From an uncultured Litoreibacter sp. (GTDB lineage: Bacteria > Pseudomonadota > Alphaproteobacteria > Rhodobacterales > Rhodobacteraceae): a DNA stretch of 64,000 nucleotides. The translations under genes and the position numbers were made by a program. The DNA lies in contig CANLVO010000001.1 of assembly GCA_947494645.1 (NCBI GenBank), positions 1,054,001 through 1,118,000 on the forward strand. The letters run 5' to 3'. The notes below the pieces were generated by a model. That model did no database searches, was not told the origin of the DNA, and saw nothing but the letters and a program-made list of their open reading frames with translations. Shown here one piece after another: positions 1 through 64,000 of this stretch (positions within the stretch are counted from its first letter, which is position 1; each line of letters opens with the position of its first letter).

Positions 1-212
1 TCTGCACCGGGGGGCATCACGTTTCCAGACAGCATCTGTATCCCCGCCTCAGAGGCCAGCCAGTCGGCGTCTAGCCCCATCTGAGCGGCCAAATCCGCGT
101 TCAGCCGAATAAGTGTAGGGCCGGCCACCGGAGTTGCCTGCATTTTGGTATAGAACCGCGGCGGCAGTGTTGCGTAGCTGTTGGTGAATTGGGGCGAGGC
201 AGGCGAGGTCAC
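1..212 (-). CDS. selO: Protein adenylyltransferase SelO (YdiU), N-terminal part
   Basis: Only the first ~70 codons are inside the window; the gene runs off the left edge. The minus-strand reading includes SYATLPPRFYTKM, TPVAGPTLIRLN and LASEAGIQMLSGNVMPPGA, which match the N-terminus of the SelO/YdiU pseudokinase family. These enzymes transfer AMP from ATP to protein hydroxyl groups and are linked to redox stress. The start is taken as GTG at 210-212: an in-frame TGA lies just upstream and no ATG precedes the conserved part. This GTG overlaps the stop of the nucleoside hydrolase (GTGA), which suggests translational coupling. The catalytic region is not visible. Confidence 0.8.
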   Translation of the reverse strand, partial: MTSPASPQFTNSYATLPPRFYTKMQATPVAGPTLIRLNADLAAQMGLDADWLASEAGIQMLSGNVMPPGA

Positions 213-1147
213 AACCGCCCAATCCGGTCAGTAAGGAGAGCGAAGAAGCCGTCCGCATTTACGTCGCCCATGAAGAGCGCGTTTGGCGCGCGATCAGTCA
301 CGCGCCACCAATCCGCGACGGTCATGCCAAGGGTCAGCTCTGAGTTGGTTTCAACCATCACATTGACCTCGCGCCCTTCGAAAAGCTCCGGCTTCAGAAG
401 GTAGGCGATAACACATGGGTCGTGCAGTGGCGCGCCCTCAGAGCCGTACTTCTCCTTATCGAAGCGTTCGAAGAAATCTGTCCATTCGGCGACCATTCGA
501 CCGGGTTCAGTTCCCAACGCACGAAACGCCTCGACACGCGGGCGCGTGGTCAGCGCTTTATGGGTAACATCGAGCGGCATGACGACAATCCGAATGCCGG
601 ATTTGAAAACAATATCAGCGGCCTCAGGGTCGACATAGATGTTGAATTCCGCCGCGGGTGTGATGTTGCCAACCTGAAAGTAAGCGCCCCCCATCAGGAC
701 GATCTCTTGCACCCGGCTTATGATATCCGGTGCACGACTGAACGCGGTTGCAATGTTGGTCAATGGCCCCAATGGGCAGAGCGTAACCGTGCCCGCGGGC
801 TCGGCCCGCAAGGTCTCGATGATGAAATCGACCGCGTGGCCGTCCTGCAAAGCCATCTTGGGGGTCGGCAATTGCGGGCCGTCCAAGCCAGTTTTGCCGT
901 GCACATGTTCAGCAGTCACAAGCTTGCGGGACAGCGGTGCTTCGCAGCCAGCAAAGACCTTAACGTCGGTCCGCCCCGCCAACTCGCATACAATCAGCGC
1001 ATTTTTCGTTGTGAGTGGTAAAGGCACATTGCCTGCGACGGCGGTGATCCCCAAAACCTCGAGTTCTGGTGAACCAAGTGCCAAAAGAACGGCCACTGCG
1101 TCGTCTTGCCCGGGGTCCGTGTCGATGATGATCTTGCGCGCAGTCAC
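209..1147 (-). CDS. Inosine-uridine preferring nucleoside hydrolase
   Basis: A 312-residue protein of the IUNH family, which hydrolyses the N-glycosidic bond of ribonucleosides to free base and ribose for salvage. The calcium-binding signature DTDPGQDDA lies at residues 9-17, followed by AVAGNVPL and LCPLGPLTNIA as expected. Length is normal for the family. It is the middle gene of a minus-strand run: its start overlaps the stop of the CorC-like gene by ATGA, and its stop overlaps the selO start by GTGA. Substrate preference (purine or pyrimidine) cannot be decided from sequence. Confidence 0.9.
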   Translation of the reverse strand: MTARKIIIDTDPGQDDAVAVLLALGSPELEVLGITAVAGNVPLPLTTKNALIVCELAGRTDVKVFAGCEAPLSRKLVTAEHVHGKTGLDGPQLPTPKMALQDGHAVDFIIETLRAEPAGTVTLCPLGPLTNIATAFSRAPDIISRVQEIVLMGGAYFQVGNITPAAEFNIYVDPEAADIVFKSGIRIVVMPLDVTHKALTTRPRVEAFRALGTEPGRMVAEWTDFFERFDKEKYGSEGAPLHDPCVIAYLLKPELFEGREVNVMVETNSELTLGMTVADWWRVTDRAPNALFMGDVNADGFFALLTDRIGRL

Positions 1148-2451
1148 AGCGGTCGGACCTTCAAGCTCGTAATTCGGTTCTCTGTTTTCTGCGTAACTTC
1201 AAAGCGATACCCGTGAAAGCTAAACTGCTGCCCTTCATTGGGGATTGATTGCGCCTCGTGGATTACAAGGCCAGCAACGGTATTGGCTTCCTCGTCCGGC
1301 AGGTTCCAGTCCAACTGGCGGTTCAGGTCGCGAATGGTCATGGCTCCATCGATTTGGTAGGCACCATCCGCGCCGGGTTCGGGGGCTTGCTCGTCGCCGA
1401 TGTCGAACTCGTCGGTGATCTCGCCAACGATTTCTTCCAAAATGTCTTCGAGCGTGATCAGGCCTTGGAGGCCACCATATTCGTCCACAACCATCGCAAA
1501 ATGGGTGCTTTGAGCCAGAAACTGGCGCATTTGCTCTTCGAGCGTTGTGGTCTCGGGCACGAAATACGGTTTGCGCATCACTTGGGACACATCAAACCCT
1601 TTGAGGGTGCCGGTAATCCCGTCTGGCGAACGAAGCGCCTTGTCGACGGCCCGAAGCAGGTCTTTGGCATGGAGAACGCCGATGATGTTCTCCTGATCTT
1701 CGCGGTAGATCGGAAGGCGCGTGTATGCGGACTTCAGGGCCTGTTCGATAATGTCCTCGGGGCTGTCATCGCCATTGATCATCTCGATCTCGGAGCGGTG
1801 TAGCATAATCTCTTCAACGTCACGCTCGGCGAGGTCCAATGCGCCAAGCAGGCGATCACGTTGTTCTTTTTCGACGACCCCCTCTTGGTGGCCCAACTCC
1901 AGCGCACCGGCAATTTCCTCATGAACGGACAGGATTTGGCTGTCGGGATCAGTTTCCACCCCAAACACTTTGAGCATCCCACGCACCAGGGCACGCACAA
2001 CCGTGACGACGGGGGCGAACACCAATACTACAACGGCAATAGCGCCTGAGACGCGGGAAGCCGCAGCTTCTGCGTTCGTGATTGCATATGTCTTTGGCAG
2101 GACCTCGGCGAAGATCAAAACCAGGAGAGTCATGACCAAGGTCGCCAAAGCCACGCCGCTTTCACCAAATAACTTTGTGAAAAGCGCAGTCGCTAAGGAG
2201 GCCGCAAGAATATTGACCAAGTTGTTGCCTAGCAAAACCGATCCGATCAGCCGCTCGTTATCTTCGGTGATCTGAAGCGCCCGCTCTGCCCCGGGAGAGC
2301 CCTTATCAGCTTGTGAACGCAGTTTGCCTCGAGAGGCAGCTGTGAGCGCGGTCTCGGAACCGGAAAAGAAGGCCGACAGGACCAGCAGAAAGATGATCGA
2401 GCCGGCGGTGATCCAGGAGGCCGTGTCGATCAGCGAGTTGGGGTCGTCCAT
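1144..2451 (-). CDS. HlyC/CorC family transporter (CNNM-type, CBS domains)
   Basis: A 435-residue membrane protein with the DUF21/CBS/CorC_HlyC layout. About four membrane segments in residues 13-160 form the DUF21 part (FLLVLSAFFSGSETALTAA near the N-terminus). Two CBS motifs lie at about 215-345 (TRLPIYRED, MVVDEYGGLQGLITLEDI), and the C-terminal CorC_HlyC domain at about 355-435 contains DGAMTIRDLN. The family is implicated in Mg2+/Co2+ efflux or homeostasis; older databases call it hemolysin. It is the first gene of the run toward nucleoside hydrolase and selO and is divergent from the phosphoesterase at 2537. Confidence 0.9.
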   Translation of the reverse strand: MDDPNSLIDTASWITAGSIIFLLVLSAFFSGSETALTAASRGKLRSQADKGSPGAERALQITEDNERLIGSVLLGNNLVNILAASLATALFTKLFGESGVALATLVMTLLVLIFAEVLPKTYAITNAEAAASRVSGAIAVVVLVFAPVVTVVRALVRGMLKVFGVETDPDSQILSVHEEIAGALELGHQEGVVEKEQRDRLLGALDLAERDVEEIMLHRSEIEMINGDDSPEDIIEQALKSAYTRLPIYREDQENIIGVLHAKDLLRAVDKALRSPDGITGTLKGFDVSQVMRKPYFVPETTTLEEQMRQFLAQSTHFAMVVDEYGGLQGLITLEDILEEIVGEITDEFDIGDEQAPEPGADGAYQIDGAMTIRDLNRQLDWNLPDEEANTVAGLVIHEAQSIPNEGQQFSFHGYRFEVTQKTENRITSLKVRPL

Positions 2452-2536
2452 TTGGGGTGTGTGTTCCGATATCTGTTGAGCTTGATACCGTTATGGGGCC
2501 AAGGTGGGCGCGGTTCAAGGGGAGGCCAAAGGCGGA

Positions 2537-3349
2537 ATGACCCAAAGGTTTGTGGATTTAGGAGTGCTAGACGGTCCCGTGTTGTTGTTTGGTGGCCCGT
2601 ACTCGAATTTGCACGCGACCCGGGCGCTATTGGCGCAGGCACGCGATATCCCACGCGGCAACCGGATATGTACGGGCGACGTTGTCGCCTATTGCGCCCA
2701 TCCCGTCGAAACCACAGCCCTCGTTGCCGATCAGGTGGGGACGATTGTTGCGGGCAATTGCGAGTTGCAACTGACGAGCGGCCAAGAGGATTGCGGCTGC
2801 GGTTTTGAGGAAGGCTCGGCCTGCGATTTGGCATCGAAGAGTTGGTTTCCATATGCGGCAGAGCGCATGAGAGGTTCATTGGATCTGCTAGAGAATCTTC
2901 CGGAGATCGCGGTTTTCCAGCACTCGGGCCGCCGCTATGCGGTGATTCACGGCGGCGTCTCTGACGTGTCTCGGTTCATTTGGTCGGTGGATAGCGATAA
3001 CGTATTCAAAAACGAAATCAGTAGCCTAGAAGGCGAAGTTGGTGAAGTCGACGGTATAGTCTGTGGCCATAGCGGCATCCCGTTCGAGCGCTTTGTTGAC
3101 GGGAAGCAATGGGTCAACGCAGGTGTTGTTGGGATGCCGCCGCATGATGGACGACCCCAGACCAGGTACTGTGTGATGCAGGACGGGCAAGTGATGTTCC
3201 ACGAACTTAGTTATGATCACCAAGCCGCCGCTCAAGCAATGCGCGAGGCAGGGCTTACGCAAGGCTATGAGGTTTCGCTCATCAGTGGCATTTGGCCGTC
3301 TGAGGACATCTTGCCGGACAAAATGAGACGCGAACGCCTATATGCCTAG
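2537..3349 (+). CDS. Metallophosphoesterase family protein
   Basis: A 270-residue protein with calcineurin-like metallophosphoesterase motifs: GGPYSNLHATRAL near the N-terminus in place of GDxHG, TGDVVAYC (GDxxxYG-like), the GNCE tetrad, then IHGG and CGHSGIPF (GHTH-like). These suggest a two-metal phosphatase of the YfcE/DUF2436-like sort; the substrate is unknown. The start is placed at ATG 2537, preceded by AGGGGAGG; an upstream in-frame ATG at 2504 would add 11 unlikely residues. The region between the GNCE and HGG motifs is Cys-rich (EDCGCGFEEGSACDL). It converges on xerD with a 4-bp stop overlap. Confidence 0.75.
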   Translation: MTQRFVDLGVLDGPVLLFGGPYSNLHATRALLAQARDIPRGNRICTGDVVAYCAHPVETTALVADQVGTIVAGNCELQLTSGQEDCGCGFEEGSACDLASKSWFPYAAERMRGSLDLLENLPEIAVFQHSGRRYAVIHGGVSDVSRFIWSVDSDNVFKNEISSLEGEVGEVDGIVCGHSGIPFERFVDGKQWVNAGVVGMPPHDGRPQTRYCVMQDGQVMFHELSYDHQAAAQAMREAGLTQGYEVSLISGIWPSEDILPDKMRRERLYA

Positions 3350-4290
3350 TCCGTATCGGCCAAGGGATGTTTTTGAAGCACGAGTTCCTTGAGACGCTCG
3401 TCAATCACATGGGTATAGATCTCGGTGGTTGAAATGTCGGCGTGGCCAAGCAACGTTTGGATTGCTCGAAGGTCCGCGCCTCCCGCCAGAAGATGGGTCG
3501 CGAACGCGTGGCGCAACGTATGGGGCGTGACCTTGTCGGGAGCGACGCCACCTGCGACGGCCAATTCCTTGATCAGCATGTAAAATCGGTGCCGGGTGAT
3601 GTGGCCAGCTTTGCTGTGTGACGGGAACAGGAACTTTGACGGGGCCGCGCCTTTCTTGCGCGCAAGGTCTTCTTGCGCGTCACGGGTATCGATCCAGAGC
3701 ACAAGTGCATCACGGGCCGCAGGTGAAAGGGGCACCATGCGTTCCTTGTCGCCTTTGCCGCGCACGAGGATCATCCGAGGATCACCTCTTGTGGCGGATA
3801 CCGGCAGGGTGACCAACTCGCTGACGCGCATACCAGTCGCGTAAAGCAACTCCATCATACAGGTGTTACGAATGCGGTCTTCTTGGGACTTGGCGGAAGT
3901 CTGAGCGACGCCAAGCAAGCGGTCCACCTCGTCGATGGACAGGGTCTTGGGAAGGGATTTCTCTTTGCCGGGGCCTTTAATCTGGATCGCCGGATTATCT
4001 GTGCGCCAGCCTTCTTCATAGGCAAAACGATAGAGCTGCTTGAGCGAAGAAAGGCGTCTGGCGCGTGTGGACCGGGCAAGTCCCGCAGCATCGCAGGCGA
4101 TCAAGTAGCCCTCGATATGGTCACGGGATGCGGTTTGGAAGCTCTGGTTCTTTCGTTCAAGCCAATCGGCCGCGTCGATGAGGTCGCGTCCGTAGGCAAG
4201 GCGAGTGTTCTCGGACGCATCCAACTCGGCAGCTTGAGCCTCCAGAAAACTCTCTATCCAGCGGGACGCGTCTGCACTGACGGTGCTCAT
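3346..4290 (-). CDS. xerD: Tyrosine recombinase XerD
   Basis: A 314-residue site-specific tyrosine recombinase. The N-terminal SAM-like domain (1-105) is followed by the catalytic domain. Active-site residues are visible: R155 in GMRVSEL, the lysine in GKGDKE, H257 and R260 in HTLRHAFATH, H283 in LGHADIS and the nucleophile Y292 in EIYTHV. XerD acts with XerC at dif to resolve chromosome dimers. The assignment to XerD rather than XerC rests on overall similarity and on position after the exported protein, with which it shares an ATGA overlap. The stop shares CTAG with the convergent phosphoesterase stop. Confidence 0.9.
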   Translation of the reverse strand: MSTVSADASRWIESFLEAQAAELDASENTRLAYGRDLIDAADWLERKNQSFQTASRDHIEGYLIACDAAGLARSTRARRLSSLKQLYRFAYEEGWRTDNPAIQIKGPGKEKSLPKTLSIDEVDRLLGVAQTSAKSQEDRIRNTCMMELLYATGMRVSELVTLPVSATRGDPRMILVRGKGDKERMVPLSPAARDALVLWIDTRDAQEDLARKKGAAPSKFLFPSHSKAGHITRHRFYMLIKELAVAGGVAPDKVTPHTLRHAFATHLLAGGADLRAIQTLLGHADISTTEIYTHVIDERLKELVLQKHPLADTD

Positions 4291-5858
4291 GCACGCGGCC
4301 GTGTCAGCAGCATATGCAGCGCGGTTTGGCGGGCGACATCGTCCAGCCCCAAGACGCTCAATGCGGCAAGCCCGCGTTCCACATCGGCGGGATCTGTGCG
4401 AGGGCCGTCCGCAAGCAAGGCGAGAGCTTGTAATGCGACCTCGCCTAAGCGGCGCTCATCAAGCAGTTCAGAGAATGCAGCAGGCAGTTCGTCGGCGTTG
4501 AACCCAGCGATGATAGCGGCTTCCAAAGCATCTTCGCTATTTTGCTCACCCAGCTGGCCTTTGGCCACAGCCGACCAGAGAGGTGGGGCTGCGTTCGCGA
4601 GCGAACTATTCGCGGCCTTTTCATAGTCCTTTGACATGAAGGCGGCTCTGGCTGCGCTGCTCGCGGTGTTGTCGACTAGTTCGGCCTCGATTAATTTGGG
4701 GCCGTAGCTTTGCGCGAAGGCATGATCCAGCCCAGCGCTGCGCATGGCCCGCATGGCCGGGGTCAGGGTGGCGGCGATGCGCGAGGGATCGGCAGAGCTG
4801 AGCGCAGCCTCGAAGTCCTGAATGGCGCGTGCGCGGTCCCAAACGCCGCCTGACGCTGCAGGGCTGCGTTCGGAGTAAAGCGAAAACAAGGTGTCCGGTG
4901 CGATTGCGCCAGTGCGCACAAGGCGCTCCGCTGCTGACAGCCTTGCTTTCCAACCGTTGGTTTCCGACAGGCCGCGATACGCGAACGCATGGGGCAGCCC
5001 ACCTAGGCTTAAGGGCTCTCCTATGGCTTCGTGCATACGAAAGTACAGAGGCGTTATCCGTTCCGGTACGGGCAAGAATGGCTCGCCTTCAAACAGCTCC
5101 GGGTCCAGGAATCGTGCAAGCAGCGCGTCTTCTTTTTCGGAGATCACGCCGAGCGCCTTGCCAGTGTTCAAGGTCAATGCCGCTGCGTCCCAATCGCCGG
5201 TGCGGGCCAAGCAAAGGATCCGGGCAGGATAAGTTGGCGCAATTGACGGCGTTTGCAGCATCATAACGCAGGCTTGGTCTTCTTGGCCGGTGAGCAAACT
5301 TACGTCAAACCAGCGACCGAACACTTCGGGACGTGCGGGGCCGGCTCGGGCCAGAAGAGCCTGTGCCTGATCCAAAGCACCAAGTTCAAGAAACTTGTCG
5401 ACGCGCGCGAGAAACATCTCTGCGCCATCCGTGCTGTCTGCCGGGGCAGGGAGCTCTGCCAGAAGAAGCGTCGTTAGGAACTGGGCCAACGGAGGGGGTA
5501 GGTCGCCACGCAGGTCACGCAGCGCTGGGACCACGTCTTTCACGGATGAGTGAGCCCAGAAATCAGCGGGCAGCCCTGTCGACGTGCGAGGCAACAGGCC
5601 CACCGCGTCTAACTTCAGTTGGCCCAAGGTCATTGTCGTTACCTGTGTCGCTGTGGCCGAAACAGCGACGTCGTCCGCACCCTGATCTGTTACTTTTGGC
5701 AAAGGGGTTGCATCCCCACGCACGACATCTGAGAGCCAATCAATTGCAGAGAGGGGTGCGTCCTGCGATTGCGCCTGTGTCGGAACAGGCGCCAAATGCG
5801 CTGAAACTGCCAACGCTGTCCAAACGACCGATGCGAGGGTCGATTTACTAATTCGCAT
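4287..5858 (-). CDS. Exported protein of unknown function
   Basis: A 523-residue protein with a cleavable signal peptide (basic MRISKS, a hydrophobic stretch, then cleavage near PTQAQS), so probably periplasmic. The rest is Ala/Leu-rich and mostly helical, like a tetratricopeptide or Sel1-type solenoid, but I recognise no defined repeat or catalytic motif. The start is ATG 5858 with GGTGGAG just upstream; a TTG one codon earlier is the alternative. It overlaps the small membrane protein upstream and xerD downstream, so the three are likely one operon. Function is unknown. Confidence 0.75.
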   Translation of the reverse strand: MRISKSTLASVVWTALAVSAHLAPVPTQAQSQDAPLSAIDWLSDVVRGDATPLPKVTDQGADDVAVSATATQVTTMTLGQLKLDAVGLLPRTSTGLPADFWAHSSVKDVVPALRDLRGDLPPPLAQFLTTLLLAELPAPADSTDGAEMFLARVDKFLELGALDQAQALLARAGPARPEVFGRWFDVSLLTGQEDQACVMMLQTPSIAPTYPARILCLARTGDWDAAALTLNTGKALGVISEKEDALLARFLDPELFEGEPFLPVPERITPLYFRMHEAIGEPLSLGGLPHAFAYRGLSETNGWKARLSAAERLVRTGAIAPDTLFSLYSERSPAASGGVWDRARAIQDFEAALSSADPSRIAATLTPAMRAMRSAGLDHAFAQSYGPKLIEAELVDNTASSAARAAFMSKDYEKAANSSLANAAPPLWSAVAKGQLGEQNSEDALEAAIIAGFNADELPAAFSELLDERRLGEVALQALALLADGPRTDPADVERGLAALSVLGLDDVARQTALHMLLTRPRA

Positions 5859-5982
5859 CAAGCTCCACCGGTTGATTGACCTCGATCCGATTGGGCGTCA
5901 GGTCACCGAAATACGCATAGCCAATAATGGCGGCGATCCCCATCACGATCAGGAAAACCAATAATTTGAGAAGCCGCCTCAT
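5848..5982 (-). CDS. Small single-span membrane protein
   Basis: A 44-residue protein beginning MRRLLKLLVFLIVMG, with one transmembrane segment at about residues 4-24 after a basic N-terminus and a short polar tail (LTPNRIEVNQPVELDAN). The start at 5982 is preferred over an upstream ATG at 6033, which would add a polar extension before the membrane segment. It overlaps the exported protein downstream and lies about 135 bp from the divergent aroK. Function is unknown. Its position at the head of an operon and its sensible membrane topology argue that it is real. Confidence 0.65.
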   Translation of the reverse strand: MRRLLKLLVFLIVMGIAAIIGYAYFGDLTPNRIEVNQPVELDAN

Positions 5983-6117
5983 TGTGCTGTCGTCCCGGTC
6001 CTTTGCTCCGTCACTTGCACAGAATACGCGCAAGTCCAGATGTTTCCATCATTTATATATGGCATTTGAGGCGAGATCACGCCATTCAGAGAAAAGAAAA
6101 AGTTTTTGAGCGAGAGA

Positions 6118-6669
6118 ATGCCGTCACCAACGCTGATTTTGACCAAACCGGTTGCGCTCGTTGGGATGATGGGCGCTGGTAAAAGCGCTGTGGGTCAGGC
6201 TTTGGCGGAGCGTTTGGGCGTTGCTTTCAAGGACTCTGACGAGGCTTTGGTCCAGGCTGCCAACATGAGCATTGCCGAGATTTTCGACCGTGACGGGGAA
6301 GAGTTCTTCAGGGCTCGTGAGACGGAGGTCATTGACCGATTGCTAACGGAGGATCCCGGCATTCTTTCCACTGGTGGCGGAGCGTTCCTTTCAGAGTTGA
6401 ACCGCGATCTGATTTCGAACAAGGGCGTATCGGTTTGGCTGAAGGCTGATCTTGAACTGCTCTGGACACGTGTTCGCCATAAGACCACACGGCCATTGCT
6501 TCGCACGGATGATCCTTATGCGACATTGGCAAAGATATTTGCCGAGCGCGATCCCGTCTATGCCTTGGCCGATCTGACGGTTGAAGCGGATGAAGACTAC
6601 TCAATTACGCAGATGACGGAGGCCGTACTTGCCGTGCTTGTGGCTGCCGAGATTGTGAAGGAAGACTGA
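6118..6669 (+). CDS. aroK: Shikimate kinase
   Basis: A 183-residue kinase that phosphorylates shikimate at the 3-hydroxyl, step five of the chorismate pathway. The P-loop GMMGAGKS is at residues 16-23, followed by the shikimate-binding DSDE, the RETE stretch (FFRARETEV) and the Walker B-like STGGGAF. The arginine lid region RPLLRTDDP is present. The start is ATG 6118; a TTG at 6106 in frame is an alternative and the ribosome site does not settle it. Its TGA overlaps the aroB ATG (TGATG), so the two are coupled. Confidence 0.93.
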   Translation: MPSPTLILTKPVALVGMMGAGKSAVGQALAERLGVAFKDSDEALVQAANMSIAEIFDRDGEEFFRARETEVIDRLLTEDPGILSTGGGAFLSELNRDLISNKGVSVWLKADLELLWTRVRHKTTRPLLRTDDPYATLAKIFAERDPVYALADLTVEADEDYSITQMTEAVLAVLVAAEIVKED

Positions 6670-7769
6670 TGGAAGTGCTGCAGGTCAGCTTGGACGAACG
6701 CTCATATGATATCGTGATTGGCGAGGGACTGCTCGCACAATCCGGCGCGTATCTTTCCAGATTGGGCGTCACTGGCAAGGTGGCGGTGGTCAGCGATGAA
6801 ACGGTGGCTGCGCTCCATCTGGAGAGCTTTCGTCATGGGCTGTCTGGCGCGGGCATCGACATGGTTTCGCTGGTCTTACCGACGGGAGAGGCTACCAAAA
6901 GCTGGCCACATTTCTCGCGGACCGTTGACTGGCTTTTGGAGCAAAGAGTCGAGCGCGGCGACGTTATCGTTGCCTTGGGCGGCGGGGTCATTGGCGATCT
7001 TGTGGGTTTCGCAGCCGCGGTTCTACGTCGTGGAGTCCGCTATGTTCAGGTGCCGACATCTTTGTTGGCGCAGGTTGACAGTTCGGTCGGAGGCAAGACG
7101 GCAATCAACTCTGAACATGGCAAGAACCTGATCGGCGCATTTCACCAGCCATCTCTGGTTCTGGCCGACATTTCCGTACTCGGCACGCTTACAGAGCGCG
7201 ACTTTCTTGCGGGCTACGGTGAAGTGGTCAAATACGGTATGTTGGGAGATGCAGACTTCTTTGAATGGCTTGAAGAAAATGCTGCTGCCATGGCGGCTGG
7301 CGACGTGGAGAAGCGTATCTATGCCGTGAAGCGGTCTTGCGAAATGAAGGCGGCCATCGTTGCCCGTGATGAGACAGAGCAAGGTGAGCGCGCGCTTTTG
7401 AACTTGGGCCATACGTTTTGCCACGCGTTGGAGGCCGCGACTGGATACTCCGACCGCTTATTGCATGGCGAAGGGGTTGCCGTTGGGTGTGCTCTTGCGT
7501 TTGAGGTCTCGGCTCGGCTTGGGCTTTGTAGCCAGGAGGACCCCAGCCGGGTACGGGCGCATTTGTCTAAGATGGGACTGAAACGGGACCTCCGCGACAT
7601 TGAAGGAGACTTACCTGATGCAGATCAGCTGATCGCGCTGATGGGGCAAGACAAGAAGGTGGTCAAAGGTCAGCTTAATTTCATCATGGCGCGTGGCATA
7701 GGCAATGCGTTTGTCACCTCGGATGTGGACTTGGACGTTGTGCGAAACGTGCTTGAAGAAAGCGCTTAG
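6669..7769 (+). CDS. aroB: 3-dehydroquinate synthase
   Basis: A 366-residue enzyme converting DAHP to 3-dehydroquinate with NAD+ and a divalent metal. The NAD-binding GGGVIGDLVGFAA and the DSSVGGKTAIN motif are clear. Metal ligands are expected in GEVVKYG (Glu), LNLGHTFCHALE (His) and LLHGEGVAVG (His), all present. Length is normal. It follows aroK with a one-base overlap, the usual alphaproteobacterial aroKB operon. Its stop overlaps that of the convergent LacI regulator by 4 bp, leaving no room for a separate terminator. Confidence 0.95.
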   Translation: MEVLQVSLDERSYDIVIGEGLLAQSGAYLSRLGVTGKVAVVSDETVAALHLESFRHGLSGAGIDMVSLVLPTGEATKSWPHFSRTVDWLLEQRVERGDVIVALGGGVIGDLVGFAAAVLRRGVRYVQVPTSLLAQVDSSVGGKTAINSEHGKNLIGAFHQPSLVLADISVLGTLTERDFLAGYGEVVKYGMLGDADFFEWLEENAAAMAAGDVEKRIYAVKRSCEMKAAIVARDETEQGERALLNLGHTFCHALEAATGYSDRLLHGEGVAVGCALAFEVSARLGLCSQEDPSRVRAHLSKMGLKRDLRDIEGDLPDADQLIALMGQDKKVVKGQLNFIMARGIGNAFVTSDVDLDVVRNVLEESA

Positions 7770-8803
7770 CCTCCCGTCTTGGTTTTTGTGATCGCCGCGA
7801 CGGAGCCTCGTTCCACTATCGTCGTGGCCAATTTTTGCGAGACGCCTTCGCGTTTCTCCTCAATCATCGCAACGAGTTCCGCTGCCGCCATCTGGCCCAT
7901 CGTGTGATGTGGAACATGAACGGTTGTGAGTTCAGGGCTCGTGACCTGTGCCAGCTCAATGTCGTCAAAACCAGTAATGGAGACATCATCTGGAACGCGC
8001 AATCCCATTAGTCGGGCGCCTCGGATCGCCCCGACAGCCAGAACATCGCTTCCGCACAGAACGATAGTGGTTTCAGGATTCCGCCTCATCAGCGTTATGA
8101 ATGCATCTGCACCGTCATCAAAAGTATAGGGCACCTCAATGAGGTCGAGGGTGTCCGGTTCTAGTCCATGGGTTTCCATTGCGTCCCTTACACCAGCGAT
8201 ACGCATGCGCGCCCGGTCATTCTGGGCGCTCGTTGACGAGATCATTCCAATTCGGCGATGGCCTAGCGCCAAAACCTTCTCAGCAAAAACGCGCATCGCC
8301 GCTCGGTTGTCGAACCCAATGGACGGGGTCGCCTCGGCCTTGTCGTAAGACCAAGTCACAAGCACCGGAACACGCTGCTGTTTGAGGTAGTCGTAGATTG
8401 CAGGATCACGGTCGTGGCCAATAACCAGCAGGCCGTCAGCGCCCCGGGCCACAAGATTTCTGATCTGTTTCTCTTCCGCATCCGTCTTGTACGCGGTGCT
8501 AGAAACGAGAAGCGTATAGCCGCGCCGATCAAGCTCTTCCTGAAAGGCCTGCAAGCCGCGTGCAAATATCGCATTCTCCATTGTTGGGATGATCGCGCCG
8601 ATTGTGAATGTTCGCTTGGCCGCCATTGAGCGCGCAGCAAAGTTCGGGGTGTATCCAAGCTTATCAATTGCGGCCAAAACACGCATGCGGGTGTCTTTGG
8701 TCAATTTGTCAGGGTCATTGAGGCAACGTGAGACCGTAGCCGTTGAGACGCCCGCCATGCGTGCCACATCGTCTAGGGTCGGGGCGGTTTCGTTGGCGGG
8801 CAT
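7766..8803 (-). CDS. LacI family transcriptional regulator (predicted DHPS regulator)
   Basis: A 345-residue LacI/GalR regulator. The helix-turn-helix is at the N-terminus (TLDDVARMAGVSTATVSRCL), the hinge helix follows (NFAARSMAAKRT), then a periplasmic-binding-protein-like effector domain. The start at 8803 puts the helix-turn-helix at the usual distance from the N-terminus; an ATG at 8845 would add 14 residues. It is divergent from the hpsN operon, with a LacI-type palindrome between them, so I infer that it represses that operon and itself in response to DHPS or a product. The effector is not known. Confidence 0.85.
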   Translation of the reverse strand: MPANETAPTLDDVARMAGVSTATVSRCLNDPDKLTKDTRMRVLAAIDKLGYTPNFAARSMAAKRTFTIGAIIPTMENAIFARGLQAFQEELDRRGYTLLVSSTAYKTDAEEKQIRNLVARGADGLLVIGHDRDPAIYDYLKQQRVPVLVTWSYDKAEATPSIGFDNRAAMRVFAEKVLALGHRRIGMISSTSAQNDRARMRIAGVRDAMETHGLEPDTLDLIEVPYTFDDGADAFITLMRRNPETTIVLCGSDVLAVGAIRGARLMGLRVPDDVSITGFDDIELAQVTSPELTTVHVPHHTMGQMAAAELVAMIEEKREGVSQKLATTIVERGSVAAITKTKTGG

Positions 8804-8883
8804 GCTGTATCCGTAATTTTCGAATGCGATCGGGCCGTGGGCCATACTTCTCTAAGTGCGAATGTATGGGCTTGCATTCGAAA

Positions 8884-8897
8884 TGTAAACGCTTACA
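8884..8897. promoter_or_regulatory. LacI-type operator
   Basis: The 14-bp sequence TGTAAACGCTTACA has symmetric half-sites TGTAA and TTACA around a central CG, typical of LacI-family operators. It lies between the divergent regulator (start 8803) and hpsN (start 8998), about 80 bp upstream of the former and 100 bp upstream of the latter. Binding is inferred, not shown. Confidence 0.7.
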
Positions 8898-8997
8898 AAT
8901 GCAATTAACTGATCATGCGGCGCGACAAGTGTGCGAGCGAGAATGCGGCGAGGTGATCAAATTGAACGCGCAAGTTTTACCAATAGGACCTCATGAC

Positions 8998-10305
8998 ATG
9001 ACGCTTGAATACTTGAAGAAGGCCACGTTGACCGCAAAGTCAGACGCATCCGAAGTGCATGAGACGGTCAAAAATATCCTCAGCGATATCGAAGTTGGCG
9101 GTGATGCGAAGGCGATGGAGTACGCGGCGAAGTTTGATCGTTATGAAGGCAACGTGATGCTGACGCCTGAAGAGATCGAGGCCGCTATTGCGTTGGTGCC
9201 GGAAAAGCTGAAGGCCGATATTCGGTTCGCACATGACAACGTGAAGCGCTTCGCGGAAACGCAGAAATCAACGCTTACGGACGTGGAGATGGAAATTGAG
9301 CCGGGTTTCATTGCCGGGCAAAAGGCGATCCCAGTCGACGCGGCTGGCTGTTACGTGCCGGGGGGGCGCTACAGCCATATCGCAAGTGCAATCATGACTG
9401 TGACGACAGCGAAGGTTGCCGGGTGTCGGCACATCACGGCCTGTTCGCCTCCGCGTCCTGATGTGGGTGTGGCTCCGGCTATTGTGTATGCGGCTCATAT
9501 TTGTGGTGCAGACAAGATTTTGGCCATGGGCGGTGTGCAAGGTGTCGCTGCGATGACATTTGGCCTGTTCGGGCTGCCGAAGGCGAATATTCTTGTTGGG
9601 CCGGGCAACCAGTTTGTTGCGGAAGCGAAACGCATTCTCTTTGGTCGTGTGGGCATTGATATGATTGCGGGCCCAACAGACAGCCTGATCCTTGCAGATA
9701 AAGATGCCGATGCGCATATCGTCGCGACAGATTTGGTGTCTCAGGCGGAGCACGGCTATAACTCACCAGTTTGGCTGGTCACCGATGATCGCGCCCTGGC
9801 CGAAAAGGTCATGGAGATGGTGCCGAACCTGATCGAAGACCTGCCAGAACTGAACCGTGAGAACGCATTCGCGGCATGGCGGGACTACGCAGAGGTGATC
9901 CTCTGTGCTGACCGTGAGGAAATGGCGGCTTGCTCGGATGACTATGCGCCAGAGCATCTGACGGTTCAGGCAGCGGATTTGGATTGGTGGTTGGACCGGC
10001 TGACTTGCTATGGTTCGCTCTTCTTGGGCGAAGAAACCACTGTGTCTTACGGCGACAAAGCGACCGGCACGAACCATGTGCTGCCAACCTCAGGTGCGGC
10101 CAGCTACACCGGCGGGTTGAGCGTCCACAAATACATGAAAATTGTGACGTGGCAGCGGACAACACGCGGCGCCTCCAAGCGGGTAGCCGAAGCCACGGCA
10201 CGCATCTCGCGTTTGGAAGGCATGGAAGGGCACGCCCGCGCCGCTGATGTGCGGCTTGCCAAATACTTCCCCGGCGAGAACTTTGATCTTTCGGCTGAAG
10301 GGTAA
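8998..10305 (+). CDS. hpsN: Sulfopropanediol 3-dehydrogenase HpsN (histidinol dehydrogenase family)
   Basis: A 435-residue member of the histidinol dehydrogenase family. Conserved stretches include GCYVPGGRYSH, ANILVGPGNQFVAEAKR, DMIAGPTDSLILAD and QAEHGYNSPVW. It is probably HpsN, which oxidises (R)-2,3-dihydroxypropane-1-sulfonate to (R)-sulfolactate with NAD+, rather than true HisD, because it heads an operon with two alcohol dehydrogenases and sulfopyruvate decarboxylase and has no his genes beside it. The start ATG 8998 follows AGGA at good spacing; the reading frame is open upstream but not conserved. Its TAA overlaps the hpsO ATG by one base. Confidence 0.85.
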   Translation: MTLEYLKKATLTAKSDASEVHETVKNILSDIEVGGDAKAMEYAAKFDRYEGNVMLTPEEIEAAIALVPEKLKADIRFAHDNVKRFAETQKSTLTDVEMEIEPGFIAGQKAIPVDAAGCYVPGGRYSHIASAIMTVTTAKVAGCRHITACSPPRPDVGVAPAIVYAAHICGADKILAMGGVQGVAAMTFGLFGLPKANILVGPGNQFVAEAKRILFGRVGIDMIAGPTDSLILADKDADAHIVATDLVSQAEHGYNSPVWLVTDDRALAEKVMEMVPNLIEDLPELNRENAFAAWRDYAEVILCADREEMAACSDDYAPEHLTVQAADLDWWLDRLTCYGSLFLGEETTVSYGDKATGTNHVLPTSGAASYTGGLSVHKYMKIVTWQRTTRGASKRVAEATARISRLEGMEGHARAADVRLAKYFPGENFDLSAEG

Positions 10306-11066
10306 TGTCTGACCCGCGCGCCCTGTTTGATCTAAGCGGAAAGGTCGCCTGCGTCACCGGCGCAAGCTCCGGCTTGGGCCGTCGGGCGGCAATAGCCTTG
10401 GCCGCCGCCGGGGCGAGGGTCGTGGGTGTCGCGAGGCGTGCGGATGCATTGGATGGGCTGTGTGCTGAGATTGGTGACCGCGCGGCCCCTGTTGTTGCTG
10501 ATATTACCGAACGCGCGAAGGTATCCGCTTTGGCTGAGGGCATCTCGGCTCCATTTGGGGCACCTGACATTATCGTGCATGCGGCCGGGTTGAACACGCG
10601 GCAGACGGCCGATGATGTCACACCCGAAGGGTGGGATCAGACGTTGGCAGTCAACTTGACAGCACCGTTTTTTCTGTCTCAGTCCCTTGTGCCTGCGATG
10701 AAACGCAAGGGCTGGGGTCGGATCGTAAATTTTGCGTCTTTGCAGATCTCACGAGCCTTTCCGGGCGGGATTGCCTACGGCGCAACGAAAGCCGGGGTGG
10801 GGCAGTTGACCCGTGCTATGGCTGAGGCTTGGTCAAAAGACGGCATCACGGCCAATGCAATTGGGCCGGGGTTCTTTCCGACCGAACTCACAGCAGCGGT
10901 GTTTGATGATCCGCATCGCGCCGCACGAAACGCTGCGCAGACATGTATCGGTCGTAATGGAGTTTTGCAGGATATGGATGGGCCTCTTCTTTTCCTGTGC
11001 TCAGACGCGTCTGCTTACGTCACTGGGCAGGTCCTGATGGTTGATGGGGGGTTCACCGCAAAATGA
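10305..11066 (+). CDS. hpsO: Short-chain dehydrogenase HpsO (DHPS 2-dehydrogenase)
   Basis: A 253-residue classical SDR. The cofactor motif TGASSGLG is near residue 19, the NNAG-equivalent is HAAGLN, and the catalytic Ser, Tyr and Lys lie in FASLQ and YGATKAG. The C-terminal VTGQVLMVDGG is typical. In the DHPS pathway HpsO interconverts (S)-DHPS and the 2-keto form, so that with HpsP both enantiomers can be funnelled to the (R)-form used by HpsN. That role is inferred from the neighbourhood; many SDRs share these motifs. It overlaps hpsP by ATGA. Confidence 0.78.
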   Translation: MSDPRALFDLSGKVACVTGASSGLGRRAAIALAAAGARVVGVARRADALDGLCAEIGDRAAPVVADITERAKVSALAEGISAPFGAPDIIVHAAGLNTRQTADDVTPEGWDQTLAVNLTAPFFLSQSLVPAMKRKGWGRIVNFASLQISRAFPGGIAYGATKAGVGQLTRAMAEAWSKDGITANAIGPGFFPTELTAAVFDDPHRAARNAAQTCIGRNGVLQDMDGPLLFLCSDASAYVTGQVLMVDGGFTAK

Positions 11067-12043
11067 AAGCACTTGTTTATGACGGAGTGGAAACGCTTGG
11101 CTTCCGAGATGTCCCTGATGCAATCGCGCAGGATGGTGAGCACCTGATCAAGGTCGAAGCCGTAGGGATTTGCGGCTCTGACATGCATGCGTATTTGGGT
11201 CATGATGCGCGTAGGCCTGCTCCGCTGATATTGGGACACGAGGCCGCCGGGGTAATCGTCGGCGGGCCGCTAGATGGTAAGCGCGTGACGGTGAATCCAT
11301 TGGTAACCTGTCGGAGCTGCGCAGCTTGTACTTCAGGGCGAGAGAACCTCTGTCCAGAGCGCCAGATCATTTCAATGCCTCCGCGCGAAGGGGCGTTCGC
11401 ACAGTATATTGCGATGCCGGAAAGCAACCTTGTGGAGATGCCCGATGACGTGCCAATGGCCAAGGCCGCGCTCGCTGAGCCTTTGGCAGTGAGCTGGCAC
11501 GCTGTTCGATTGGCGCTCGGGGCACTGGATGATGCGTTGGAACGCCGCGCGCTTGTGATCGGGGGAGGTGCCATCGGGTTGGCCGCCGCATTGGCCCTGA
11601 GAGCGATGGGCATAGATGATGTGATCATTTCTGAACCCAATGAGATGCGGTGCGCGTTCCTGAATGATGCGTGTGACGTGACGGCCGTCTCGTTGGCGTC
11701 AGGACAATATCCGATTGTGATCGACGCTGTTGGCTATGCCGCGACCCGGGCGACGGCTTCGGAACTGGCGCTCCCGGGGGGCGTGATTGCTCATGTTGGT
11801 CTAGGTGAGGATGCCGGGGGGCTCGACGTGCGACGTATGACGCTGCAGGAGATCACATTTATCGGTACCTATGCCTACACCGCGCAAGATTTTCGTGACA
11901 CTGCGCAAGCTATCTTTGACGGGCGGCTCGGTCCTCTCAACTGGACAGAGGCGCGCCCGCTTGCGGACGGGTTTGCGGCGTTTCAGGACCTGCGGTCGGG
12001 TAGGGTAGCGGCCCCGAAGATCGTTCTGGATCCTTGGACCTAG
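11063..12043 (+). CDS. hpsP: Zinc-dependent alcohol dehydrogenase HpsP
   Basis: A 326-residue medium-chain dehydrogenase. Catalytic zinc ligands are in GICGSDMHAYLGH and GHEAAG, and structural zinc cysteines occur in CRSCAACTSGRENLC. The Rossmann motif is LVIGGGAIGLAA. In characterised DHPS degraders HpsP is the second 2-dehydrogenase that, with HpsO, racemises DHPS through the keto intermediate. The role here is by gene order. The C-terminal part is slightly short for the family (usual length about 340) but no domain is missing. Confidence 0.78.
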   Translation: MKALVYDGVETLGFRDVPDAIAQDGEHLIKVEAVGICGSDMHAYLGHDARRPAPLILGHEAAGVIVGGPLDGKRVTVNPLVTCRSCAACTSGRENLCPERQIISMPPREGAFAQYIAMPESNLVEMPDDVPMAKAALAEPLAVSWHAVRLALGALDDALERRALVIGGGAIGLAAALALRAMGIDDVIISEPNEMRCAFLNDACDVTAVSLASGQYPIVIDAVGYAATRATASELALPGGVIAHVGLGEDAGGLDVRRMTLQEITFIGTYAYTAQDFRDTAQAIFDGRLGPLNWTEARPLADGFAAFQDLRSGRVAAPKIVLDPWT

Positions 12044-12076
12044 TCTTGCAAAGGCGGTTTCGTAAATCCCCTGAAG

Positions 12077-12090
12077 CTGAGAGGCCTCAG
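12077..12090. repeat. Inverted repeat in the hpsP-comD gap
   Basis: CTGAGAGGCCTCAG, two 5-bp arms around AGGC with a perfect GAGGCCTC centre, lies in the 110-bp gap between hpsP and comD. It could be a processing hairpin or an operator; nothing else in the gap is recognisable except a GAAAGG ribosome site before comD. Confidence 0.4.
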
Positions 12091-12153
12091 AAACTATCAG
12101 ATTAACTCTCAAAAGCGTCACGCTGGCGCATCAACCTGAAAGGCAAACCAAAG

Positions 12154-12660
12154 ATGAATATCGACAAGAAGATCGCGGATGATCTTGTTGCCAACGACGT
12201 CTCTTTCGTGACTACCGTGCCCTGCAAACAGCTGGCCGGCGTGATCGAAGAGGTCGAAGCGCGCGACGACATTTTCCATATCCCGTCGAATAAGGAAGAC
12301 GAGGGCATGGGCCTGTGTGCCGGGGCTTTTATGGGCGGCAAACGCCCAGCGATCATCATGCAAAACACAGCCATTGGTGTGACGATCAACACGCTGGCGA
12401 CGCTTACACAGTTCTACCGCATGCCGCTGCCGATGATCATCAGTTATCGGGGCGAGTTACGCGAGCCTGTTGCTTGCCAAGTTGAGATGGCCGTTCATAC
12501 CAAAGCGCTTCTGGCGCAGTTGAACATCCCTACCTACCATTTCCATTGGCAAAAGGATGTCGAAGAGTTCGATAACATCCTGAAATACACCTTCATGTGC
12601 AACAAACCTGTGGCAATCCTAACGGATGCCAACTTCTGGGGAGGCTACGGCGACCAATGA
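12154..12660 (+). CDS. comD: Sulfopyruvate decarboxylase, alpha subunit
   Basis: A 168-residue protein matching the N-terminal (pyrimidine-binding) half of thiamine-diphosphate enzymes. It includes FVTTVPCKQLAG, IPSNKEDEGMGLCAGA (with the Glu that activates the cofactor) and MQNTAIGVTINTL. It pairs with the next gene as the split ComDE sulfopyruvate decarboxylase, giving sulfoacetaldehyde and CO2. Phosphonopyruvate decarboxylase is the closest alternative, but the adjacent hpsNOP favours sulfonate catabolism. Its TGA overlaps the comE start (ATGA), fitting a 1:1 heteromer. Confidence 0.88.
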   Translation: MNIDKKIADDLVANDVSFVTTVPCKQLAGVIEEVEARDDIFHIPSNKEDEGMGLCAGAFMGGKRPAIIMQNTAIGVTINTLATLTQFYRMPLPMIISYRGELREPVACQVEMAVHTKALLAQLNIPTYHFHWQKDVEEFDNILKYTFMCNKPVAILTDANFWGGYGDQ

Positions 12661-13211
12661 TCCGTTCAGAAATTCTCAAAGAAATCGCCCCGATCCTCAA
12701 CCCTCACTTGGTGGTTTGCAACATCGGTCTTCCCAGTCAAGAGCTGCATATGATCGACGATAATGAGCGCAACTTCTACATGCTCGGCACTATGGGTTTG
12801 GCCTCGTCTATTGGCTTTGGTCTGGCCCTGGCGCAAGACAAGCCTGTGATCTCCATTGATGGAGATGGCTCTGTTTTGACCAACCTTGGAACGTTGCCCA
12901 CGATAGCGAACAATGCGACCGGCAACTATACGCTGCTGATCATCGACAACGGTTCTTATGGCTCTACAGGGGATCAACCGACTTACGCAGGGCAGAAAAC
13001 TTCGCTGTCGGCGGTGGCCAAGGCTTGCGGTTGTGACAACGTCGTTGAGGTCCAAGATAAGGATCTGGGTCCAGTGCTGCAGAGCGCCATCGACAGCGAC
13101 GAGATGACGATCATCGTGTGCAAATGTGACAGCGGTAACATCAAGCTTCCAGTGATCACTCTTGACCCAGTTGTTATACGTCACCGCTTCATGGAGGCTG
13201 TGAAAGCCTAA
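12657..13211 (+). CDS. comE: Sulfopyruvate decarboxylase, beta subunit
   Basis: A 184-residue protein matching the C-terminal, diphosphate-binding half of thiamine-diphosphate enzymes. The Mg-ThDP motif runs from GDGSVLTNLGTL to IDNGSYGSTGDQ. The start is ATG 12657, overlapping the comD stop; a reading frame open further upstream lies inside comD and is not used. Together with ComD it should decarboxylate sulfopyruvate to sulfoacetaldehyde. The slcD start codon follows its TAA directly. Confidence 0.88.
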   Translation: MIRSEILKEIAPILNPHLVVCNIGLPSQELHMIDDNERNFYMLGTMGLASSIGFGLALAQDKPVISIDGDGSVLTNLGTLPTIANNATGNYTLLIIDNGSYGSTGDQPTYAGQKTSLSAVAKACGCDNVVEVQDKDLGPVLQSAIDSDEMTIIVCKCDSGNIKLPVITLDPVVIRHRFMEAVKA

Positions 13212-14306
13212 ATGTCCGCGGGCGCAATCCACTCTGCACAAGACGCGCGCCGATTGGCCAAGCGTCGGCTTCCGTGGATGGTGTTTGACTACATTGACGG
13301 CTCCGCTGGGGCCGAAACAGGGGCCGCGCGCAATCGTGCGGCCCTTGATGCCATGACATTACGACCGCGTATTTTGCGCGATGTCAGTGAGAGGTCTTTA
13401 GCAAAAGAGATTTTCGGAGCGCAGGCAGAGCGCCCATTTGGCATTGCTCCTATGGGAATGTGCAACCTGTCCCGACCGGGAGCCGACCTGATGCTCGCGC
13501 GGCTCGCGGCGCAGTACCAAATTCCACATGGCGTCTCGACCGTGGCCTCCACCCCTTTGGAGCGGATCATTGAGGTGGCTCACGGTCATGCTTGGTTTCA
13601 GATCTATTTCAGCGGGGATGGGGTAGGGACCTTCAAGCTTGTCGAACGCGCGCGACTAGCGGGTTATGAGACGCTCGTTATGACAGTTGATGTGCCCGAA
13701 GTCGGACGCCGTCCCCGCGAGCTGCGGCACGGTTTCAAGATGCCCTTCCGACTTGGCCCGAAGCAGTTCGTTGACTTTGCGCTGCATCCGCGCTGGTCGC
13801 TCAGTTCTCTGTTTCACGGCAAGCCTCAAATGGCGAATTTCGAGATGCCCGGCTATAGCTTTGATCGGACCGAAAGCCGGGCAAAGGCCGACTGGGACAC
13901 GCTGAAAAAGATGCGTGATGTTTGGCCAGGAAAATTGGTGGTGAAAGGGGTGCTTGATCCAGAGGATGCAACCGCCCTGAGAGAGCAAGGTGTGGATGCC
14001 ATCCAGGTTTCGAGCCATGGGGCGCGGCAGCTTGAAAGCGCCCCGTCGCCATTTTCAGTGCTTCCGGAGATCCGTGCTGCGGTGGGTCCGGACTACCCGC
14101 TTTTCTTTGATAGCGGCTTGCGGTCTGGTGAGGACGTGCTGAAGGTGTTGGAAAGCGGTGCGGACTTTACATTCTTTGGGCGGATTTTGCAGTTTGCCAT
14201 AGCTGCTGGCGGAGAAGCTGGTCTGAAGCAGCTCTGGGACGTGCTGAGTGATGAGTTGAGTGTCGCCATGGCGCAAACCGGTATGACGGAACTGACGCGG
14301 CAATAG
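13212..14306 (+). CDS. slcD: FMN-dependent alpha-hydroxy acid dehydrogenase, candidate sulfolactate dehydrogenase SlcD
   Basis: A 364-residue enzyme of the L-lactate dehydrogenase (LldD)/glycolate oxidase family. N-terminal VFDYIDGSAGAE, FGIAPMGMCNL, and the active-site VSSHGARQLESAP (catalytic His and substrate Arg) are seen, and DSGLRSGEDVLK binds the FMN phosphate. Directly after comE, it is the likely membrane-associated sulfolactate dehydrogenase that supplies sulfopyruvate to ComDE. The family call is firm; the substrate is inferred from the operon. A strong hairpin terminator follows. Confidence 0.75.
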   Translation: MSAGAIHSAQDARRLAKRRLPWMVFDYIDGSAGAETGAARNRAALDAMTLRPRILRDVSERSLAKEIFGAQAERPFGIAPMGMCNLSRPGADLMLARLAAQYQIPHGVSTVASTPLERIIEVAHGHAWFQIYFSGDGVGTFKLVERARLAGYETLVMTVDVPEVGRRPRELRHGFKMPFRLGPKQFVDFALHPRWSLSSLFHGKPQMANFEMPGYSFDRTESRAKADWDTLKKMRDVWPGKLVVKGVLDPEDATALREQGVDAIQVSSHGARQLESAPSPFSVLPEIRAAVGPDYPLFFDSGLRSGEDVLKVLESGADFTFFGRILQFAIAAGGEAGLKQLWDVLSDELSVAMAQTGMTELTRQ

Positions 14307-14337
14307 AAAAAGGCCCACTCTGGTGAGCGGGCCTTTT
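14307..14337. terminator. Bidirectional terminator between slcD and rpsI
   Basis: AAAAGGCCC and GGGCCTTTT arms surround an inner CTC/GAG pairing with a short loop. T-tracts lie on both strands, so it can end the slcD operon from the left and rplM-rpsI from the right. Confidence 0.85.
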
Positions 14338-14357
14338 CGGTTGTGATGTCACCCGAC

Positions 14358-14870
14358 TTAACGCTTGGAGAACTGGAAGCTCTTCCGCGCTTTCGCTTTA
14401 CCGTATTTCTTACGCTCAACCACACGGCTGTCACGAGTCAGGAAGCCTGCTGCCTTCAGCGCGCCGCGCAAGGATGGATCATACAGCTGCAGGGCCTTCG
14501 AGATGCCGTGCTTGACCGCACCAGCCTGACCGGACAAACCGCCACCTTTGACGGTGGCCATTACGTCGAATTGGTCTTCGGTACCAGACACGGTGAAGGG
14601 CTGACGCAGGATCATTTGCAGAACGGGGCGGGCAAAGTAAGTGTTTTGCTCTTTGCCGTTAACAGTAACCTTGCCGGAGCCAGGCTTGATCCAAACGCGG
14701 GCGACCGCGTCTTTACGTTTGCCAGTGGCATAAGCACGGCCCAGCTCGTCACGAACTGGCTCGCGGGTGGTTGCCGCGGAAACGGCCTCGGCAGCAGATG
14801 GCGCTTCGGCCAGTTCAGCTGTGTCTACGACGTCTTTGAGATCGTCGAGGGATTTTACTTCGTCAGCCAT
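14358..14870 (-). CDS. rpsI: 30S ribosomal protein S9
   Basis: A 170-residue S9. The conserved part begins near residue 43 ([18 protein letters not shown]) and ends with the basic tail [11 protein letters not shown] that reaches the P-site tRNA. The first 40 residues are an acidic, Ala-rich extension typical of Rhodobacterales S9. It lies 2 bp after rplM in the usual rplM-rpsI operon. Confidence 0.97.
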
Positions 14871-14872
14871 CG

Positions 14873-15334
14873 TTATGCGCTCCGCGTGTTTTTAGGGTTC
14901 ATGGCTTTGACGTCCAGAACCTCAGGAGATTGTGCTTCATGCGGGTGATCAGCCGATGCGTAGACACGCAGGTTGGTCATTTGCTGGCGCGACAAAGGGC
15001 CGCCGGGCAGCATACGCTTCACAGCCATGGTAACCACGCGTTCAGGGTGCGCGCCATCCAGGATCTCTTGCTTCGTGCGCGACTTGATCCCGCCCGGATG
15101 GCCAGTGTGCCAGTAGAAGTTCTCATCACGCTTCTTGCCAGTCATCTGGATCTTGTCGGCGTTGATGATGATCACATTGTCGCCCATATCCATGTGCGGA
15201 GTGAAAGACGGCTTATGCTTGCCACGCAGGCGCATCGCCACGATCGACGCAAGACGGCCCAGAACGACACCTTCGGCGTCGATCAGGATCCACTTTTTGT
15301 CGATATCGCTTGGTTTAGCGGTAAAGGTTTTCAT
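14873..15334 (-). CDS. rplM: 50S ribosomal protein L13
   Basis: A 153-residue L13 with typical [34 protein letters not shown] and [12 protein letters not shown]. It binds 23S rRNA early in assembly. It is the first gene of the two-gene operon with rpsI; a sigma-70-like promoter lies about 55-80 bp upstream. Confidence 0.97.
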
Positions 15335-15386
15335 GGGTATTCCTCAGAATCTTTGAGCCGCCAGCTCATGCCGCGCGGGATTGCTG

Positions 15387-15415
15387 TGTTCTAAGGGTTT
15401 TAGATGTGCAGTCAA
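15387..15415 (-). promoter_or_regulatory. Candidate rplM promoter
   Basis: On the minus strand TTGACT (15410-15415) and AGAACA (15387-15392) are spaced by 17 bp, ending about 53 bp upstream of the rplM start. The -35 match is good and the -10 match is weak. Confidence 0.45.
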
Positions 15416-15486
15416 CGCCTCATATCTTCTATTTATTAACGGAAAACAATTACTTAAAAATAAGGTGTTATAATACCCCATAGCAT

Positions 15487-15510
15487 AGGGCAGTTTTGCC
15501 CTGAAGGGCA
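15487..15510. repeat. Overlapping inverted repeats AGGGCA/TGCCCT/AGGGCA
   Basis: AGGGCA-GTTT-TGCCCT and TGCCCT-GA-AGGGCA share their middle arm, so either of two hairpins can form. They lie in the roughly 280-bp AT-rich gap between rplM and the thioesterase. The gap holds the rplM promoter and no credible gene. The role is unknown. Confidence 0.5.
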
Positions 15511-15611
15511 GTCACCAAAGCCACAGAAACATATGTTTGCGTTCTGCTGGTTACAAAAGCTGGTAAGGGCGATGATAAATAGTCGTTTGGCATGTAAGCA
15601 TATCGGGCAAA

Positions 15612-16031
15612 TCAGTTGGGCGGGATAGAGTAGGTCAGAGACGCACGGGCCACGGGCTTGTTTGGCGCTGTTTCCGAAAACAAGCGGCCCTCCGTAACTG
15701 CGAGGCTACGTCCCAATTTCAACAGTTCCATCCGGCATATAATCCGGCCCGGGGCAGGCTTCCGCATGAAGTCGATCGAGCAACTGGTCGTCACGGCCAG
15801 TGCCACTGGCCCAAGTTTTGAGAGAATACAGAAATAGGCGCACACATCAGCCAATGCGAACATGGACGGCCCCGAAACCGTACCGCCAGGACGAAGATGT
15901 TTTTCCGACGCAGACAATGCCATTGTGACATGTGTTTCGGCGACCTCGACAAAGTCGAAGTCATCTGCCACCTGAGTAAAGTCACGCGCTAAGAAGCTTT
16001 GAAGGTCTTCTTGCGTCATTTTCAGCGTCAT
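15612..16031 (-). CDS. PaaI-family thioesterase (hotdog fold)
   Basis: A 139-residue hotdog-fold protein. GGTVSGPSMFALADVCAYF carries the family motif with the catalytic Asp, and SCSIDFMRKP and RASLTYSIPP follow in the right order. Such enzymes hydrolyse acyl-CoA thioesters. The start at 16031 is chosen because GGAGGGAAGT precedes it and the conserved region begins there; a longer frame upstream has no similarity. It is divergent from the enoyl-CoA hydratase, 58 bp away, and the two may act on related acyl-CoAs. Confidence 0.82.
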   Translation of the reverse strand: MTLKMTQEDLQSFLARDFTQVADDFDFVEVAETHVTMALSASEKHLRPGGTVSGPSMFALADVCAYFCILSKLGPVALAVTTSCSIDFMRKPAPGRIICRMELLKLGRSLAVTEGRLFSETAPNKPVARASLTYSIPPN

Positions 16032-16089
16032 ACTTCCCTCCAGCGATGAACTTGGTCTAGTTTGTCGCACAAATAAAGGAAGCTGCAAG

Positions 16090-16875
16090 ATGAGTGATGA
16101 CCTGCTGCTGCGCGATGACCGTGACGGGGTTGCATGGCTTACAATGAACAATCCGTCAAAACTGAACGCCTTGTCGGACGAAATGTTGGCGGCACTGCAG
16201 GGCAGCCTTGACGAAATATCTGTTAGCACATCGGTAAAGGCGGTTGTTTTGCGTGGAGCAGGAAAAGCGTTCTGCGCCGGTCATGATCTGCGACAAATGA
16301 CACAGGCCCGGCAGTCAAAGGATGGCGGAGTGGCGGCATTCGGCGATCTGTTTGATCGCTGTGCAAAAATGATGATGACAGTCCAGAAACTTCCTCAACC
16401 CGTTATTGCCTCGGTCCATGGAATAGCGACGGCGGCGGGGTGCCAGTTGGTTGCTTCCTGCGACATGGCGGTCGCTGAACGAGGAACACGATTTGGGGTC
16501 AACGGGGTCAATATAGGTCTGTTTTGTTCCACCCCGATGGTGGCCCTTTCGCGTAACATCCATACAAAGCAGGCGTTTGAGATGCTCGTAACGGGGGAGT
16601 TTGTGGACGCGGAACGCGCGCGGGAGTTGGGTCTTGTAAACCGCGTAGCAGATGATCTTGAGGCCGAAACCTCAGAGCTTGCAGCATTGGTCGCCAGCAA
16701 GCTTGGTTCAGCTGTCAAAATCGGCAAGAGGGCCTTTTATGAGCAACTTGAGATGGGCTTGTCGGACGCTTACCGGTTCACAGGAAACGTGATGGTCGAG
16801 AACATGCAGAATCGTGACACAGAGGAAGGTATCGCCGCGTTCCTTGAAAAGCGGCCCCCGGACTGGCAGGCCTAA
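16090..16875 (+). CDS. Enoyl-CoA hydratase/isomerase family protein
   Basis: A 261-residue crotonase-fold protein. Residues [11 protein letters not shown] and [19 protein letters not shown] form the CoA pocket and oxyanion hole. The glutamate positions typical of enoyl-CoA hydratase 1 are not clear: the second is replaced by the [12 protein letters not shown] stretch, so hydratase activity is not certain. The C-terminal helix ([10 protein letters not shown]) is normal. The enzyme probably acts in fatty-acid or branched-chain acyl-CoA metabolism. Its stop overlaps the convergent transglycosylase stop by 4 bp. Confidence 0.82.
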
Positions 16876-17471
16876 CTGCCGAGGATCTTTCGCACGTAGT
16901 TCTGAGTTTCCTTATAGGGCGGCACGCCGTTGTGCTTTTCAACGGCTCCCGGGCCTGCATTGTAGGCTGCCAGAGCCAAGCGCCAGCTGCCAAATTTGCG
17001 GTACATCTGTTTGAGATAGCGGGCGCCGCCTTCAAGGTTTTGGTTCGGGTCGTTCGGATTGACCTTCAGCGCGCGTGCGGTTTGCGGCATCAGCTGCGCC
17101 AAACCAATCGCGCCTTTGTTGGAGCGGGCACGTGGGTTGAAACCGCTTTCCTGTTGGACAAGGCGTAAGAACAGGTCCTCAGGAATGCCATGCTTTCGCG
17201 CTGCAGCTTTCGCTGTGTTCAGGTAAACGCCGCGGTATGAGCCGCGGTAGCGTGGTACGCTTGTCTGAATGAGCGCTGCCTTCGGCTTGCCCGGTTGATA
17301 ACGTGTGGAGCTTCGATATTGCGACGAAAGACGGCCATCAAGAAGGCGTGCTTGGCTTTGGAAGATGCCCTCGCGGGCAGAAGAGGAACCGGAACCCGTT
17401 ACGCTTTGCGCGGAACCTGAAACAGGCGCCGATAGCCCAACGGCCAGCGCGATACTTAGCAATACTCGCAT
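16872..17471 (-). CDS. Lytic transglycosylase, SLT family
   Basis: A 199-residue exported enzyme. The start at 17471 gives a signal peptide ([19 protein letters not shown]) with GGGG just upstream; a longer frame adds a non-signal extension. The SLT domain occupies about 90-199: the catalytic Glu is in [10 protein letters not shown], followed by [13 protein letters not shown] and [13 protein letters not shown]. It cleaves peptidoglycan glycan strands to 1,6-anhydro products in the periplasm. The linker before it is Ser/Arg-rich. Divergent from ssb. Confidence 0.9.
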
Positions 17472-17624
17472 GATCCCCACCCAAACACCGTAGCTTTGCG
17501 CGCTAATATAGCCAGAATTCAGAAATGAACCAGTGCTTGTTGTTTGTGGCCCGCCGATTTGCCAGTTATTAACCATCAACGGGTCAGGCTGACTGGCCAA
17601 TTTCTAGAATCAGGGAGACGCCAT

Positions 17625-18128
17625 ATGGCTGGTTCGGTCAACAAAGTCATTATCATCGGCAATCTGGGCCGCGACCCTGAGGTCCGCACGTTTCAGAACG
17701 GCGGCAAAGTGTGCAACCTGCGCATCGCGACGTCGGAGACGTGGAAAGACAAAAGTTCGGGCGAACGTCGTGAACGAACTGAATGGCACTCAGTCGCAAT
17801 CTTTTCTGAGCCATTGGCGCGCGTGGCAGAGCAGTATCTCAAGAAAGGGTCCAAGGTTTACATCGAAGGCCAACTTGAAACGCGCAAGTGGCAGGACCAG
17901 TCGGGTCAGGACCGTTATTCGACAGAAGTCGTCCTGCGGCCCTACACTTCAACATTGACTATGCTTGATGGGCGCGGCGAAGGCGGCGGAGGCGGCAATT
18001 ACGGTGGCGGCCAAGGCGGCGGGTATGGCGGCGATGATATGGGCGGAAGCTCAGGCGGTGGATATGGCGGTGGCCAAGGTGGCGGGCAGAGCAGTTCCAG
18101 CGACTTGGATGATGAGATCCCGTTCTAA
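17625..18128 (+). CDS. ssb: Single-stranded DNA-binding protein
   Basis: A 167-residue SSB. The OB fold covers about 1-112 ([41 protein letters not shown]). A Gly-rich linker of GGG/GGY repeats spans about 115-155, and the acidic tip DLDDEIPF binds partner proteins. The start ATG 17625 follows AGGGAGA. The gene ends before a strong terminator. Confidence 0.97.
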
Positions 18129-18171
18129 GGGCCGCTTGGGACTTGCCCCAAAAAGCTAATCGTTTCAGACT

Positions 18172-18200
18172 ATCCCCGGACGTAAGGCCGGGGATTTTTC
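18172..18200 (+). terminator. Rho-independent terminator after ssb
   Basis: ATCCCCGG and CCGGGGAT arms with an 8-base loop are followed by TTTTT. It separates ssb from the ABC transporter operon starting about 50 bp later. Confidence 0.9.
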
Positions 18201-18245
18201 GTTATAACATCATCGCTCGATACTGAGGCCAGACGAGGCCTGCTG

Positions 18246-19064
18246 TTGGTTTCTCCGACGGCCGTCTACGTCTTATTGCTTCTGGCCGCCCCATTGGCGG
18301 CTGTTGTGGCATTCAGTTTCTGGACGCAAGATTTTCTGACCATTGACCGAACCTTGACGTTAAACAATTACCGCGAGGCGTTTACCGACCCCATCTACCG
18401 AACGCTTATGGGCAGGTCGCTGATGATCTCCGGTGTTGTTACGGTCGTTACAGTCGTGTTGGCTTTTCCAATCGCGTATTTCGTGTCCTTCTACGTCGAT
18501 CCCTCGCGCAAGGCGTTATGGATTTTCTTGATTACGATCCCTTTCTGGACCAGTTACTTGCTGCGAGTGTTCCTCTGGAAAGTTATTCTCGGCTTCAATG
18601 GAGTGTTCAACTCCGGGCTCTTGTCGCTTGGAATCATCGACGAGCCGATCACGTTCATCTTGTACAATGCCAACGCTGTCGTGATTACGCTCGCCCATGC
18701 CTTTGCGCCCTTCACAATTTTACCGATTTACGTGGCATTGGAGAAGATCGACCGTTCCCTTCTTGAGGCCTCGCGTGATCTGGGCGAAAATCGTATGACA
18801 ACGTTCTTCAGGGTAACGTTGCCGCTTGCGATGCCCGGCGTAATCGCCGCGACCCTGATCGTGTTTATCCCGACAATCGGTGACTATGTAACGCCCCGTT
18901 TGGTTGGTGGGCCAGATGGTCTGATGATTGCGAACATGATCCAGACGCAGTTCCTGAAGCTGAACAATGCGCCCATGGGGGCGACGCTCGCCGTGTTGGC
19001 AATGTGTGCGGTGACCGCGATTTCGTTGATCTTCGTGTTCTTTAACCGGAAGTACCTGCGATGA
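18246..19064 (+). CDS. ABC transporter permease, spermidine/putrescine (PotB) type
   Basis: A 272-residue inner-membrane protein with about six transmembrane segments and the EAA loop LLEASRDLGENRMTTFFRVTLPLAMPG (split over its length), typical of polyamine-type permeases. The start is uncertain. No ATG or GTG exists in frame after the stop at 18183; the only standard option is TTG 18246. Codons from 18204 (ATA ACA TCA...) would encode an N-terminus of the expected kind, so the natural start may be non-standard or altered. It overlaps the next permease by ATGA. Confidence 0.85.
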   Translation: MVSPTAVYVLLLLAAPLAAVVAFSFWTQDFLTIDRTLTLNNYREAFTDPIYRTLMGRSLMISGVVTVVTVVLAFPIAYFVSFYVDPSRKALWIFLITIPFWTSYLLRVFLWKVILGFNGVFNSGLLSLGIIDEPITFILYNANAVVITLAHAFAPFTILPIYVALEKIDRSLLEASRDLGENRMTTFFRVTLPLAMPGVIAATLIVFIPTIGDYVTPRLVGGPDGLMIANMIQTQFLKLNNAPMGATLAVLAMCAVTAISLIFVFFNRKYLR

Positions 19065-19870
19065 GGGGCGGCTGGCTGCGGATTTACGCGATCACCTATC
19101 TGGTGTTCCTTTACCTGCCGGTGATCTTATTGCCGCTGTTTGCATTCAACGACGGCACGGTGATGGCGTTCCCGTTGAAAGGTTTCACCACGCAGTGGTT
19201 TGTGCAGCTTGCGGGGATCGAAGCACTGCACGGTGCGTTGCTGAACTCGGTGTTCATCGCCAGCGTAACCGCTGCTCTTTCAGTGTTGTTGGGGATTTGC
19301 GCGGCGAGGGCGTCGACCCGGTTTCGGTTCCCTTTCAAGGCACCGATCATGGGAGCGATCATGGTGCCGTTGGTGTTGCCTGAGATAATCGTGGCCGTCT
19401 CTTTGCTGGTGGTCGTGGTCCAAGTGCTTGATCTTCCGCTTTCCGCCTGGACCGTTATAGCAGGGCATACGTTGATCTGTACTCCGTTTGCGATCGCAAT
19501 CCTCAGCTCCGCGTTTCAAGGTTTGGATCAATCCTTCGAAGAGGCTGCCATTGACTTGGGCGAAACGCGTTGGGGGGCCTTCAAGAACATCATCTTGCCG
19601 CTCGTGTCACCGGGCATCGTGGCGTCATTCCTGATCTGTTTCACGATCTCGCTCGATGAGTTCATCATAGCGTTTTTCTTGACTGGAGCTGAGCCAACTT
19701 TACCGGTCTACATTTGGGGCCAGCTGAGATTTCCAACAAAGATTCCGGCAGTAATGGCCTTGGGCACGCTCATGCTGGTGGCGTCCCTAATAATCCTTAG
19801 CGTAGCGGAATACTATCGGCGGCGCGGGGTTGCGCGGGTCGGTGGCAAAGACAGTGGGGGCTTCTTGTGA
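19061..19870 (+). CDS. ABC transporter permease, spermidine/putrescine (PotC) type
   Basis: A 269-residue permease with about six membrane segments (IYAITYLVFLYLPVILLPLF at the start) and the EAA loop SFEEAAIDLGETRWGAF. It should pair with the preceding gene as the transmembrane heterodimer of a polyamine- or opine-type importer. It overlaps both neighbours by 4 bp (ATGA, GTGA), so the three genes are translationally coupled. Confidence 0.88.
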   Translation: MRGGWLRIYAITYLVFLYLPVILLPLFAFNDGTVMAFPLKGFTTQWFVQLAGIEALHGALLNSVFIASVTAALSVLLGICAARASTRFRFPFKAPIMGAIMVPLVLPEIIVAVSLLVVVVQVLDLPLSAWTVIAGHTLICTPFAIAILSSAFQGLDQSFEEAAIDLGETRWGAFKNIILPLVSPGIVASFLICFTISLDEFIIAFFLTGAEPTLPVYIWGQLRFPTKIPAVMALGTLMLVASLIILSVAEYYRRRGVARVGGKDSGGFL

Positions 19871-20955
19871 GCATCATTTCCCTTCAGGGCATCGAGAAAT
19901 TCTATGGCGACTATCACGCCCTGAAAGGCATCGATTGCGAGATTGCCGAAGGGGAGTTCTTCTCTCTGCTGGGGCCATCCGGGTGTGGGAAAACCACTCT
20001 GCTTCGGGTGATCGCTGGGTTTGAGGATGTCTCGGGCGGGGTTGTTCTGCTTGGTGGAAAAAACATGGCTGGCGTGCCCGCCAACAAGCGACCTACAAAT
20101 ATGGTGTTTCAAAGCTATGCCATCTTCCCGCATCTCAGCGTTGCCCAGAATGTGGGCTACGGCCTGCGACGTGCGAAGCTCCCTAAAGCTGAGCTGGATG
20201 CCTTGGTGGATGACGCGCTCGAAATGGTCGGTCTCAGCGGCTTTGGTGGCCGCGCGGCACATGCCTTATCCGGAGGCCAGAGGCAGCGGGTGGCCTTGGC
20301 ACGGGCTTTGATCCTAAAGCCCAAAGTGCTGCTACTCGACGAGCCGCTTTCCGCGCTGGACAAAAAGATGCGGGAGCAGATGCAGACTGAGCTACGACGG
20401 CTCCAACGTCAGGTGGGCATCACTTTCATTCTGGTCACCCATGATCAAGAAGAGGCGCTCATCATGTCGGATCGTATCGCGGTGATGTTTGAAGGCGAAA
20501 TTGCGCAAGTGGCACCACCACAGGAGCTGTACCGCCGCCCCGTCACGCGACGTGTTGGAGAGTTCATCGGCGTGATGAATTTTCTCGACGCGCGACACAT
20601 AGATGACAACAGCGATACTGTTCGGTTTGACATTGAGGGGATTGGAGAGGCACAGATATCGCATGCTCAGCTCCCAAGTGGAGCACGAGCTTTTGCTCCT
20701 GTTGTTGGGCTGCGACCAGAGGCACTAAGCGTAATTTACGACGCGCCCACCACCCCCGCGCAGAGGGTTGTGGAGGGCGAGGTTGTGGACCTCAGCTACT
20801 ACGGAGACATGACGTATTACGAAGTCCTGATCGACGGGACCACGACACCCATGACTATTTCGATGAAGAACCTTGCCGCGCGGCCTGTTTTGGAGCGAGG
20901 GGCGCGGGCGCGGGTTACGTGGGATGAAGGCTCTTTGGTGGTGTTCGCAGCCTAA
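19867..20955 (+). CDS. ABC transporter ATP-binding protein (PotA type)
   Basis: A 362-residue ATPase with Walker A GPSGCGKTT, signature LSGGQRQRVALARAL, Walker B VLLLDEP and the H-loop VTHDQEEAL. The C-terminal third (about 235-362) is a TOBE domain. It energises the two permeases upstream. The start is GTG 19867, overlapping the permease stop. No periplasmic binding protein gene is present on either side, so substrate identity is open. The stop overlaps that of the convergent tetR gene by 4 bp. Confidence 0.92.
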   Translation: MSIISLQGIEKFYGDYHALKGIDCEIAEGEFFSLLGPSGCGKTTLLRVIAGFEDVSGGVVLLGGKNMAGVPANKRPTNMVFQSYAIFPHLSVAQNVGYGLRRAKLPKAELDALVDDALEMVGLSGFGGRAAHALSGGQRQRVALARALILKPKVLLLDEPLSALDKKMREQMQTELRRLQRQVGITFILVTHDQEEALIMSDRIAVMFEGEIAQVAPPQELYRRPVTRRVGEFIGVMNFLDARHIDDNSDTVRFDIEGIGEAQISHAQLPSGARAFAPVVGLRPEALSVIYDAPTTPAQRVVEGEVVDLSYYGDMTYYEVLIDGTTTPMTISMKNLAARPVLERGARARVTWDEGSLVVFAA

Positions 20956-21569
20956 CTGTCGGGTTTGATGAGGCCAAGGCCACGCAGGTAGATGCCGATA
21001 CCTGTCTCAAGCAAATCTTCCGGTGGAAATGGAGCCTTTGCGCCGGGAGTGCCTCGCGAAAACAGCTCGACGACGCCGTGGCTCATAGCCCAGATGTGGG
21101 CGGAGAACATTGACGCAGGCGGTCGTTTTTCTTCCGGTATATGTTCAGACAGTTTCGCTGCTGCGGTTTCGAGCACACCACGGGAGCGTTGGGCTGCGAG
21201 CGCCAAGTCTGGATTTGCCTGCAGTGACAAGCCGCTTTCAAACATTGCAACGTAGTGCCCTGGAAATTTGCGGGCAAAGGCCAGATACGCCCTACCCGTG
21301 GCCTCGAACGCAGCCAAGGCAGAGGGATGGCCACCAGCATAGGCGTGTTCCATCAAGTCGCCAAAGATGCGGTGGCCTTGCAATGCGCATTCAGCAATCA
21401 GCGCTTCGCGGCCGTCAAAATGCCGGTACACAGCAGCAGGCGTGACACCTGCACTCTTTGCAGCTTCGGCCACAGTGAAACCTGATGGCCCCTTCTGCTC
21501 AATCAGAGCCAGTGTGGCCTCTACCAAAGCTTGCTTCAGGTTGCCGTGATGGTAGCCACGTTTAGGCAT
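20952..21569 (-). CDS. TetR/AcrR family transcriptional regulator
   Basis: A 205-residue regulator. The helix-turn-helix is at about 15-60 (GFTVAEAAKSAGVTPAAVYR), followed by an all-helical ligand domain resembling TetR_C_33 (AYLAFARKFPGHYVAMFE). The start ATG 21569 precedes the conserved MPKRGYHHGNLKQAL; the longer frame lies inside ppk2. It overlaps ppk2 by 8 bp and is probably cotranscribed with it. The target genes are unknown; the convergent ABC operon and its own operon are candidates. Confidence 0.85.
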   Translation of the reverse strand: MPKRGYHHGNLKQALVEATLALIEQKGPSGFTVAEAAKSAGVTPAAVYRHFDGREALIAECALQGHRIFGDLMEHAYAGGHPSALAAFEATGRAYLAFARKFPGHYVAMFESGLSLQANPDLALAAQRSRGVLETAAAKLSEHIPEEKRPPASMFSAHIWAMSHGVVELFSRGTPGAKAPFPPEDLLETGIGIYLRGLGLIKPDS

Positions 21570-22431
21570 GCCAGATATCGGGGCCGCCGCAGATTTTTGA
21601 GTCTGGTGTGCGAACGACTTTGTCATTTCGACCGGTATACTCAAAGGAGCACAGGATCGATTGAATGGCAGCAATACGTGCACGGCGCTTGTCATCTGAG
21701 CGTACGATGGTCCATGGCGCGTGATCCGTGTGGGTGCGCTTCAACGTTTCACTGATTGCTGCCGAGTATGCGTCCCAGTGCTTGAGGCCTTCCACGTCAA
21801 TCCAGCTGAGCTTCCACTGTTTGAGGGGATCGCTTTCTCGCGAAAGGAACCGGCGCATTTGCTCACCGCGGCCAACATTGAGCCAGAATTTCTTGAAGAC
21901 GATGCCGTCATCGACAAGCAGTTGCTCGACCTGCGGGGCCTGTTTGAAGAACGCTTCCCGCTCGTCGTCTTCGCAGAAGCCAAATACCTTTTCGACAACG
22001 CCGCGATTGTACCAACTGCGGTCAAAAATAGTCAGGTGTCCAGCAGTAGGCAGGTGCTCAATGTAGCGCTGGAAGTACCATTGACCTTTTTCCGTATCCG
22101 TCGGTTTCGAGAGGGCCACAGATTTTGCAACTCGGGCTGCCAAGTTCTCCATGATGCGCCTGATTGTGCCGCCTTTGCCTGCAGCGTCTCTGCCCTCAAA
22201 AATTACACATAGCCGCTCGCCAGTATCGGTAAGGTGGCGTTGCAACTTGACCAACTCGATCTGTAGCGCTTCCATCGTGTCTTCATATTCCTTGCGATCC
22301 ATCCGCGTCTCGTAGGGGTAGGACGGGTCAATCACATCACTCTTGCGCGCGTCTTTGAGGATTGCGCGAAGGTTTGCGGGCAGGTCATCATTGTAAAATC
22401 GGCTAATCTCGCCGTCGAAGGGCAGGTCCAT
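21562..22431 (-). CDS. ppk2: Polyphosphate kinase 2
   Basis: A 289-residue PPK2 of the class I size. Walker A is FEGRDAAGKGGTI, the lid region is KPTDTEKGQWYFQRYIEHLP, and Walker B is FDRSWYNRGVVE. These enzymes transfer phosphate between polyphosphate and nucleoside diphosphates, usually favouring NTP formation. It sits in a minus-strand run after the lipoprotein hydrolase (44-bp gap) and overlaps tetR. Nucleotide preference cannot be read from sequence. Confidence 0.92.
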   Translation of the reverse strand: MDLPFDGEISRFYNDDLPANLRAILKDARKSDVIDPSYPYETRMDRKEYEDTMEALQIELVKLQRHLTDTGERLCVIFEGRDAAGKGGTIRRIMENLAARVAKSVALSKPTDTEKGQWYFQRYIEHLPTAGHLTIFDRSWYNRGVVEKVFGFCEDDEREAFFKQAPQVEQLLVDDGIVFKKFWLNVGRGEQMRRFLSRESDPLKQWKLSWIDVEGLKHWDAYSAAISETLKRTHTDHAPWTIVRSDDKRRARIAAIQSILCSFEYTGRNDKVVRTPDSKICGGPDIWHA

Positions 22432-22475
22432 GAAAGTCTCCGGTCTGGAACGTCGGCAGAGTATGGCGTCAAAGA

Positions 22476-23450
22476 CTAAAGCAGGCCAGCCCTGTCTGCG
22501 GCGCGACGAATGGCCTGGATAACCGCTGCTTGGTTGGAGTGGTGCGGCATGTGTCCGGCGTCGGCCAATATCGTAAGGTTTGCGCTGTCGATCTGTGTGG
22601 CAAGAACCTGACCGTGGATGGCAAGTGGGACGCTGGTATCCTTGTCTCCATGCACAATTTCGACAGGGATCGAAATGCTCGGGTAGCGCGGCTCCATCTC
22701 GATAATGTGCGGCTTCAAACCGTTGACTTGCTGTGTCGTGGATTGCAGCACGGTGGTGCTTTTGGACAGCTCCGCGCCCATATGGTCCAAATATCCTTCA
22801 GGAACGGGGTCGGGGTCGAAGATACCTTTGGTTGTTGCCTCCAACCGTTCCCGGGAGGCCGCGGCTGATATCGCGGGGATAAGCAGATTGCGCCCCAACC
22901 AGCTGTTGGTAACGCTATACCATGCGCCCAAGCCGCCTTCCCATGCGTTCGAAACGCCTGCGACTGTTACCAATCCTCGCACGCTTTCGGGATGGTTTAG
23001 CGTCCAAGCTAATGCAACCGCGCCTCCGTATGAATGCCCGAGGAGCAGTGCTTCTTCTACGTTGAGTTGCTTAGCGGCTTTTGCCAGCAGCGCGGCTTGT
23101 TCTTGAGGGCTTTCTCCAATACCCGAACGGTTGGCGATACGGTCCGTATACCCGTGACCAGGGCGGTCAAATAGGATGACACGGAAGTCACCCGCTAATT
23201 GATCGACCATCTGAAACGTGAAGTCTCGCAGGCTGCCACCCGCACCGTGGAGCAAAATCAGATCCGGGCCAGACCCCTCGATCTGATAGTGGATTTTTGT
23301 GCTGTCGACCGTGATGAATTGCCCGCTGGGCGGGGTCTGCGAAAAAGCGGTGTTGTCTGATTGCATATTCACACCCTTTACACCTCCTGCACAGGCCACA
23401 AGCAGCGCCAGAAACAGGAATGCTGCAATGCGAGCGCCGCTGCTACGCAT
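22476..23450 (-). CDS. Alpha/beta hydrolase lipoprotein
   Basis: A 324-residue alpha/beta-hydrolase. The start 23450 gives a lipoprotein signal ([20 protein letters not shown]) with lipobox LVAC, so it is probably membrane-anchored in the periplasm. The oxyanion motif LLHGAGGS, the nucleophile elbow GHSYGG, and the catalytic Asp (EIVHGDKD) and His (DAGHMPHH) are present. Substrate is unknown; esterase and haloalkane-type hydrolases share this layout. It overlaps the metA end by 8 bp, so the two are linked in one transcript. Confidence 0.82.
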
Positions 23451-24363
23451 TGATATCGCTAAGGTCAAACGGCGTGTTTTGATAGATCTCGTTGATCCAG
23501 TTGCCGTAGAGCAGATGGGCATGGCTGCGCCAGCGGTTCATTGGCGTGTTCTTGGGGTTGTCATCCGGATAGTAATTCATCGGCACATTGATCGGTGCAC
23601 CGGCATCTACATCACGGTCATATTCTTGCTTCAACGTTCCGCTATCATACTCAAAATGGTTGAAAATATAGAGTGCGCGATGCTTGGGGTCTTCGATCAA
23701 GCAGGGACCTGTATCGGGACTGCCCAAAAGTGTTTTCAAACCATTTCCAGCAGCTTCAACCTCTTCCTGTTTGACTTCGGTCCAACGAGACACGGGGATA
23801 ACACATTCATCTGAGAACCCGCGCAGGTAGGGAGATGACGGCTCCAAATTTTGCTGCGGAAAGCAACCAAAGGCCTTTGCTTCAAGCATGTGTTTGTCGA
23901 TATCGTGGAACTGCTTGAGCATCGCCATGGCACCCCAGCATATAGCAAATGTAGATTGCACATGCGTTTGGGTCCAAGCCATGATTTCCTGCAGCTCAGT
24001 CCAATAGGTCACGTCCTCAAAAGGCAAGTGTTCGATCGGCGCACCTGTAATGAGAAGACCGTCAAACCGTTCGTCTTTGATATCTTGGAAGGGACGATAA
24101 AATTCCTCCATGTGATCAGCGGTCGTATTCTTGGTTTGATGCTCCGTCATACGTATGAGCGTGAGGTCGATCTGCAAAGGTGTTGCGCCAATCAATCGGG
24201 CGAATTGATTTTCCGTCTGGATCTTCTTTGGCATCAGGTTGAGCAATGCAATTTTCAGTGGCCGGATGTCCTGCCGGTCTGCTTCAGCCTGCGCCATCAC
24301 CATCACGCCTTCGTCCTTCAACACCTGAAAGGCGGGTAGGGTAGAGGGCAGGCGGATGGGCAT
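23443..24363 (-). CDS. metA: Homoserine O-acetyltransferase, MetA type
   Basis: A 306-residue MetA-family enzyme that acylates homoserine in methionine synthesis. The catalytic Cys is C142 in [10 protein letters not shown], and the His/Glu pair is in FNHFEYD (H236, E238). Position 111, in [10 protein letters not shown], is Glu. In characterised MetA proteins Glu at 111 gives acetyl-CoA use and Gly gives succinyl-CoA use, so I call it an acetyltransferase. No SAM riboswitch fits in the 44 bp upstream. It lies between a P-loop ATPase and a lipoprotein hydrolase in one direction. Confidence 0.92.
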
Positions 24364-24407
24364 TGGACTATATCCTTTTCGTTCGAAGCGCTTAGGTAGG
24401 ACGGAGC

Positions 24408-25268
24408 TTAAGACTTGCCAAGTGTAGCAGCGATCAACTCATCGAGATGAGCGGGCGTTGCGCATTTTGCAAGATCCACATGAGACACAGTCACGCCAAA
24501 ATTCTCAGCCATCGCACGATACCGCGGTTCCCGCGCGGCAATAGCGCGGGCATAGGTGAATGTCATGAAAGCGTTGGGATCGACCTCGTCTTCTTGCAGC
24601 TTGTTAATGTCGAGATACTCGCTCCAGATATCAGTCAGGAACTCAGGTCTGTAACACATCGGCTTTGGTGCGCGTTCGAAACGGCGAATGAGCTCTGCTT
24701 CATGTTCCGGCGAACCTTCGATACGAACCAAAAGATGGTTTTCGGCGAGCTTGTTCAACAGCGGATCGTCGACCGAAAACGGATCTACGACCTCGCAGGT
24801 TGAGCCTCCACTATCGCATACAAAATTGTCATAGCCATAGAGGTCCTTCGCTCGTTCAATGAAATGCTCGGTGTCGTAGAGCGAGGAAATTTCCGCACGG
24901 TGATGTTGGGCTTGGCGCAGTTGGTACTCGTCGAAGCTCAAGCCTCCCTTGGACGGATCACCTGGCTTTCCGAGATATGTCGACAGCGGAGAGAGGTCGT
25001 CGAATGTCAGGTTAGATGCGATGTAGATGCTATCTGAGCGGAGTAATTCGGCCAGAAACGGATCCTGCATGGCGCGGCGTTTGAAATTGTCGGTGATATA
25101 TTCGCCCATATAACGTGTTCCGATCCGGTAATCAGCCGAATAGTGAAACCACTCGCCAGAAGCCCGCAACATGTTGGAGACATGGGTTTTCCCCAAGCCA
25201 GACATGCCGAAGAACAGCACGCGCTTCGAAGTGGCTTTGAGCCAGTCATTTGCCGAATTGTAGATCAT
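24408..25268 (-). CDS. P-loop ATPase/kinase-like protein of unknown function
   Basis: A 286-residue soluble protein with a Walker A motif [11 protein letters not shown] near residues 20-30. A later hydrophobic strand ending [12 protein letters not shown] may be the Walker B region. It resembles small-molecule kinases or AAA-like proteins but I cannot place it in a known family. The start 25268 follows an excellent AAGGAG; an in-frame ATG at 25292 is the alternative. It precedes metA by 44 bp on the same strand, so a link to methionine metabolism is possible but only suggested by position. Confidence 0.7.
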
Positions 25269-25318
25269 AGCACGCTCCTTGATCGCGCACATGTGGTAGC
25301 GGGCAGCGACCGGTATGC

Positions 25319-26230
25319 CTAGTGCGATTTCCGCAATACCCGAAAAATGCGACCATCAAGCACTAGCAGGCCGACGGCGAGAACCCCGAACCCAACCATT
25401 GCGCGCGACGAAAGCGTTTCATTAAGTACGATGGCACCTAGCGTTATGGCCACAGGTACAATCAACAAAGTACACAACATCAAGTTGCCTGATCCCGCCA
25501 TCGAAAGGACGCGGTAGTACAGAAGATATGCGCCAGCAGTTGCAATGACGGAGAAATAGCCGATTGCGAGCCAGGTATCGGCCTGTAGGGTCAGTTGCGG
25601 CCACCCATCAAGGTAAATGGCCAGAGGCACCATGATCAAACTAGACCCCGTCAGCATTCCTGCTGCTGCCACTTGGGGAGGCAGGTGAGACAGTTTCGCG
25701 CGCGCCCATGCGCCAGCAAATGCGTAAGACATCGTGCCAAGCAATACTGCGATCTGGGCTTTTGACCGGATATCGAACTGCATCAAGTTTTCCGGGCCGA
25801 TTGCGATCACGACACCTAAGAAGCCAATGAACACTCCTGCTGCGCGTGTCAGCGACAGCCGCTCATCAGCGAAAAACAAAGCCGCGACAATGACACCGAA
25901 AATCGCAGTCGCGGCGTTGAAAATCGACGTAAGACCGGTCTCAATGTAGAGTTGCCCCCATGCCATTAGCGTAAAGGGTATGGCGTTGTTCAAGAGGCCC
26001 ATGACGAAAAAGCCCAGCCAGATCTTTGGATCGCGAGGGATCGCTAACCCTCGATAAAGTACGTAGCCCCACAAGAGAAAGGCTGCCCAGAATACTCGGT
26101 GTGCAACCGCAGTCATTACAGGCACTTCGTCCAAAGCAACGCGAATAGACAAAAAAGAAGCACCCCAAATTGCTGAAAGCAGCAGCAATTCGGCCCAAGC
26201 ACGAGGCGACAGAGTCTTTTGAGTGGTCAT
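25319..26230 (-). CDS. EamA/DMT family transporter
   Basis: A 303-residue membrane protein with ten predicted transmembrane segments in two EamA repeats (AELLLLSAIWGASFLSIR at the start, PPQVAAAGMLTGSSLIMVPL at the second). Members export metabolites or amino acids; the substrate is not predictable. It is the first gene of the minus-strand run that leads to the P-loop ATPase and metA, 50 bp upstream of the ATPase. Confidence 0.88.
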   Translation of the reverse strand: MTTQKTLSPRAWAELLLLSAIWGASFLSIRVALDEVPVMTAVAHRVFWAAFLLWGYVLYRGLAIPRDPKIWLGFFVMGLLNNAIPFTLMAWGQLYIETGLTSIFNAATAIFGVIVAALFFADERLSLTRAAGVFIGFLGVVIAIGPENLMQFDIRSKAQIAVLLGTMSYAFAGAWARAKLSHLPPQVAAAGMLTGSSLIMVPLAIYLDGWPQLTLQADTWLAIGYFSVIATAGAYLLYYRVLSMAGSGNLMLCTLLIVPVAITLGAIVLNETLSSRAMVGFGVLAVGLLVLDGRIFRVLRKSH

Positions 26231-26290
26231 GGTAAATAGCTAGACTAAAGGCCAACCGCCAAGCGACCCGATTATTGCTCGAATGGCTAG

Positions 26291-26322
26291 AAAAAAGCCT
26301 CTGTCCAAATTGGACAGAGGCT
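26291..26322 (-). terminator. Rho-independent terminator of the FadL-type gene
   Basis: GCCTCTGTCCAA and TTGGACAGAGGC form a perfect 12-bp stem with a one-base centre, followed on the minus strand by TTTTTT. It ends transcription of the outer-membrane protein gene. Confidence 0.92.
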
Positions 26323-26354
26323 CTGAACTCTTGTCTGCAGGTTTGCTAAGAGGC

Positions 26355-27422
26355 TTAGAAGTTGAAGCCCACACGGAGGCCAGCACCAAATACGTTGTTG
26401 TCGTCAAAGCGAGCACCGGTGCGAGTGAAGGTTGTGCTCTGCAGCGTGCCGTAAGTTACACCGCCGGTAACTTGAATGCCGCTATCGCCTGTGTAGGTCG
26501 CGCCCAAACCAATCGCTGTGATGCCATCAGTTGGGGCGAGAAGGGTCGTGGTAAAGCCATCACCTTCTTCATGTGTAAGAGTTACAGCACCGGACCAATT
26601 TTCATTGAAGCGGCGTCCGAGGCCAAGACGGTAAGTTGTAGTATCTTCATTGAAGCTTACATAATCGCCAAGATCAGTTCCTAGCGTTACGCCATCCCAG
26701 AAAACATGACGGATTGAGCCAAAGACAAGCGTATTGGCGGCAACACCCGACTGGAACTCAAGATTGATACTTTCAGGTGTCGTCACAGTGGTTGAAGCTG
26801 GTGACGCACCTAGAGCTGGAACAATAACCGTTTCGGTCCCGTCCAATCGATTGTCAATTTCGCTATTATAGGTCAGTGCAACTCGCAACGCGATATCTGG
26901 CCGCTCATAGGCAACACCCGCTACGAGACCCGGTTCAAAGTCCGACGCTAGATTCAGGTTTGCAACTGGACCTACGCCGCCTACCACAGTTTGAATGGTA
27001 CCGGAAATGCGTTGTAGCCGCAGACCACCGTGTACGGACCAATTCTCGCTAAACTTATAGCGACCGACGCCGGTGACGGCGAAACTGCTGACGTCCGCGA
27101 GGCCAAGAAGACCCGGCGCAATCGGAAGTTCGATATCTGCGCCGAAAGGTTCGTCAAGGATCAGTGCGAAGCTCAAACGGTCGTTGATTTCTGTTTTGTA
27201 CGCCACGCCCACAGACGTAAAGCCCTGCAGAGGATCCGCAGGGATGGCGGCCGAGTTTGCGGTTGGGTCGACCTGACCGAAGCTGAACTCTACATACTGA
27301 CCAGTCTCGCCACCGTCTTGAAAGAGTGGGCCAAGGAATTGACCAGAACGGTCGATTGCGCCTGCGAATGCGCTGGTGGTGGTCAAAGCAACTGCGGTTG
27401 CCGTTGTCGCGAGATATTTCAT
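26355..27422 (-). CDS. OmpP1/FadL/TodX family outer membrane protein
   Basis: A 355-residue outer-membrane beta-barrel. The start 27422 gives a signal peptide (MKYLATTATAVALTTTSAFA). Many amphipathic strands follow (GVGRYKFSENWSVHGGLRLQ, YRLGLGRRFNENWSGAVTL), and the last residue is Phe in GLRVGFNF, the usual barrel-assembly signal. FadL-family proteins admit long-chain fatty acids or other hydrophobic compounds. The longer frame from 27569 has no signal and is not used. It stands alone with its own terminator. Confidence 0.85.
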   Translation of the reverse strand: MKYLATTATAVALTTTSAFAGAIDRSGQFLGPLFQDGGETGQYVEFSFGQVDPTANSAAIPADPLQGFTSVGVAYKTEINDRLSFALILDEPFGADIELPIAPGLLGLADVSSFAVTGVGRYKFSENWSVHGGLRLQRISGTIQTVVGGVGPVANLNLASDFEPGLVAGVAYERPDIALRVALTYNSEIDNRLDGTETVIVPALGASPASTTVTTPESINLEFQSGVAANTLVFGSIRHVFWDGVTLGTDLGDYVSFNEDTTTYRLGLGRRFNENWSGAVTLTHEEGDGFTTTLLAPTDGITAIGLGATYTGDSGIQVTGGVTYGTLQSTTFTRTGARFDDNNVFGAGLRVGFNF

Positions 27423-27573
27423 GGTGTCCCTCCCCGAGACTTGCCTGTAACTGCTTATATTTTGATACTCCGCGCGTTTAAATTGCGTCAATTTGTGACG
27501 GTACGTCACGGCAATTTGCCTTGAATTATTCAACCGCACGGCAAGGTTTGTTGCCAAAACCGCACACATGCCG

Positions 27574-28476
27574 CTAGGTCATTTGCTCACGTACGCGTCG
27601 GTTTGCCCGATTTTCGGCTGCGATATTGAGGTAATTCGCCCCAAATATGATCGCGGCCCCCAAAAGAACGCTAAGCTCCAGCGGTTCAGAGTAAAGAAGG
27701 ACACCGACAAGCGCGATCACTGGAAGGCGAGCAAAATCAAACGGCATCACGATGGTCGCGGGCGCATGAATAAGAGCTGTGGTCAGACAGAAATGCGCGG
27801 CGAGGCCCGTAATCGCGACGAGCCCGACCCAGGGCAAAAGCGCAACTGAAGGGATAGCTACATCTCCGTCAATTGACGCGCAAAGAACACCTAAAACCGC
27901 TTGCATTACAGTAAGCCAGAATAAGATTGAAGTGATGCGCTCCTTTCGGGTCAACAGCTTCGTGAAAATAGCGGAGCCCGCAAATCCGATAGCGGCGCCA
28001 AGCGCCAGCAATATTCCTGGCTCAGGATTGGAGAAATCAGGTTGGGCTACGATCATTGCGCCGATAAAGCCGAAGAAGGCCACCAACAGGCGGAGCTTGG
28101 TGAGTTTTTCAGCCAGAAAAATTGGCGCAAGAAGCGCAATCCAAATTGGCGAGGTAAACTCCAGTGCGACGACCTGCGCTAGGGGGATCATGACCAAAGC
28201 GGCGAACCAAAGATTCTGACCCGCAAAATGTGAAAGGTTGCGAAAGAGGTGAAGTTTCAGATTGGAGGTCTGCACATCTTTCAACGTCCCGAGGATGGCA
28301 GCCACAGAGATGACAATCGCGATGCCAATAAAAGAACGGTACATCATCAGCTCAAACGTATCGAGTTCCACTGACACTGCGCGCCCAGCCACCGCCATTA
28401 ATGTAAACGACGTGATTGCACCCAACATCCAGAGGGCGGCTTTCATTGGCTGAGATGTCTGCTGGGTTTGCGCCAC
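27574..28476 (-). CDS. EamA/DMT family transporter
   Basis: A roughly 300-residue membrane protein with ten predicted segments and two EamA repeats (ALWMLGAITSFTLMAVAGR at the start, ILLALGAAIGFAGSAIF in the second). The start is taken as GTG 28476, which has GAGGGA close upstream and avoids overlapping the divergent gene; ATG 28539 and ATG 28446 are alternatives. Its N-terminus up to the first segment is short and Gln-rich. It is distinct from the EamA protein at 25.3 kb and the substrate is unknown. Confidence 0.82.
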   Translation of the reverse strand: MAQTQQTSQPMKAALWMLGAITSFTLMAVAGRAVSVELDTFELMMYRSFIGIAIVISVAAILGTLKDVQTSNLKLHLFRNLSHFAGQNLWFAALVMIPLAQVVALEFTSPIWIALLAPIFLAEKLTKLRLLVAFFGFIGAMIVAQPDFSNPEPGILLALGAAIGFAGSAIFTKLLTRKERITSILFWLTVMQAVLGVLCASIDGDVAIPSVALLPWVGLVAITGLAAHFCLTTALIHAPATIVMPFDFARLPVIALVGVLLYSEPLELSVLLGAAIIFGANYLNIAAENRANRRVREQMT

Positions 28477-28523
28477 GGATCCCTCTGGTTGCTGGGCAGC
28501 TTTAGCAGTACCCTTGAGAAGAA

Positions 28524-29165
28524 ATGGATCGAATTGCAATCACATTAGCACTGTCGGCGTTTTGCACCGCTTTTTCGTGGCCACTGAGCGCTGAGATCAT
28601 GCTCCAAACACCTACGTGGCAAATCGAACAGCAAGCCGAGGCTTTGTTCAGGGACTTGCCAGAGGTTATCCGGGTTAAGAATGCGAGGGCGCAATGTGGC
28701 GCAGATAAAGGTGTGAACAGGGTGGTGGCCTACTGCACGACGAAAAACGTTATCTATCTTCGTGATCGCTTTCCAGAGCCTATCTTTTTGGCGCATCACC
28801 TGGCGCATGTGTACGGACATGCTGTTCAGGTTCGCCACGGTGTTGCGGATATAGCATTGCGGGAAATAAGGGCCCGACGCGACGACGAAAGCAAGCTGCG
28901 TGGTTGGGTGACGCGGCAAGTTGAATGCATCGCGGGCTACATCTTCTCTCAGACGGGACTTGAAGCAGTAGCGCTTGAGGACCTTTACACTAGCGAGCCG
29001 CTTACCGACAGCCATTGGGGAAGAAATCCGCTCGCGGTCGGGCCGAAGGTATCAATCGGCCTCAAAGCCCGTGCCGAATGGTTTGACATCGGATTGACTC
29101 AAGGACTGGGTGCATGTGCCCCGGGAGAGTTTTCGTCGGATCTTTTGATCAAGGCACTACGCTAG
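28524..29165 (+). CDS. Probable inactive YpfJ-type (PF04228) metallopeptidase homologue, exported
   Basis: A 213-residue protein with a signal peptide (ITLALSAFCTAFSWPLSA). It aligns by eye with the YpfJ gene at 56.8 kb of this window: CGADKG with CGGANG, YCTTKNVIYLRDRF with YCPADKKAYLDTDFF, AHVYGHAVQ with AHEIAHHVQ, VECIAGYI with ADCFSGIW, and AEWFDIGL...CAPGEFS with QRWFARGY...CDTFS. The zinc-binding histidines (H95, H99) remain, but the catalytic Glu of HExxH is Val96 and the Glu of ELQADC is lost. I infer a pseudo-peptidase, perhaps regulatory. It ends 4 bp from the convergent guaA. Confidence 0.65.
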   Translation: MDRIAITLALSAFCTAFSWPLSAEIMLQTPTWQIEQQAEALFRDLPEVIRVKNARAQCGADKGVNRVVAYCTTKNVIYLRDRFPEPIFLAHHLAHVYGHAVQVRHGVADIALREIRARRDDESKLRGWVTRQVECIAGYIFSQTGLEAVALEDLYTSEPLTDSHWGRNPLAVGPKVSIGLKARAEWFDIGLTQGLGACAPGEFSSDLLIKALR

Positions 29166-29169
29166 AGTG

Positions 29170-30732
29170 TTACTCCCACTCGATTGTGCCGGGAGGTTTC
29201 GAAGTAATATCGTAGGTTACCCTGTTGATGCCGGGGACCTCGTTGATAATGCGAGTGGCGGTCTCGCCCAAGAATTCATGACTAAATGGATAATAGTCAG
29301 CGGTCATCCCATCGACAGAGGTTACAGCCCTCAATGCGCAGGCAAAGTCATAGGTCCGCCCGTCGCCCATAACGCCAACAGTCTTGACAGGTAGGATCGC
29401 GACGAAGGCCTGCCAAATCTCGTCATAGAGGCCATGTTTGCGGATTTGGTCGATGTAGACCGCGTCCGCTTCCCGCAAGATATCCAGTTTCTGACGCGTA
29501 ATCTCGCCAGGGCAACGAATGGCTAAGCCGGGGCCGGGGAAGGGGTGGCGACCAATAAAGCTATCGGGTAGGCCCAGCTCGCGCCCCAAGGCACGGACCT
29601 CATCCTTGAAGAGCTCCCGCAAGGGTTCAACCAACTTCATGCCCATCTTCTCAGGCAGGCCACCGACATTGTGGTGGCTCTTGATCGTAACAGATGGCCC
29701 GCCGGAAAAGCTTACACTTTCAATGACATCGGGGTAGAGCGTACCTTGCGCAAGAAACTCGGCTCCACCAATTTCCTTCGCGTGCTTATCAAATACATCG
29801 ATGAACAACTTGCCGATGATTTTGCGCTTGGTTTCAGGATCTGAAACACCCTCGAGCTGGCCCAAAAACAGATCGCTCTCATCTGCGTGGATCAAAGGCA
29901 GATTGTAATGCTCGCGGAACATCCCCACAACTTCGGCACTCTCATTCTTCCGCATCAAGCCATGATCTACGTAGACACACGTTAACTGTTCGCCGATCGC
30001 TTCATGGATCAAAACTGCCGCAACGGAGCTATCAACGCCGCCGGACAAAGCGCAAATGACCTTGCCATCTCCAACTTGGTCGCGAATGGCTGCGATAGCC
30101 TGTTCGCGGTATGCGCCCATAGTCCAATCACCGCTGAAGCCTGCGAGCTTTACGAAATTCTCATAGAGCGTGCGGCCATTTGGTGTGTGATGCACTTCTG
30201 GATGGAACTGCACTGCATAAAAATTTCTGTGAGTGTCAGCAGTAATCGCGAATGGTGCATTTGGGGAGGTGCCGTAGACCTCAAACCCGGGTGCGATCGA
30301 AGCCACGTGATCGCCGTGGCTCATCCACACTTGCTCACGGTCTTCAAGAAACCATCCGTTCAGGATATCGGTCTTCGCGTTCTCAGGCGTTACATAAGCA
30401 CGCCCGAATTCTGCGGTGCCATGGCCACGCTCGACCCGACCGCCAAGCATTTGCATCATGACCTGCTGTCCGTAACAGATCCCAAGGATCGGAACGCCGA
30501 GGTCGTAAACACCTTCGGGCGGGCGGGGGCTGCCCTCATCGATCACAGAGCATGGACCGCCCGAGAAAATAACGGCTTTCGGAGCAAACTCTTTGAGAAA
30601 CGCGTCATCGACCAAGTTGAAAGGGTGGATTTCGCAATAGACGTTCAATTCTCGCAGGCGTCGCGCAATGAGCTGCGTAACCTGAGAACCGAAGTCGATG
30701 ATGAGCAGGCGTTCGTGGCTTAGATCAGACAT
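29170..30732 (-). CDS. guaA: GMP synthase (glutamine-hydrolysing)
   Basis: A 520-residue enzyme that aminates XMP to GMP. The class I amidotransferase domain is at about 8-200: the nucleophile Cys is in ILGICYGQQ and the His/Glu pair in [10 protein letters not shown]. The ATP pyrophosphatase domain has the P-loop [10 protein letters not shown], and the C-terminal dimerisation domain follows ([12 protein letters not shown], ending in [18 protein letters not shown]). Full length. A single-gene unit whose neighbours do not suggest an operon. Confidence 0.97.
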
Positions 30733-30892
30733 ACCGCTGCTCTAGGGCGAAGCCGCGATGTGTGCAACCACGGGCGCCCATAATTTGGTTGTTCAAATGT
30801 CGCTTTCCCGCCCAAGGGGACGGTTTCTGCCAAAGGTCGAATAGGGCTGGGCAGTATCACTGATCCAACACAGTGTTCGAAGGATGGCCGAG

Positions 30893-32434
30893 ATGACCGA
30901 GACCGCAGCCCCCAGACGTCGCGCCCGTGGTGGTGGAGGCGCTGCGCGACGCGCAGAACGCACCGCGGTTAGCGTGGAGACCGCCAAGTTTATTGAGCGG
31001 AACGTTCCAAACTTCGAAGTTCTTTCCGAGGAAGCCTTGGATATCATTGAGGCAAATGCCGAAACCGTATTGGCTGAGATCGGCGTGAACTTCGTCGATA
31101 ACCCGGTCGCTCTGGACCGTTGGCGCGAAGCTGGTGCTGAAGTGGATGGCGAGCGCGTGCGTATCCCTCGTGGATTGGCCCGCAAACTGTGCAAAACGGC
31201 GCCATCGAGAATTGTGCAGCACGCGCGTAACCCCGAGCGTTCTGTTGAAATCGGTGGGAAATCTCTCGTAATTGCGCCAGTATATGGTCCGCCGTTTGTC
31301 CGGGACCGGGACGGGGGACGTCGGTATGCCACGATTGATGACTTCCAAAAATTCGTGAAGCTTGGTTACATGTCCAAATGGTTGCATCACTCAGGTGGTA
31401 CCGTTTGTGAACCCACAGATATCCCGGTTAACAAGCGCCATCTGGACATGCTCTATGCGCACATGTCTCTCTCAGACAAGCCGTTCATGGGCTCGGTGAC
31501 CGAGCCTGAACGCGCACAAGATTCCGTTGAAATGTGTGAAATTCTGTTCAGTGGGCTGAATGACCGAACAGTGATGACTTCGCTGATAAACATCAACTCG
31601 CCCCTCACCTTTGACTCAATCATGATGGGTGCTTTGGAGGTCTACGCAAAGGCGAACCAGGCCTGCATCGTATCCCCATTTATCGTTGGTGGCGCGATGG
31701 CGCCGGTGTCGGTGGCGGGCACACTGACACAAGTGATGGCCGAGGTTCTCGCGGGAGTGGCATACAGCCAGCTTATCCGCAAAGGGGCACCGGTCATTTT
31801 CGGTGCATTTGTGACTTCTATCGACATGAACTCAGGAGCTCCGACATTCGGTACACCCGAGGCCGCACATATCACCTATGGGGCGGGGCAATTGGCACGC
31901 CGCCTTGGGCTGCCATATCGGTCGGCGGGTTCTTTCTGCGGATCCAAGCTGCCGGACGCACAGGCGGCCTACGAAACTGCGAACTCGCTTAATGTTGGCC
32001 TGTTGGCTGGGGTAAACTTCATGTTGCATGGATGCGGTTGGTTAGAAGGTGGCCTCGTATCCTCTTTCGAGAAATTTGTGATGGATGCTGATCAACTGGG
32101 TGCGTTGCATGGAATTGCGAAAGGCGTGTCTATTGATGAGAATGCCCAAGCGATGGGTGCGATAGCCGAAGTTGGGCCCGGTGGCCATTACTTGGGGTGT
32201 GAACATACTCAGAATAACTTCAAAACGGCATTCTGGCGTTCTGACCTACTTGATTACAAGCCGTTCGAAACCTGGTCCGACGAAGGTGCTCGAGATACGG
32301 AGGCATTGGCAGCGGCGCGGGTCGAAAAACTGCTGAACGATTACCAGCAACCGCATCTCGACCCGTCCATAGATGAGGCGCTCAAGGCCTATATCCGGCA
32401 GAAAAAGGAATCTATGCCGGACGCCTTTATCTGA
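30893..32434 (+). CDS. Trimethylamine methyltransferase family protein (MttB superfamily, non-pyrrolysine)
   Basis: A 513-residue protein of the MttB superfamily of corrinoid-dependent methyltransferases. The frame is continuous, so it has no pyrrolysine TAG codon; such members include glycine betaine methyltransferases. Conserved stretches include SSGGTVCEP-like HHSGGTVCEPTDIPV, GGAMAPVSVAGTL and GGHYLGCEHTQ. The start ATG 30893 is preferred: GAAGG lies 9 bp upstream, whereas it abuts the ATG at 30884. No corrinoid protein or activase is adjacent. The N-terminus is basic and Gly/Ala-rich. The substrate is unknown. Confidence 0.85.
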   Translation: MTETAAPRRRARGGGGAARRAERTAVSVETAKFIERNVPNFEVLSEEALDIIEANAETVLAEIGVNFVDNPVALDRWREAGAEVDGERVRIPRGLARKLCKTAPSRIVQHARNPERSVEIGGKSLVIAPVYGPPFVRDRDGGRRYATIDDFQKFVKLGYMSKWLHHSGGTVCEPTDIPVNKRHLDMLYAHMSLSDKPFMGSVTEPERAQDSVEMCEILFSGLNDRTVMTSLININSPLTFDSIMMGALEVYAKANQACIVSPFIVGGAMAPVSVAGTLTQVMAEVLAGVAYSQLIRKGAPVIFGAFVTSIDMNSGAPTFGTPEAAHITYGAGQLARRLGLPYRSAGSFCGSKLPDAQAAYETANSLNVGLLAGVNFMLHGCGWLEGGLVSSFEKFVMDADQLGALHGIAKGVSIDENAQAMGAIAEVGPGGHYLGCEHTQNNFKTAFWRSDLLDYKPFETWSDEGARDTEALAAARVEKLLNDYQQPHLDPSIDEALKAYIRQKKESMPDAFI

Positions 32435-32729
32435 TCGTCAGAGACTGTACGCTGCGCGGGATCAATCTGCATTCTGCCATAAGGGCAACAAGCAGCTCGA
32501 TATGGTGCGAGACTCGGTAGCTTGCATCCCCGGAACGGCGGGTTTCCTCGATCTCTTCTTCCTGTGAAATGAGGCTTTCGACAATGCTGGTGGAAGGGCG
32601 CCGCGGGCTTTGCCCCGTCAAGCGCACCAAATCCCGTTTTCTGTTATAGTCTGAAAGCCCATGACGCGCGGCACTGACCAAAATTTTCGGACGACGCAAC
32701 TTCGCAAGAAACGCTTCGATGTTAGGCAT
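32427..32729 (-). CDS. DUF6477 family protein
   Basis: A 100-residue protein beginning MPNIEAFLAKLRRPKILVSAARHG (shown here only in part as the family hallmark LRRPxxLVxAAR). This matches small proteins restricted to Rhodobacterales, named DUF6477. It is basic, with a Glu-rich centre (SQEEEIEETRR) and no known motif. It converges on the methyltransferase with an 8-bp overlap. Function is unknown. Confidence 0.7.
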   Translation of the reverse strand: MPNIEAFLAKLRRPKILVSAARHGLSDYNRKRDLVRLTGQSPRRPSTSIVESLISQEEEIEETRRSGDASYRVSHHIELLVALMAECRLIPRSVQSLTIR

Positions 32730-32945
32730 TCTTAATTTCCTGACTTCAATACAATGATGTGAATTTCCCTCAAATTAGTAGTGAAATCTGGGCTGTTGCA
32801 TTGCATAAGATCGCTCCGTTCGGAGGGATAAATGCCGTTAATCCAATCTAAATACCTCCTCCAAAAATCAGACCTCGTTAACCAACATTAAACAAATCGA
32901 GGGCTAGATTTGGGCTGTTGCTATTTGCGACAGGGGGCGAACGAA

Positions 32946-34091
32946 GTGAAAAATATTCAAGAAAATCAATTGGTAAATAGTATTCCGGCTTGGGTTCCAA
33001 CGCCGGTTCAAAGGTATTTGAAGCATGTTGAGTACGGGCAGTCCTTAAGAGATGTGGCACGGGGAGACGGGTGTCACGCGTCGACTGTCCTGCGTCAGGT
33101 TCGCAGATTTGAGAACCGTCGAGATGACCCACTTGTTGACGAAGCATTAGACGGACTGGGGGCGCTGATGCACGCCAAGGGTCCACAAGCCATTAAGAAA
33201 GGAAAACCAAATATGAACGCCTATGTACGATCATGCCCACTGCCTGACGAAGAGACTCTGGCGCGCGAGGCCCGTCGTATTTTGCGCAGGCTTTGCGAGA
33301 CCGGCGCGGTTCTTGCGCTGGCACCTGAGCTGGGTAAGGCAGTGGTGCTTCGAACCCGTAGCGGTGCTGAAGCTGACAGCGCGCCCGTGCGTACGGCTGT
33401 TGTTGATCGTGACATTGCACAGGCGTTCGCCCTGAAAGATTGGATCTCGTGCAGTGCCACCGGAAAGGTGGCTCGTTATGCAATCACCACAGCCGGTCGC
33501 GCTGCTTTGAAGCGCTACTTATCTGAGGATGTCGCCGCGCGACGCGCCAAGGGTGAAGCGGAGATGGACCGCTTTCAGGAACAACATATCGACTGGGATG
33601 AGAAACAGGTGTCCGCGGATGCCGGGCAGGGCGCTCAAACAACGATACGCTACAATGTCGCTGAAAGCCCGCTGACGATGCTGTCACGGCGCAAAGACCG
33701 CGACGGTAAAGCGTTTCTGGACAATGACCTTGTGCAAGCTGGTGAACGATTTCGCGAGGACTTCGAATTGGCGCAAATGGGGCCAAGGGTTGCCCAAAAT
33801 TGGGACCGGTTTTTGACGTCTGGTGACCGTGGGGCCTTTGGCCCTGACGCAGGGATCGGAGAAGGACCGCGAGCTGCGCGCGGGCGTGTTTCCGCGGCAT
33901 TAGATGACCTTGGCCCCGGGCTAGGCGACATTATAATGCGATGCTGTTGTTTTCTTGAGGGGTTGGAAGCGGCAGAAAAAAGAATGGGGTGGTCGGCAAG
34001 GTCAGGTAAGGTCGTCTTGCGGATCGCACTGCAGCGGTTACGGCGGCATTATGTCGAACGTCATGGATCGGTGAGCGCGCTGATCGGCTGA
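32946..34091 (+). CDS. DUF6456 domain-containing helix-turn-helix protein
   Basis: A 381-residue protein. The N-terminal third has a helix-turn-helix-like segment (SLRDVARGDGCHASTVLRQV). A middle winged-helix-like part contains DWISCSATGKVARYAITTAG, and the C-terminal DUF6456 region has AGERFREDFELAQMGPRV and ending GWSARSGKVVLRIALQRL. It is a likely DNA-binding regulator conserved in alphaproteobacteria. The start GTG 32946 is inferred from AGGGGG upstream; an earlier in-frame ATG at 32910 is possible. The 180 bp before it hold no gene I can support. Confidence 0.72.
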   Translation: MKNIQENQLVNSIPAWVPTPVQRYLKHVEYGQSLRDVARGDGCHASTVLRQVRRFENRRDDPLVDEALDGLGALMHAKGPQAIKKGKPNMNAYVRSCPLPDEETLAREARRILRRLCETGAVLALAPELGKAVVLRTRSGAEADSAPVRTAVVDRDIAQAFALKDWISCSATGKVARYAITTAGRAALKRYLSEDVAARRAKGEAEMDRFQEQHIDWDEKQVSADAGQGAQTTIRYNVAESPLTMLSRRKDRDGKAFLDNDLVQAGERFREDFELAQMGPRVAQNWDRFLTSGDRGAFGPDAGIGEGPRAARGRVSAALDDLGPGLGDIIMRCCCFLEGLEAAEKRMGWSARSGKVVLRIALQRLRRHYVERHGSVSALIG

Positions 34092-34189
34092 ACAACAGTC
34101 ATCAGGCGCAAAGCAGCTATGCGGGCGAGCGGCTTGCCCCGGCTGTGTCACGGCCCTAAGTTACTTATATGTAACAAGGATCAGACCCG

Positions 34190-35146
34190 ATGGCTCCGCG
34201 CGACTTGAAAATTCCCGAGCAACGTCACCCTGAGAAGGCACGCAAACCCGACAATTTGCAGCCCAAAAAGCCAAGCTGGATCCGGGTCAAGGCGCCCGTT
34301 GGTGAAGGCTACAAAGCTACGGCCAAAATTATGCGGGAAAACAAGCTGGTGACGGTCTGTGAAGAAGCTGGGTGCCCAAACGTGGGCGAATGCTGGTCAC
34401 AAGGCCATGCCACGATGATGATCATGGGGGAAGTGTGCACCCGGGCGTGTACTTTCTGTAATATTGCAACCGGTAAACCCCCAGAAGACCTAGATGTATT
34501 CGAGCCTGGACGGGTGGCCGCAGCCGTTGAGAAGCTGGGTCTCAATCATGTAGTGATCACCTCTGTCGACCGGGATGACATCGAGGATGGAGGGGCAGAG
34601 CACTTTGCACAGACCATTCGGGCGATCAGGAAGCGGTCACCTTCTACGACCATTGAGATATTGACGCCTGACTTTATTCGTTGTGATCCCAAAGTCTTGG
34701 AGATTGTAGTTGAAGCGTGCCCTGACGTGTTTAACCATAATCTGGAAACCGTACCCGGCCTTTATCCCGAAGTACGTCCGGGCGCACGGTATTTTCATTC
34801 TTTAAGGCTGTTGCAGCGGGTGAAAGAGCTGGACCCCAGCATGTTTACTAAGTCTGGCATCATGGTTGGTCTTGGCGAAGACCGGCAATCGGTTATTCAA
34901 GTGATGGAAGATATGCGTGCAGCCGATATCGACTTCCTTACGATCGGGCAATATCTGCAACCGACACCGAAGCATCACCGCGTGGACCGCTTTGTAACGC
35001 CGGAAGAATTTGCCGCGTATGAGAAGGCCGCTTTTGGCAAAGGGTTCTTGATGGTCTCCGCAACCCCGCTAACACGCTCCAGCTACCATGCAGGTGACGA
35101 CTTCATGCGGTTGCGTGAGGCGCGATTGAAGAAGTTGGGCGGTTAA
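34190..35146 (+). CDS. lipA: Lipoyl synthase
   Basis: A 318-residue radical SAM enzyme that inserts two sulfurs into protein-bound octanoate. The auxiliary cluster cysteines ([12 protein letters not shown]) and the radical SAM motif [13 protein letters not shown] are present, and the C-terminal [10 protein letters not shown] contains the Ser that ligates the auxiliary cluster. Full length. Its stop shares a 4-bp overlap with the convergent gene at 35143. Confidence 0.96.
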
Positions 35147-35931
35147 TCAGTAAGGACGCCCACCTCTCTCAACAGCTTTTGCGTTGGGAACCACATGTCT
35201 TCAAATGGCACAGCAAAGGCCCTATTCAGGAACGTTTCGCTTATTCCATAGCTGCGAAGTTGTGCTTTGTCTCGGGCCTCTTCCTCGGCAACATTTACGG
35301 TGACAACCTCGCTGAGCAACCTATAGCCATGAAATCCAATCCGGGCGTCGAGCGAGGCTGTCCTTGATTGCCCCGCTGCCAGGACCAGTATGCAGGCCGA
35401 GGCACAAAGACTATCGACATGCGTCATCAGCCGCTTCTCTCTCACCAGCCTTGCGACCCCGCGGGCTGCTGCGATGCGGCCGCCGCCACTGTTGAGAGAC
35501 AGTGTATGGAGATCGTCATTCGCCGCTAAGGTCTTTTGCAGAGAGTTAAACGTATCAAAAGTAATATCGCCTGAGATTACGGCGACGCCATCGACAACAG
35601 TATGCGCGGCGGAAGACATCACGGACAAATCGGGTAACAGCGCCCGATCGGCAATCCGGTTCAAACTTGTCGTGCCTACCATTGCAACCGCTACCAGACT
35701 GAGTAGTCCAAGTAAGTAGCTCTGCAATGATGCGCCGTCTGCTCGAATTGCGCGATGGGCAAGTTTGAGCTGAACCAGTAAGACCGCAGCATCCAGGATA
35801 ATTATCGCGATTAGTAGGCTCGCAGCCGGAACTGTCGGTACATGTGCCCAGACCCGCAACATCATGGCTCTTCCGACCACAAGCCAGAGAAGCGCGGATA
35901 AGCTGGTCTTTGTTGCTACGCGTTCTTGCAC
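35143..35931 (-). CDS. Membrane protein with a periplasmic ClpP/crotonase-like domain
   Basis: A 262-residue protein with three hydrophobic segments in the first 90 residues ([48 protein letters not shown]). The soluble domain resembles the ClpP/crotonase fold of COG3904-type proteins: [14 protein letters not shown], then [15 protein letters not shown], then [15 protein letters not shown], where ClpP-like proteases carry the nucleophile Ser. The two cysteines flanking that Ser are typical of this group. Whether it is a protease is unknown. It overlaps lipA by 4 bp at the stop. Confidence 0.65.
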
Positions 35932-35969
35932 AGGTTCAGCCTAAGCCAGCCCCGGCGCATTCCAAAGTA

Positions 35970-36149
35970 TTAGCGCGGAAATCGAGGAAGCCTGTCGCTT
36001 TGTGCCCATTCGGGCCAGCCGATGTAGTGCTCAATAAAGCCAATGCTCAGGCACAGCAGCAAGATGGCACCGAAAAACATTACTCGCTTGGCAGATGGAG
36101 GGTTTCGCGCCCACATCGTGGCACGAATGAGCCACCGCCAGCCATTCAC
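35970..36149 (-). CDS. Small single-span membrane protein downstream of hpt
   Basis: A 59-residue frame missed by longer overlapping frames. GTG 36147-36149 overlaps the hpt stop (GTGA), and the frame ends with TAA at 35970-35972. It reads [17 protein letters not shown], then a hydrophobic span [18 protein letters not shown] and a tail [20 protein letters not shown] basic cytoplasmic end, one membrane helix and an aromatic tail support a real protein. An internal ATG at 36116 would give a 48-residue form. Function is unknown; coupling to hpt is inferred. Confidence 0.65.
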
Positions 36150-36682
36150 GTGAAGCGCACTTTCCCGATGAATGGCAGGTTGCGATTGCGTTGCGCGAAA
36201 TCGATGCCGTAACCCACAACAAATTCATCGGGGATTTCAAATCCGGTCCAGGTTGCTTTGATGTCCACTTCGCGGCGCGATGGCTTGTCCAAGAGAGCGA
36301 CAGTTTCCATGCGAGCAGGCTCGCGGTTCTGCAAGAGTTTGACGACGTGGCTCAGCGTGAACCCAGTATCCACAATGTCTTCTACGACGAGCACGTCACG
36401 GCCATGTATCTCGCCGCGCAGGTCCTTGAGAATACGGACTTCTTTTGAGCTCTCGGTGCTGTCTCCATAACTGGAGGCCTCCAAGAAATCCACTTCTACC
36501 GGTAGATCTAACTCCCGTACGAGATCGGCGATAAATACGAAGGACCCGCGCAGTAGGCCAACGATAACCAGCTTATCTGTTCCATCGAAATGATCATGAA
36601 TTTCTCGCGCCAAGGCTTCGATGCGGGCAGCGATGGACTTGGCTGAGATCAGTTGGTCGATCTCATAAGGCGGATGTGACAT
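36146..36682 (-). CDS. hpt: Hypoxanthine phosphoribosyltransferase
   Basis: A 178-residue purine salvage enzyme making IMP or GMP from the base and PRPP. The PRPP-binding motif [14 protein letters not shown], the LLRGSFVF loop near the N-terminus, and the C-terminal [15 protein letters not shown] (base pocket) are all present. It is divergent from the START-domain gene at 36749 and probably cotranscribed with the small membrane protein that overlaps its stop. Confidence 0.95.
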
Positions 36683-36748
36683 GGAACCCTCTTGAACTTG
36701 GCGCTTTATGCAACGAAAACGCGGCTGACGTCGAGCAAAGGTTTAGTC

Positions 36749-37204
36749 ATGCCCAGCCATTCTGAGACCCGTACCCTGCCGTATTCGGCTCAGCAGATGT
36801 ATGATCTGGTCGCGGATGTCGAAGATTATCCCGCTTTCTTGCCTTGGACAGCCGCCGCGCGGATCAAGTCGCGTGACGTTCAGGATGACAAAGAGATCAT
36901 GATCGCGGACCTGGTGATCAGTTTTAAAGTTTTCCGGGAGCGGTTTTCCTCGAAGGTAACACTGTTTCCCTCAGAGAAGCGGATTGAAACAGAGTACTTA
37001 GATGGTCCGTTCAAATACTTGCATTCAACCTGGGTTTTTGAAGAGGCCAACCAAGAAAATGCACTGGCCTGCCACGTCAAATTCGACGTGAACTTCGAGT
37101 TCAAGTCGCGGCTTCTGCAAGGGGCAGCAGGCATGTTCTTTAATGAAGCGATGCAGCGCATTGTGCGTGCCTTTGAAACTCAGGCAAAGAACCTCTACGG
37201 GTAA
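36749..37204 (+). CDS. START-domain protein of the Coq10/RatA family
   Basis: A 151-residue protein of the SRPBCC fold. SAQQMYDLVADVEDYPAFLP and the later FKYLHSTWVFEE are hallmark stretches, ending in FNEAMQRIVRAFETQAKNLYG. Coq10 homologues bind ubiquinone or precursors and support respiration; E. coli RatA instead affects 70S ribosome assembly. The alphaproteobacterial members are usually treated as Coq10-like. The start 36749 is chosen on conservation and AAAGG upstream. Confidence 0.85.
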   Translation: MPSHSETRTLPYSAQQMYDLVADVEDYPAFLPWTAAARIKSRDVQDDKEIMIADLVISFKVFRERFSSKVTLFPSEKRIETEYLDGPFKYLHSTWVFEEANQENALACHVKFDVNFEFKSRLLQGAAGMFFNEAMQRIVRAFETQAKNLYG

Positions 37205-37238
37205 TACAGAGTTATTTCCACGCGCTTGGGAGGCTGTG

Positions 37239-38531
37239 GTGAGCATCACCGACGACATTGCCGAATTTGCATTGGCCGACTGCCAAGCCGCAAGCGCTTT
37301 GTCGATGATGCGACTTTCAATATTTGACTGGGCCGCGTGCGGAATTGCGGGATGCCACGAACCAGCGTCAAAGATCGTAAGGGACATGGTCTTGCACGAA
37401 GGTGGTGCCGACGAAGCTATCCTTTTCGGAGGGGGCAAAGCGCCCGCAAGGGCAGCGGCACTGGTAAACGGTGTCACCAGCCATGCCCTAGACTTCGATG
37501 ATACCCATTTCTCCCATATAGGGCATCCATCGGTCGCAGTAGTCTCTGCTGCACTTGCGGTGGCCCAAGCCGTGGAGGCTAAAGGAGATGATTTCCTGCA
37601 AGGGACGCTGGCCGGGGCGGAGGCCTCGATCCGGATTGGCAGTTGGCTGGGGCGTGAACATTACCAAGCTGGTTTCCATCAGACAGGTACGGCGGGATGT
37701 TTTGGAGCGGCAATCGCATCTGTACGCCTTCTCGGGTGTAACCATGCTGAGATGGCGCAAGCCATCGGATTGGCGAGTACACGTGCGGCGGGCTTGAAGT
37801 CTCAGTTTGGAACGATGGGCAAGCCATATAACGCCGGTACTGCGGCGGCGATGGGTGTAGAAGTGGCTCTGCTGGCAAAAGCGGGGTTCTTGGCGAACGC
37901 TGATGGTCTGGACGCGGATCAAGGGTTCGGGCCCACACATGGAGGCATCGCAGATACGTCAGCCTTTGATAGCATGGGAACCGATTGGCTCTTCGAACAA
38001 GTCAGCCATAAGTTTCACGCTTGCTGCCATGGAACTCACGCGATGATCGAAGCGCTGCAAAAGATCGAGAGTGATCCGGCACAAATTAGAAAGATCGAAG
38101 TAAGGACGAATCCACGCTGGTTGAAAGTCTGCAATCAATTGGAACCCAGCACTGGGTTGGAAGCGAAGTTTTCTTATCGGTTCATCGCGGCGCTTGTCCT
38201 GCATGGCTATGAGACAGCACGATTGGATACGTTCTCGAATCCCCTGACGCAAGACAAGTCGCTGACGGATACGAGAGACAAGGTTACAGTAGTAGCGGAC
38301 GACACAATTTCCGAGGCCGGCGCGAGCGTGAAACTGACTGGGCCAAGTGGCACAGTCGAAAGCTCGGCAGACATTTCTACCTCGATGGGATTGGACGAGC
38401 GGCGGGCAAAGCTGACTGCAAAAGCTGAGGCCCTGATCGGTGACCGCGTCGAACTTCTTGAAGCAGCCGTGTTGTATGGTGAAACGCCGGATCTCGATAG
38501 GCTGGGACAGCTACTAGGGCAGGGCGAGTAG
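37239..38531 (+). CDS. MmgE/PrpD family protein
   Basis: A 430-residue member of the 2-methylcitrate dehydratase/cis-aconitate decarboxylase fold. VTSHALDFDDTHFSHIGHPS contains the conserved Asp and His residues of the family. A helical domain (about 1-250) and a smaller lid domain follow in order. The substrate is not predictable; no prp genes are nearby. The start GTG 37239 has GGGAGG upstream; the longer frame from 37143 lies inside the Coq10-like gene. Its end overlaps the convergent cytochrome gene by 18 bp. Confidence 0.85.
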   Translation: MSITDDIAEFALADCQAASALSMMRLSIFDWAACGIAGCHEPASKIVRDMVLHEGGADEAILFGGGKAPARAAALVNGVTSHALDFDDTHFSHIGHPSVAVVSAALAVAQAVEAKGDDFLQGTLAGAEASIRIGSWLGREHYQAGFHQTGTAGCFGAAIASVRLLGCNHAEMAQAIGLASTRAAGLKSQFGTMGKPYNAGTAAAMGVEVALLAKAGFLANADGLDADQGFGPTHGGIADTSAFDSMGTDWLFEQVSHKFHACCHGTHAMIEALQKIESDPAQIRKIEVRTNPRWLKVCNQLEPSTGLEAKFSYRFIAALVLHGYETARLDTFSNPLTQDKSLTDTRDKVTVVADDTISEAGASVKLTGPSGTVESSADISTSMGLDERRAKLTAKAEALIGDRVELLEAAVLYGETPDLDRLGQLLGQGE

Positions 38532-39395
38532 ATAGGCGGCGATAGCCATTCGGTCTTCGTCTGACAGGCGGGCCGTGTTCTCGATGACCGAAACCATATG
38601 TCCGCCTGCCGTGTCAAACTCTGGCGTGAACCCCGATTTCAGGTATTCCGAGATATCGGCAGCATTCCAACCCAACTGCGAGGATGTGATCGCGGGGACC
38701 CGACCTTTGCCTGAAGGATCGGGCGCTCCGCCCATCCAGTTGCCCTTGTCCAGACCACCCAACGCGTTGCGCGGCGTATGGCATTCCGCGCAATGACCTA
38801 GTGCCTCAACAAGGTAGCGGCCGCGCTCAAGTTCGGGGGTGCTCGCATCTGCCACCCAGTCTTCCGACAGGAACAGGAATTTCCAGCCTCCGAGATTGCG
38901 GCGAATGTTGAAAGGAAAGGCGACCTGATGGGTCTCGTTGGGCGTTGCATCAGGCGGCAAGGTTTGCATGTAGGCAAATAGGTTAACGACGTCCTGCCGC
39001 GACATCTTGTTGTAACTGGAATACGGGAAAGCCGGGAAGTAGTGTGCTCCTTCCGGAGACGTTCCTTTCAGGACCGCGCTCGCAAATTGGCTTTGTGTCC
39101 AGTCTCCGATCCCATGTACAGGATCAGGTGATATGTTGGGTGCAATGAATGTTCCGAACGGCGAAGGAAATTCCTGCCCACCCGAAAGGACGAGCTTACT
39201 CGCGCCTTCTGCCCCCTTCGCGGCATGGCATGAAGCGCAGCCTGCGGCGAAGAAGGCTAACTCACCATCCTCGGCATCTGAAGTTAGCCCTGCAAGGTCT
39301 TCAATGGAAACGGTTTTTGGGCTGGTAGTAACCCAAAACAGCCCGAACCCCACAAGGCCAAGGAAAGCACCCCAACGGAGGATGCGCCCCAACAT
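38514..39395 (-). CDS. Diheme cytochrome c
   Basis: A 293-residue exported protein with an N-terminal signal anchor (WGAFLGLVGFGLFWV) and two haem sites, CASCH near residue 53 and CAECH near residue 207. The downstream methionine ligands are probably in APNISPD...SYNKMSRQD and GGHMVSVIE. It resembles cytochrome c subunits of periplasmic alcohol or gluconate dehydrogenases. With the next gene, a c'-type cytochrome, it may be part of one electron-transfer chain. No dehydrogenase partner is adjacent. Confidence 0.88.
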   Translation of the reverse strand: MLGRILRWGAFLGLVGFGLFWVTTSPKTVSIEDLAGLTSDAEDGELAFFAAGCASCHAAKGAEGASKLVLSGGQEFPSPFGTFIAPNISPDPVHGIGDWTQSQFASAVLKGTSPEGAHYFPAFPYSSYNKMSRQDVVNLFAYMQTLPPDATPNETHQVAFPFNIRRNLGGWKFLFLSEDWVADASTPELERGRYLVEALGHCAECHTPRNALGGLDKGNWMGGAPDPSGKGRVPAITSSQLGWNAADISEYLKSGFTPEFDTAGGHMVSVIENTARLSDEDRMAIAAYLLALP

Positions 39396-39401
39396 GTCTG
39401 T

Positions 39402-39866
39402 CTACTGCTTGGCGCCGCGATAAGCCTTGTGGCACGCGCCACAGGCTGCACCAGCCGGTCCGATACCACCTTGCAAAGCCTCCAAGCCATTCCCAGCAAC
39501 GTCTGCAAGGCTTGCCGCTGCGACGGCTAGGTCCTTGGCTTTCTCAATTGCGCCGCCACCATCGGTCCAGATCTCGGCCTTCGCGCGCGAACCTTCAACC
39601 TCACCTTCAGCTGTGCCTTCGGGCCAGTAGTTCGATTGGTTGAATGCAGCTAAAGTTGCCAGATCGCTCGCCGCGGCGGAGGCCACGTCGGCGTTATACT
39701 CTGTGGTGCCCTTCGCCATATCGCCAAGAATGCCAAGGTTGAAGGCGTAGAGGGACATATGCGCGTTGCGGGCCTTTACTGCCGGGTTGCCTCCATGGCC
39801 GCCTGCCAGAGCGACAGTGCCAGTAGCGAGTGCGAAAGCAGTAACTGCGATAAGGGAACGGCGCAT
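39402..39866 (-). CDS. Cytochrome c' family protein
   Basis: A 154-residue protein with a signal peptide (MRRSLIAVTAFALATGTVALA) and a C-terminal haem motif CGACHKAYR, the layout of c'/c-556 four-helix cytochromes. The N-terminal VKARNAHM has the Met expected of a six-coordinate c-556. The gene is 6 bp upstream of the diheme cytochrome on the minus strand, so they are probably cotranscribed. Confidence 0.88.
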   Translation of the reverse strand: MRRSLIAVTAFALATGTVALAGGHGGNPAVKARNAHMSLYAFNLGILGDMAKGTTEYNADVASAAASDLATLAAFNQSNYWPEGTAEGEVEGSRAKAEIWTDGGGAIEKAKDLAVAAASLADVAGNGLEALQGGIGPAGAACGACHKAYRGAKQ

Positions 39867-40010
39867 GGTGAATCCTCCAATAAAATGTCTACCAGGATTC
39901 AGCCTAGTGCAGATCTGCAGAAAAACCTCATCACTTTTTTCGCGGCGACCGACGAGAGAAACCGGACGTATAAGTTCCCCCTATTGGCGATCCTTATGCT
40001 TGACCTCTTA

Positions 40011-41159
40011 TCAGGCGCCGCGCCAAATCCAACCACCGCCAAGAATACGGGTCGATCCATCCTCGTAGAACACACAAGCTTGCCCTGGGGAGACGCCTTC
40101 TTCAGGCGTAAGCAGTTCGACCGTCGCCGATGTTGCATCGATTGGACGAATAACGGCAGGCATCGGTGGTTTCGTCGAGCGAACCCGGACATTCACATAC
40201 CATTCGATTTTGTCATCAAATGGAGCATCACCCAGCCAATTGATCTCACGGACGGGGACACTGCGGGTTGCCAGCGCCTCCTTGGGCCCAACGATGACGT
40301 GTTTTTTGTCGACGTCGAGTTTGACCACATAGAGCGGCGTTTCGAGCCCACCGATGCCAAGACCACGTCGCTGACCGATCGTATAATGAATAACACCGGC
40401 ATGTTGTGCGAGAACGTTGCCATCCATATCAACGATATCGCCCGGATCGGCTGCGTCAGGACGGAGCTTCTCGATAACGGAGGCATAGTTGCCGTTTGGG
40501 ACGAAGCAGATGTCCTGGCTGTCAGGCTTGTCGGCCACGCTCAGCCCGTATTTTGATGCCAAGGCCCGGGTTTCGGCTTTTGATGGCAAATGGCCCAAGG
40601 GAAACCGAAGGTAATCAAGCTGGGCAGGCGTGGTAGAGAACAAGAAATAGCTCTGGTCACGGTGGGCATCGGCCGCTGAATGCAGTTCAGCCCCCTCCGG
40701 GCCCATTTTTCGTTGGATGTAGTGGCCGGTCGCCATGCAATCGGCGTCTAGATCTTTGGCGGTTTCAAGCAAATCCTTGAACTTTACGCGCTCGTTACAA
40801 CGAATGCAGGGCACAGGTGTAGCACCTGCCAGATAACTGTCTGCGAACTCATCAATCACAGCGTCCTTGAAGACATTTTCATAATCGAGGACGTAATGGG
40901 GGAAACCCATCTCTTCCGCGACGCGACGGGCGTCGTGAATGTCACGACCTGCACAGCAGGCACCTTTTTTTGCCAACGCAGCGCCATGATCATAAAGCTG
41001 CAATGTGACACCGACCACGTCATAGCCTTCTTCAGCCAACATTGCTGCAACCACCGAGCTATCCACGCCACCAGACATTGCCACCACCACGCGTGTTTCA
41101 GCGGGTGATTTGGCAAAGCCGAGGGAATTTATACGTCCCTTCGCCCAATCAAGTGGCAT
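40011..41159 (-). CDS. mnmA: tRNA-specific 2-thiouridylase MnmA
   Basis: A 382-residue enzyme that thiolates U34 of tRNA-Lys, -Glu and -Gln. The PP-loop [15 protein letters not shown] is near residues 28-42, [10 protein letters not shown] holds the first catalytic Cys, and [14 protein letters not shown] the second. [12 protein letters not shown] precedes the C-terminal beta-barrel. Length matches the family. It is divergent from sciP. Confidence 0.96.
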
Positions 41160-41299
41160 GGCGGTTCCGATCTTCAGGGATTTTAACGTGTTTGTCGTGG
41201 AATATAGGAAAATCTTAAGCGTCTACAACCGCTGGCTTCACGGCTCTTTAAGGGCTTGGCGCTCAATTGGCTTGGAATAGTTTGAATTGGAAGCTCAAA

Positions 41300-41590
41300 A
41301 TGTACCTGAAACGCCCGGCAGGCCCTCGTGTGGTCACTTTGGAAGATGGAAGCAGCCTGTCCCGATCCGATCTGCCAAGCGTCAACACAAGCCGCTGGGT
41401 TGCGGGTCGGAAAGCAGTGGTGGTCAAAGCCGTACAGTCGGGGCTGATTGACGCAGCTGAGGCTTGCGAAATGTACAATCTGTCGCAAGAAGAGCTAGAG
41501 AGCTGGTGCGCTGCTGTTAGGGATTTTGGCGAAACAGCGTTGAAAACAACTGCGTTGCAACGTTTTCGACAAATTGAGCAGCGTTCTTAA
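41300..41590 (+). CDS. sciP: CtrA inhibitor SciP (DUF1153)
   Basis: A 96-residue DUF1153 protein starting MYLKRPAGPRVVTLEDG, with SRWVAGRKAVVVKAVQSGLI and the helix-turn-helix-like EACEMYNLSQEELESW. In Caulobacter SciP binds CtrA or its target DNA and blocks activation in G1. It lies 101 bp upstream of ctrA on the same strand. The start is ATG 41300, where the conserved region begins; a frame from 41267 adds unlikely residues. Confidence 0.9.
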   Translation: MYLKRPAGPRVVTLEDGSSLSRSDLPSVNTSRWVAGRKAVVVKAVQSGLIDAAEACEMYNLSQEELESWCAAVRDFGETALKTTALQRFRQIEQRS

Positions 41591-41641
41591 TCTTTATTTT
41601 TAAAGACTTAAGAGGACGGTAACTTTAGATTAACCTTTTTG

Positions 41642-41647
41642 TATAAT
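41642..41647 (+). promoter_or_regulatory. Candidate -10 element of ctrA
   Basis: TATAAT lies 45 bp before the ctrA ATG in an AT-rich gap. No good -35 is seen at 17 bp, which fits an activator-dependent promoter. Five TTAA motifs lie within 41587-41653, but none shows the TTAA-N7-TTAA spacing of a full CtrA box. Confidence 0.4.
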
Positions 41648-41691
41648 CCTTAACACCAAGTGTTTTGAGGGGACCTATCGGAGATAGTCCA

Positions 41692-42396
41692 ATGCGCGTG
41701 CTTTTAGTCGAAGACGATCCAACGACAGCCAAGTCAATTTCGATGATGCTGACTCATGCCAACCTGAATGTGTACACCACAGATCTGGGCGAAGAGGGGA
41801 TCGACCTGGCTAAATTGTACGACTACGATTTGAACCTACCAGACATGACTGGCCATGAGGTGCTTAGGCAGTTGCGCCTAGCGCGCGTCGAGACGCCAAT
41901 TTTGATTTTGACAGGGGCGGATGATACCGAGAACAAGCTCAAGGGCTTCGGATTTGGTGCGGACGACTATCTTACAAAGCCTTTCCACCGCGAAGAGCTT
42001 GTCGCGCGAATTCACGCGATTATCAGACGCTCAAAAGGGCATTCGCAATCGGTCATCAGCACAGGCAAGATCGCCGTGAATCTTGATGCAAAAACAGTCG
42101 AAGTTGATGGACAGGCCGTTCACTTGACCGGAAAAGAGTACCAAATGCTCGAACTGCTGTCCTTGCGCAAAGGCACGACACTCACCAAGGAGATGTTTCT
42201 GAACCATCTATATGGCGGCATGGACGAGCCTGAGCTGAAAATCATCGACGTCTTCATTTGTAAGCTGCGCAAGAAGCTGGCCACTGCCAATGACGGGGAG
42301 AACCATATCGAAACTGTTTGGGGTCGCGGTTATGTGCTGCGCGATCCACAACCGTCCGAGAATACCGATACGCCACGACTGGCGGTCGGAGCCTGA
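41692..42396 (+). CDS. ctrA: Cell-cycle response regulator CtrA, receiver lacking phospho-acceptor Asp51
   Basis: A 234-residue OmpR-type regulator, clearly CtrA by [40 protein letters not shown] and [10 protein letters not shown]. The ATG 41692 follows GGAG. The receiver keeps the acidic pocket (E7, D8, D9) and the conserved Lys of LTKPFH. But where CtrA proteins read YDYD-(I/L)ILLD-LNLPDM, this one reads [10 protein letters not shown]: five residues including the phospho-acceptor Asp51 and its beta-strand are missing, with no frameshift. The DNA-binding domain appears intact. The protein should not accept phosphate from ChpT. Confidence 0.93.
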
Positions 42397-42429
42397 CACC
42401 ACTCACTTGAGAGAACACTCCAAGGAACG

Positions 42430-42468
42430 ATCCCTGCTTCGGTGTGCCCGTAGCGGGGATTTTTTTTC
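42430..42468 (+). terminator. Rho-independent terminator after ctrA
   Basis: ATCCCTGC pairs with GCGGGGAT (one wobble), followed by a run of eight T. It closes the ctrA transcript before ligA. Confidence 0.88.
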
Positions 42469-42579
42469 GTGTCCAATCTATCGATGTTGGCCGCGCCTTC
42501 ATCTGGACGCGCGGCTGCTCGAGACGTATCAGTTAAGGCGACATCATTCAGCTTGGCGGAGACGTTGATCTCTGGTTGA

Positions 42580-46826
<4,247 letters not shown>

Positions 46827-46845
46827 ATAACCTTCTAGCACTGAC

Positions 46846-46880
46846 GTTCTCGAAAGTTCACAAATGTTCTTAAAAAGTTC
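46846..46880 (+). promoter_or_regulatory. Phased GTTC repeats including a LexA-type box
   Basis: GTTC occurs at 46846, 46856, 46866 and 46877. The last two form GTTC-N7-GTTC (46866-46880), the alphaproteobacterial LexA consensus; the other spacings are N6. The array lies 70-105 bp before the start of the small membrane protein. LexA binding is inferred from the match. Confidence 0.55.
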
Positions 46881-46949
46881 TTTACAAATGGAGCCGTAAG
46901 TGAGAACAAAAGAACAACAAAAAGAATATGACTTGAGGAGGTCGCCGCC

Positions 46950-47072
46950 ATGATCGCAGATGTAAAAAAGATCCTGACCCATTCGCCGAAGGCTCTGATG
47001 CAGGATGCTGCAGGTATTGCTGCCATTGGTGTGATGATGATGGTGACCTTGTACCTACCCCAGCTCTTCTAA
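46950..47072 (+). CDS. 40-residue single-span membrane protein, possibly SOS-controlled
   Basis: A short gene with a strong ribosome site, GAGGAGG. The protein begins MIADVKKILTHSPKALM and has one hydrophobic segment at about 21-40 (AGIAAIGVMMMVTLYLPQLF). No family is recognised. Phased GTTC repeats with a LexA-type spacing precede it, and in Caulobacter the SOS-induced SidA is a similarly small inner-membrane division inhibitor. SidA-like function is a hypothesis from context, not similarity. About 165 bp of non-coding sequence with a GC-rich hairpin (47174-47200) follow before the terminator. Confidence 0.72.
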   Translation: MIADVKKILTHSPKALMQDAAGIAAIGVMMMVTLYLPQLF

Positions 47073-47234
47073 TTTGAAACAACTGCCTGCTGTCTGACGC
47101 ACTTGGAATGCAGGTGTCCGCTTGTCCCGCGGCGCTTTGCCAACCCGATACGCCCTTGTCCCCAACTTGAACTGGGGCCGACCTGCCTCTTTCCGGCCCC
47201 TTCGCGTATCGGCCCATACCAGACTAGCCGACTG

Positions 47235-47274
47235 CCGCCGCACTCCCGACACTTCGGGGATGCGGCGGTTTTTT
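47235..47274 (+). terminator. Rho-independent terminator after the small membrane gene
   Basis: CCGCCGCA and TGCGGCGG arms with an 18-base inner region are followed by TTTTTT. Its T-run meets the end of the convergent scaffold-protein gene. Confidence 0.88.
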
Positions 47275-47701
47275 ATGCGGTGGCTTCAACCAGAGCGTCG
47301 AGCGCCAGCATGATGGAGGCATGACGGTTCCTATAGTCACGGGCCGGCAGCAGGATTTTGAGATCATCAAACGGTGCATCGGGGGCCGGGCCGTTCTCCT
47401 TCAGCATTGATTTCAGCTGGTCGCGGGCCTGCACCACCTCTGCATGGGTGCGCCCTATGATGTTTGACCCAACGACCGAGGCAGCGGCTTGGCCAAGCGC
47501 GCAGGCTTTCACGTCGTGGCCGAATGCGGCGACCTTGCCGTCTTCCATGTCTACGTCAACGGTGATGGTCGAGCCGCAAAGGGGAGAGCGTTTCTTGACC
47601 GTGGCATCGGGTGCTTCGAGACGTTCCAAGTGGGGGATATCTGCAGCAAGCGCCAGTATCTGGCCGGAGTAGAGTTTGATCAGATCGCCGTCGGTGCTCA
47701 T
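47273..47701 (-). CDS. Iron-sulfur cluster assembly scaffold protein, SufU/IscU-like
   Basis: A 142-residue protein with the NifU_N fold. Cysteines occur in RSPLCGSTITVDV and KACALGQAAASV; the third Cys usual in SufU is not seen, the C-terminal end being LPARDYRNRHASIML. It may bind a cluster or zinc with fewer ligands. The start 47701 has AAGGA upstream; the longer frame from 47764 runs into the hisI leader. It is divergent from hisI with about 75 bp between starts. Confidence 0.82.
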   Translation of the reverse strand: MSTDGDLIKLYSGQILALAADIPHLERLEAPDATVKKRSPLCGSTITVDVDMEDGKVAAFGHDVKACALGQAAASVVGSNIIGRTHAEVVQARDQLKSMLKENGPAPDAPFDDLKILLPARDYRNRHASIMLALDALVEATA

Positions 47702-47776
47702 CTGAAGGGTCCTTGCGCAGTGGGGTGCTGACCTCATAGATAGGCCCCATACAGGCAGATGCAAAGGAAATGCGCC

Positions 47777-48151
47777 ATGCAGTTTGACCCTGCGACATTA
47801 AATTACAACGAGGCCGGTCTGATCCCGTGTATTGCCCAGCAGGACGGGTCTGGTGAGGTCTTGATGATGGCGTGGATGAATGCCGAGGCGGTGGCCAGGA
47901 CCTTGCAGACCAAGCGCGTCACCTATTGGTCGCGGTCCAGGAAGCAGTTTTGGGTCAAGGGGGAGAGCTCTGGTCATACCCAGGAGCTGGTTGATCTCAG
48001 GGTGGATTGTGATCGTGATTGTTTGCTCGCTGTGGTGCGTCAAACTGGCCCCGCCTGCCACACGAACCGGCGGGTCTGCTTCTATACATCCGTGACCTCT
48101 GGCGAGGAAATAGAGATGATGGAGCCCGATGCGGCGCATGCGCCGGATTAG
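47777..48151 (+). CDS. hisI: Phosphoribosyl-AMP cyclohydrolase
   Basis: A 124-residue HisI, which opens the purine ring of phosphoribosyl-AMP in histidine synthesis. The metal-binding DCDRDCLL and CHTNRRVCFYTS motifs and the Gly-rich WSRSRKQFWVKGESSGH are clear. No HisE domain is fused, as is common in alphaproteobacteria. The start ATG 47777 is preferred over 47759. No other his gene is in the window. Confidence 0.95.
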   Translation: MQFDPATLNYNEAGLIPCIAQQDGSGEVLMMAWMNAEAVARTLQTKRVTYWSRSRKQFWVKGESSGHTQELVDLRVDCDRDCLLAVVRQTGPACHTNRRVCFYTSVTSGEEIEMMEPDAAHAPD

Positions 48152-48199
48152 CTTAACCCTCGGATACCAAAAGGAAATAAAAATTCTGTTAAGCGGTTG

Positions 48200-49045
48200 T
48201 TAACCCGCCAATTCCAGCATCTCGCGGATGTCATGCGGGCTCAACCCATCGCCTCGGTATTTCGAAATGGCGCGCGCATCGTCGCGTTTGGCAAGGCGTT
48301 TTCCGGCATCGTCGCGGATCAATTTGTGGTGGTGATAGATCGGTGAGGCATGTCCCAGAAGGGCAAGCAAAAGCACCTGAATTGGAGTGAACTCAAACAG
48401 GTCCTCTCCGCGCACGACATGGGTGATGTCTTGGCTCACGTCATCCAACGCCGAGGCCAGAAAATAGGCGACGATCCCGTCCGATTTGCGAAACAGGACG
48501 ATGTCGTCGATCTTGTGTATGGCCTCGTCAGGGGTGATCACATGTTTGCCATGGTGGGCAGTACCGGTCTCGACAAAGGAGGGCAGATTGCCTTGAAACT
48601 GCGCAAGGGCTCGGTCGAGATGCAGCCGCAAGGCGTCTCCGGGTTGCCGAGACGACATTGAGCGATGTTTGCATGTGCCCGGATAAACCGGAGATGTCAC
48701 ACCCTCTTGCGGTGCTGATTGCGCGGCGAGGATATCGCTTCGTGAACACGAACAGGGGTAGACCAGATCTGCGGCTATAAGGGCGTCGATTGCGGGCATA
48801 TAACCCTCAAGCTGGGCGGATTGCCGCAGCACGGGTTCGTCCCACGTCAGACCCAACCATTCCAAATCCGACACTATCTGCGCGTCCCATTCAGGCTTGC
48901 AGCGCTGTAGATCTGTATCTTCCATGCGCAACAAAAACGCGCCGTCCGCTGCACGCGCCATGTCATGGCCCAATATCGCCGAATAGGCATGGCCCAGATG
49001 CAATGGTCCTGTCGGGCTAGGTGCAAACCGGGTTCGGAACGTCAT
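48200..49045 (-). CDS. gluQ: Glutamyl-Q tRNA(Asp) synthetase
   Basis: A 281-residue protein matching the catalytic half of glutamyl-tRNA synthetase. The HIGH motif is HLGHAYS near residue 17 and the KMSKS equivalent is KLAKRDDA near 255. The zinc site cysteines are in YPCSCSRSDI and a later PGTCKH. It attaches glutamate to queuosine of tRNA-Asp rather than charging tRNA-Glu, as the anticodon domain is absent. Its start overlaps the methyltransferase end by 4 bp. Confidence 0.93.
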   Translation of the reverse strand: MTFRTRFAPSPTGPLHLGHAYSAILGHDMARAADGAFLLRMEDTDLQRCKPEWDAQIVSDLEWLGLTWDEPVLRQSAQLEGYMPAIDALIAADLVYPCSCSRSDILAAQSAPQEGVTSPVYPGTCKHRSMSSRQPGDALRLHLDRALAQFQGNLPSFVETGTAHHGKHVITPDEAIHKIDDIVLFRKSDGIVAYFLASALDDVSQDITHVVRGEDLFEFTPIQVLLLALLGHASPIYHHHKLIRDDAGKRLAKRDDARAISKYRGDGLSPHDIREMLELAG

Positions 49046-49665
49046 TTCCGTTCAAAGAGATAGATCATGCTCTTTAGTCCGATGCCGGGCAGGTGGGTGC
49101 CGTATTCCTCGGCGCGTACAACGTGGCCCGCGTCTTTTAAGCGCTGTACACCTGCCGGATAGTCAGGGTCCTCTAGCGCGTGATCATTCAGGGAAAGGCC
49201 AAATAACCCACCCTTGGGCAAGAGGTCGATCAGCTCGTCCATCAAACTGGCAGGCCCCGCGCCGGTCGATATCACACCTACTGCCATGATCACCTGATAC
49301 TGATCTTGAGCAATCGGAAGGGGTTGGGACAGGTCCAGTGCGATCAGATCACGGTACAATCCACGCTTGCGGCATTGCTCCAACATACCGTTGGATGGGT
49401 CCATACCATCAATCGTGGTAAAGCCTTCATCCGACATGGCTTGCCCGGACAACCCGGTGCCGCACCCGTAGTCCAAAATGGGTTGTGCCTTATCGGGCAT
49501 GGCAAGCGACAAGGCACGGGCCAGACGGGCAGGGGTCGCGTAGCCATTTTCTCCAACCTCGGCCTCGTAGCTGTCGGCCCACTCATCGTAGAGCTCTTGC
49601 AGCGCGTCATTACCGGAGGTCTGGTAGGTCTTGTCGAGAAAGGTCTTCGTGGGTTTTTGTGTCAT
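49042..49665 (-). CDS. Class I SAM-dependent methyltransferase
   Basis: A 207-residue methyltransferase. Motif I is ILDYGCGTGLSG near residue 62, followed by TIDGMDPSNGML and the later hydrophobic GVISTGAGPASL. The substrate is unknown; Ubi/COQ5-like or small-molecule methylation is possible. It lies between trmFO (21-bp gap) and gluQ (ATGA overlap) on the minus strand, so it may be in a tRNA-modification operon, but that does not prove a tRNA substrate. Confidence 0.85.
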   Translation of the reverse strand: MTQKPTKTFLDKTYQTSGNDALQELYDEWADSYEAEVGENGYATPARLARALSLAMPDKAQPILDYGCGTGLSGQAMSDEGFTTIDGMDPSNGMLEQCRKRGLYRDLIALDLSQPLPIAQDQYQVIMAVGVISTGAGPASLMDELIDLLPKGGLFGLSLNDHALEDPDYPAGVQRLKDAGHVVRAEEYGTHLPGIGLKSMIYLFERK

Positions 49666-49686
49666 GCCCGAAGCGTCGCAAATCCT

Positions 49687-51042
49687 TCAGGCTGCGTCCA
49701 GTCGCGCTTCATCAAGCCACCGTGTCCACGCCTCTTTAGCCCGGTCGGTATACATCTTGTAGCGTGTGGCCCGGTTGCGCCGTCCGGTCTTGGCGTCCAC
49801 CACCGGAGGGAATAGCCCAAAATTCACGTTCATCGGTTGGAATGTCTTGGCCTCTGCGCCGCCGGTGATGTGCGTAATCAGCGCGCCCATCGCGGTCTCA
49901 GGCGCTGGTGTGTCAATGGGCTGGCCCATGATTTCGGCGGCGGCAAAGCGTCCTGCCAACAGGCCCATAGCGGCAGATTCGACATATCCCTCAACGCCTG
50001 TGATCTGGCCTGCAAAGCGCAGATGTGGCTTGGACTTCAGGCGCATCTGGTCATCCAGAAGAGTAGGAGAGTTAATGAACGTGTTGCGGTGAATGCCGCC
50101 CAGCCGGGCGAATTCCGCCTCTTCGAGACCGGGGATCATCCGCAGAACCTGCTTTTGCGCCCCGTATTTCATCTTGGTCTGGAAGCCCACAATGTTGAAC
50201 AGCGTGCCCAACGCGTTGTCGCGGCGCAGCTGAACAATCGCATGGGCCTTGATGTCGGGTTGGTGCGGGTTGGTCAGGCCCACTGGTTTCATCGGGCCAT
50301 AACGCAAGGTTTCGCGGCCCCGTTCTGCCATGACTTCAATCGGCAGGCAGCCATCGAAATACTTTGCCGTCTCGCCCGGTTTGAACTCGGTCTTTTCGGC
50401 TTCGAGCAATGCGTCGATGAAGGCCTCATAGGTGCCCTTGTCCATCGGGCAGTTCAGATAGGCCGTGCGATCTTCTTCTGTCTCGCCCTTGTCATAGCGC
50501 GATTGAAACCACGCTTTTTCCATATTGATGCTGTCAAAATAGATGATCGGCGCAATAGCATCGAAAAAGGCCAATGCATCCTGTCCTGTCTCAGCAGCAA
50601 TGGCTTCGGCCAAGTTGCCAGAGGTCAAAGGGCCGGTGGCGATGATCCAATGACCGTCTTCGGGCAGAGCAGTGATCTCATCATAGCTGACGGTAACGTT
50701 AGGATGGGCCTTGAGCCGTGCGGTCACTGTCTCTGCGAACGGATCGCGGTCCACGGCCAGCGCGCCACCTGCAGGCAGCGCATGGGCATCCGCTGAGGTC
50801 ATGATCAGCCCATTTGCCTGACGCATTTCCCAATGCAAAAGCCCGACAGCGTTTTGCTCGTCATCATCAGAGCGGAAAGAGTTCGAACACACCATTTCCC
50901 CCAGATTGCCGGTTCGGTGTGCAAAGGTTTCCACCTTGGGGCGCATCTCGTGGATCACGACCTTTACGCCGAGATGCGCGGCCTGCCATGCGGCCTCACA
51001 GCCCGCCATGCCGCCGCCAATGATATTCAGAACCTGTGTCAT
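49687..51042 (-). CDS. trmFO: tRNA uridine-54 C5 methyltransferase TrmFO
   Basis: A 451-residue GidA-like flavoprotein that uses methylenetetrahydrofolate and FADH2 to make ribothymidine at tRNA position 54. The FAD-binding [14 protein letters not shown] is at residues 9-22, CSNSFRSDD and [20 protein letters not shown] (start of the conserved centre) follow, and the C-terminal NVNFGLFPP is typical. Full length. Use of TrmFO rather than TrmA is normal in alphaproteobacteria. Confidence 0.96.
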
Positions 51043-51073
51043 GCGGCTGATCTATACGCTCCACCCGGAAAGA

Positions 51074-51107
51074 AAAAGCCCCGCAGCGCCATGCCGCAGG
51101 GCTTCAT
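51074..51107 (-). terminator. Rho-independent terminator of gyrA
   Basis: On the minus strand GAAGCCCTGC pairs with GCGGGGCTTT (one wobble), followed by a T-run. It lies 28 bp after the gyrA stop. Confidence 0.85.
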
Positions 51108-51134
51108 CTTGGCAAAAATATCTAAATTCGCGGC

Positions 51135-53861
51135 TTACTCTTCGGCACCGTCTTCGGCCTCTTCCTCGCCCTGATCCGCAATCCGCGCGACAGAGCTGAC
51201 GGTTTCGCCTTTCCCGGTGTCAAACACCTTCACCCCACCGGCGGAGCGAGAGCGGAACGAGATGCCATCGACGGGACACCGGATCGACTGACCTTTGGAG
51301 GTGGCCAGCATGATCTGGTCATCCATTTCGACCGGGAAGGAGGCGACGATATCGCCCGCTTTCATCGACATGGCCTGCACGCCCATGCCGCCGCGGCCGC
51401 GCACCGGATAGTCGTGGGAGGAGCTGATCTTGCCGGAGCCTTCGGCGGTGATGGTCAGGATCAGGTCCTCGGCCGCGGACATTTCCGCGTAGCGCTCCTG
51501 GCTGAAGTTTGGATCGGCGGGCGCCTCGTCATCGGCGTCTTCATCGGTCAGGCCTGCCATGGCGCGGCGCATCTTGAGGTAGGCGGTGCGCTCCTCCGGC
51601 GTGGCCACGAAGTGGCGGATGACTGACATGGAGACGACCTTCTGGCCGTCTTTCAGCTTCACGCCGCGCACACCGGTAGAAGCCCGGGAGCTAAACACCC
51701 GGACATCCGTGGACGGGAAGCGGATGGCGCGGCCTGCGTTGGTGATGAGCATAACGTCGTCGTTTTCGTCGGCGATACGGGCATTTACCAGCTCTACGCC
51801 CTCGGGCAGCTTCATGGCGATCTTGCCGTTGCGCATGACGTTGGTGAAGTCGCTGAGCGCGTTGCGGCGGACGTCGCCTGCGGTAGTGGCGAAGACGATC
51901 TGCAAATCGCCCCAGTCTTCTTCGTCTCGGTCCACCGGCATGATGGCGGCGATGGAGACGCCTGTTGGAATGGGGAGGATGTTGACGATGGCCTTGCCCT
52001 TGGCGGTGCGGCCGCCTTGCGGCAGGCGCCATGTCTTCAGTTTGTAGGCCATGCCGTCAGTCGTGAAGAACAGCAGTTGCGTATGGGTGTTGGCCACGAA
52101 GAGCGTGGTGACCACGTCATCTTCCTTGGTGGCCATGCCCGACAGGCCTTTGCCGCCGCGCCGCTGCGCACGGAAGTCGGCCAGCGGTGTGCGTTTGATC
52201 CAGCCTGATTGCGTAATGGTGACGACGACGTCTTCTTTCTCGATCAGATCCTCGTCTTCCATGTCGCCGGACCAGTCGACGATCTCGGAGCGGCGGGGGA
52301 CGGCGAATTGCTCGCGGACCTCTTTCAACTCGTTTGAAATGATCTCCATGATCCGTTCGCGGGAACGCAGAATGTCGAGGTATTCCTTGATCTTACCGGC
52401 CAAAGCTTCCAGCTCGTCGGTCACTTCTTTGACACCGATCTGGGTCAAACGTTGCAGGCGCAGATCGAGGATGGCGCGGGCCTGTGTCTCGGATAGGTTG
52501 TAGGTGCCATCATCGTTCACGGTGTGGGTCGGATCGTCGATCAGCTTGATGTATTGCGCGATTTCAGCGGCGGGCCATGCGCGGGTCATCAGGCGTTCGC
52601 GGGCCTCTGCCGCGTCAGCAGAAGACCGGATCGTGGCGACGACCTCGTCGATATTTGTAACCGCGACGGCGAGGCCGCAGAGGATATGGGAGCGCTCACG
52701 GGCCTTGCGCAGCTCATAAGCGGTGCGGCGGGCGACGACCTCTTCGCGGAAGGCGATGAAATTCGTCAGGAATGAGCGCAGGGTCAGTTGTTCAGGCTTG
52801 CCGCCATTTAGTGCCAGCATGTTGCAGGAAAAATAGGTCTGCATCGGCGTGAAGCGGAACAACTGGTTCAGCACCACTTCCGCAGTCGCATCGCGTTTCA
52901 GTTCAATCACCACGCGGACGCCGACGCGGTCGGATTCGTCTTGAACGTGGGAGATGCCTTCAATCTTCTTGTCACGCGCGGATTCAGCGATCCGTTCGAT
53001 CATGGTGGCCTTGTTCACCTGATAGGGGATCTCGTCGATGACGATGGCCCAACGATCTTTCCGGATTTCCTCGATATGCGTTTTGCAGCGCACAATGACG
53101 GACCCACGGGATTCCGTATACGCTTTGCGCGCCCCGGCACGGCCCAGAATGATGCCACCGGTCGGGAAGTCAGGCGCAGGCACATATTCGATCAGGTCTT
53201 CGGAGCTGAGGTCCGGCTGTTCGATCAACGCGAGTGTGGCATCCACGACTTCGCCCAAATTGTGAGGGGGAATGTTGGTGGCCATGCCCACCGCAATGCC
53301 GCCCGCGCCATTGACCAGCATGTTGGGGAAGCGGGACGGCAGAACCGTAGGCTCTTTCTGCTTGCCGTCGTAATTGTCCTGAAAATCGACCGTGTCTTTG
53401 TCGATGTCGGCCAGAATGAAACCGGCGGGCTTGTCCATCCGGACTTCGGTGTAGCGCATTGCGGCGGGGTTATCGCCGTCCATGGAGCCAAAGTTGCCCT
53501 GACCATCCAGAAGCGGCAACGACATGGAGAAATCCTGCGCCATGCGCACCAAAGCATCGTAGATCGCGCCGTCGCCATGTGGGTGGTACTGACCCATCAC
53601 ATCGCCCACTGGACGTGCCGACTTGCGGTAAGATTTGTCGAACGTATTGCCGGTCTCATGCATCGCAAAAAGGATGCGTCTGTGGACCGGTTTCAGGCCG
53701 TCACGCAGGTCCGGAATTGCCCGTGAAATAATGACCGACATCGCATAGTCGAGGAACGATGTGCGCATCTCATGCGTGATAGAGACCTGCGGTCCGTCAT
53801 GCACCATACGCTCAGGTGGGTTTTCGTCTTCGTTTTCAGGGGTTTCCGGCGTGTCGTTCAC
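51135..53861 (-). CDS. gyrA: DNA gyrase subunit A
   Basis: A 908-residue GyrA. The catalytic Tyr is in the segment [10 protein letters not shown], the winged helix is in the N-terminal 170 residues, and the GyrA-box-type motif appears as [11 protein letters not shown] in the C-terminal beta-pinwheel. The quinolone-region reads [17 protein letters not shown], with Gly where E. coli has Ser83 and Asp kept at 87. An acidic tail ([10 protein letters not shown]) ends the protein. It appears monocistronic, with its own terminator. Confidence 0.97.
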
Positions 53862-53998
53862 GTTTGGTCCGTTCTTATTCTTTGGCCGTTCTCTTGTTGT
53901 CTATACCTATAGCGCATACCGCATATAGGGGCAATGGGGACTGGAAGTTTGGGGGGCTGCAGGCCAATTTGCATGCGTTTCAACCGTGGCAGGTTGGT

Positions 53999-55426
53999 CT
54001 AGTTCAAGAAGGGCTTATTGTTCTTGAGGTGTCTATCGACAAGCCGTTCCTGCCGCCGACCGGTTGGGATATAGCGCGCGGCTTCCGGGCGCGAGGATCG
54101 CACGGCCAATTCAGGAAAGAGCGCAAGCACCTCTGCGCGGCTTTCAGGCGAAAGGGCGTTTAGCGCCTCTGCACCGGTGTAGAGCGTTTCGGTTCTCGCA
54201 CCTTCAGCAAAGACGATCTCGTGGCCTTCGAGCAAGATATGCACGTATTCCACCTCATGAAGCGCTTCATCGACGTAAATGCCGGGCATCTCGATCAGTT
54301 TGATGGCGGCGACTAGGACCTCGCGCTCCCCAAACATACGCTCTGCGATTTGAGACGAGATCAGCATTCTGTGCTGGCGAGAGACCAGCAGGTCTCTTTG
54401 TGGCAGGCCGTGGCCTAAAGCGCCGGTTAGAATACGGACGGGCCGCAAGTTTTCATGTTCGGCCAGCGTGTCGAGCTCCAAACGTTGCCGACCCATCCAA
54501 GTGATCTTGCGCGGTCCACTGTCAGCTGTTTCGACCAGATCGCCTGTCTTTAGCTGTTCAATCGCAACCGGGCCGGAAGGTGTCAGAATACGTGTGCCGG
54601 TTGTAAAGCAAGGGATCAGCCCGTCCTCAAATGCGATGATGCCGACCGTTTCGTTCACATGGCCGGTTTCATTGTTGGCGGATTGCTCTTCCTCGATGAA
54701 GACGCCGACATCACTGTTACTTTGGCTGTCGATCACCACCGTGGCTGTGTCACCGCCATTGATGGTTTGCGTCTCTGCCAGCACGACGCTGTCGGTGAAG
54801 GTTGCTCCAAGACCAAGCACATCGACGTTTTCGTCGACCCCGTTATGGGTGGTTGCCGTGCCTGAAGTCGCGTCGCCGCCTGCCTGAATGGCGATCCAGC
54901 CAATGGTTTCGGCGGCATGCACGCTGTTTTCGGCCTCTTCCTCCTGCAAGGTGAGGCGGAAGCCTGATGATGTGATATTGCTGGGATCGCTGTCGACTGC
55001 GGTTGTGTCATTCTCTGACATGACGGAGGTCAACACGACCGGCGGGTCTGTGAACCCCGCGCTGAACGTCTCGTTTATGCCCGTGTTTCGACCGGTGCTG
55101 GACACAGAGCTGGTCCCTGCCTCGATAACGCGGCCATCGGGCAGTGTGTGGACACCTTCCTCAATGGCGAGCCAATTGATTGTCTCTGTCGCGCCGTGGG
55201 GCCCGTCGTGATACTCCCATTCCTCGATGATGAAAGTGAACGCGGTGGTGTTACCGTCTCCATCCAGCGTTTGGCCGACCACCCGCAACACGAACTGATC
55301 GCCGCCGTTATTTGTGGCGGACAGCGCAAAAACGGGATTGGTCAACGGTTCGGTAAAAGTGACCGTAATCGGCTGGTTCTCTGTTGGAGAGTTTGTGGTG
55401 ATTGAGCCTGCTTCGCCTATCGCCAT
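53999..55426 (-). CDS. Hint-domain protein with three N-terminal diverged repeats
   Basis: A 475-residue protein without a classical signal peptide. Residues 20-270 hold three diverged repeats, each ending alike: ETINWLAIEEG (81-91), ETIGWIAIQAG (173-183) and ETVGIIAFEDG (259-269). A Hint_2 domain follows at Cys273 (PCFTTGTRILTPSGPVAIEQ), with LGHGLPQRDLLVSRQHRML and a C-terminal tail of about 80 residues. Hint domains self-cleave at the Cys, so the repeats may be released or modified. Such proteins are usually secreted by type I systems. Function is unknown. About 240 bp of non-coding sequence precede it. Confidence 0.82.
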   Translation of the reverse strand: MAIGEAGSITTNSPTENQPITVTFTEPLTNPVFALSATNNGGDQFVLRVVGQTLDGDGNTTAFTFIIEEWEYHDGPHGATETINWLAIEEGVHTLPDGRVIEAGTSSVSSTGRNTGINETFSAGFTDPPVVLTSVMSENDTTAVDSDPSNITSSGFRLTLQEEEAENSVHAAETIGWIAIQAGGDATSGTATTHNGVDENVDVLGLGATFTDSVVLAETQTINGGDTATVVIDSQSNSDVGVFIEEEQSANNETGHVNETVGIIAFEDGLIPCFTTGTRILTPSGPVAIEQLKTGDLVETADSGPRKITWMGRQRLELDTLAEHENLRPVRILTGALGHGLPQRDLLVSRQHRMLISSQIAERMFGEREVLVAAIKLIEMPGIYVDEALHEVEYVHILLEGHEIVFAEGARTETLYTGAEALNALSPESRAEVLALFPELAVRSSRPEAARYIPTGRRQERLVDRHLKNNKPFLN

Positions 55427-55666
55427 AGCAACTCACCCCAAGCGTCTGCCGGGCATCCCAGATGCTGAAACGACATTGTGTGGCCGATCATTGATCTTGC
55501 CTCGCCCTGCTGTGCAATTCTTAGCGTTGCATTCAGATGTCAGACCCGCGCGGCAGTCGTGCATGTCGCCGGGCGCGGGTGGTGATAGTGACGTTTGGCC
55601 AGATATTAAGGGTTTGCTAACGCTTCTGTCTAGGTTTTGGGGGCGTTCCCCTGCGGCAAGCGTGGT

Positions 55667-56131
55667 TTAGACGCGTTTGCGTGACACTGCCGCCCCGAAC
55701 CAAAGCGCGGCCAGGGCCAGCGAAATGATGGCGTTCCACCCGGCCATGGAGATGCCTGCGAGCTGCCAAGCGATTTCGTCGCAGCGCACCACGGGGGCCG
55801 CAAGGATCTTGTCGAGCAACTCGTCCACGCTGAGCCCGCCGATGCCGCTGGAGGTGCAGCTTGACGGCCCCTCCCACCAGGTCTGCTCCACGCCCGCGTG
55901 GTAAAGCCCGATGGCGGATGTGGTCAGCGCGGCGGCCGCGCCGCCCCACAGGAAGGGGCGTTTGCGGTACCAGATGTAGCCAAACCCGCAGGCCACGGCG
56001 ATCACATGGGGCCAGCGTTGCCAGAGGCACATCTTGCACGGCGCATATCCGAGCGCCTGAAAGATGAAGGCGCCACACAAAAGCAGTGCGGATCCGGCGG
56101 CGGCGGTGGCAGCGATACGGGTACGGCTCAT
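55667..56131 (-). CDS. dsbB: Disulfide bond formation protein B
   Basis: A 154-residue membrane protein with four membrane segments. The redox pairs are C32/C35 (APCKMCLWQRW) in the first periplasmic loop and C92/C117 (SSCTSSG, VRCDEI) in the second. It reoxidises DsbA and passes electrons to ubiquinone. The start 56131 overlaps the YqaA stop by ATGA; a longer frame from 56239 lies inside that gene. Confidence 0.92.
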   Translation of the reverse strand: MSRTRIAATAAAGSALLLCGAFIFQALGYAPCKMCLWQRWPHVIAVACGFGYIWYRKRPFLWGGAAAALTTSAIGLYHAGVEQTWWEGPSSCTSSGIGGLSVDELLDKILAAPVVRCDEIAWQLAGISMAGWNAIISLALAALWFGAAVSRKRV

Positions 56132-56706
56132 AGGAACTTGACCGCGTAGAAGCCCCCGATCAGAAGCACCAGAAGCACGGTGAAGACCAGCCCCAGCCGC
56201 TTCTCGATGAACTCCTGAATGGGTGCGCCGAATTTCCACAGCAGCCCCGCAATGATGAAGAACCGGATGCCGCGCGCGATGATCGAGGTGATGATGAAGG
56301 TGGCAAGCGGCATGCCGGTCCAGCCGGACATGATCGTGATCACCTTGTAAGGGAACGGCGTGATGCCCGCGCCCAGAACGGCCCAGAAGCCCAGATCATT
56401 GAAGCGTTGGTTGAACTCCGCGATGCGCTCGCCTTTGCCTAGGGCCTCCAGAATAGGCTGGCCCAGCCAGTCAAAGGCCAGCGCGCCGATCGCGTAGCCC
56501 AAGAGCCCGCCCAGCACCGAGGCGGTCAGGCAGATGCCCGCGATCAGGAACGCGCGGTTGGGCCGGGCGATGATCATCGGGATCATCAATAGATCAGGTG
56601 GAATCGGAAATACGGAGCTTTCGATGAAAGCCACAAAGGCCAGCGCCCAAAGCGCGTTTGGATGCGCAGAAAGCGACATTGTCCAGCTGTAAAGGCGCTT
56701 AATCAT
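56128..56706 (-). CDS. YqaA/DedA-like (VTT domain) membrane protein
   Basis: A 192-residue inner-membrane protein of the SNARE-associated/VTT family, with about four to five segments and the re-entrant motif FIESSVFPIPPDLLMIP plus GAGITPFPYKVITIMSG. The family is tied to lipid scrambling and membrane homeostasis, exact role unsettled. It precedes dsbB with an ATGA overlap, a pairing that suggests one operon, and is divergent from ypfJ. Confidence 0.88.
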   Translation of the reverse strand: MIKRLYSWTMSLSAHPNALWALAFVAFIESSVFPIPPDLLMIPMIIARPNRAFLIAGICLTASVLGGLLGYAIGALAFDWLGQPILEALGKGERIAEFNQRFNDLGFWAVLGAGITPFPYKVITIMSGWTGMPLATFIITSIIARGIRFFIIAGLLWKFGAPIQEFIEKRLGLVFTVLLVLLIGGFYAVKFL

Positions 56707-56783
56707 GGGGGCGGACCTGTTTTCGGCTTTCTAACACATATGCACATAGCTAGTCTGAGCGGGTCAAGACATGGGAGCGGTAT

Positions 56784-57635
56784 ATGCAGTGGCGGGGACG
56801 GCGGACAAGTCGGAATATTGAAGATCGGCGTGGAAGACGCTCAGTGGGCAAAGCTGGCGGTGTTGGCGGACTTGGCTTGGTCGCGGTTTTGGTGATCGGG
56901 TATTTCCTTGGGATCGATGTCTCTCCGCTTCTCCAGGGCGGAGGCGGGCAGCCGTCGCAAACCGTCAGCCAAGAGATTACCCCGCAAGACCAGGCTGCCG
57001 GTGAGTTCGTCTCTGTCGTACTGGCTGATACCGAGGAAGTCTGGTCGGAGATTTTCCGCGAGCAAGTGGGTCAGCCCTACAATCCTGCAACCCTGGTCCT
57101 CTTCAAAGGCGCGACCCAAAGTCCTTGTGGCGGTGCAAACGGTGCCTCGGGGCCGTTTTATTGCCCGGCCGACAAGAAAGCGTATCTCGACACGGATTTC
57201 TTTGTCACCTTGGAACGCCGCATGGGCGCAGGTGGTGATTTCGCGGCCGCCTATGTTGTCGCGCATGAGATTGCCCATCACGTCCAGAACGAGCTGGGTA
57301 TTCTGGGGCAGGCGAACCAAATCAGACGCACAAGCTCGCAAGAGCAATCCAATGCGATCTCTGTGCGGATCGAGCTGCAGGCGGATTGCTTCTCGGGCAT
57401 CTGGGCGCGCTATGCGCAGGCGCGTTTCAATTCGCTTGAACAGGGCGACCTGCAAGAAGCGGTCAATGCGGCCAAGCAAATCGGCGATGACACGCTACAA
57501 CGCAACGCAGGCCGCAGACCGAACCCACATACCTTCACCCATGGCACCTCGGAGCAGCGCCAACGCTGGTTTGCCCGTGGCTATGAAAACCCCACCATTC
57601 CAAGCTGTGACACGTTCAGCGCTCAACAGCTTTGA
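56784..57635 (+). CDS. ypfJ: Neutral zinc metallopeptidase, YpfJ family
   Basis: A 283-residue membrane-anchored peptidase of PF04228. A basic N-terminus (RNIEDRRGRRS) leads to one membrane segment (GLVAVLVIGYFLG), then the catalytic domain. The HExxH motif is HEIAH at 161-165, and ELQADCFSGIW carries a further metal ligand. CGGANGASGPFYCPADKKAY and WFARGYENPTIPSCDTF are family hallmarks. The start ATG 56784 follows GGGAGCGG. The substrate is unknown. A degenerate homologue lies at 28.5 kb of this window. Confidence 0.92.
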   Translation: MQWRGRRTSRNIEDRRGRRSVGKAGGVGGLGLVAVLVIGYFLGIDVSPLLQGGGGQPSQTVSQEITPQDQAAGEFVSVVLADTEEVWSEIFREQVGQPYNPATLVLFKGATQSPCGGANGASGPFYCPADKKAYLDTDFFVTLERRMGAGGDFAAAYVVAHEIAHHVQNELGILGQANQIRRTSSQEQSNAISVRIELQADCFSGIWARYAQARFNSLEQGDLQEAVNAAKQIGDDTLQRNAGRRPNPHTFTHGTSEQRQRWFARGYENPTIPSCDTFSAQQL

Positions 57636-57675
57636 TCCAACTTCTACGTAAGACCACGTTTTGGGAGAAAGACTT

Positions 57676-58710
57676 ATGAAGACCTTGATCACTACCTCTC
57701 TAGCAGGTGCCGTTGCTCTGAGTGTCAGCGCCAGCTTTGCCTTTGCGCAAGAAGTTACCTTGCGCTGCCAACATTTCTTGTCGCCAAAAGCCGCTGTGCC
57801 ACAGTTTTTTGTGGAGCCATGGGCCAACAAAATCATGGAAGAAAGCAACGGTCGCATCAAAGTCGAGATCTACCCGGCGATGCAGCTGGGCGGAAAGCCT
57901 CCCGCGCTTTATGATCAAATCCGCGACGGCGTGATCGACTGCGGCTGGGCGCTGCCGGGCTACACGCCGGGTCGTTTCCCGGAAACAGAAGCTTTTGAAC
58001 TGCCCTTTATGGGGTCAATGAGCGCTGAGGCGACATCCAAGGCGACGTGGGAATTCTCCCAGAAGTATCTGACAGAGCGGATGGGCGATGTGCATCTGAT
58101 TGCGACCCATGTGCATGGCCCGGGTGTCATCCACACCAAAGGCAAGACAATCAATACGCCAGCTGATCTGGCCGGTCTCAAGCTGCGCGGGCCATCGCGG
58201 CAAGCCAACGCGCTGCTGGAAGCGTTGGGTGCCACGACAGTAGGTATGCCGGTTCCGGCCTTCCCGGAAGCCTTGTCCAAAGGTGTGGTCGATGGCGGGG
58301 TGATCCCTTGGGAGATCGTACCCCCTTTGAAAGTGCAGGAGTTGGCCGACAGTCACACGCAGATTGGCGGCGACCGGGCACTGTATAACACCTTCTTCAT
58401 TTGGGGGATGAACAAAGCCAAGTATGACAGCCTGCCTGATGATCTAAAGGCGATCATCGACAACAACTCAGGCCTTGAGGTCTCTGGCCTCGCGGGCGCC
58501 GCCATGGATAAGGGCGACACCATTGGCGAAGAGGTTGTCGCTGGGACGGATAACACCGTTGTGACGCTGAGCGATGAGGATGTGGCTGAGCTGAAAAAGA
58601 TCGGCGACGAGCTGACCAATGCCTGGATTGCCGAGATGTCGGATGCCGGTTTGGACGGCGAGGCGATGGTAAATGACGCGCGCGCATTGGTCGCGAAATA
58701 CTCCGAATAA
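57676..58710 (+). CDS. dctP: TRAP transporter substrate-binding protein (DctP family)
   Basis: A 344-residue periplasmic protein with a signal peptide (MKTLITTSLAGAVALSVSAS) and the DctP fold. LKLRGPSRQANALLEALGA contains the Arg that holds the carboxylate of the ligand. The start ATG 57676 follows GGGAGAAAG. The substrate is not identified. A terminator-like hairpin separates it from the dctQ and dctM genes, the usual means of making more binding protein than permease. Confidence 0.9.
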   Translation: MKTLITTSLAGAVALSVSASFAFAQEVTLRCQHFLSPKAAVPQFFVEPWANKIMEESNGRIKVEIYPAMQLGGKPPALYDQIRDGVIDCGWALPGYTPGRFPETEAFELPFMGSMSAEATSKATWEFSQKYLTERMGDVHLIATHVHGPGVIHTKGKTINTPADLAGLKLRGPSRQANALLEALGATTVGMPVPAFPEALSKGVVDGGVIPWEIVPPLKVQELADSHTQIGGDRALYNTFFIWGMNKAKYDSLPDDLKAIIDNNSGLEVSGLAGAAMDKGDTIGEEVVAGTDNTVVTLSDEDVAELKKIGDELTNAWIAEMSDAGLDGEAMVNDARALVAKYSE

Positions 58711-58734
58711 GCTACGCTCGCAGTCAGGAAACTG

Positions 58735-58768
58735 GACCCCGAAGAGTTCTCTCTTCGGGGTCTTTTCT
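58735..58768 (+). terminator. Attenuator/terminator between dctP and dctQ
   Basis: GACCCCGAAGAG and CTCTTCGGGGTC form a perfect 12-bp stem with a TTCT loop, followed by TTTTCTT. It probably lets only part of transcription continue into dctQM. Confidence 0.92.
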
Positions 58769-58853
58769 TGGTTGGGAGGTCGCATTAAAGGGTATCTCAC
58801 CAGAACCACGGCGATAAACTGGGTCGGTCGGCAGGGCTGAGGGGCTTTTGAGA

Positions 58854-59438
58854 ATGGCAATAGCGAAACAGGCACAGCATCGCGTGGGCCATGTGTTGGA
58901 AACGCTTGCGCGATGGCTTGCTTATGTCGGCGGCGCTTTGATGGTCGCCATGGCTTTGGTGACTGTGGCCTCTGTCATTGGGCGCGCTTTGCTCTTTATG
59001 GGGTTGGGGCCTATTACGGGCGATTTCGAACTGGTCGAAGCGGGCTGCGCAATTGCCATTTTCTCTTTTCTGCCGTGGTGCCAACTGAAACGGGGCCATG
59101 TCACCGTGGACGTCTTGCTGGACCAGATAGGCGGACGGACAAAGGCGTTTTTCGGGATGATCGGGGACATTGCGATTACCTTGATCGCGGGGCTCATCCT
59201 GTGGCGGCTCTATCTCGGGTTTGGTGAGAAGTTTCCGTATTTCAACCAAGGCCTGCGCGACACATTGGGCATGGGCTCAAAACCGTTCTTCCCCGAGACC
59301 ACTTACGAGTTGGAACTGCCGGTGTGGATACCATACGGCCTGGCGTCTATTGGCGCTGTCATGTTCTTTGTGGTGAGCCTTTATACGGTTTGGCGCGCCC
59401 TGAACTGGGTGCTTGAGGGCGGGGAGCCCGCACGATGA
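58854..59438 (+). CDS. dctQ: TRAP transporter small permease (DctQ)
   Basis: A 194-residue protein with four membrane segments (YVGGALMVAMALVTVASVIG, then AGCAIAIFSFLPWCQLKRGH, GMIGDIAITLIAGLILWRL and GAVMFFVVSLYTVW). This is the DctQ layout with a longer periplasmic loop near 120-150. The start ATG 58854 follows GAGGGG; TTG 58848 is an alternative. It overlaps dctM by ATGA. Confidence 0.9.
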   Translation: MAIAKQAQHRVGHVLETLARWLAYVGGALMVAMALVTVASVIGRALLFMGLGPITGDFELVEAGCAIAIFSFLPWCQLKRGHVTVDVLLDQIGGRTKAFFGMIGDIAITLIAGLILWRLYLGFGEKFPYFNQGLRDTLGMGSKPFFPETTYELELPVWIPYGLASIGAVMFFVVSLYTVWRALNWVLEGGEPAR

Positions 59439-60787
59439 GCGGTGTCGAGCTGGCGCTGACCGCCTTTGGGCTGATGCTGGGCGCGATTTTCCTGCGGGTC
59501 CCTATCGGGGCCGCGATGTTCATCACCGGGTTCATCGGCACGTGGATCGTGCTGGGCCGCCCAACGGCAGTGATGAGCCAGATGAAGACGCTGACCTATG
59601 ACACGTTTTCCAGCTATTCCCTGACGATCATTCCGCTGTTCTTGCTGATGGGTCAGTTTGCCACCAAGTCTGGCATGAGCGCGGCCTTGTTCAACGCGGC
59701 GTCAGATTGGCTTGGGCATCGTAAGGGCGGGGTGGCTATGGCCGCCGTCGGGGCTTGCGCGGGGTTCGGGGCCGTCTGCGGCTCGTCTTTGGCAACGGCG
59801 TCGACCATGGGGCAGGTGGCTTTGCCCGAGATGCGCAAGCGGGGCTATTCAGATGCGTTGAGCACCGGCGTTCTGGCGGCGGGGGGCACGCTCGGTATTT
59901 TGATCCCGCCCTCAGTAATCTTGGTGATCTACGCCATCCTGACGGAGCAGAACATCGTCAAAATGTTCCTGGCCGCGTTGATCCCGGGCATACTGGCAGC
60001 GCTGGGCTACATGCTGACCGTTGCGATATATGTGCGCGTCAAGCCGGGCTCGGGCCCCGTTGCGGAGCGCAAGCCGCTCGGGGTGCGGTTCAGAACGTTG
60101 TTTCAGATTTGGCCGGTGGTCGTCATTTTCGGGTTGGTCATGGGCGGCATAGCAGGGGACTGGAACTGGTTCCGGCCGGGTGTGCAGGCGTTGTTTACTC
60201 CCACCGAAGGGGCTGCTGTGGGCGCTGTCGCGACCGGGTTATATGGCGTGCTGACGGGCGGGTTGAATTGGCGGAGTTTTCTGGACTCGATTGTGGAAGC
60301 CGCGCAGGCCTCAGCGATGATATTCTTCATTCTGTTTGGCGCGCAGGTCTTTAACTCGTTTCTGGCCTTCACTCAGGCGCCGCAGGTTATGGCTGACTGG
60401 GTGACCGGGCAGGGCTTCGCGCCGATGACGGTGCTGATCGCCATGCTGGTGTGCTATCTGGTCTTTGGCTGCGTCATGGATTCGCTTTCGATGATCCTGC
60501 TGACCATCCCTATTTTCTTCCCGATCATCGAAGTGCTCGATTTTGGCCTGACCATGGAACAGACCGCGATCTGGTTCGGCATTTTGACCTTGATCGTGGT
60601 GGAGGTCGGATTGATCACGCCGCCGGTGGGTATGAACCTGTTCATAATCAACCAGGTCGCGCGGAATGTGCCGATTGGGCAGACCTACCGCGGGGTTCTG
60701 CCTTTCGTAGCCTCGGATTTGATCCGGGTGGTGATCCTCGTGAGCTTCCCGGCGATCACGTTGTGGCTTGTAGGGGCGATGTTCTGA
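59435..60787 (+). CDS. dctM: TRAP transporter large permease (DctM)
   Basis: A 450-residue membrane protein with about twelve segments, the ion-coupled channel of the TRAP system. Typical stretches are FLLMGQFATKSGMSAALFNA, GAVCGSSLATASTMGQVALP and GGTLGILIPPSVILVIYA, with LFGAQVFNSFLAFTQAPQVM later. It ends at 60787, 30 bp before the tRNA-Leu gene on the other strand. Confidence 0.95.
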   Translation: MSGVELALTAFGLMLGAIFLRVPIGAAMFITGFIGTWIVLGRPTAVMSQMKTLTYDTFSSYSLTIIPLFLLMGQFATKSGMSAALFNAASDWLGHRKGGVAMAAVGACAGFGAVCGSSLATASTMGQVALPEMRKRGYSDALSTGVLAAGGTLGILIPPSVILVIYAILTEQNIVKMFLAALIPGILAALGYMLTVAIYVRVKPGSGPVAERKPLGVRFRTLFQIWPVVVIFGLVMGGIAGDWNWFRPGVQALFTPTEGAAVGAVATGLYGVLTGGLNWRSFLDSIVEAAQASAMIFFILFGAQVFNSFLAFTQAPQVMADWVTGQGFAPMTVLIAMLVCYLVFGCVMDSLSMILLTIPIFFPIIEVLDFGLTMEQTAIWFGILTLIVVEVGLITPPVGMNLFIINQVARNVPIGQTYRGVLPFVASDLIRVVILVSFPAITLWLVGAMF

Positions 60788-60817
60788 CAGGCGTCATGAA
60801 CGAATTTAACTGAGAGG

Positions 60818-60901
60818 TGGTACCCGAGGCCGGACTTGAACCGGCACGCCTTGCGGCAGCAGATTTTGAATCTGCCATGTCTACCATTCCATCACTCGGG
60901 C
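60818..60901 (-). tRNA. tRNA-Leu (CAA anticodon)
   Basis: The minus-strand cloverleaf has acceptor GCCCGAG/CTCGGGT (a G-T pair at the end), discriminator A and an encoded CCA at 60818-60820. The anticodon stem GCAGA/TCTGC encloses TTCAAAA, so the anticodon is CAA, reading TTG. A long variable arm (TGCCGCAAGGCG region) and GGTTCAAGTCC T-arm fit a class II leucine tRNA. Confidence 0.95.
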
Positions 60902-61798
60902 GACGGTTTTCTTTTACCCATTGGGGGAGTGCACACAACCCCTCGAATAACGCAAATCGGCAGGTTCGGAACTTTCTGCCTTGATCTAGAAAGGGGGCGG
61001 TCGCTTAGATCTTGTAGATCGGGTCGGTGTTAGCTGTTGTTCTCGTAGTCGAAACAATTACCTGAGATTTGCACGGCTGTCGCCAATATAGAACCAAAGG
61101 AGGGAATCACAGGAGGGTTTTGCTTACCTCCATTGAGCGGCTTGCCCACAGATTTGCACCGGCTTTAGCAACAATAAACGTGTTCATTTTGGATTGTTCT
61201 GCTCGTGCGGTCCTGGGGGGAAATTTTTTTGACGGCTGTATCTTGCCGATCAGAGGCTGTCAGCTGTTTCTTGCCTCACGCGCCTGTGAACGACAAATTT
61301 GGAAAGCGAAACGATCTCGCTTACGAAAACAATAGAGATAAAATCGAATAAAATTTGAAGTTTAGGTGCGCTGCGCCGTAAACAATTGCCGCCTCGCGCG
61401 GTTTGCGCACGATGCTGGGTTGGGGTTTTTGTCGCGTCTCACAGAGCGCGTGTGGTCCGGGTTCGTGATCTGCAATTGCGGCATTTTTCGGTCACGCAGA
61501 CACCTTTCGGCCATTTTTCGCTTTGTTTGGGGCTGCCCATTCGGTAGCCAAGTAGCACACCTGCTGGAGGTGAAAATTGAGGCCACGGGGGCGGCCGCAC
61601 AAAGACGCATCTGAGGGGATGTGAGACGGGTTTGTGCGAATGTCTGTGTCTTGTTGCGTAAAGTGACCAGGCGGATTGCCCACGCTGTGACCGGATTTCC
61701 GGTCCCCCACCTCACAATCTGGACGCAACTTTGAGCGACCGCTGCATTGGCCCCAAGGGACAGCTCCTCAGTTAACCAAACAAGTGAGGATGGTTTCT
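60902..61798. other. Long intergenic region without a supported gene
   Basis: About 900 bp between tRNA-Leu and the small membrane gene. Short frames exist on both strands (for example 61362-61715 minus) but none shows a recognisable domain, good start or consistent codon pattern. It contains a perfect GACCGG-ATTT-CCGGTC hairpin (61689-61704), AT-rich stretches near 61330, and a TCCTCA...TGAGGA repeat before the next gene. It may hold the promoter region of the RTX gene. Confidence 0.55.
61765..61790 (+). repeat. Inverted repeat covering the ribosome site of the small membrane gene
   Basis: TCCTCA (61765-61770) and TGAGGA (61785-61790) are perfect inverted arms. The second contains the GAGG ribosome site for the ATG at 61799, so a hairpin could mask it in mRNA. 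Confidence 0.45.
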
Positions 61799-61942
61799 AT
61801 GTCTAGTGTTGTAGCGAGTGTTCTGTTGGACGGCCTGTTGTATGGGGCCTTGTTGGCGTTTGGCTTGGCTTGTTTGGCCTTGTATCGTAACGAGTTGACT
61901 TCCGTCCCCGCCGCCAAAGCGTGCGGAGCGGATCGCAAGTAA
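61799..61942 (+). CDS. Small single-span membrane protein before the RTX/Hint gene
   Basis: A 47-residue protein beginning MSSVVASVLLDGLLYGALLA, with one hydrophobic segment of about 22 residues (LLYGALLAFGLACLALY) and a polar tail ending KACGADRK. ATG 61799 follows GAGG at 9 bp; ATG 61790 is in frame but too close to that site. The RTX/Hint gene starts 5 bp after its stop, so it is probably coupled to it. Function is unknown. Confidence 0.6.
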   Translation: MSSVVASVLLDGLLYGALLAFGLACLALYRNELTSVPAAKACGADRK

Positions 61943-61947
61943 GGCAA

Positions 61948-64000
61948 ATGACCACTTTTACCAATATTAACCTGATCTATCTCGGGGCGTTCGAAAGCAC
62001 GGATGTCAACGAGAGCGATTTCAACGCTGAACGCGCCGGCCTGTTGTCGGGGCAAAGCGTTGATGCGTCGCAGCTGCAAATCCTCGCGGTAACGACCCGG
62101 GACGCGCAAGCTGATGGTGCCATCTCCGATAATGATCGGTTCGGCACCTCGGATAGGTTCAGCTACGAGTTGAACGGCACTCAGGTGACGGCGACTAGCG
62201 ACGCCGCGATGAGTTTCGACGCCCGTGTCACCCTGAGCGATGGGTCGGTGCTTGAAGTTGAAGTATTGGTTGTGCAGGCCACAAATGGCGATGTGTTTGT
62301 TTCTGATCTGCTCAACGCCGGCACTTTGGACAATCTGGAAATTTCCGCGGTTGAACTGGTTGCCCCCACGGGCACGAATTTTAGCGGTTGGTTTTCTAAT
62401 CAGAGCGTGGACGGATCAAGCATCGCGCCGCTGGCGACCGGTGACGGCATTGTCGAAGGCAGCAACGCCGCCGATACGATTGATGCCGCCTATATTGGCG
62501 ACCCGGAAGGCGACTTGATTGATGCCGATGATCAAATTTTGCCCGGCGAGGGTATGGACGACGATATCGTCGAAGCGCTTGGCGGGGATGATATCATTCG
62601 ATCTGGTGCGGGCGATGATGAAGTGTTTGCCGGATCAGGAGATGACACTGTCGATGCGGGCGTCGGAGACGATGTCATTTACGGCGACAGCAATTTTGAG
62701 GGCGGTGCTCGTGAAAGCCTGAACTGGTCTGACAATGCCGGACAGATCGGCACCGGCTTCACGCAAAACACTGGCTCAGTGGATGTAACCTTCGAGACGC
62801 TTGGACAAGATGCAGGTGTCGTCACAGAATTCGAGGGCGACCCACAGAATATCGCTGATATTGACGCGGGTAGCGAGACAGTCAACGCCACAAGTTCGCT
62901 CTATTCCGTCACAAACGGCAATGCCAACGATGCCTCTTATGCGATTGGTTTTTCGCAAGGTGTGGAGGATGTGTCCTTTCGGATCAACGATATTGACGGC
63001 GACGGCGTGGTCACCATCCGGGCCTTTGATTCATCCGGAAACCCGATTGCGGTGACGCTGGTTGCTGGCGACGCGATTGTGCTGAGCGATGACGATGGCG
63101 TTCCGGGCGATGATACGGCCGACAGTCAAGGCGGCTATGCGCCTGATACGTCGGCGCAATACTCCTTGCTGGTCACCATCCCGGGGCCTGTTGCTCGAAT
63201 TGAGCTATTCCATACTCAAGACGGGCCCAACAATAGCGGCATCAACGTCACCGACGTGTTTTTCACGGCGCCGAATGCTCTGGATGAGGGCGCTGATGGC
63301 GATGACCGCTTGTCGGGCGGCGCGGGTGACGACCTGATCTTTGGTGAAGGTGGCGACGATACCTTAATCGGCGGGCAGGGCGCGGACACGCAAAGTGGCG
63401 GCGCGGATGCTGACACGTTCGTCGTCACCTCGGCTGAGAATGCAGATGGAGACACTATCGACGGCGGTGCCGCCGGAGATGACAATGATACGCTGGACCT
63501 GACCGGCAGCGGACCGTTCCGCATTGTAAATCAAGTAAACGACGCAGATGGCAATTCGACCTCAGGCACGATCGAATTCCTGGACGCGGACACACGTGAC
63601 GTAATCAGTACCCTCGACTACTCGGAGATAGAAAATATCGTGCCCTGTTTTACCCCTGGAACATCCATCGCCACCCCCCGCGGAGAAATGCTGGTCGAAG
63701 ACTTGCAAGTCGGGGACAAGGTCATCACCCGTGATAACGGCATCCAAGAAATCAGATGGATCGGCGCAAAGCGCATGGAGGGTCGCACCCTTCAGGCCAA
63801 CCCGCACCTGCAACCAGTTCTGATTCAACGCGGCGCATTGGGCCACGGCTTGCCGGAGCGCGATATGTTGGTCAGCCCGAACCACCGAATGCTGGTCAAC
63901 ACCGACCGCGTGGCACTGTATTTTGAGGAGAACGAGGTGCTGGTCTCGGCCAAGCATCTGGTGAACCCGAAGGAGGGTGTGCAAAACATCAACTCGATGG
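61948..64000 (+). CDS. RTX/Hint-domain secreted protein, C-terminus beyond the window
   Basis: An open frame of 684 codons that runs off the right edge. It has no classical signal peptide. Two blocks of RTX nonapeptide-type repeats occur, at about residues 211-235 (GGDDIIRSGAGDDEVFAGSG) and 450-485 (GGAGDDLIFGEGGDDTLIGG), with a beta-rich Asp/Gly-rich part between them. A Hint_2 domain begins at Cys566 (PCFTPGTSIATPRGEM) and includes LGHGLPERDMLVSPNHRML. RTX repeats bind calcium and mark type I secretion. The start ATG 61948 has AAGG upstream. The domain order suggests a secreted surface protein with self-cleavage; the function is unknown. Confidence 0.85.
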   Translation, partial: MTTFTNINLIYLGAFESTDVNESDFNAERAGLLSGQSVDASQLQILAVTTRDAQADGAISDNDRFGTSDRFSYELNGTQVTATSDAAMSFDARVTLSDGSVLEVEVLVVQATNGDVFVSDLLNAGTLDNLEISAVELVAPTGTNFSGWFSNQSVDGSSIAPLATGDGIVEGSNAADTIDAAYIGDPEGDLIDADDQILPGEGMDDDIVEALGGDDIIRSGAGDDEVFAGSGDDTVDAGVGDDVIYGDSNFEGGARESLNWSDNAGQIGTGFTQNTGSVDVTFETLGQDAGVVTEFEGDPQNIADIDAGSETVNATSSLYSVTNGNANDASYAIGFSQGVEDVSFRINDIDGDGVVTIRAFDSSGNPIAVTLVAGDAIVLSDDDGVPGDDTADSQGGYAPDTSAQYSLLVTIPGPVARIELFHTQDGPNNSGINVTDVFFTAPNALDEGADGDDRLSGGAGDDLIFGEGGDDTLIGGQGADTQSGGADADTFVVTSAENADGDTIDGGAAGDDNDTLDLTGSGPFRIVNQVNDADGNSTSGTIEFLDADTRDVISTLDYSEIENIVPCFTPGTSIATPRGEMLVEDLQVGDKVITRDNGIQEIRWIGAKRMEGRTLQANPHLQPVLIQRGALGHGLPERDMLVSPNHRMLVNTDRVALYFEENEVLVSAKHLVNPKEGVQNINSM

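Follow-up and report, generated by a model that had tools for sequence, protein, structure and literature searches.

A five-residue deletion in the receiver of the only CtrA found in a Litoreibacter assembly that also lacks flagellar core and gene-transfer-agent structural genes

The window analyzed here, a stretch of 64,000 nucleotides from the genome of an uncultured Litoreibacter sp. (contig CANLVO010000001.1, positions 1,054,001 to 1,118,000), contains a ctrA gene that is intact except for the center of its receiver domain, where five residues are missing. This locus raises the question of whether such a protein can still accept phosphate and, if it cannot, why the allele persists in a gene that is otherwise highly conserved. 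We addressed this question by comparing the gene with its relatives, by examining the geometry of the receiver, and by following the fate of the functions that CtrA controls.

A 15-bp contraction in an otherwise conserved gene

The genome under study (G000; 3.44 Mb in 8 contigs, 99.42% complete) encodes a CtrA with matches over the Pfam cut-off to both PF00072 (76.7 bits) and PF00486 (74.4 bits), that is, a protein of OmpR-type architecture, which is 97% identical to the CtrA of the nearest congener, G018 (Table 1). The stretch around the deletion reads [19 protein letters not shown], with the core [10 protein letters not shown]. Compared to its best solved relative, the CtrA receiver 4qpj_C (E 1.8e-46), the protein lacks five residues between YDYD and LNLPDM. 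An earlier note on this DNA had proposed an in-frame loss of 15 bp at this point, and comparison with relatives bears this out, the loss being seen in this genome alone. A second ctrA elsewhere in the genome was considered and rejected because no further CtrA was found in the assembly, where the next match is 34% identical.

Table 1. Coordinates of the features discussed. Positions are those of the window unless a genome and contig are given.
Feature	Position	Strand	Basis or remark
Gene with Pfam DUF1153, open frame, directly upstream of ctrA	41300..41590	+	Pfam; start codon putative
CtrA-type box GTAAC-N6-TTAAC, intact, 5' of ctrA	41619..41634	+	sequence
ctrA, 234 aa, receiver 5 residues short	41692..42396	+	only copy in assembly
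Receiver domain, Response_reg, residues 3-107	41698..42012	+	Pfam
Acidic pair Asp8-Asp9, retained	41713..41718	+	sequence, alignment
Codons D-Y-D-L-N-L-P-D-M	41821-41847
Deletion junction between GAT and TTG (Asp46-Leu47); LILLD (15 bp) here in relatives	41827..41832	+	comparison with relatives
Lys96, conserved (Lys101 of full-length relatives), retained	41977..41979	+	sequence, alignment
DNA-binding domain, Trans_reg_C, residues 140-216	42109..42339	+	Pfam
Terminase-gp15 (GTA_TIM) fusion	G000:C1:1506329-1508830 (L140:11330-13831)	-	further loci L144, L145, L192-L200
flgE 3' part joined tail to tail to first ~47 fliC codons	G000:C2:183200-183480 (L135)

The short receiver was sought in four overlapping samples, namely congeners, named relatives, and pattern and protein searches of the family. 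At E 1e-60, a CtrA match was detected in 18 of the 20 other congeners searched, and all 18 carry the LILLD residues; the two congeners without a match, G012 and G013, are 57% and 82% complete, respectively. The usual distance of 7 residues from YDYD to the next PD motif was found in 79 of 80 named relatives (a set that includes L028, the same locus as congener G010), the exception being L079, with 12. A pattern for the exact short form, which is blind to short forms with other residues, matched one of 394 family genomes, the genome under study. When the family was searched with CtrA residues 1-196, matches at E 1e-75 came from 371 of 395 genomes, and among the matches listed, 150 were measured, of which 149 span 201 codons and the short CtrA alone spans 196. 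Thus, no other short receiver was found among the congeners, named relatives and family genomes examined, and the possibility that this form is common to the clade was rejected. Likewise, judging by titles and the openings of abstracts, we found no report of a natural deletion in a CtrA receiver.

The exceptional relative, Cribrihabitans marinus (L079, ctrA at 3001-3729), carries the same 15 bp in tandem duplication, encoding LILLDLILLD, so that the genomes examined include one contraction and one expansion of this site. The earlier note had attributed the deletion to slippage between direct repeats. Short repeats do lie at the edges of the segment, are exact (GATTTG...GATTTG) in the relatives L032 and L063, and are joined in evidence by the reciprocal duplication in Cribrihabitans, but the nearest congener has only an imperfect repeat, GATCTC...GACCTG. 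Slippage between short GAYYTN repeats flanking the LILL codons is thus the probable, rather than the established, cause of the deletion in the sole ctrA ortholog of this assembly.

Because the short form comes from a single genome, an error of sequencing or assembly, or a variant confined to the culture that was sequenced, has to be weighed as well. We consider this explanation improbable given that the deletion is in-frame, lies at codon-aligned short repeats away from any homopolymer, is mirrored by an exact reciprocal duplication in Cribrihabitans, and is accompanied in the same genome by two more deletions in CtrA-controlled functions. Furthermore, repeats this short should survive assembly without collapse.

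Three separate observations were made in the course of these searches. Next to its normal CtrA, congener G011 encodes a second, CtrA-like protein that is 75% identical and has LILLD intact (G011:C44:115306-115986, L027); the CtrA match at G271:C5:29887-30489 contains one in-frame TAG; and a response-regulator match in the genome under study (G000:C1:1423898-1424572, L007) has one TGA inside the aligned stretch.

Receiver geometry and phosphorylation

The earlier note held that the phospho-acceptor Asp51 itself had been deleted. The gap can be drawn in two ways, one of which removes LILLD, including Asp51, whereas the other removes DLILL and leaves the aspartate before LNLPDM in place. Because these placements are equivalent, the letters alone do not show loss of Asp51; the loss of five residues and a core strand stands, and which aspartate went depends on how the gap is drawn. 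What the sequences establish with certainty is the loss of one LILL strand and of the usual spacing.

The spacing was assessed by aligning a profile of full-length CtrA receivers to the receivers of the same genome. Between the column of Asp9 and the phospho-acceptor aspartate there are 37 residues in the short CtrA, compared to 42-44 in all 23 other receivers placed (22 before inclusion was relaxed), a set that excludes two partial matches lacking the Asp9 column, one receiver with alanine at the aspartate column and low-scoring fragments; the genome has 31 other receiver matches, some of which the profile missed. Structural modeling is in line with this result. AlphaFold2, run with 34 sequences, placed strand beta-3 at residues 47-51 of the full-length relative L028 and built no such strand in the short CtrA, in which residues 33-51 have pLDDT below 50 and ten-residue means range from 65 to 90 over residues 121-220. 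Because the control itself scored only modestly (mean pLDDT 66.1, with part of its receiver also below 50, against 62.9 for the short CtrA), we treat the models as supporting evidence only.

Given the spacing, the missing LILLD residues and the unbuilt strand, an aspartate following beta-3 at the normal distance is absent from the short CtrA. Under the mechanism that we propose, beta-3 would have been removed and the aspartate before LNLPDM displaced by five residues, with the DNA-binding half left untouched. Phosphotransfer from ChpT to this receiver is most likely abolished, in agreement with the expectation of the earlier note, to the extent that sequence spacing and a model allow, and the shortened domain may also fold poorly.

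An opposing interpretation is that Asp46, before LNLPDM, serves as a substitute phospho-acceptor on a shortened alpha2-beta3 connection. The D-L-N-L-P-D-M segment is indeed intact, and Asp8, Asp9 and Lys96, which are invariant in the alignment, are all retained. This arrangement would nevertheless depart from the spacing of every other receiver placed, and beta-3 would then read KLYDY, putting an aspartate and a lysine in the core strand, at a site where AlphaFold2 builds no strand. We judged a surrogate Asp46 unlikely from the spacing of the receivers, and, with the other evidence added, it is the least probable of the alternatives that we weighed.

The protein is orthologous to the OmpR-type CtrA of Ruegeria KLH11, Rhodobacter capsulatus, Dinoroseobacter shibae and Phaeobacter inhibens, and, like these, it is accompanied by a CckA-like kinase and ChpT encoded in the genome, a DUF1153 neighbor and a box of the autoregulatory type. 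It differs from them in lacking beta-3 and a normally placed Asp51, and its genome differs in having lost the core flagellar genes as well as those for GTA structure. The closest functional parallel is the laboratory D51A variant of Rhodobacter capsulatus CtrA, in that, from its sequence, the short CtrA would likewise not be expected to be phosphorylated at residue 51. However, D51A alters a single residue and leaves the fold intact, whereas the loss of five residues probably disturbs the fold.

Deletion of flagellar and gene-transfer-agent clusters

Flagellar genes are described as core targets of the CtrA phosphorelay in Rhodobacterales (PMC12363192), and Litoreibacter arenae has been described as a motile species bearing a polar flagellum (PMC3910544). 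In the genome under study, the flagellin match is confined to a 67-codon frame and covers 44 of the 139 profile positions, whereas flagellin is full-length in 16 of the 20 other congeners. A search across the congeners did not detect flhA in this genome or in G005; flhA is also missing from G009, G010 and G012, whose assemblies are incomplete or highly fragmented. At the point where flgE and fliC are joined, the nearest congener has approximately 25.7 kb of additional DNA with most of the flagellar genes, which amounts to one clean deletion in the genome under study. Here, fliC and flhA were identified by Pfam, and the names flgE, motB and most others in the cluster are tentative.

The flgE remnant retains approximately 429 of 440 codons, is cut near its 3' end and contains no stops. 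In comparison with the nearest congener, pN/pS is 0.068 for this remnant (a value that includes about ten codons by which the tblastn match, 438 of 440 codons, overruns the junction of the DNA alignment) and 0.08 for the fliC remnant; among seven other genes compared between the same two genomes, six fall at 0.03-0.14 and the seventh at 0.27. The absence of stops together with the low pN/pS suggests that the flagellar deletion is recent too. The loss in G005 is different, with matches to flgE, flgK, flgL and flgI retained. Chemotaxis provided no sign of decay, CheW being present in just 3 of 21 congeners, the genome under study among them.

The GTA cluster has collapsed as well. It is shorter by approximately 11.4 kb, and, at what is presumably the Walker-B strand of the terminase, residues 1-184 of this protein continue in frame into the C-terminal half of gp15. 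Among 246 family genomes, 13 matched a probe across this junction over at least 108 of its 110 residues, with fusion frames of at least 827 codons in 11 of the 13; diverged fusions weaker than E 1e-24 would escape this probe. The same fusion is present in the congeners G005 and G007. The junction point, between WxDE and xGC, is identical in the ten junctions read out of 15 loci tried, the remaining five being judged from probe coverage. On a tree of 13 congeners, the fusion state needs three changes, which would most simply correspond to three separate deletions; horizontal spread of one fusion allele within the genus is unsupported, given these changes and the lack of a shared tract in sliding windows. 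The recurrent junction may represent either a hotspot or a selected fusion, and titles and abstract openings revealed no report of a terminase-gp15 fusion.

These deletions alter the expectation, expressed in the earlier note, of a viable strain with altered control of motility or gene transfer. With flhA, flagellin beyond approximately 47 codons and most of the flagellar cluster gone, and the GTA cluster collapsed, that expectation is moot in this genome.

A broken switch or a reduced programme

The components surrounding the receiver appear undamaged. The upstream DUF1153 gene is presumably sciP. The box 5' of ctrA is the same in 17 of 18 congeners, the remaining one (L020) having GTAAT; a box of this type has been described at a Rhodobacter capsulatus promoter (PMC6363796). 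The CckA-like hybrid kinase is a 785-codon open frame, in which the C-terminal 596 codons, the part read, comprise PAS, HisKA, HATPase_c and receiver domains, and the ChpT frame is open. Within ctrA, the strong conservation outside the deletion that had been claimed earlier is evident: relative to the nearest congener, the receiver shows a single amino acid change (I71V) at Ks of about 1.2, and alignment columns 135-222, which include the DNA-binding domain, show none. Such conservation would be expected either if the lesion were recent or if the protein were still in use, and the data fit both.

The lack of decay outside the deletion counts against a dying gene, in that it equally fits a working protein. 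Accordingly, we considered that the short CtrA works as a phosphorylation-independent transcription factor that mimics unphosphorylated CtrA and is retained for this role. The unchanged DNA-binding domain and promoter box and the preserved frame agree with this possibility, as does work on Rhodobacter capsulatus, for which a proposed model has unphosphorylated CtrA initiating GTA expression via gafA and CtrA-P completing maturation, and in which over-expression of D51A is described as causing a two-fold rise in gene transfer (PMC6363796). However, the GTA structural genes that would be served are deleted, the loss of beta-3 goes beyond mere non-phosphorylation and may make the protein unstable, and the short form occurs in no other genome examined. 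On balance, we regard this explanation as unlikely, albeit less so than the other alternatives. Marginally more doubtful is its extended form, in which a naturally occurring CtrA is locked in the unphosphorylated state, continues to bind DNA and drives a smaller, phosphorylation-independent programme without flagellum or GTA, its repeat site being able to contract, as in this genome, and to expand, as in Cribrihabitans.

The distribution of CtrA across the family bears on the same question. In accord with the earlier note, ctrA is described as non-essential in Ruegeria KLH11 (PMC3692519). We detected flhA in 20 of 20 family genomes with a CtrA match, a chosen, non-random sample (20 taken from the first 27 matching genomes of other genera in the list), compared to 3 of 20 without a match at E 1e-75, although such negatives may carry a divergent CtrA. 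Part of the association may reflect genome reduction, given that eight of the 20 negative genomes do not exceed 2.6 Mb. Taking these points into account, CtrA and the flagellum tend to be lost together, and the genome under study looks like an early stage. Loss of these functions alone does not undo ctrA, because G005 keeps CtrA intact although it carries the GTA fusion and has neither flhA nor a full flagellin, and because seven GTA-fused genomes of other genera (G090, G160, G112, G260, G063, G164 and G157) have CtrA of normal length.

Two further observations concern the same searches. In all, 24 of 395 family genomes lack a CtrA match at the E 1e-75 threshold, and flhA is missing from 17 of the 20 of these that were covered; and FlhA at G029:C3:2540097-2542075 lies in two overlapping frames, possibly through a frameshift.

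Taken together, these results translate into an explanation that we consider probable, in which the short gene is an allele that has recently lost phosphorylation, and perhaps all function, in a lineage stripped of the main functions under CtrA control. Under this explanation, deletion of the core flagellar genes and of the GTA structural genes is what would allow the allele to be tolerated. The likeliest course of events is that the phosphorylation switch decayed after, or alongside, loss of the functions that it served, rather than as part of an altered motility programme.

This genome appears to be a snapshot of a global regulator dying alongside its targets: the switch is broken, while the phosphorelay frames, the promoter and the DNA-binding half are intact, and the flagellar and GTA clusters have been removed through clean deletions. 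It provides a natural experiment on whether Rhodobacterales need CtrA for anything beyond motility and gene transfer, and on how the protein acts when phosphate is lacking.
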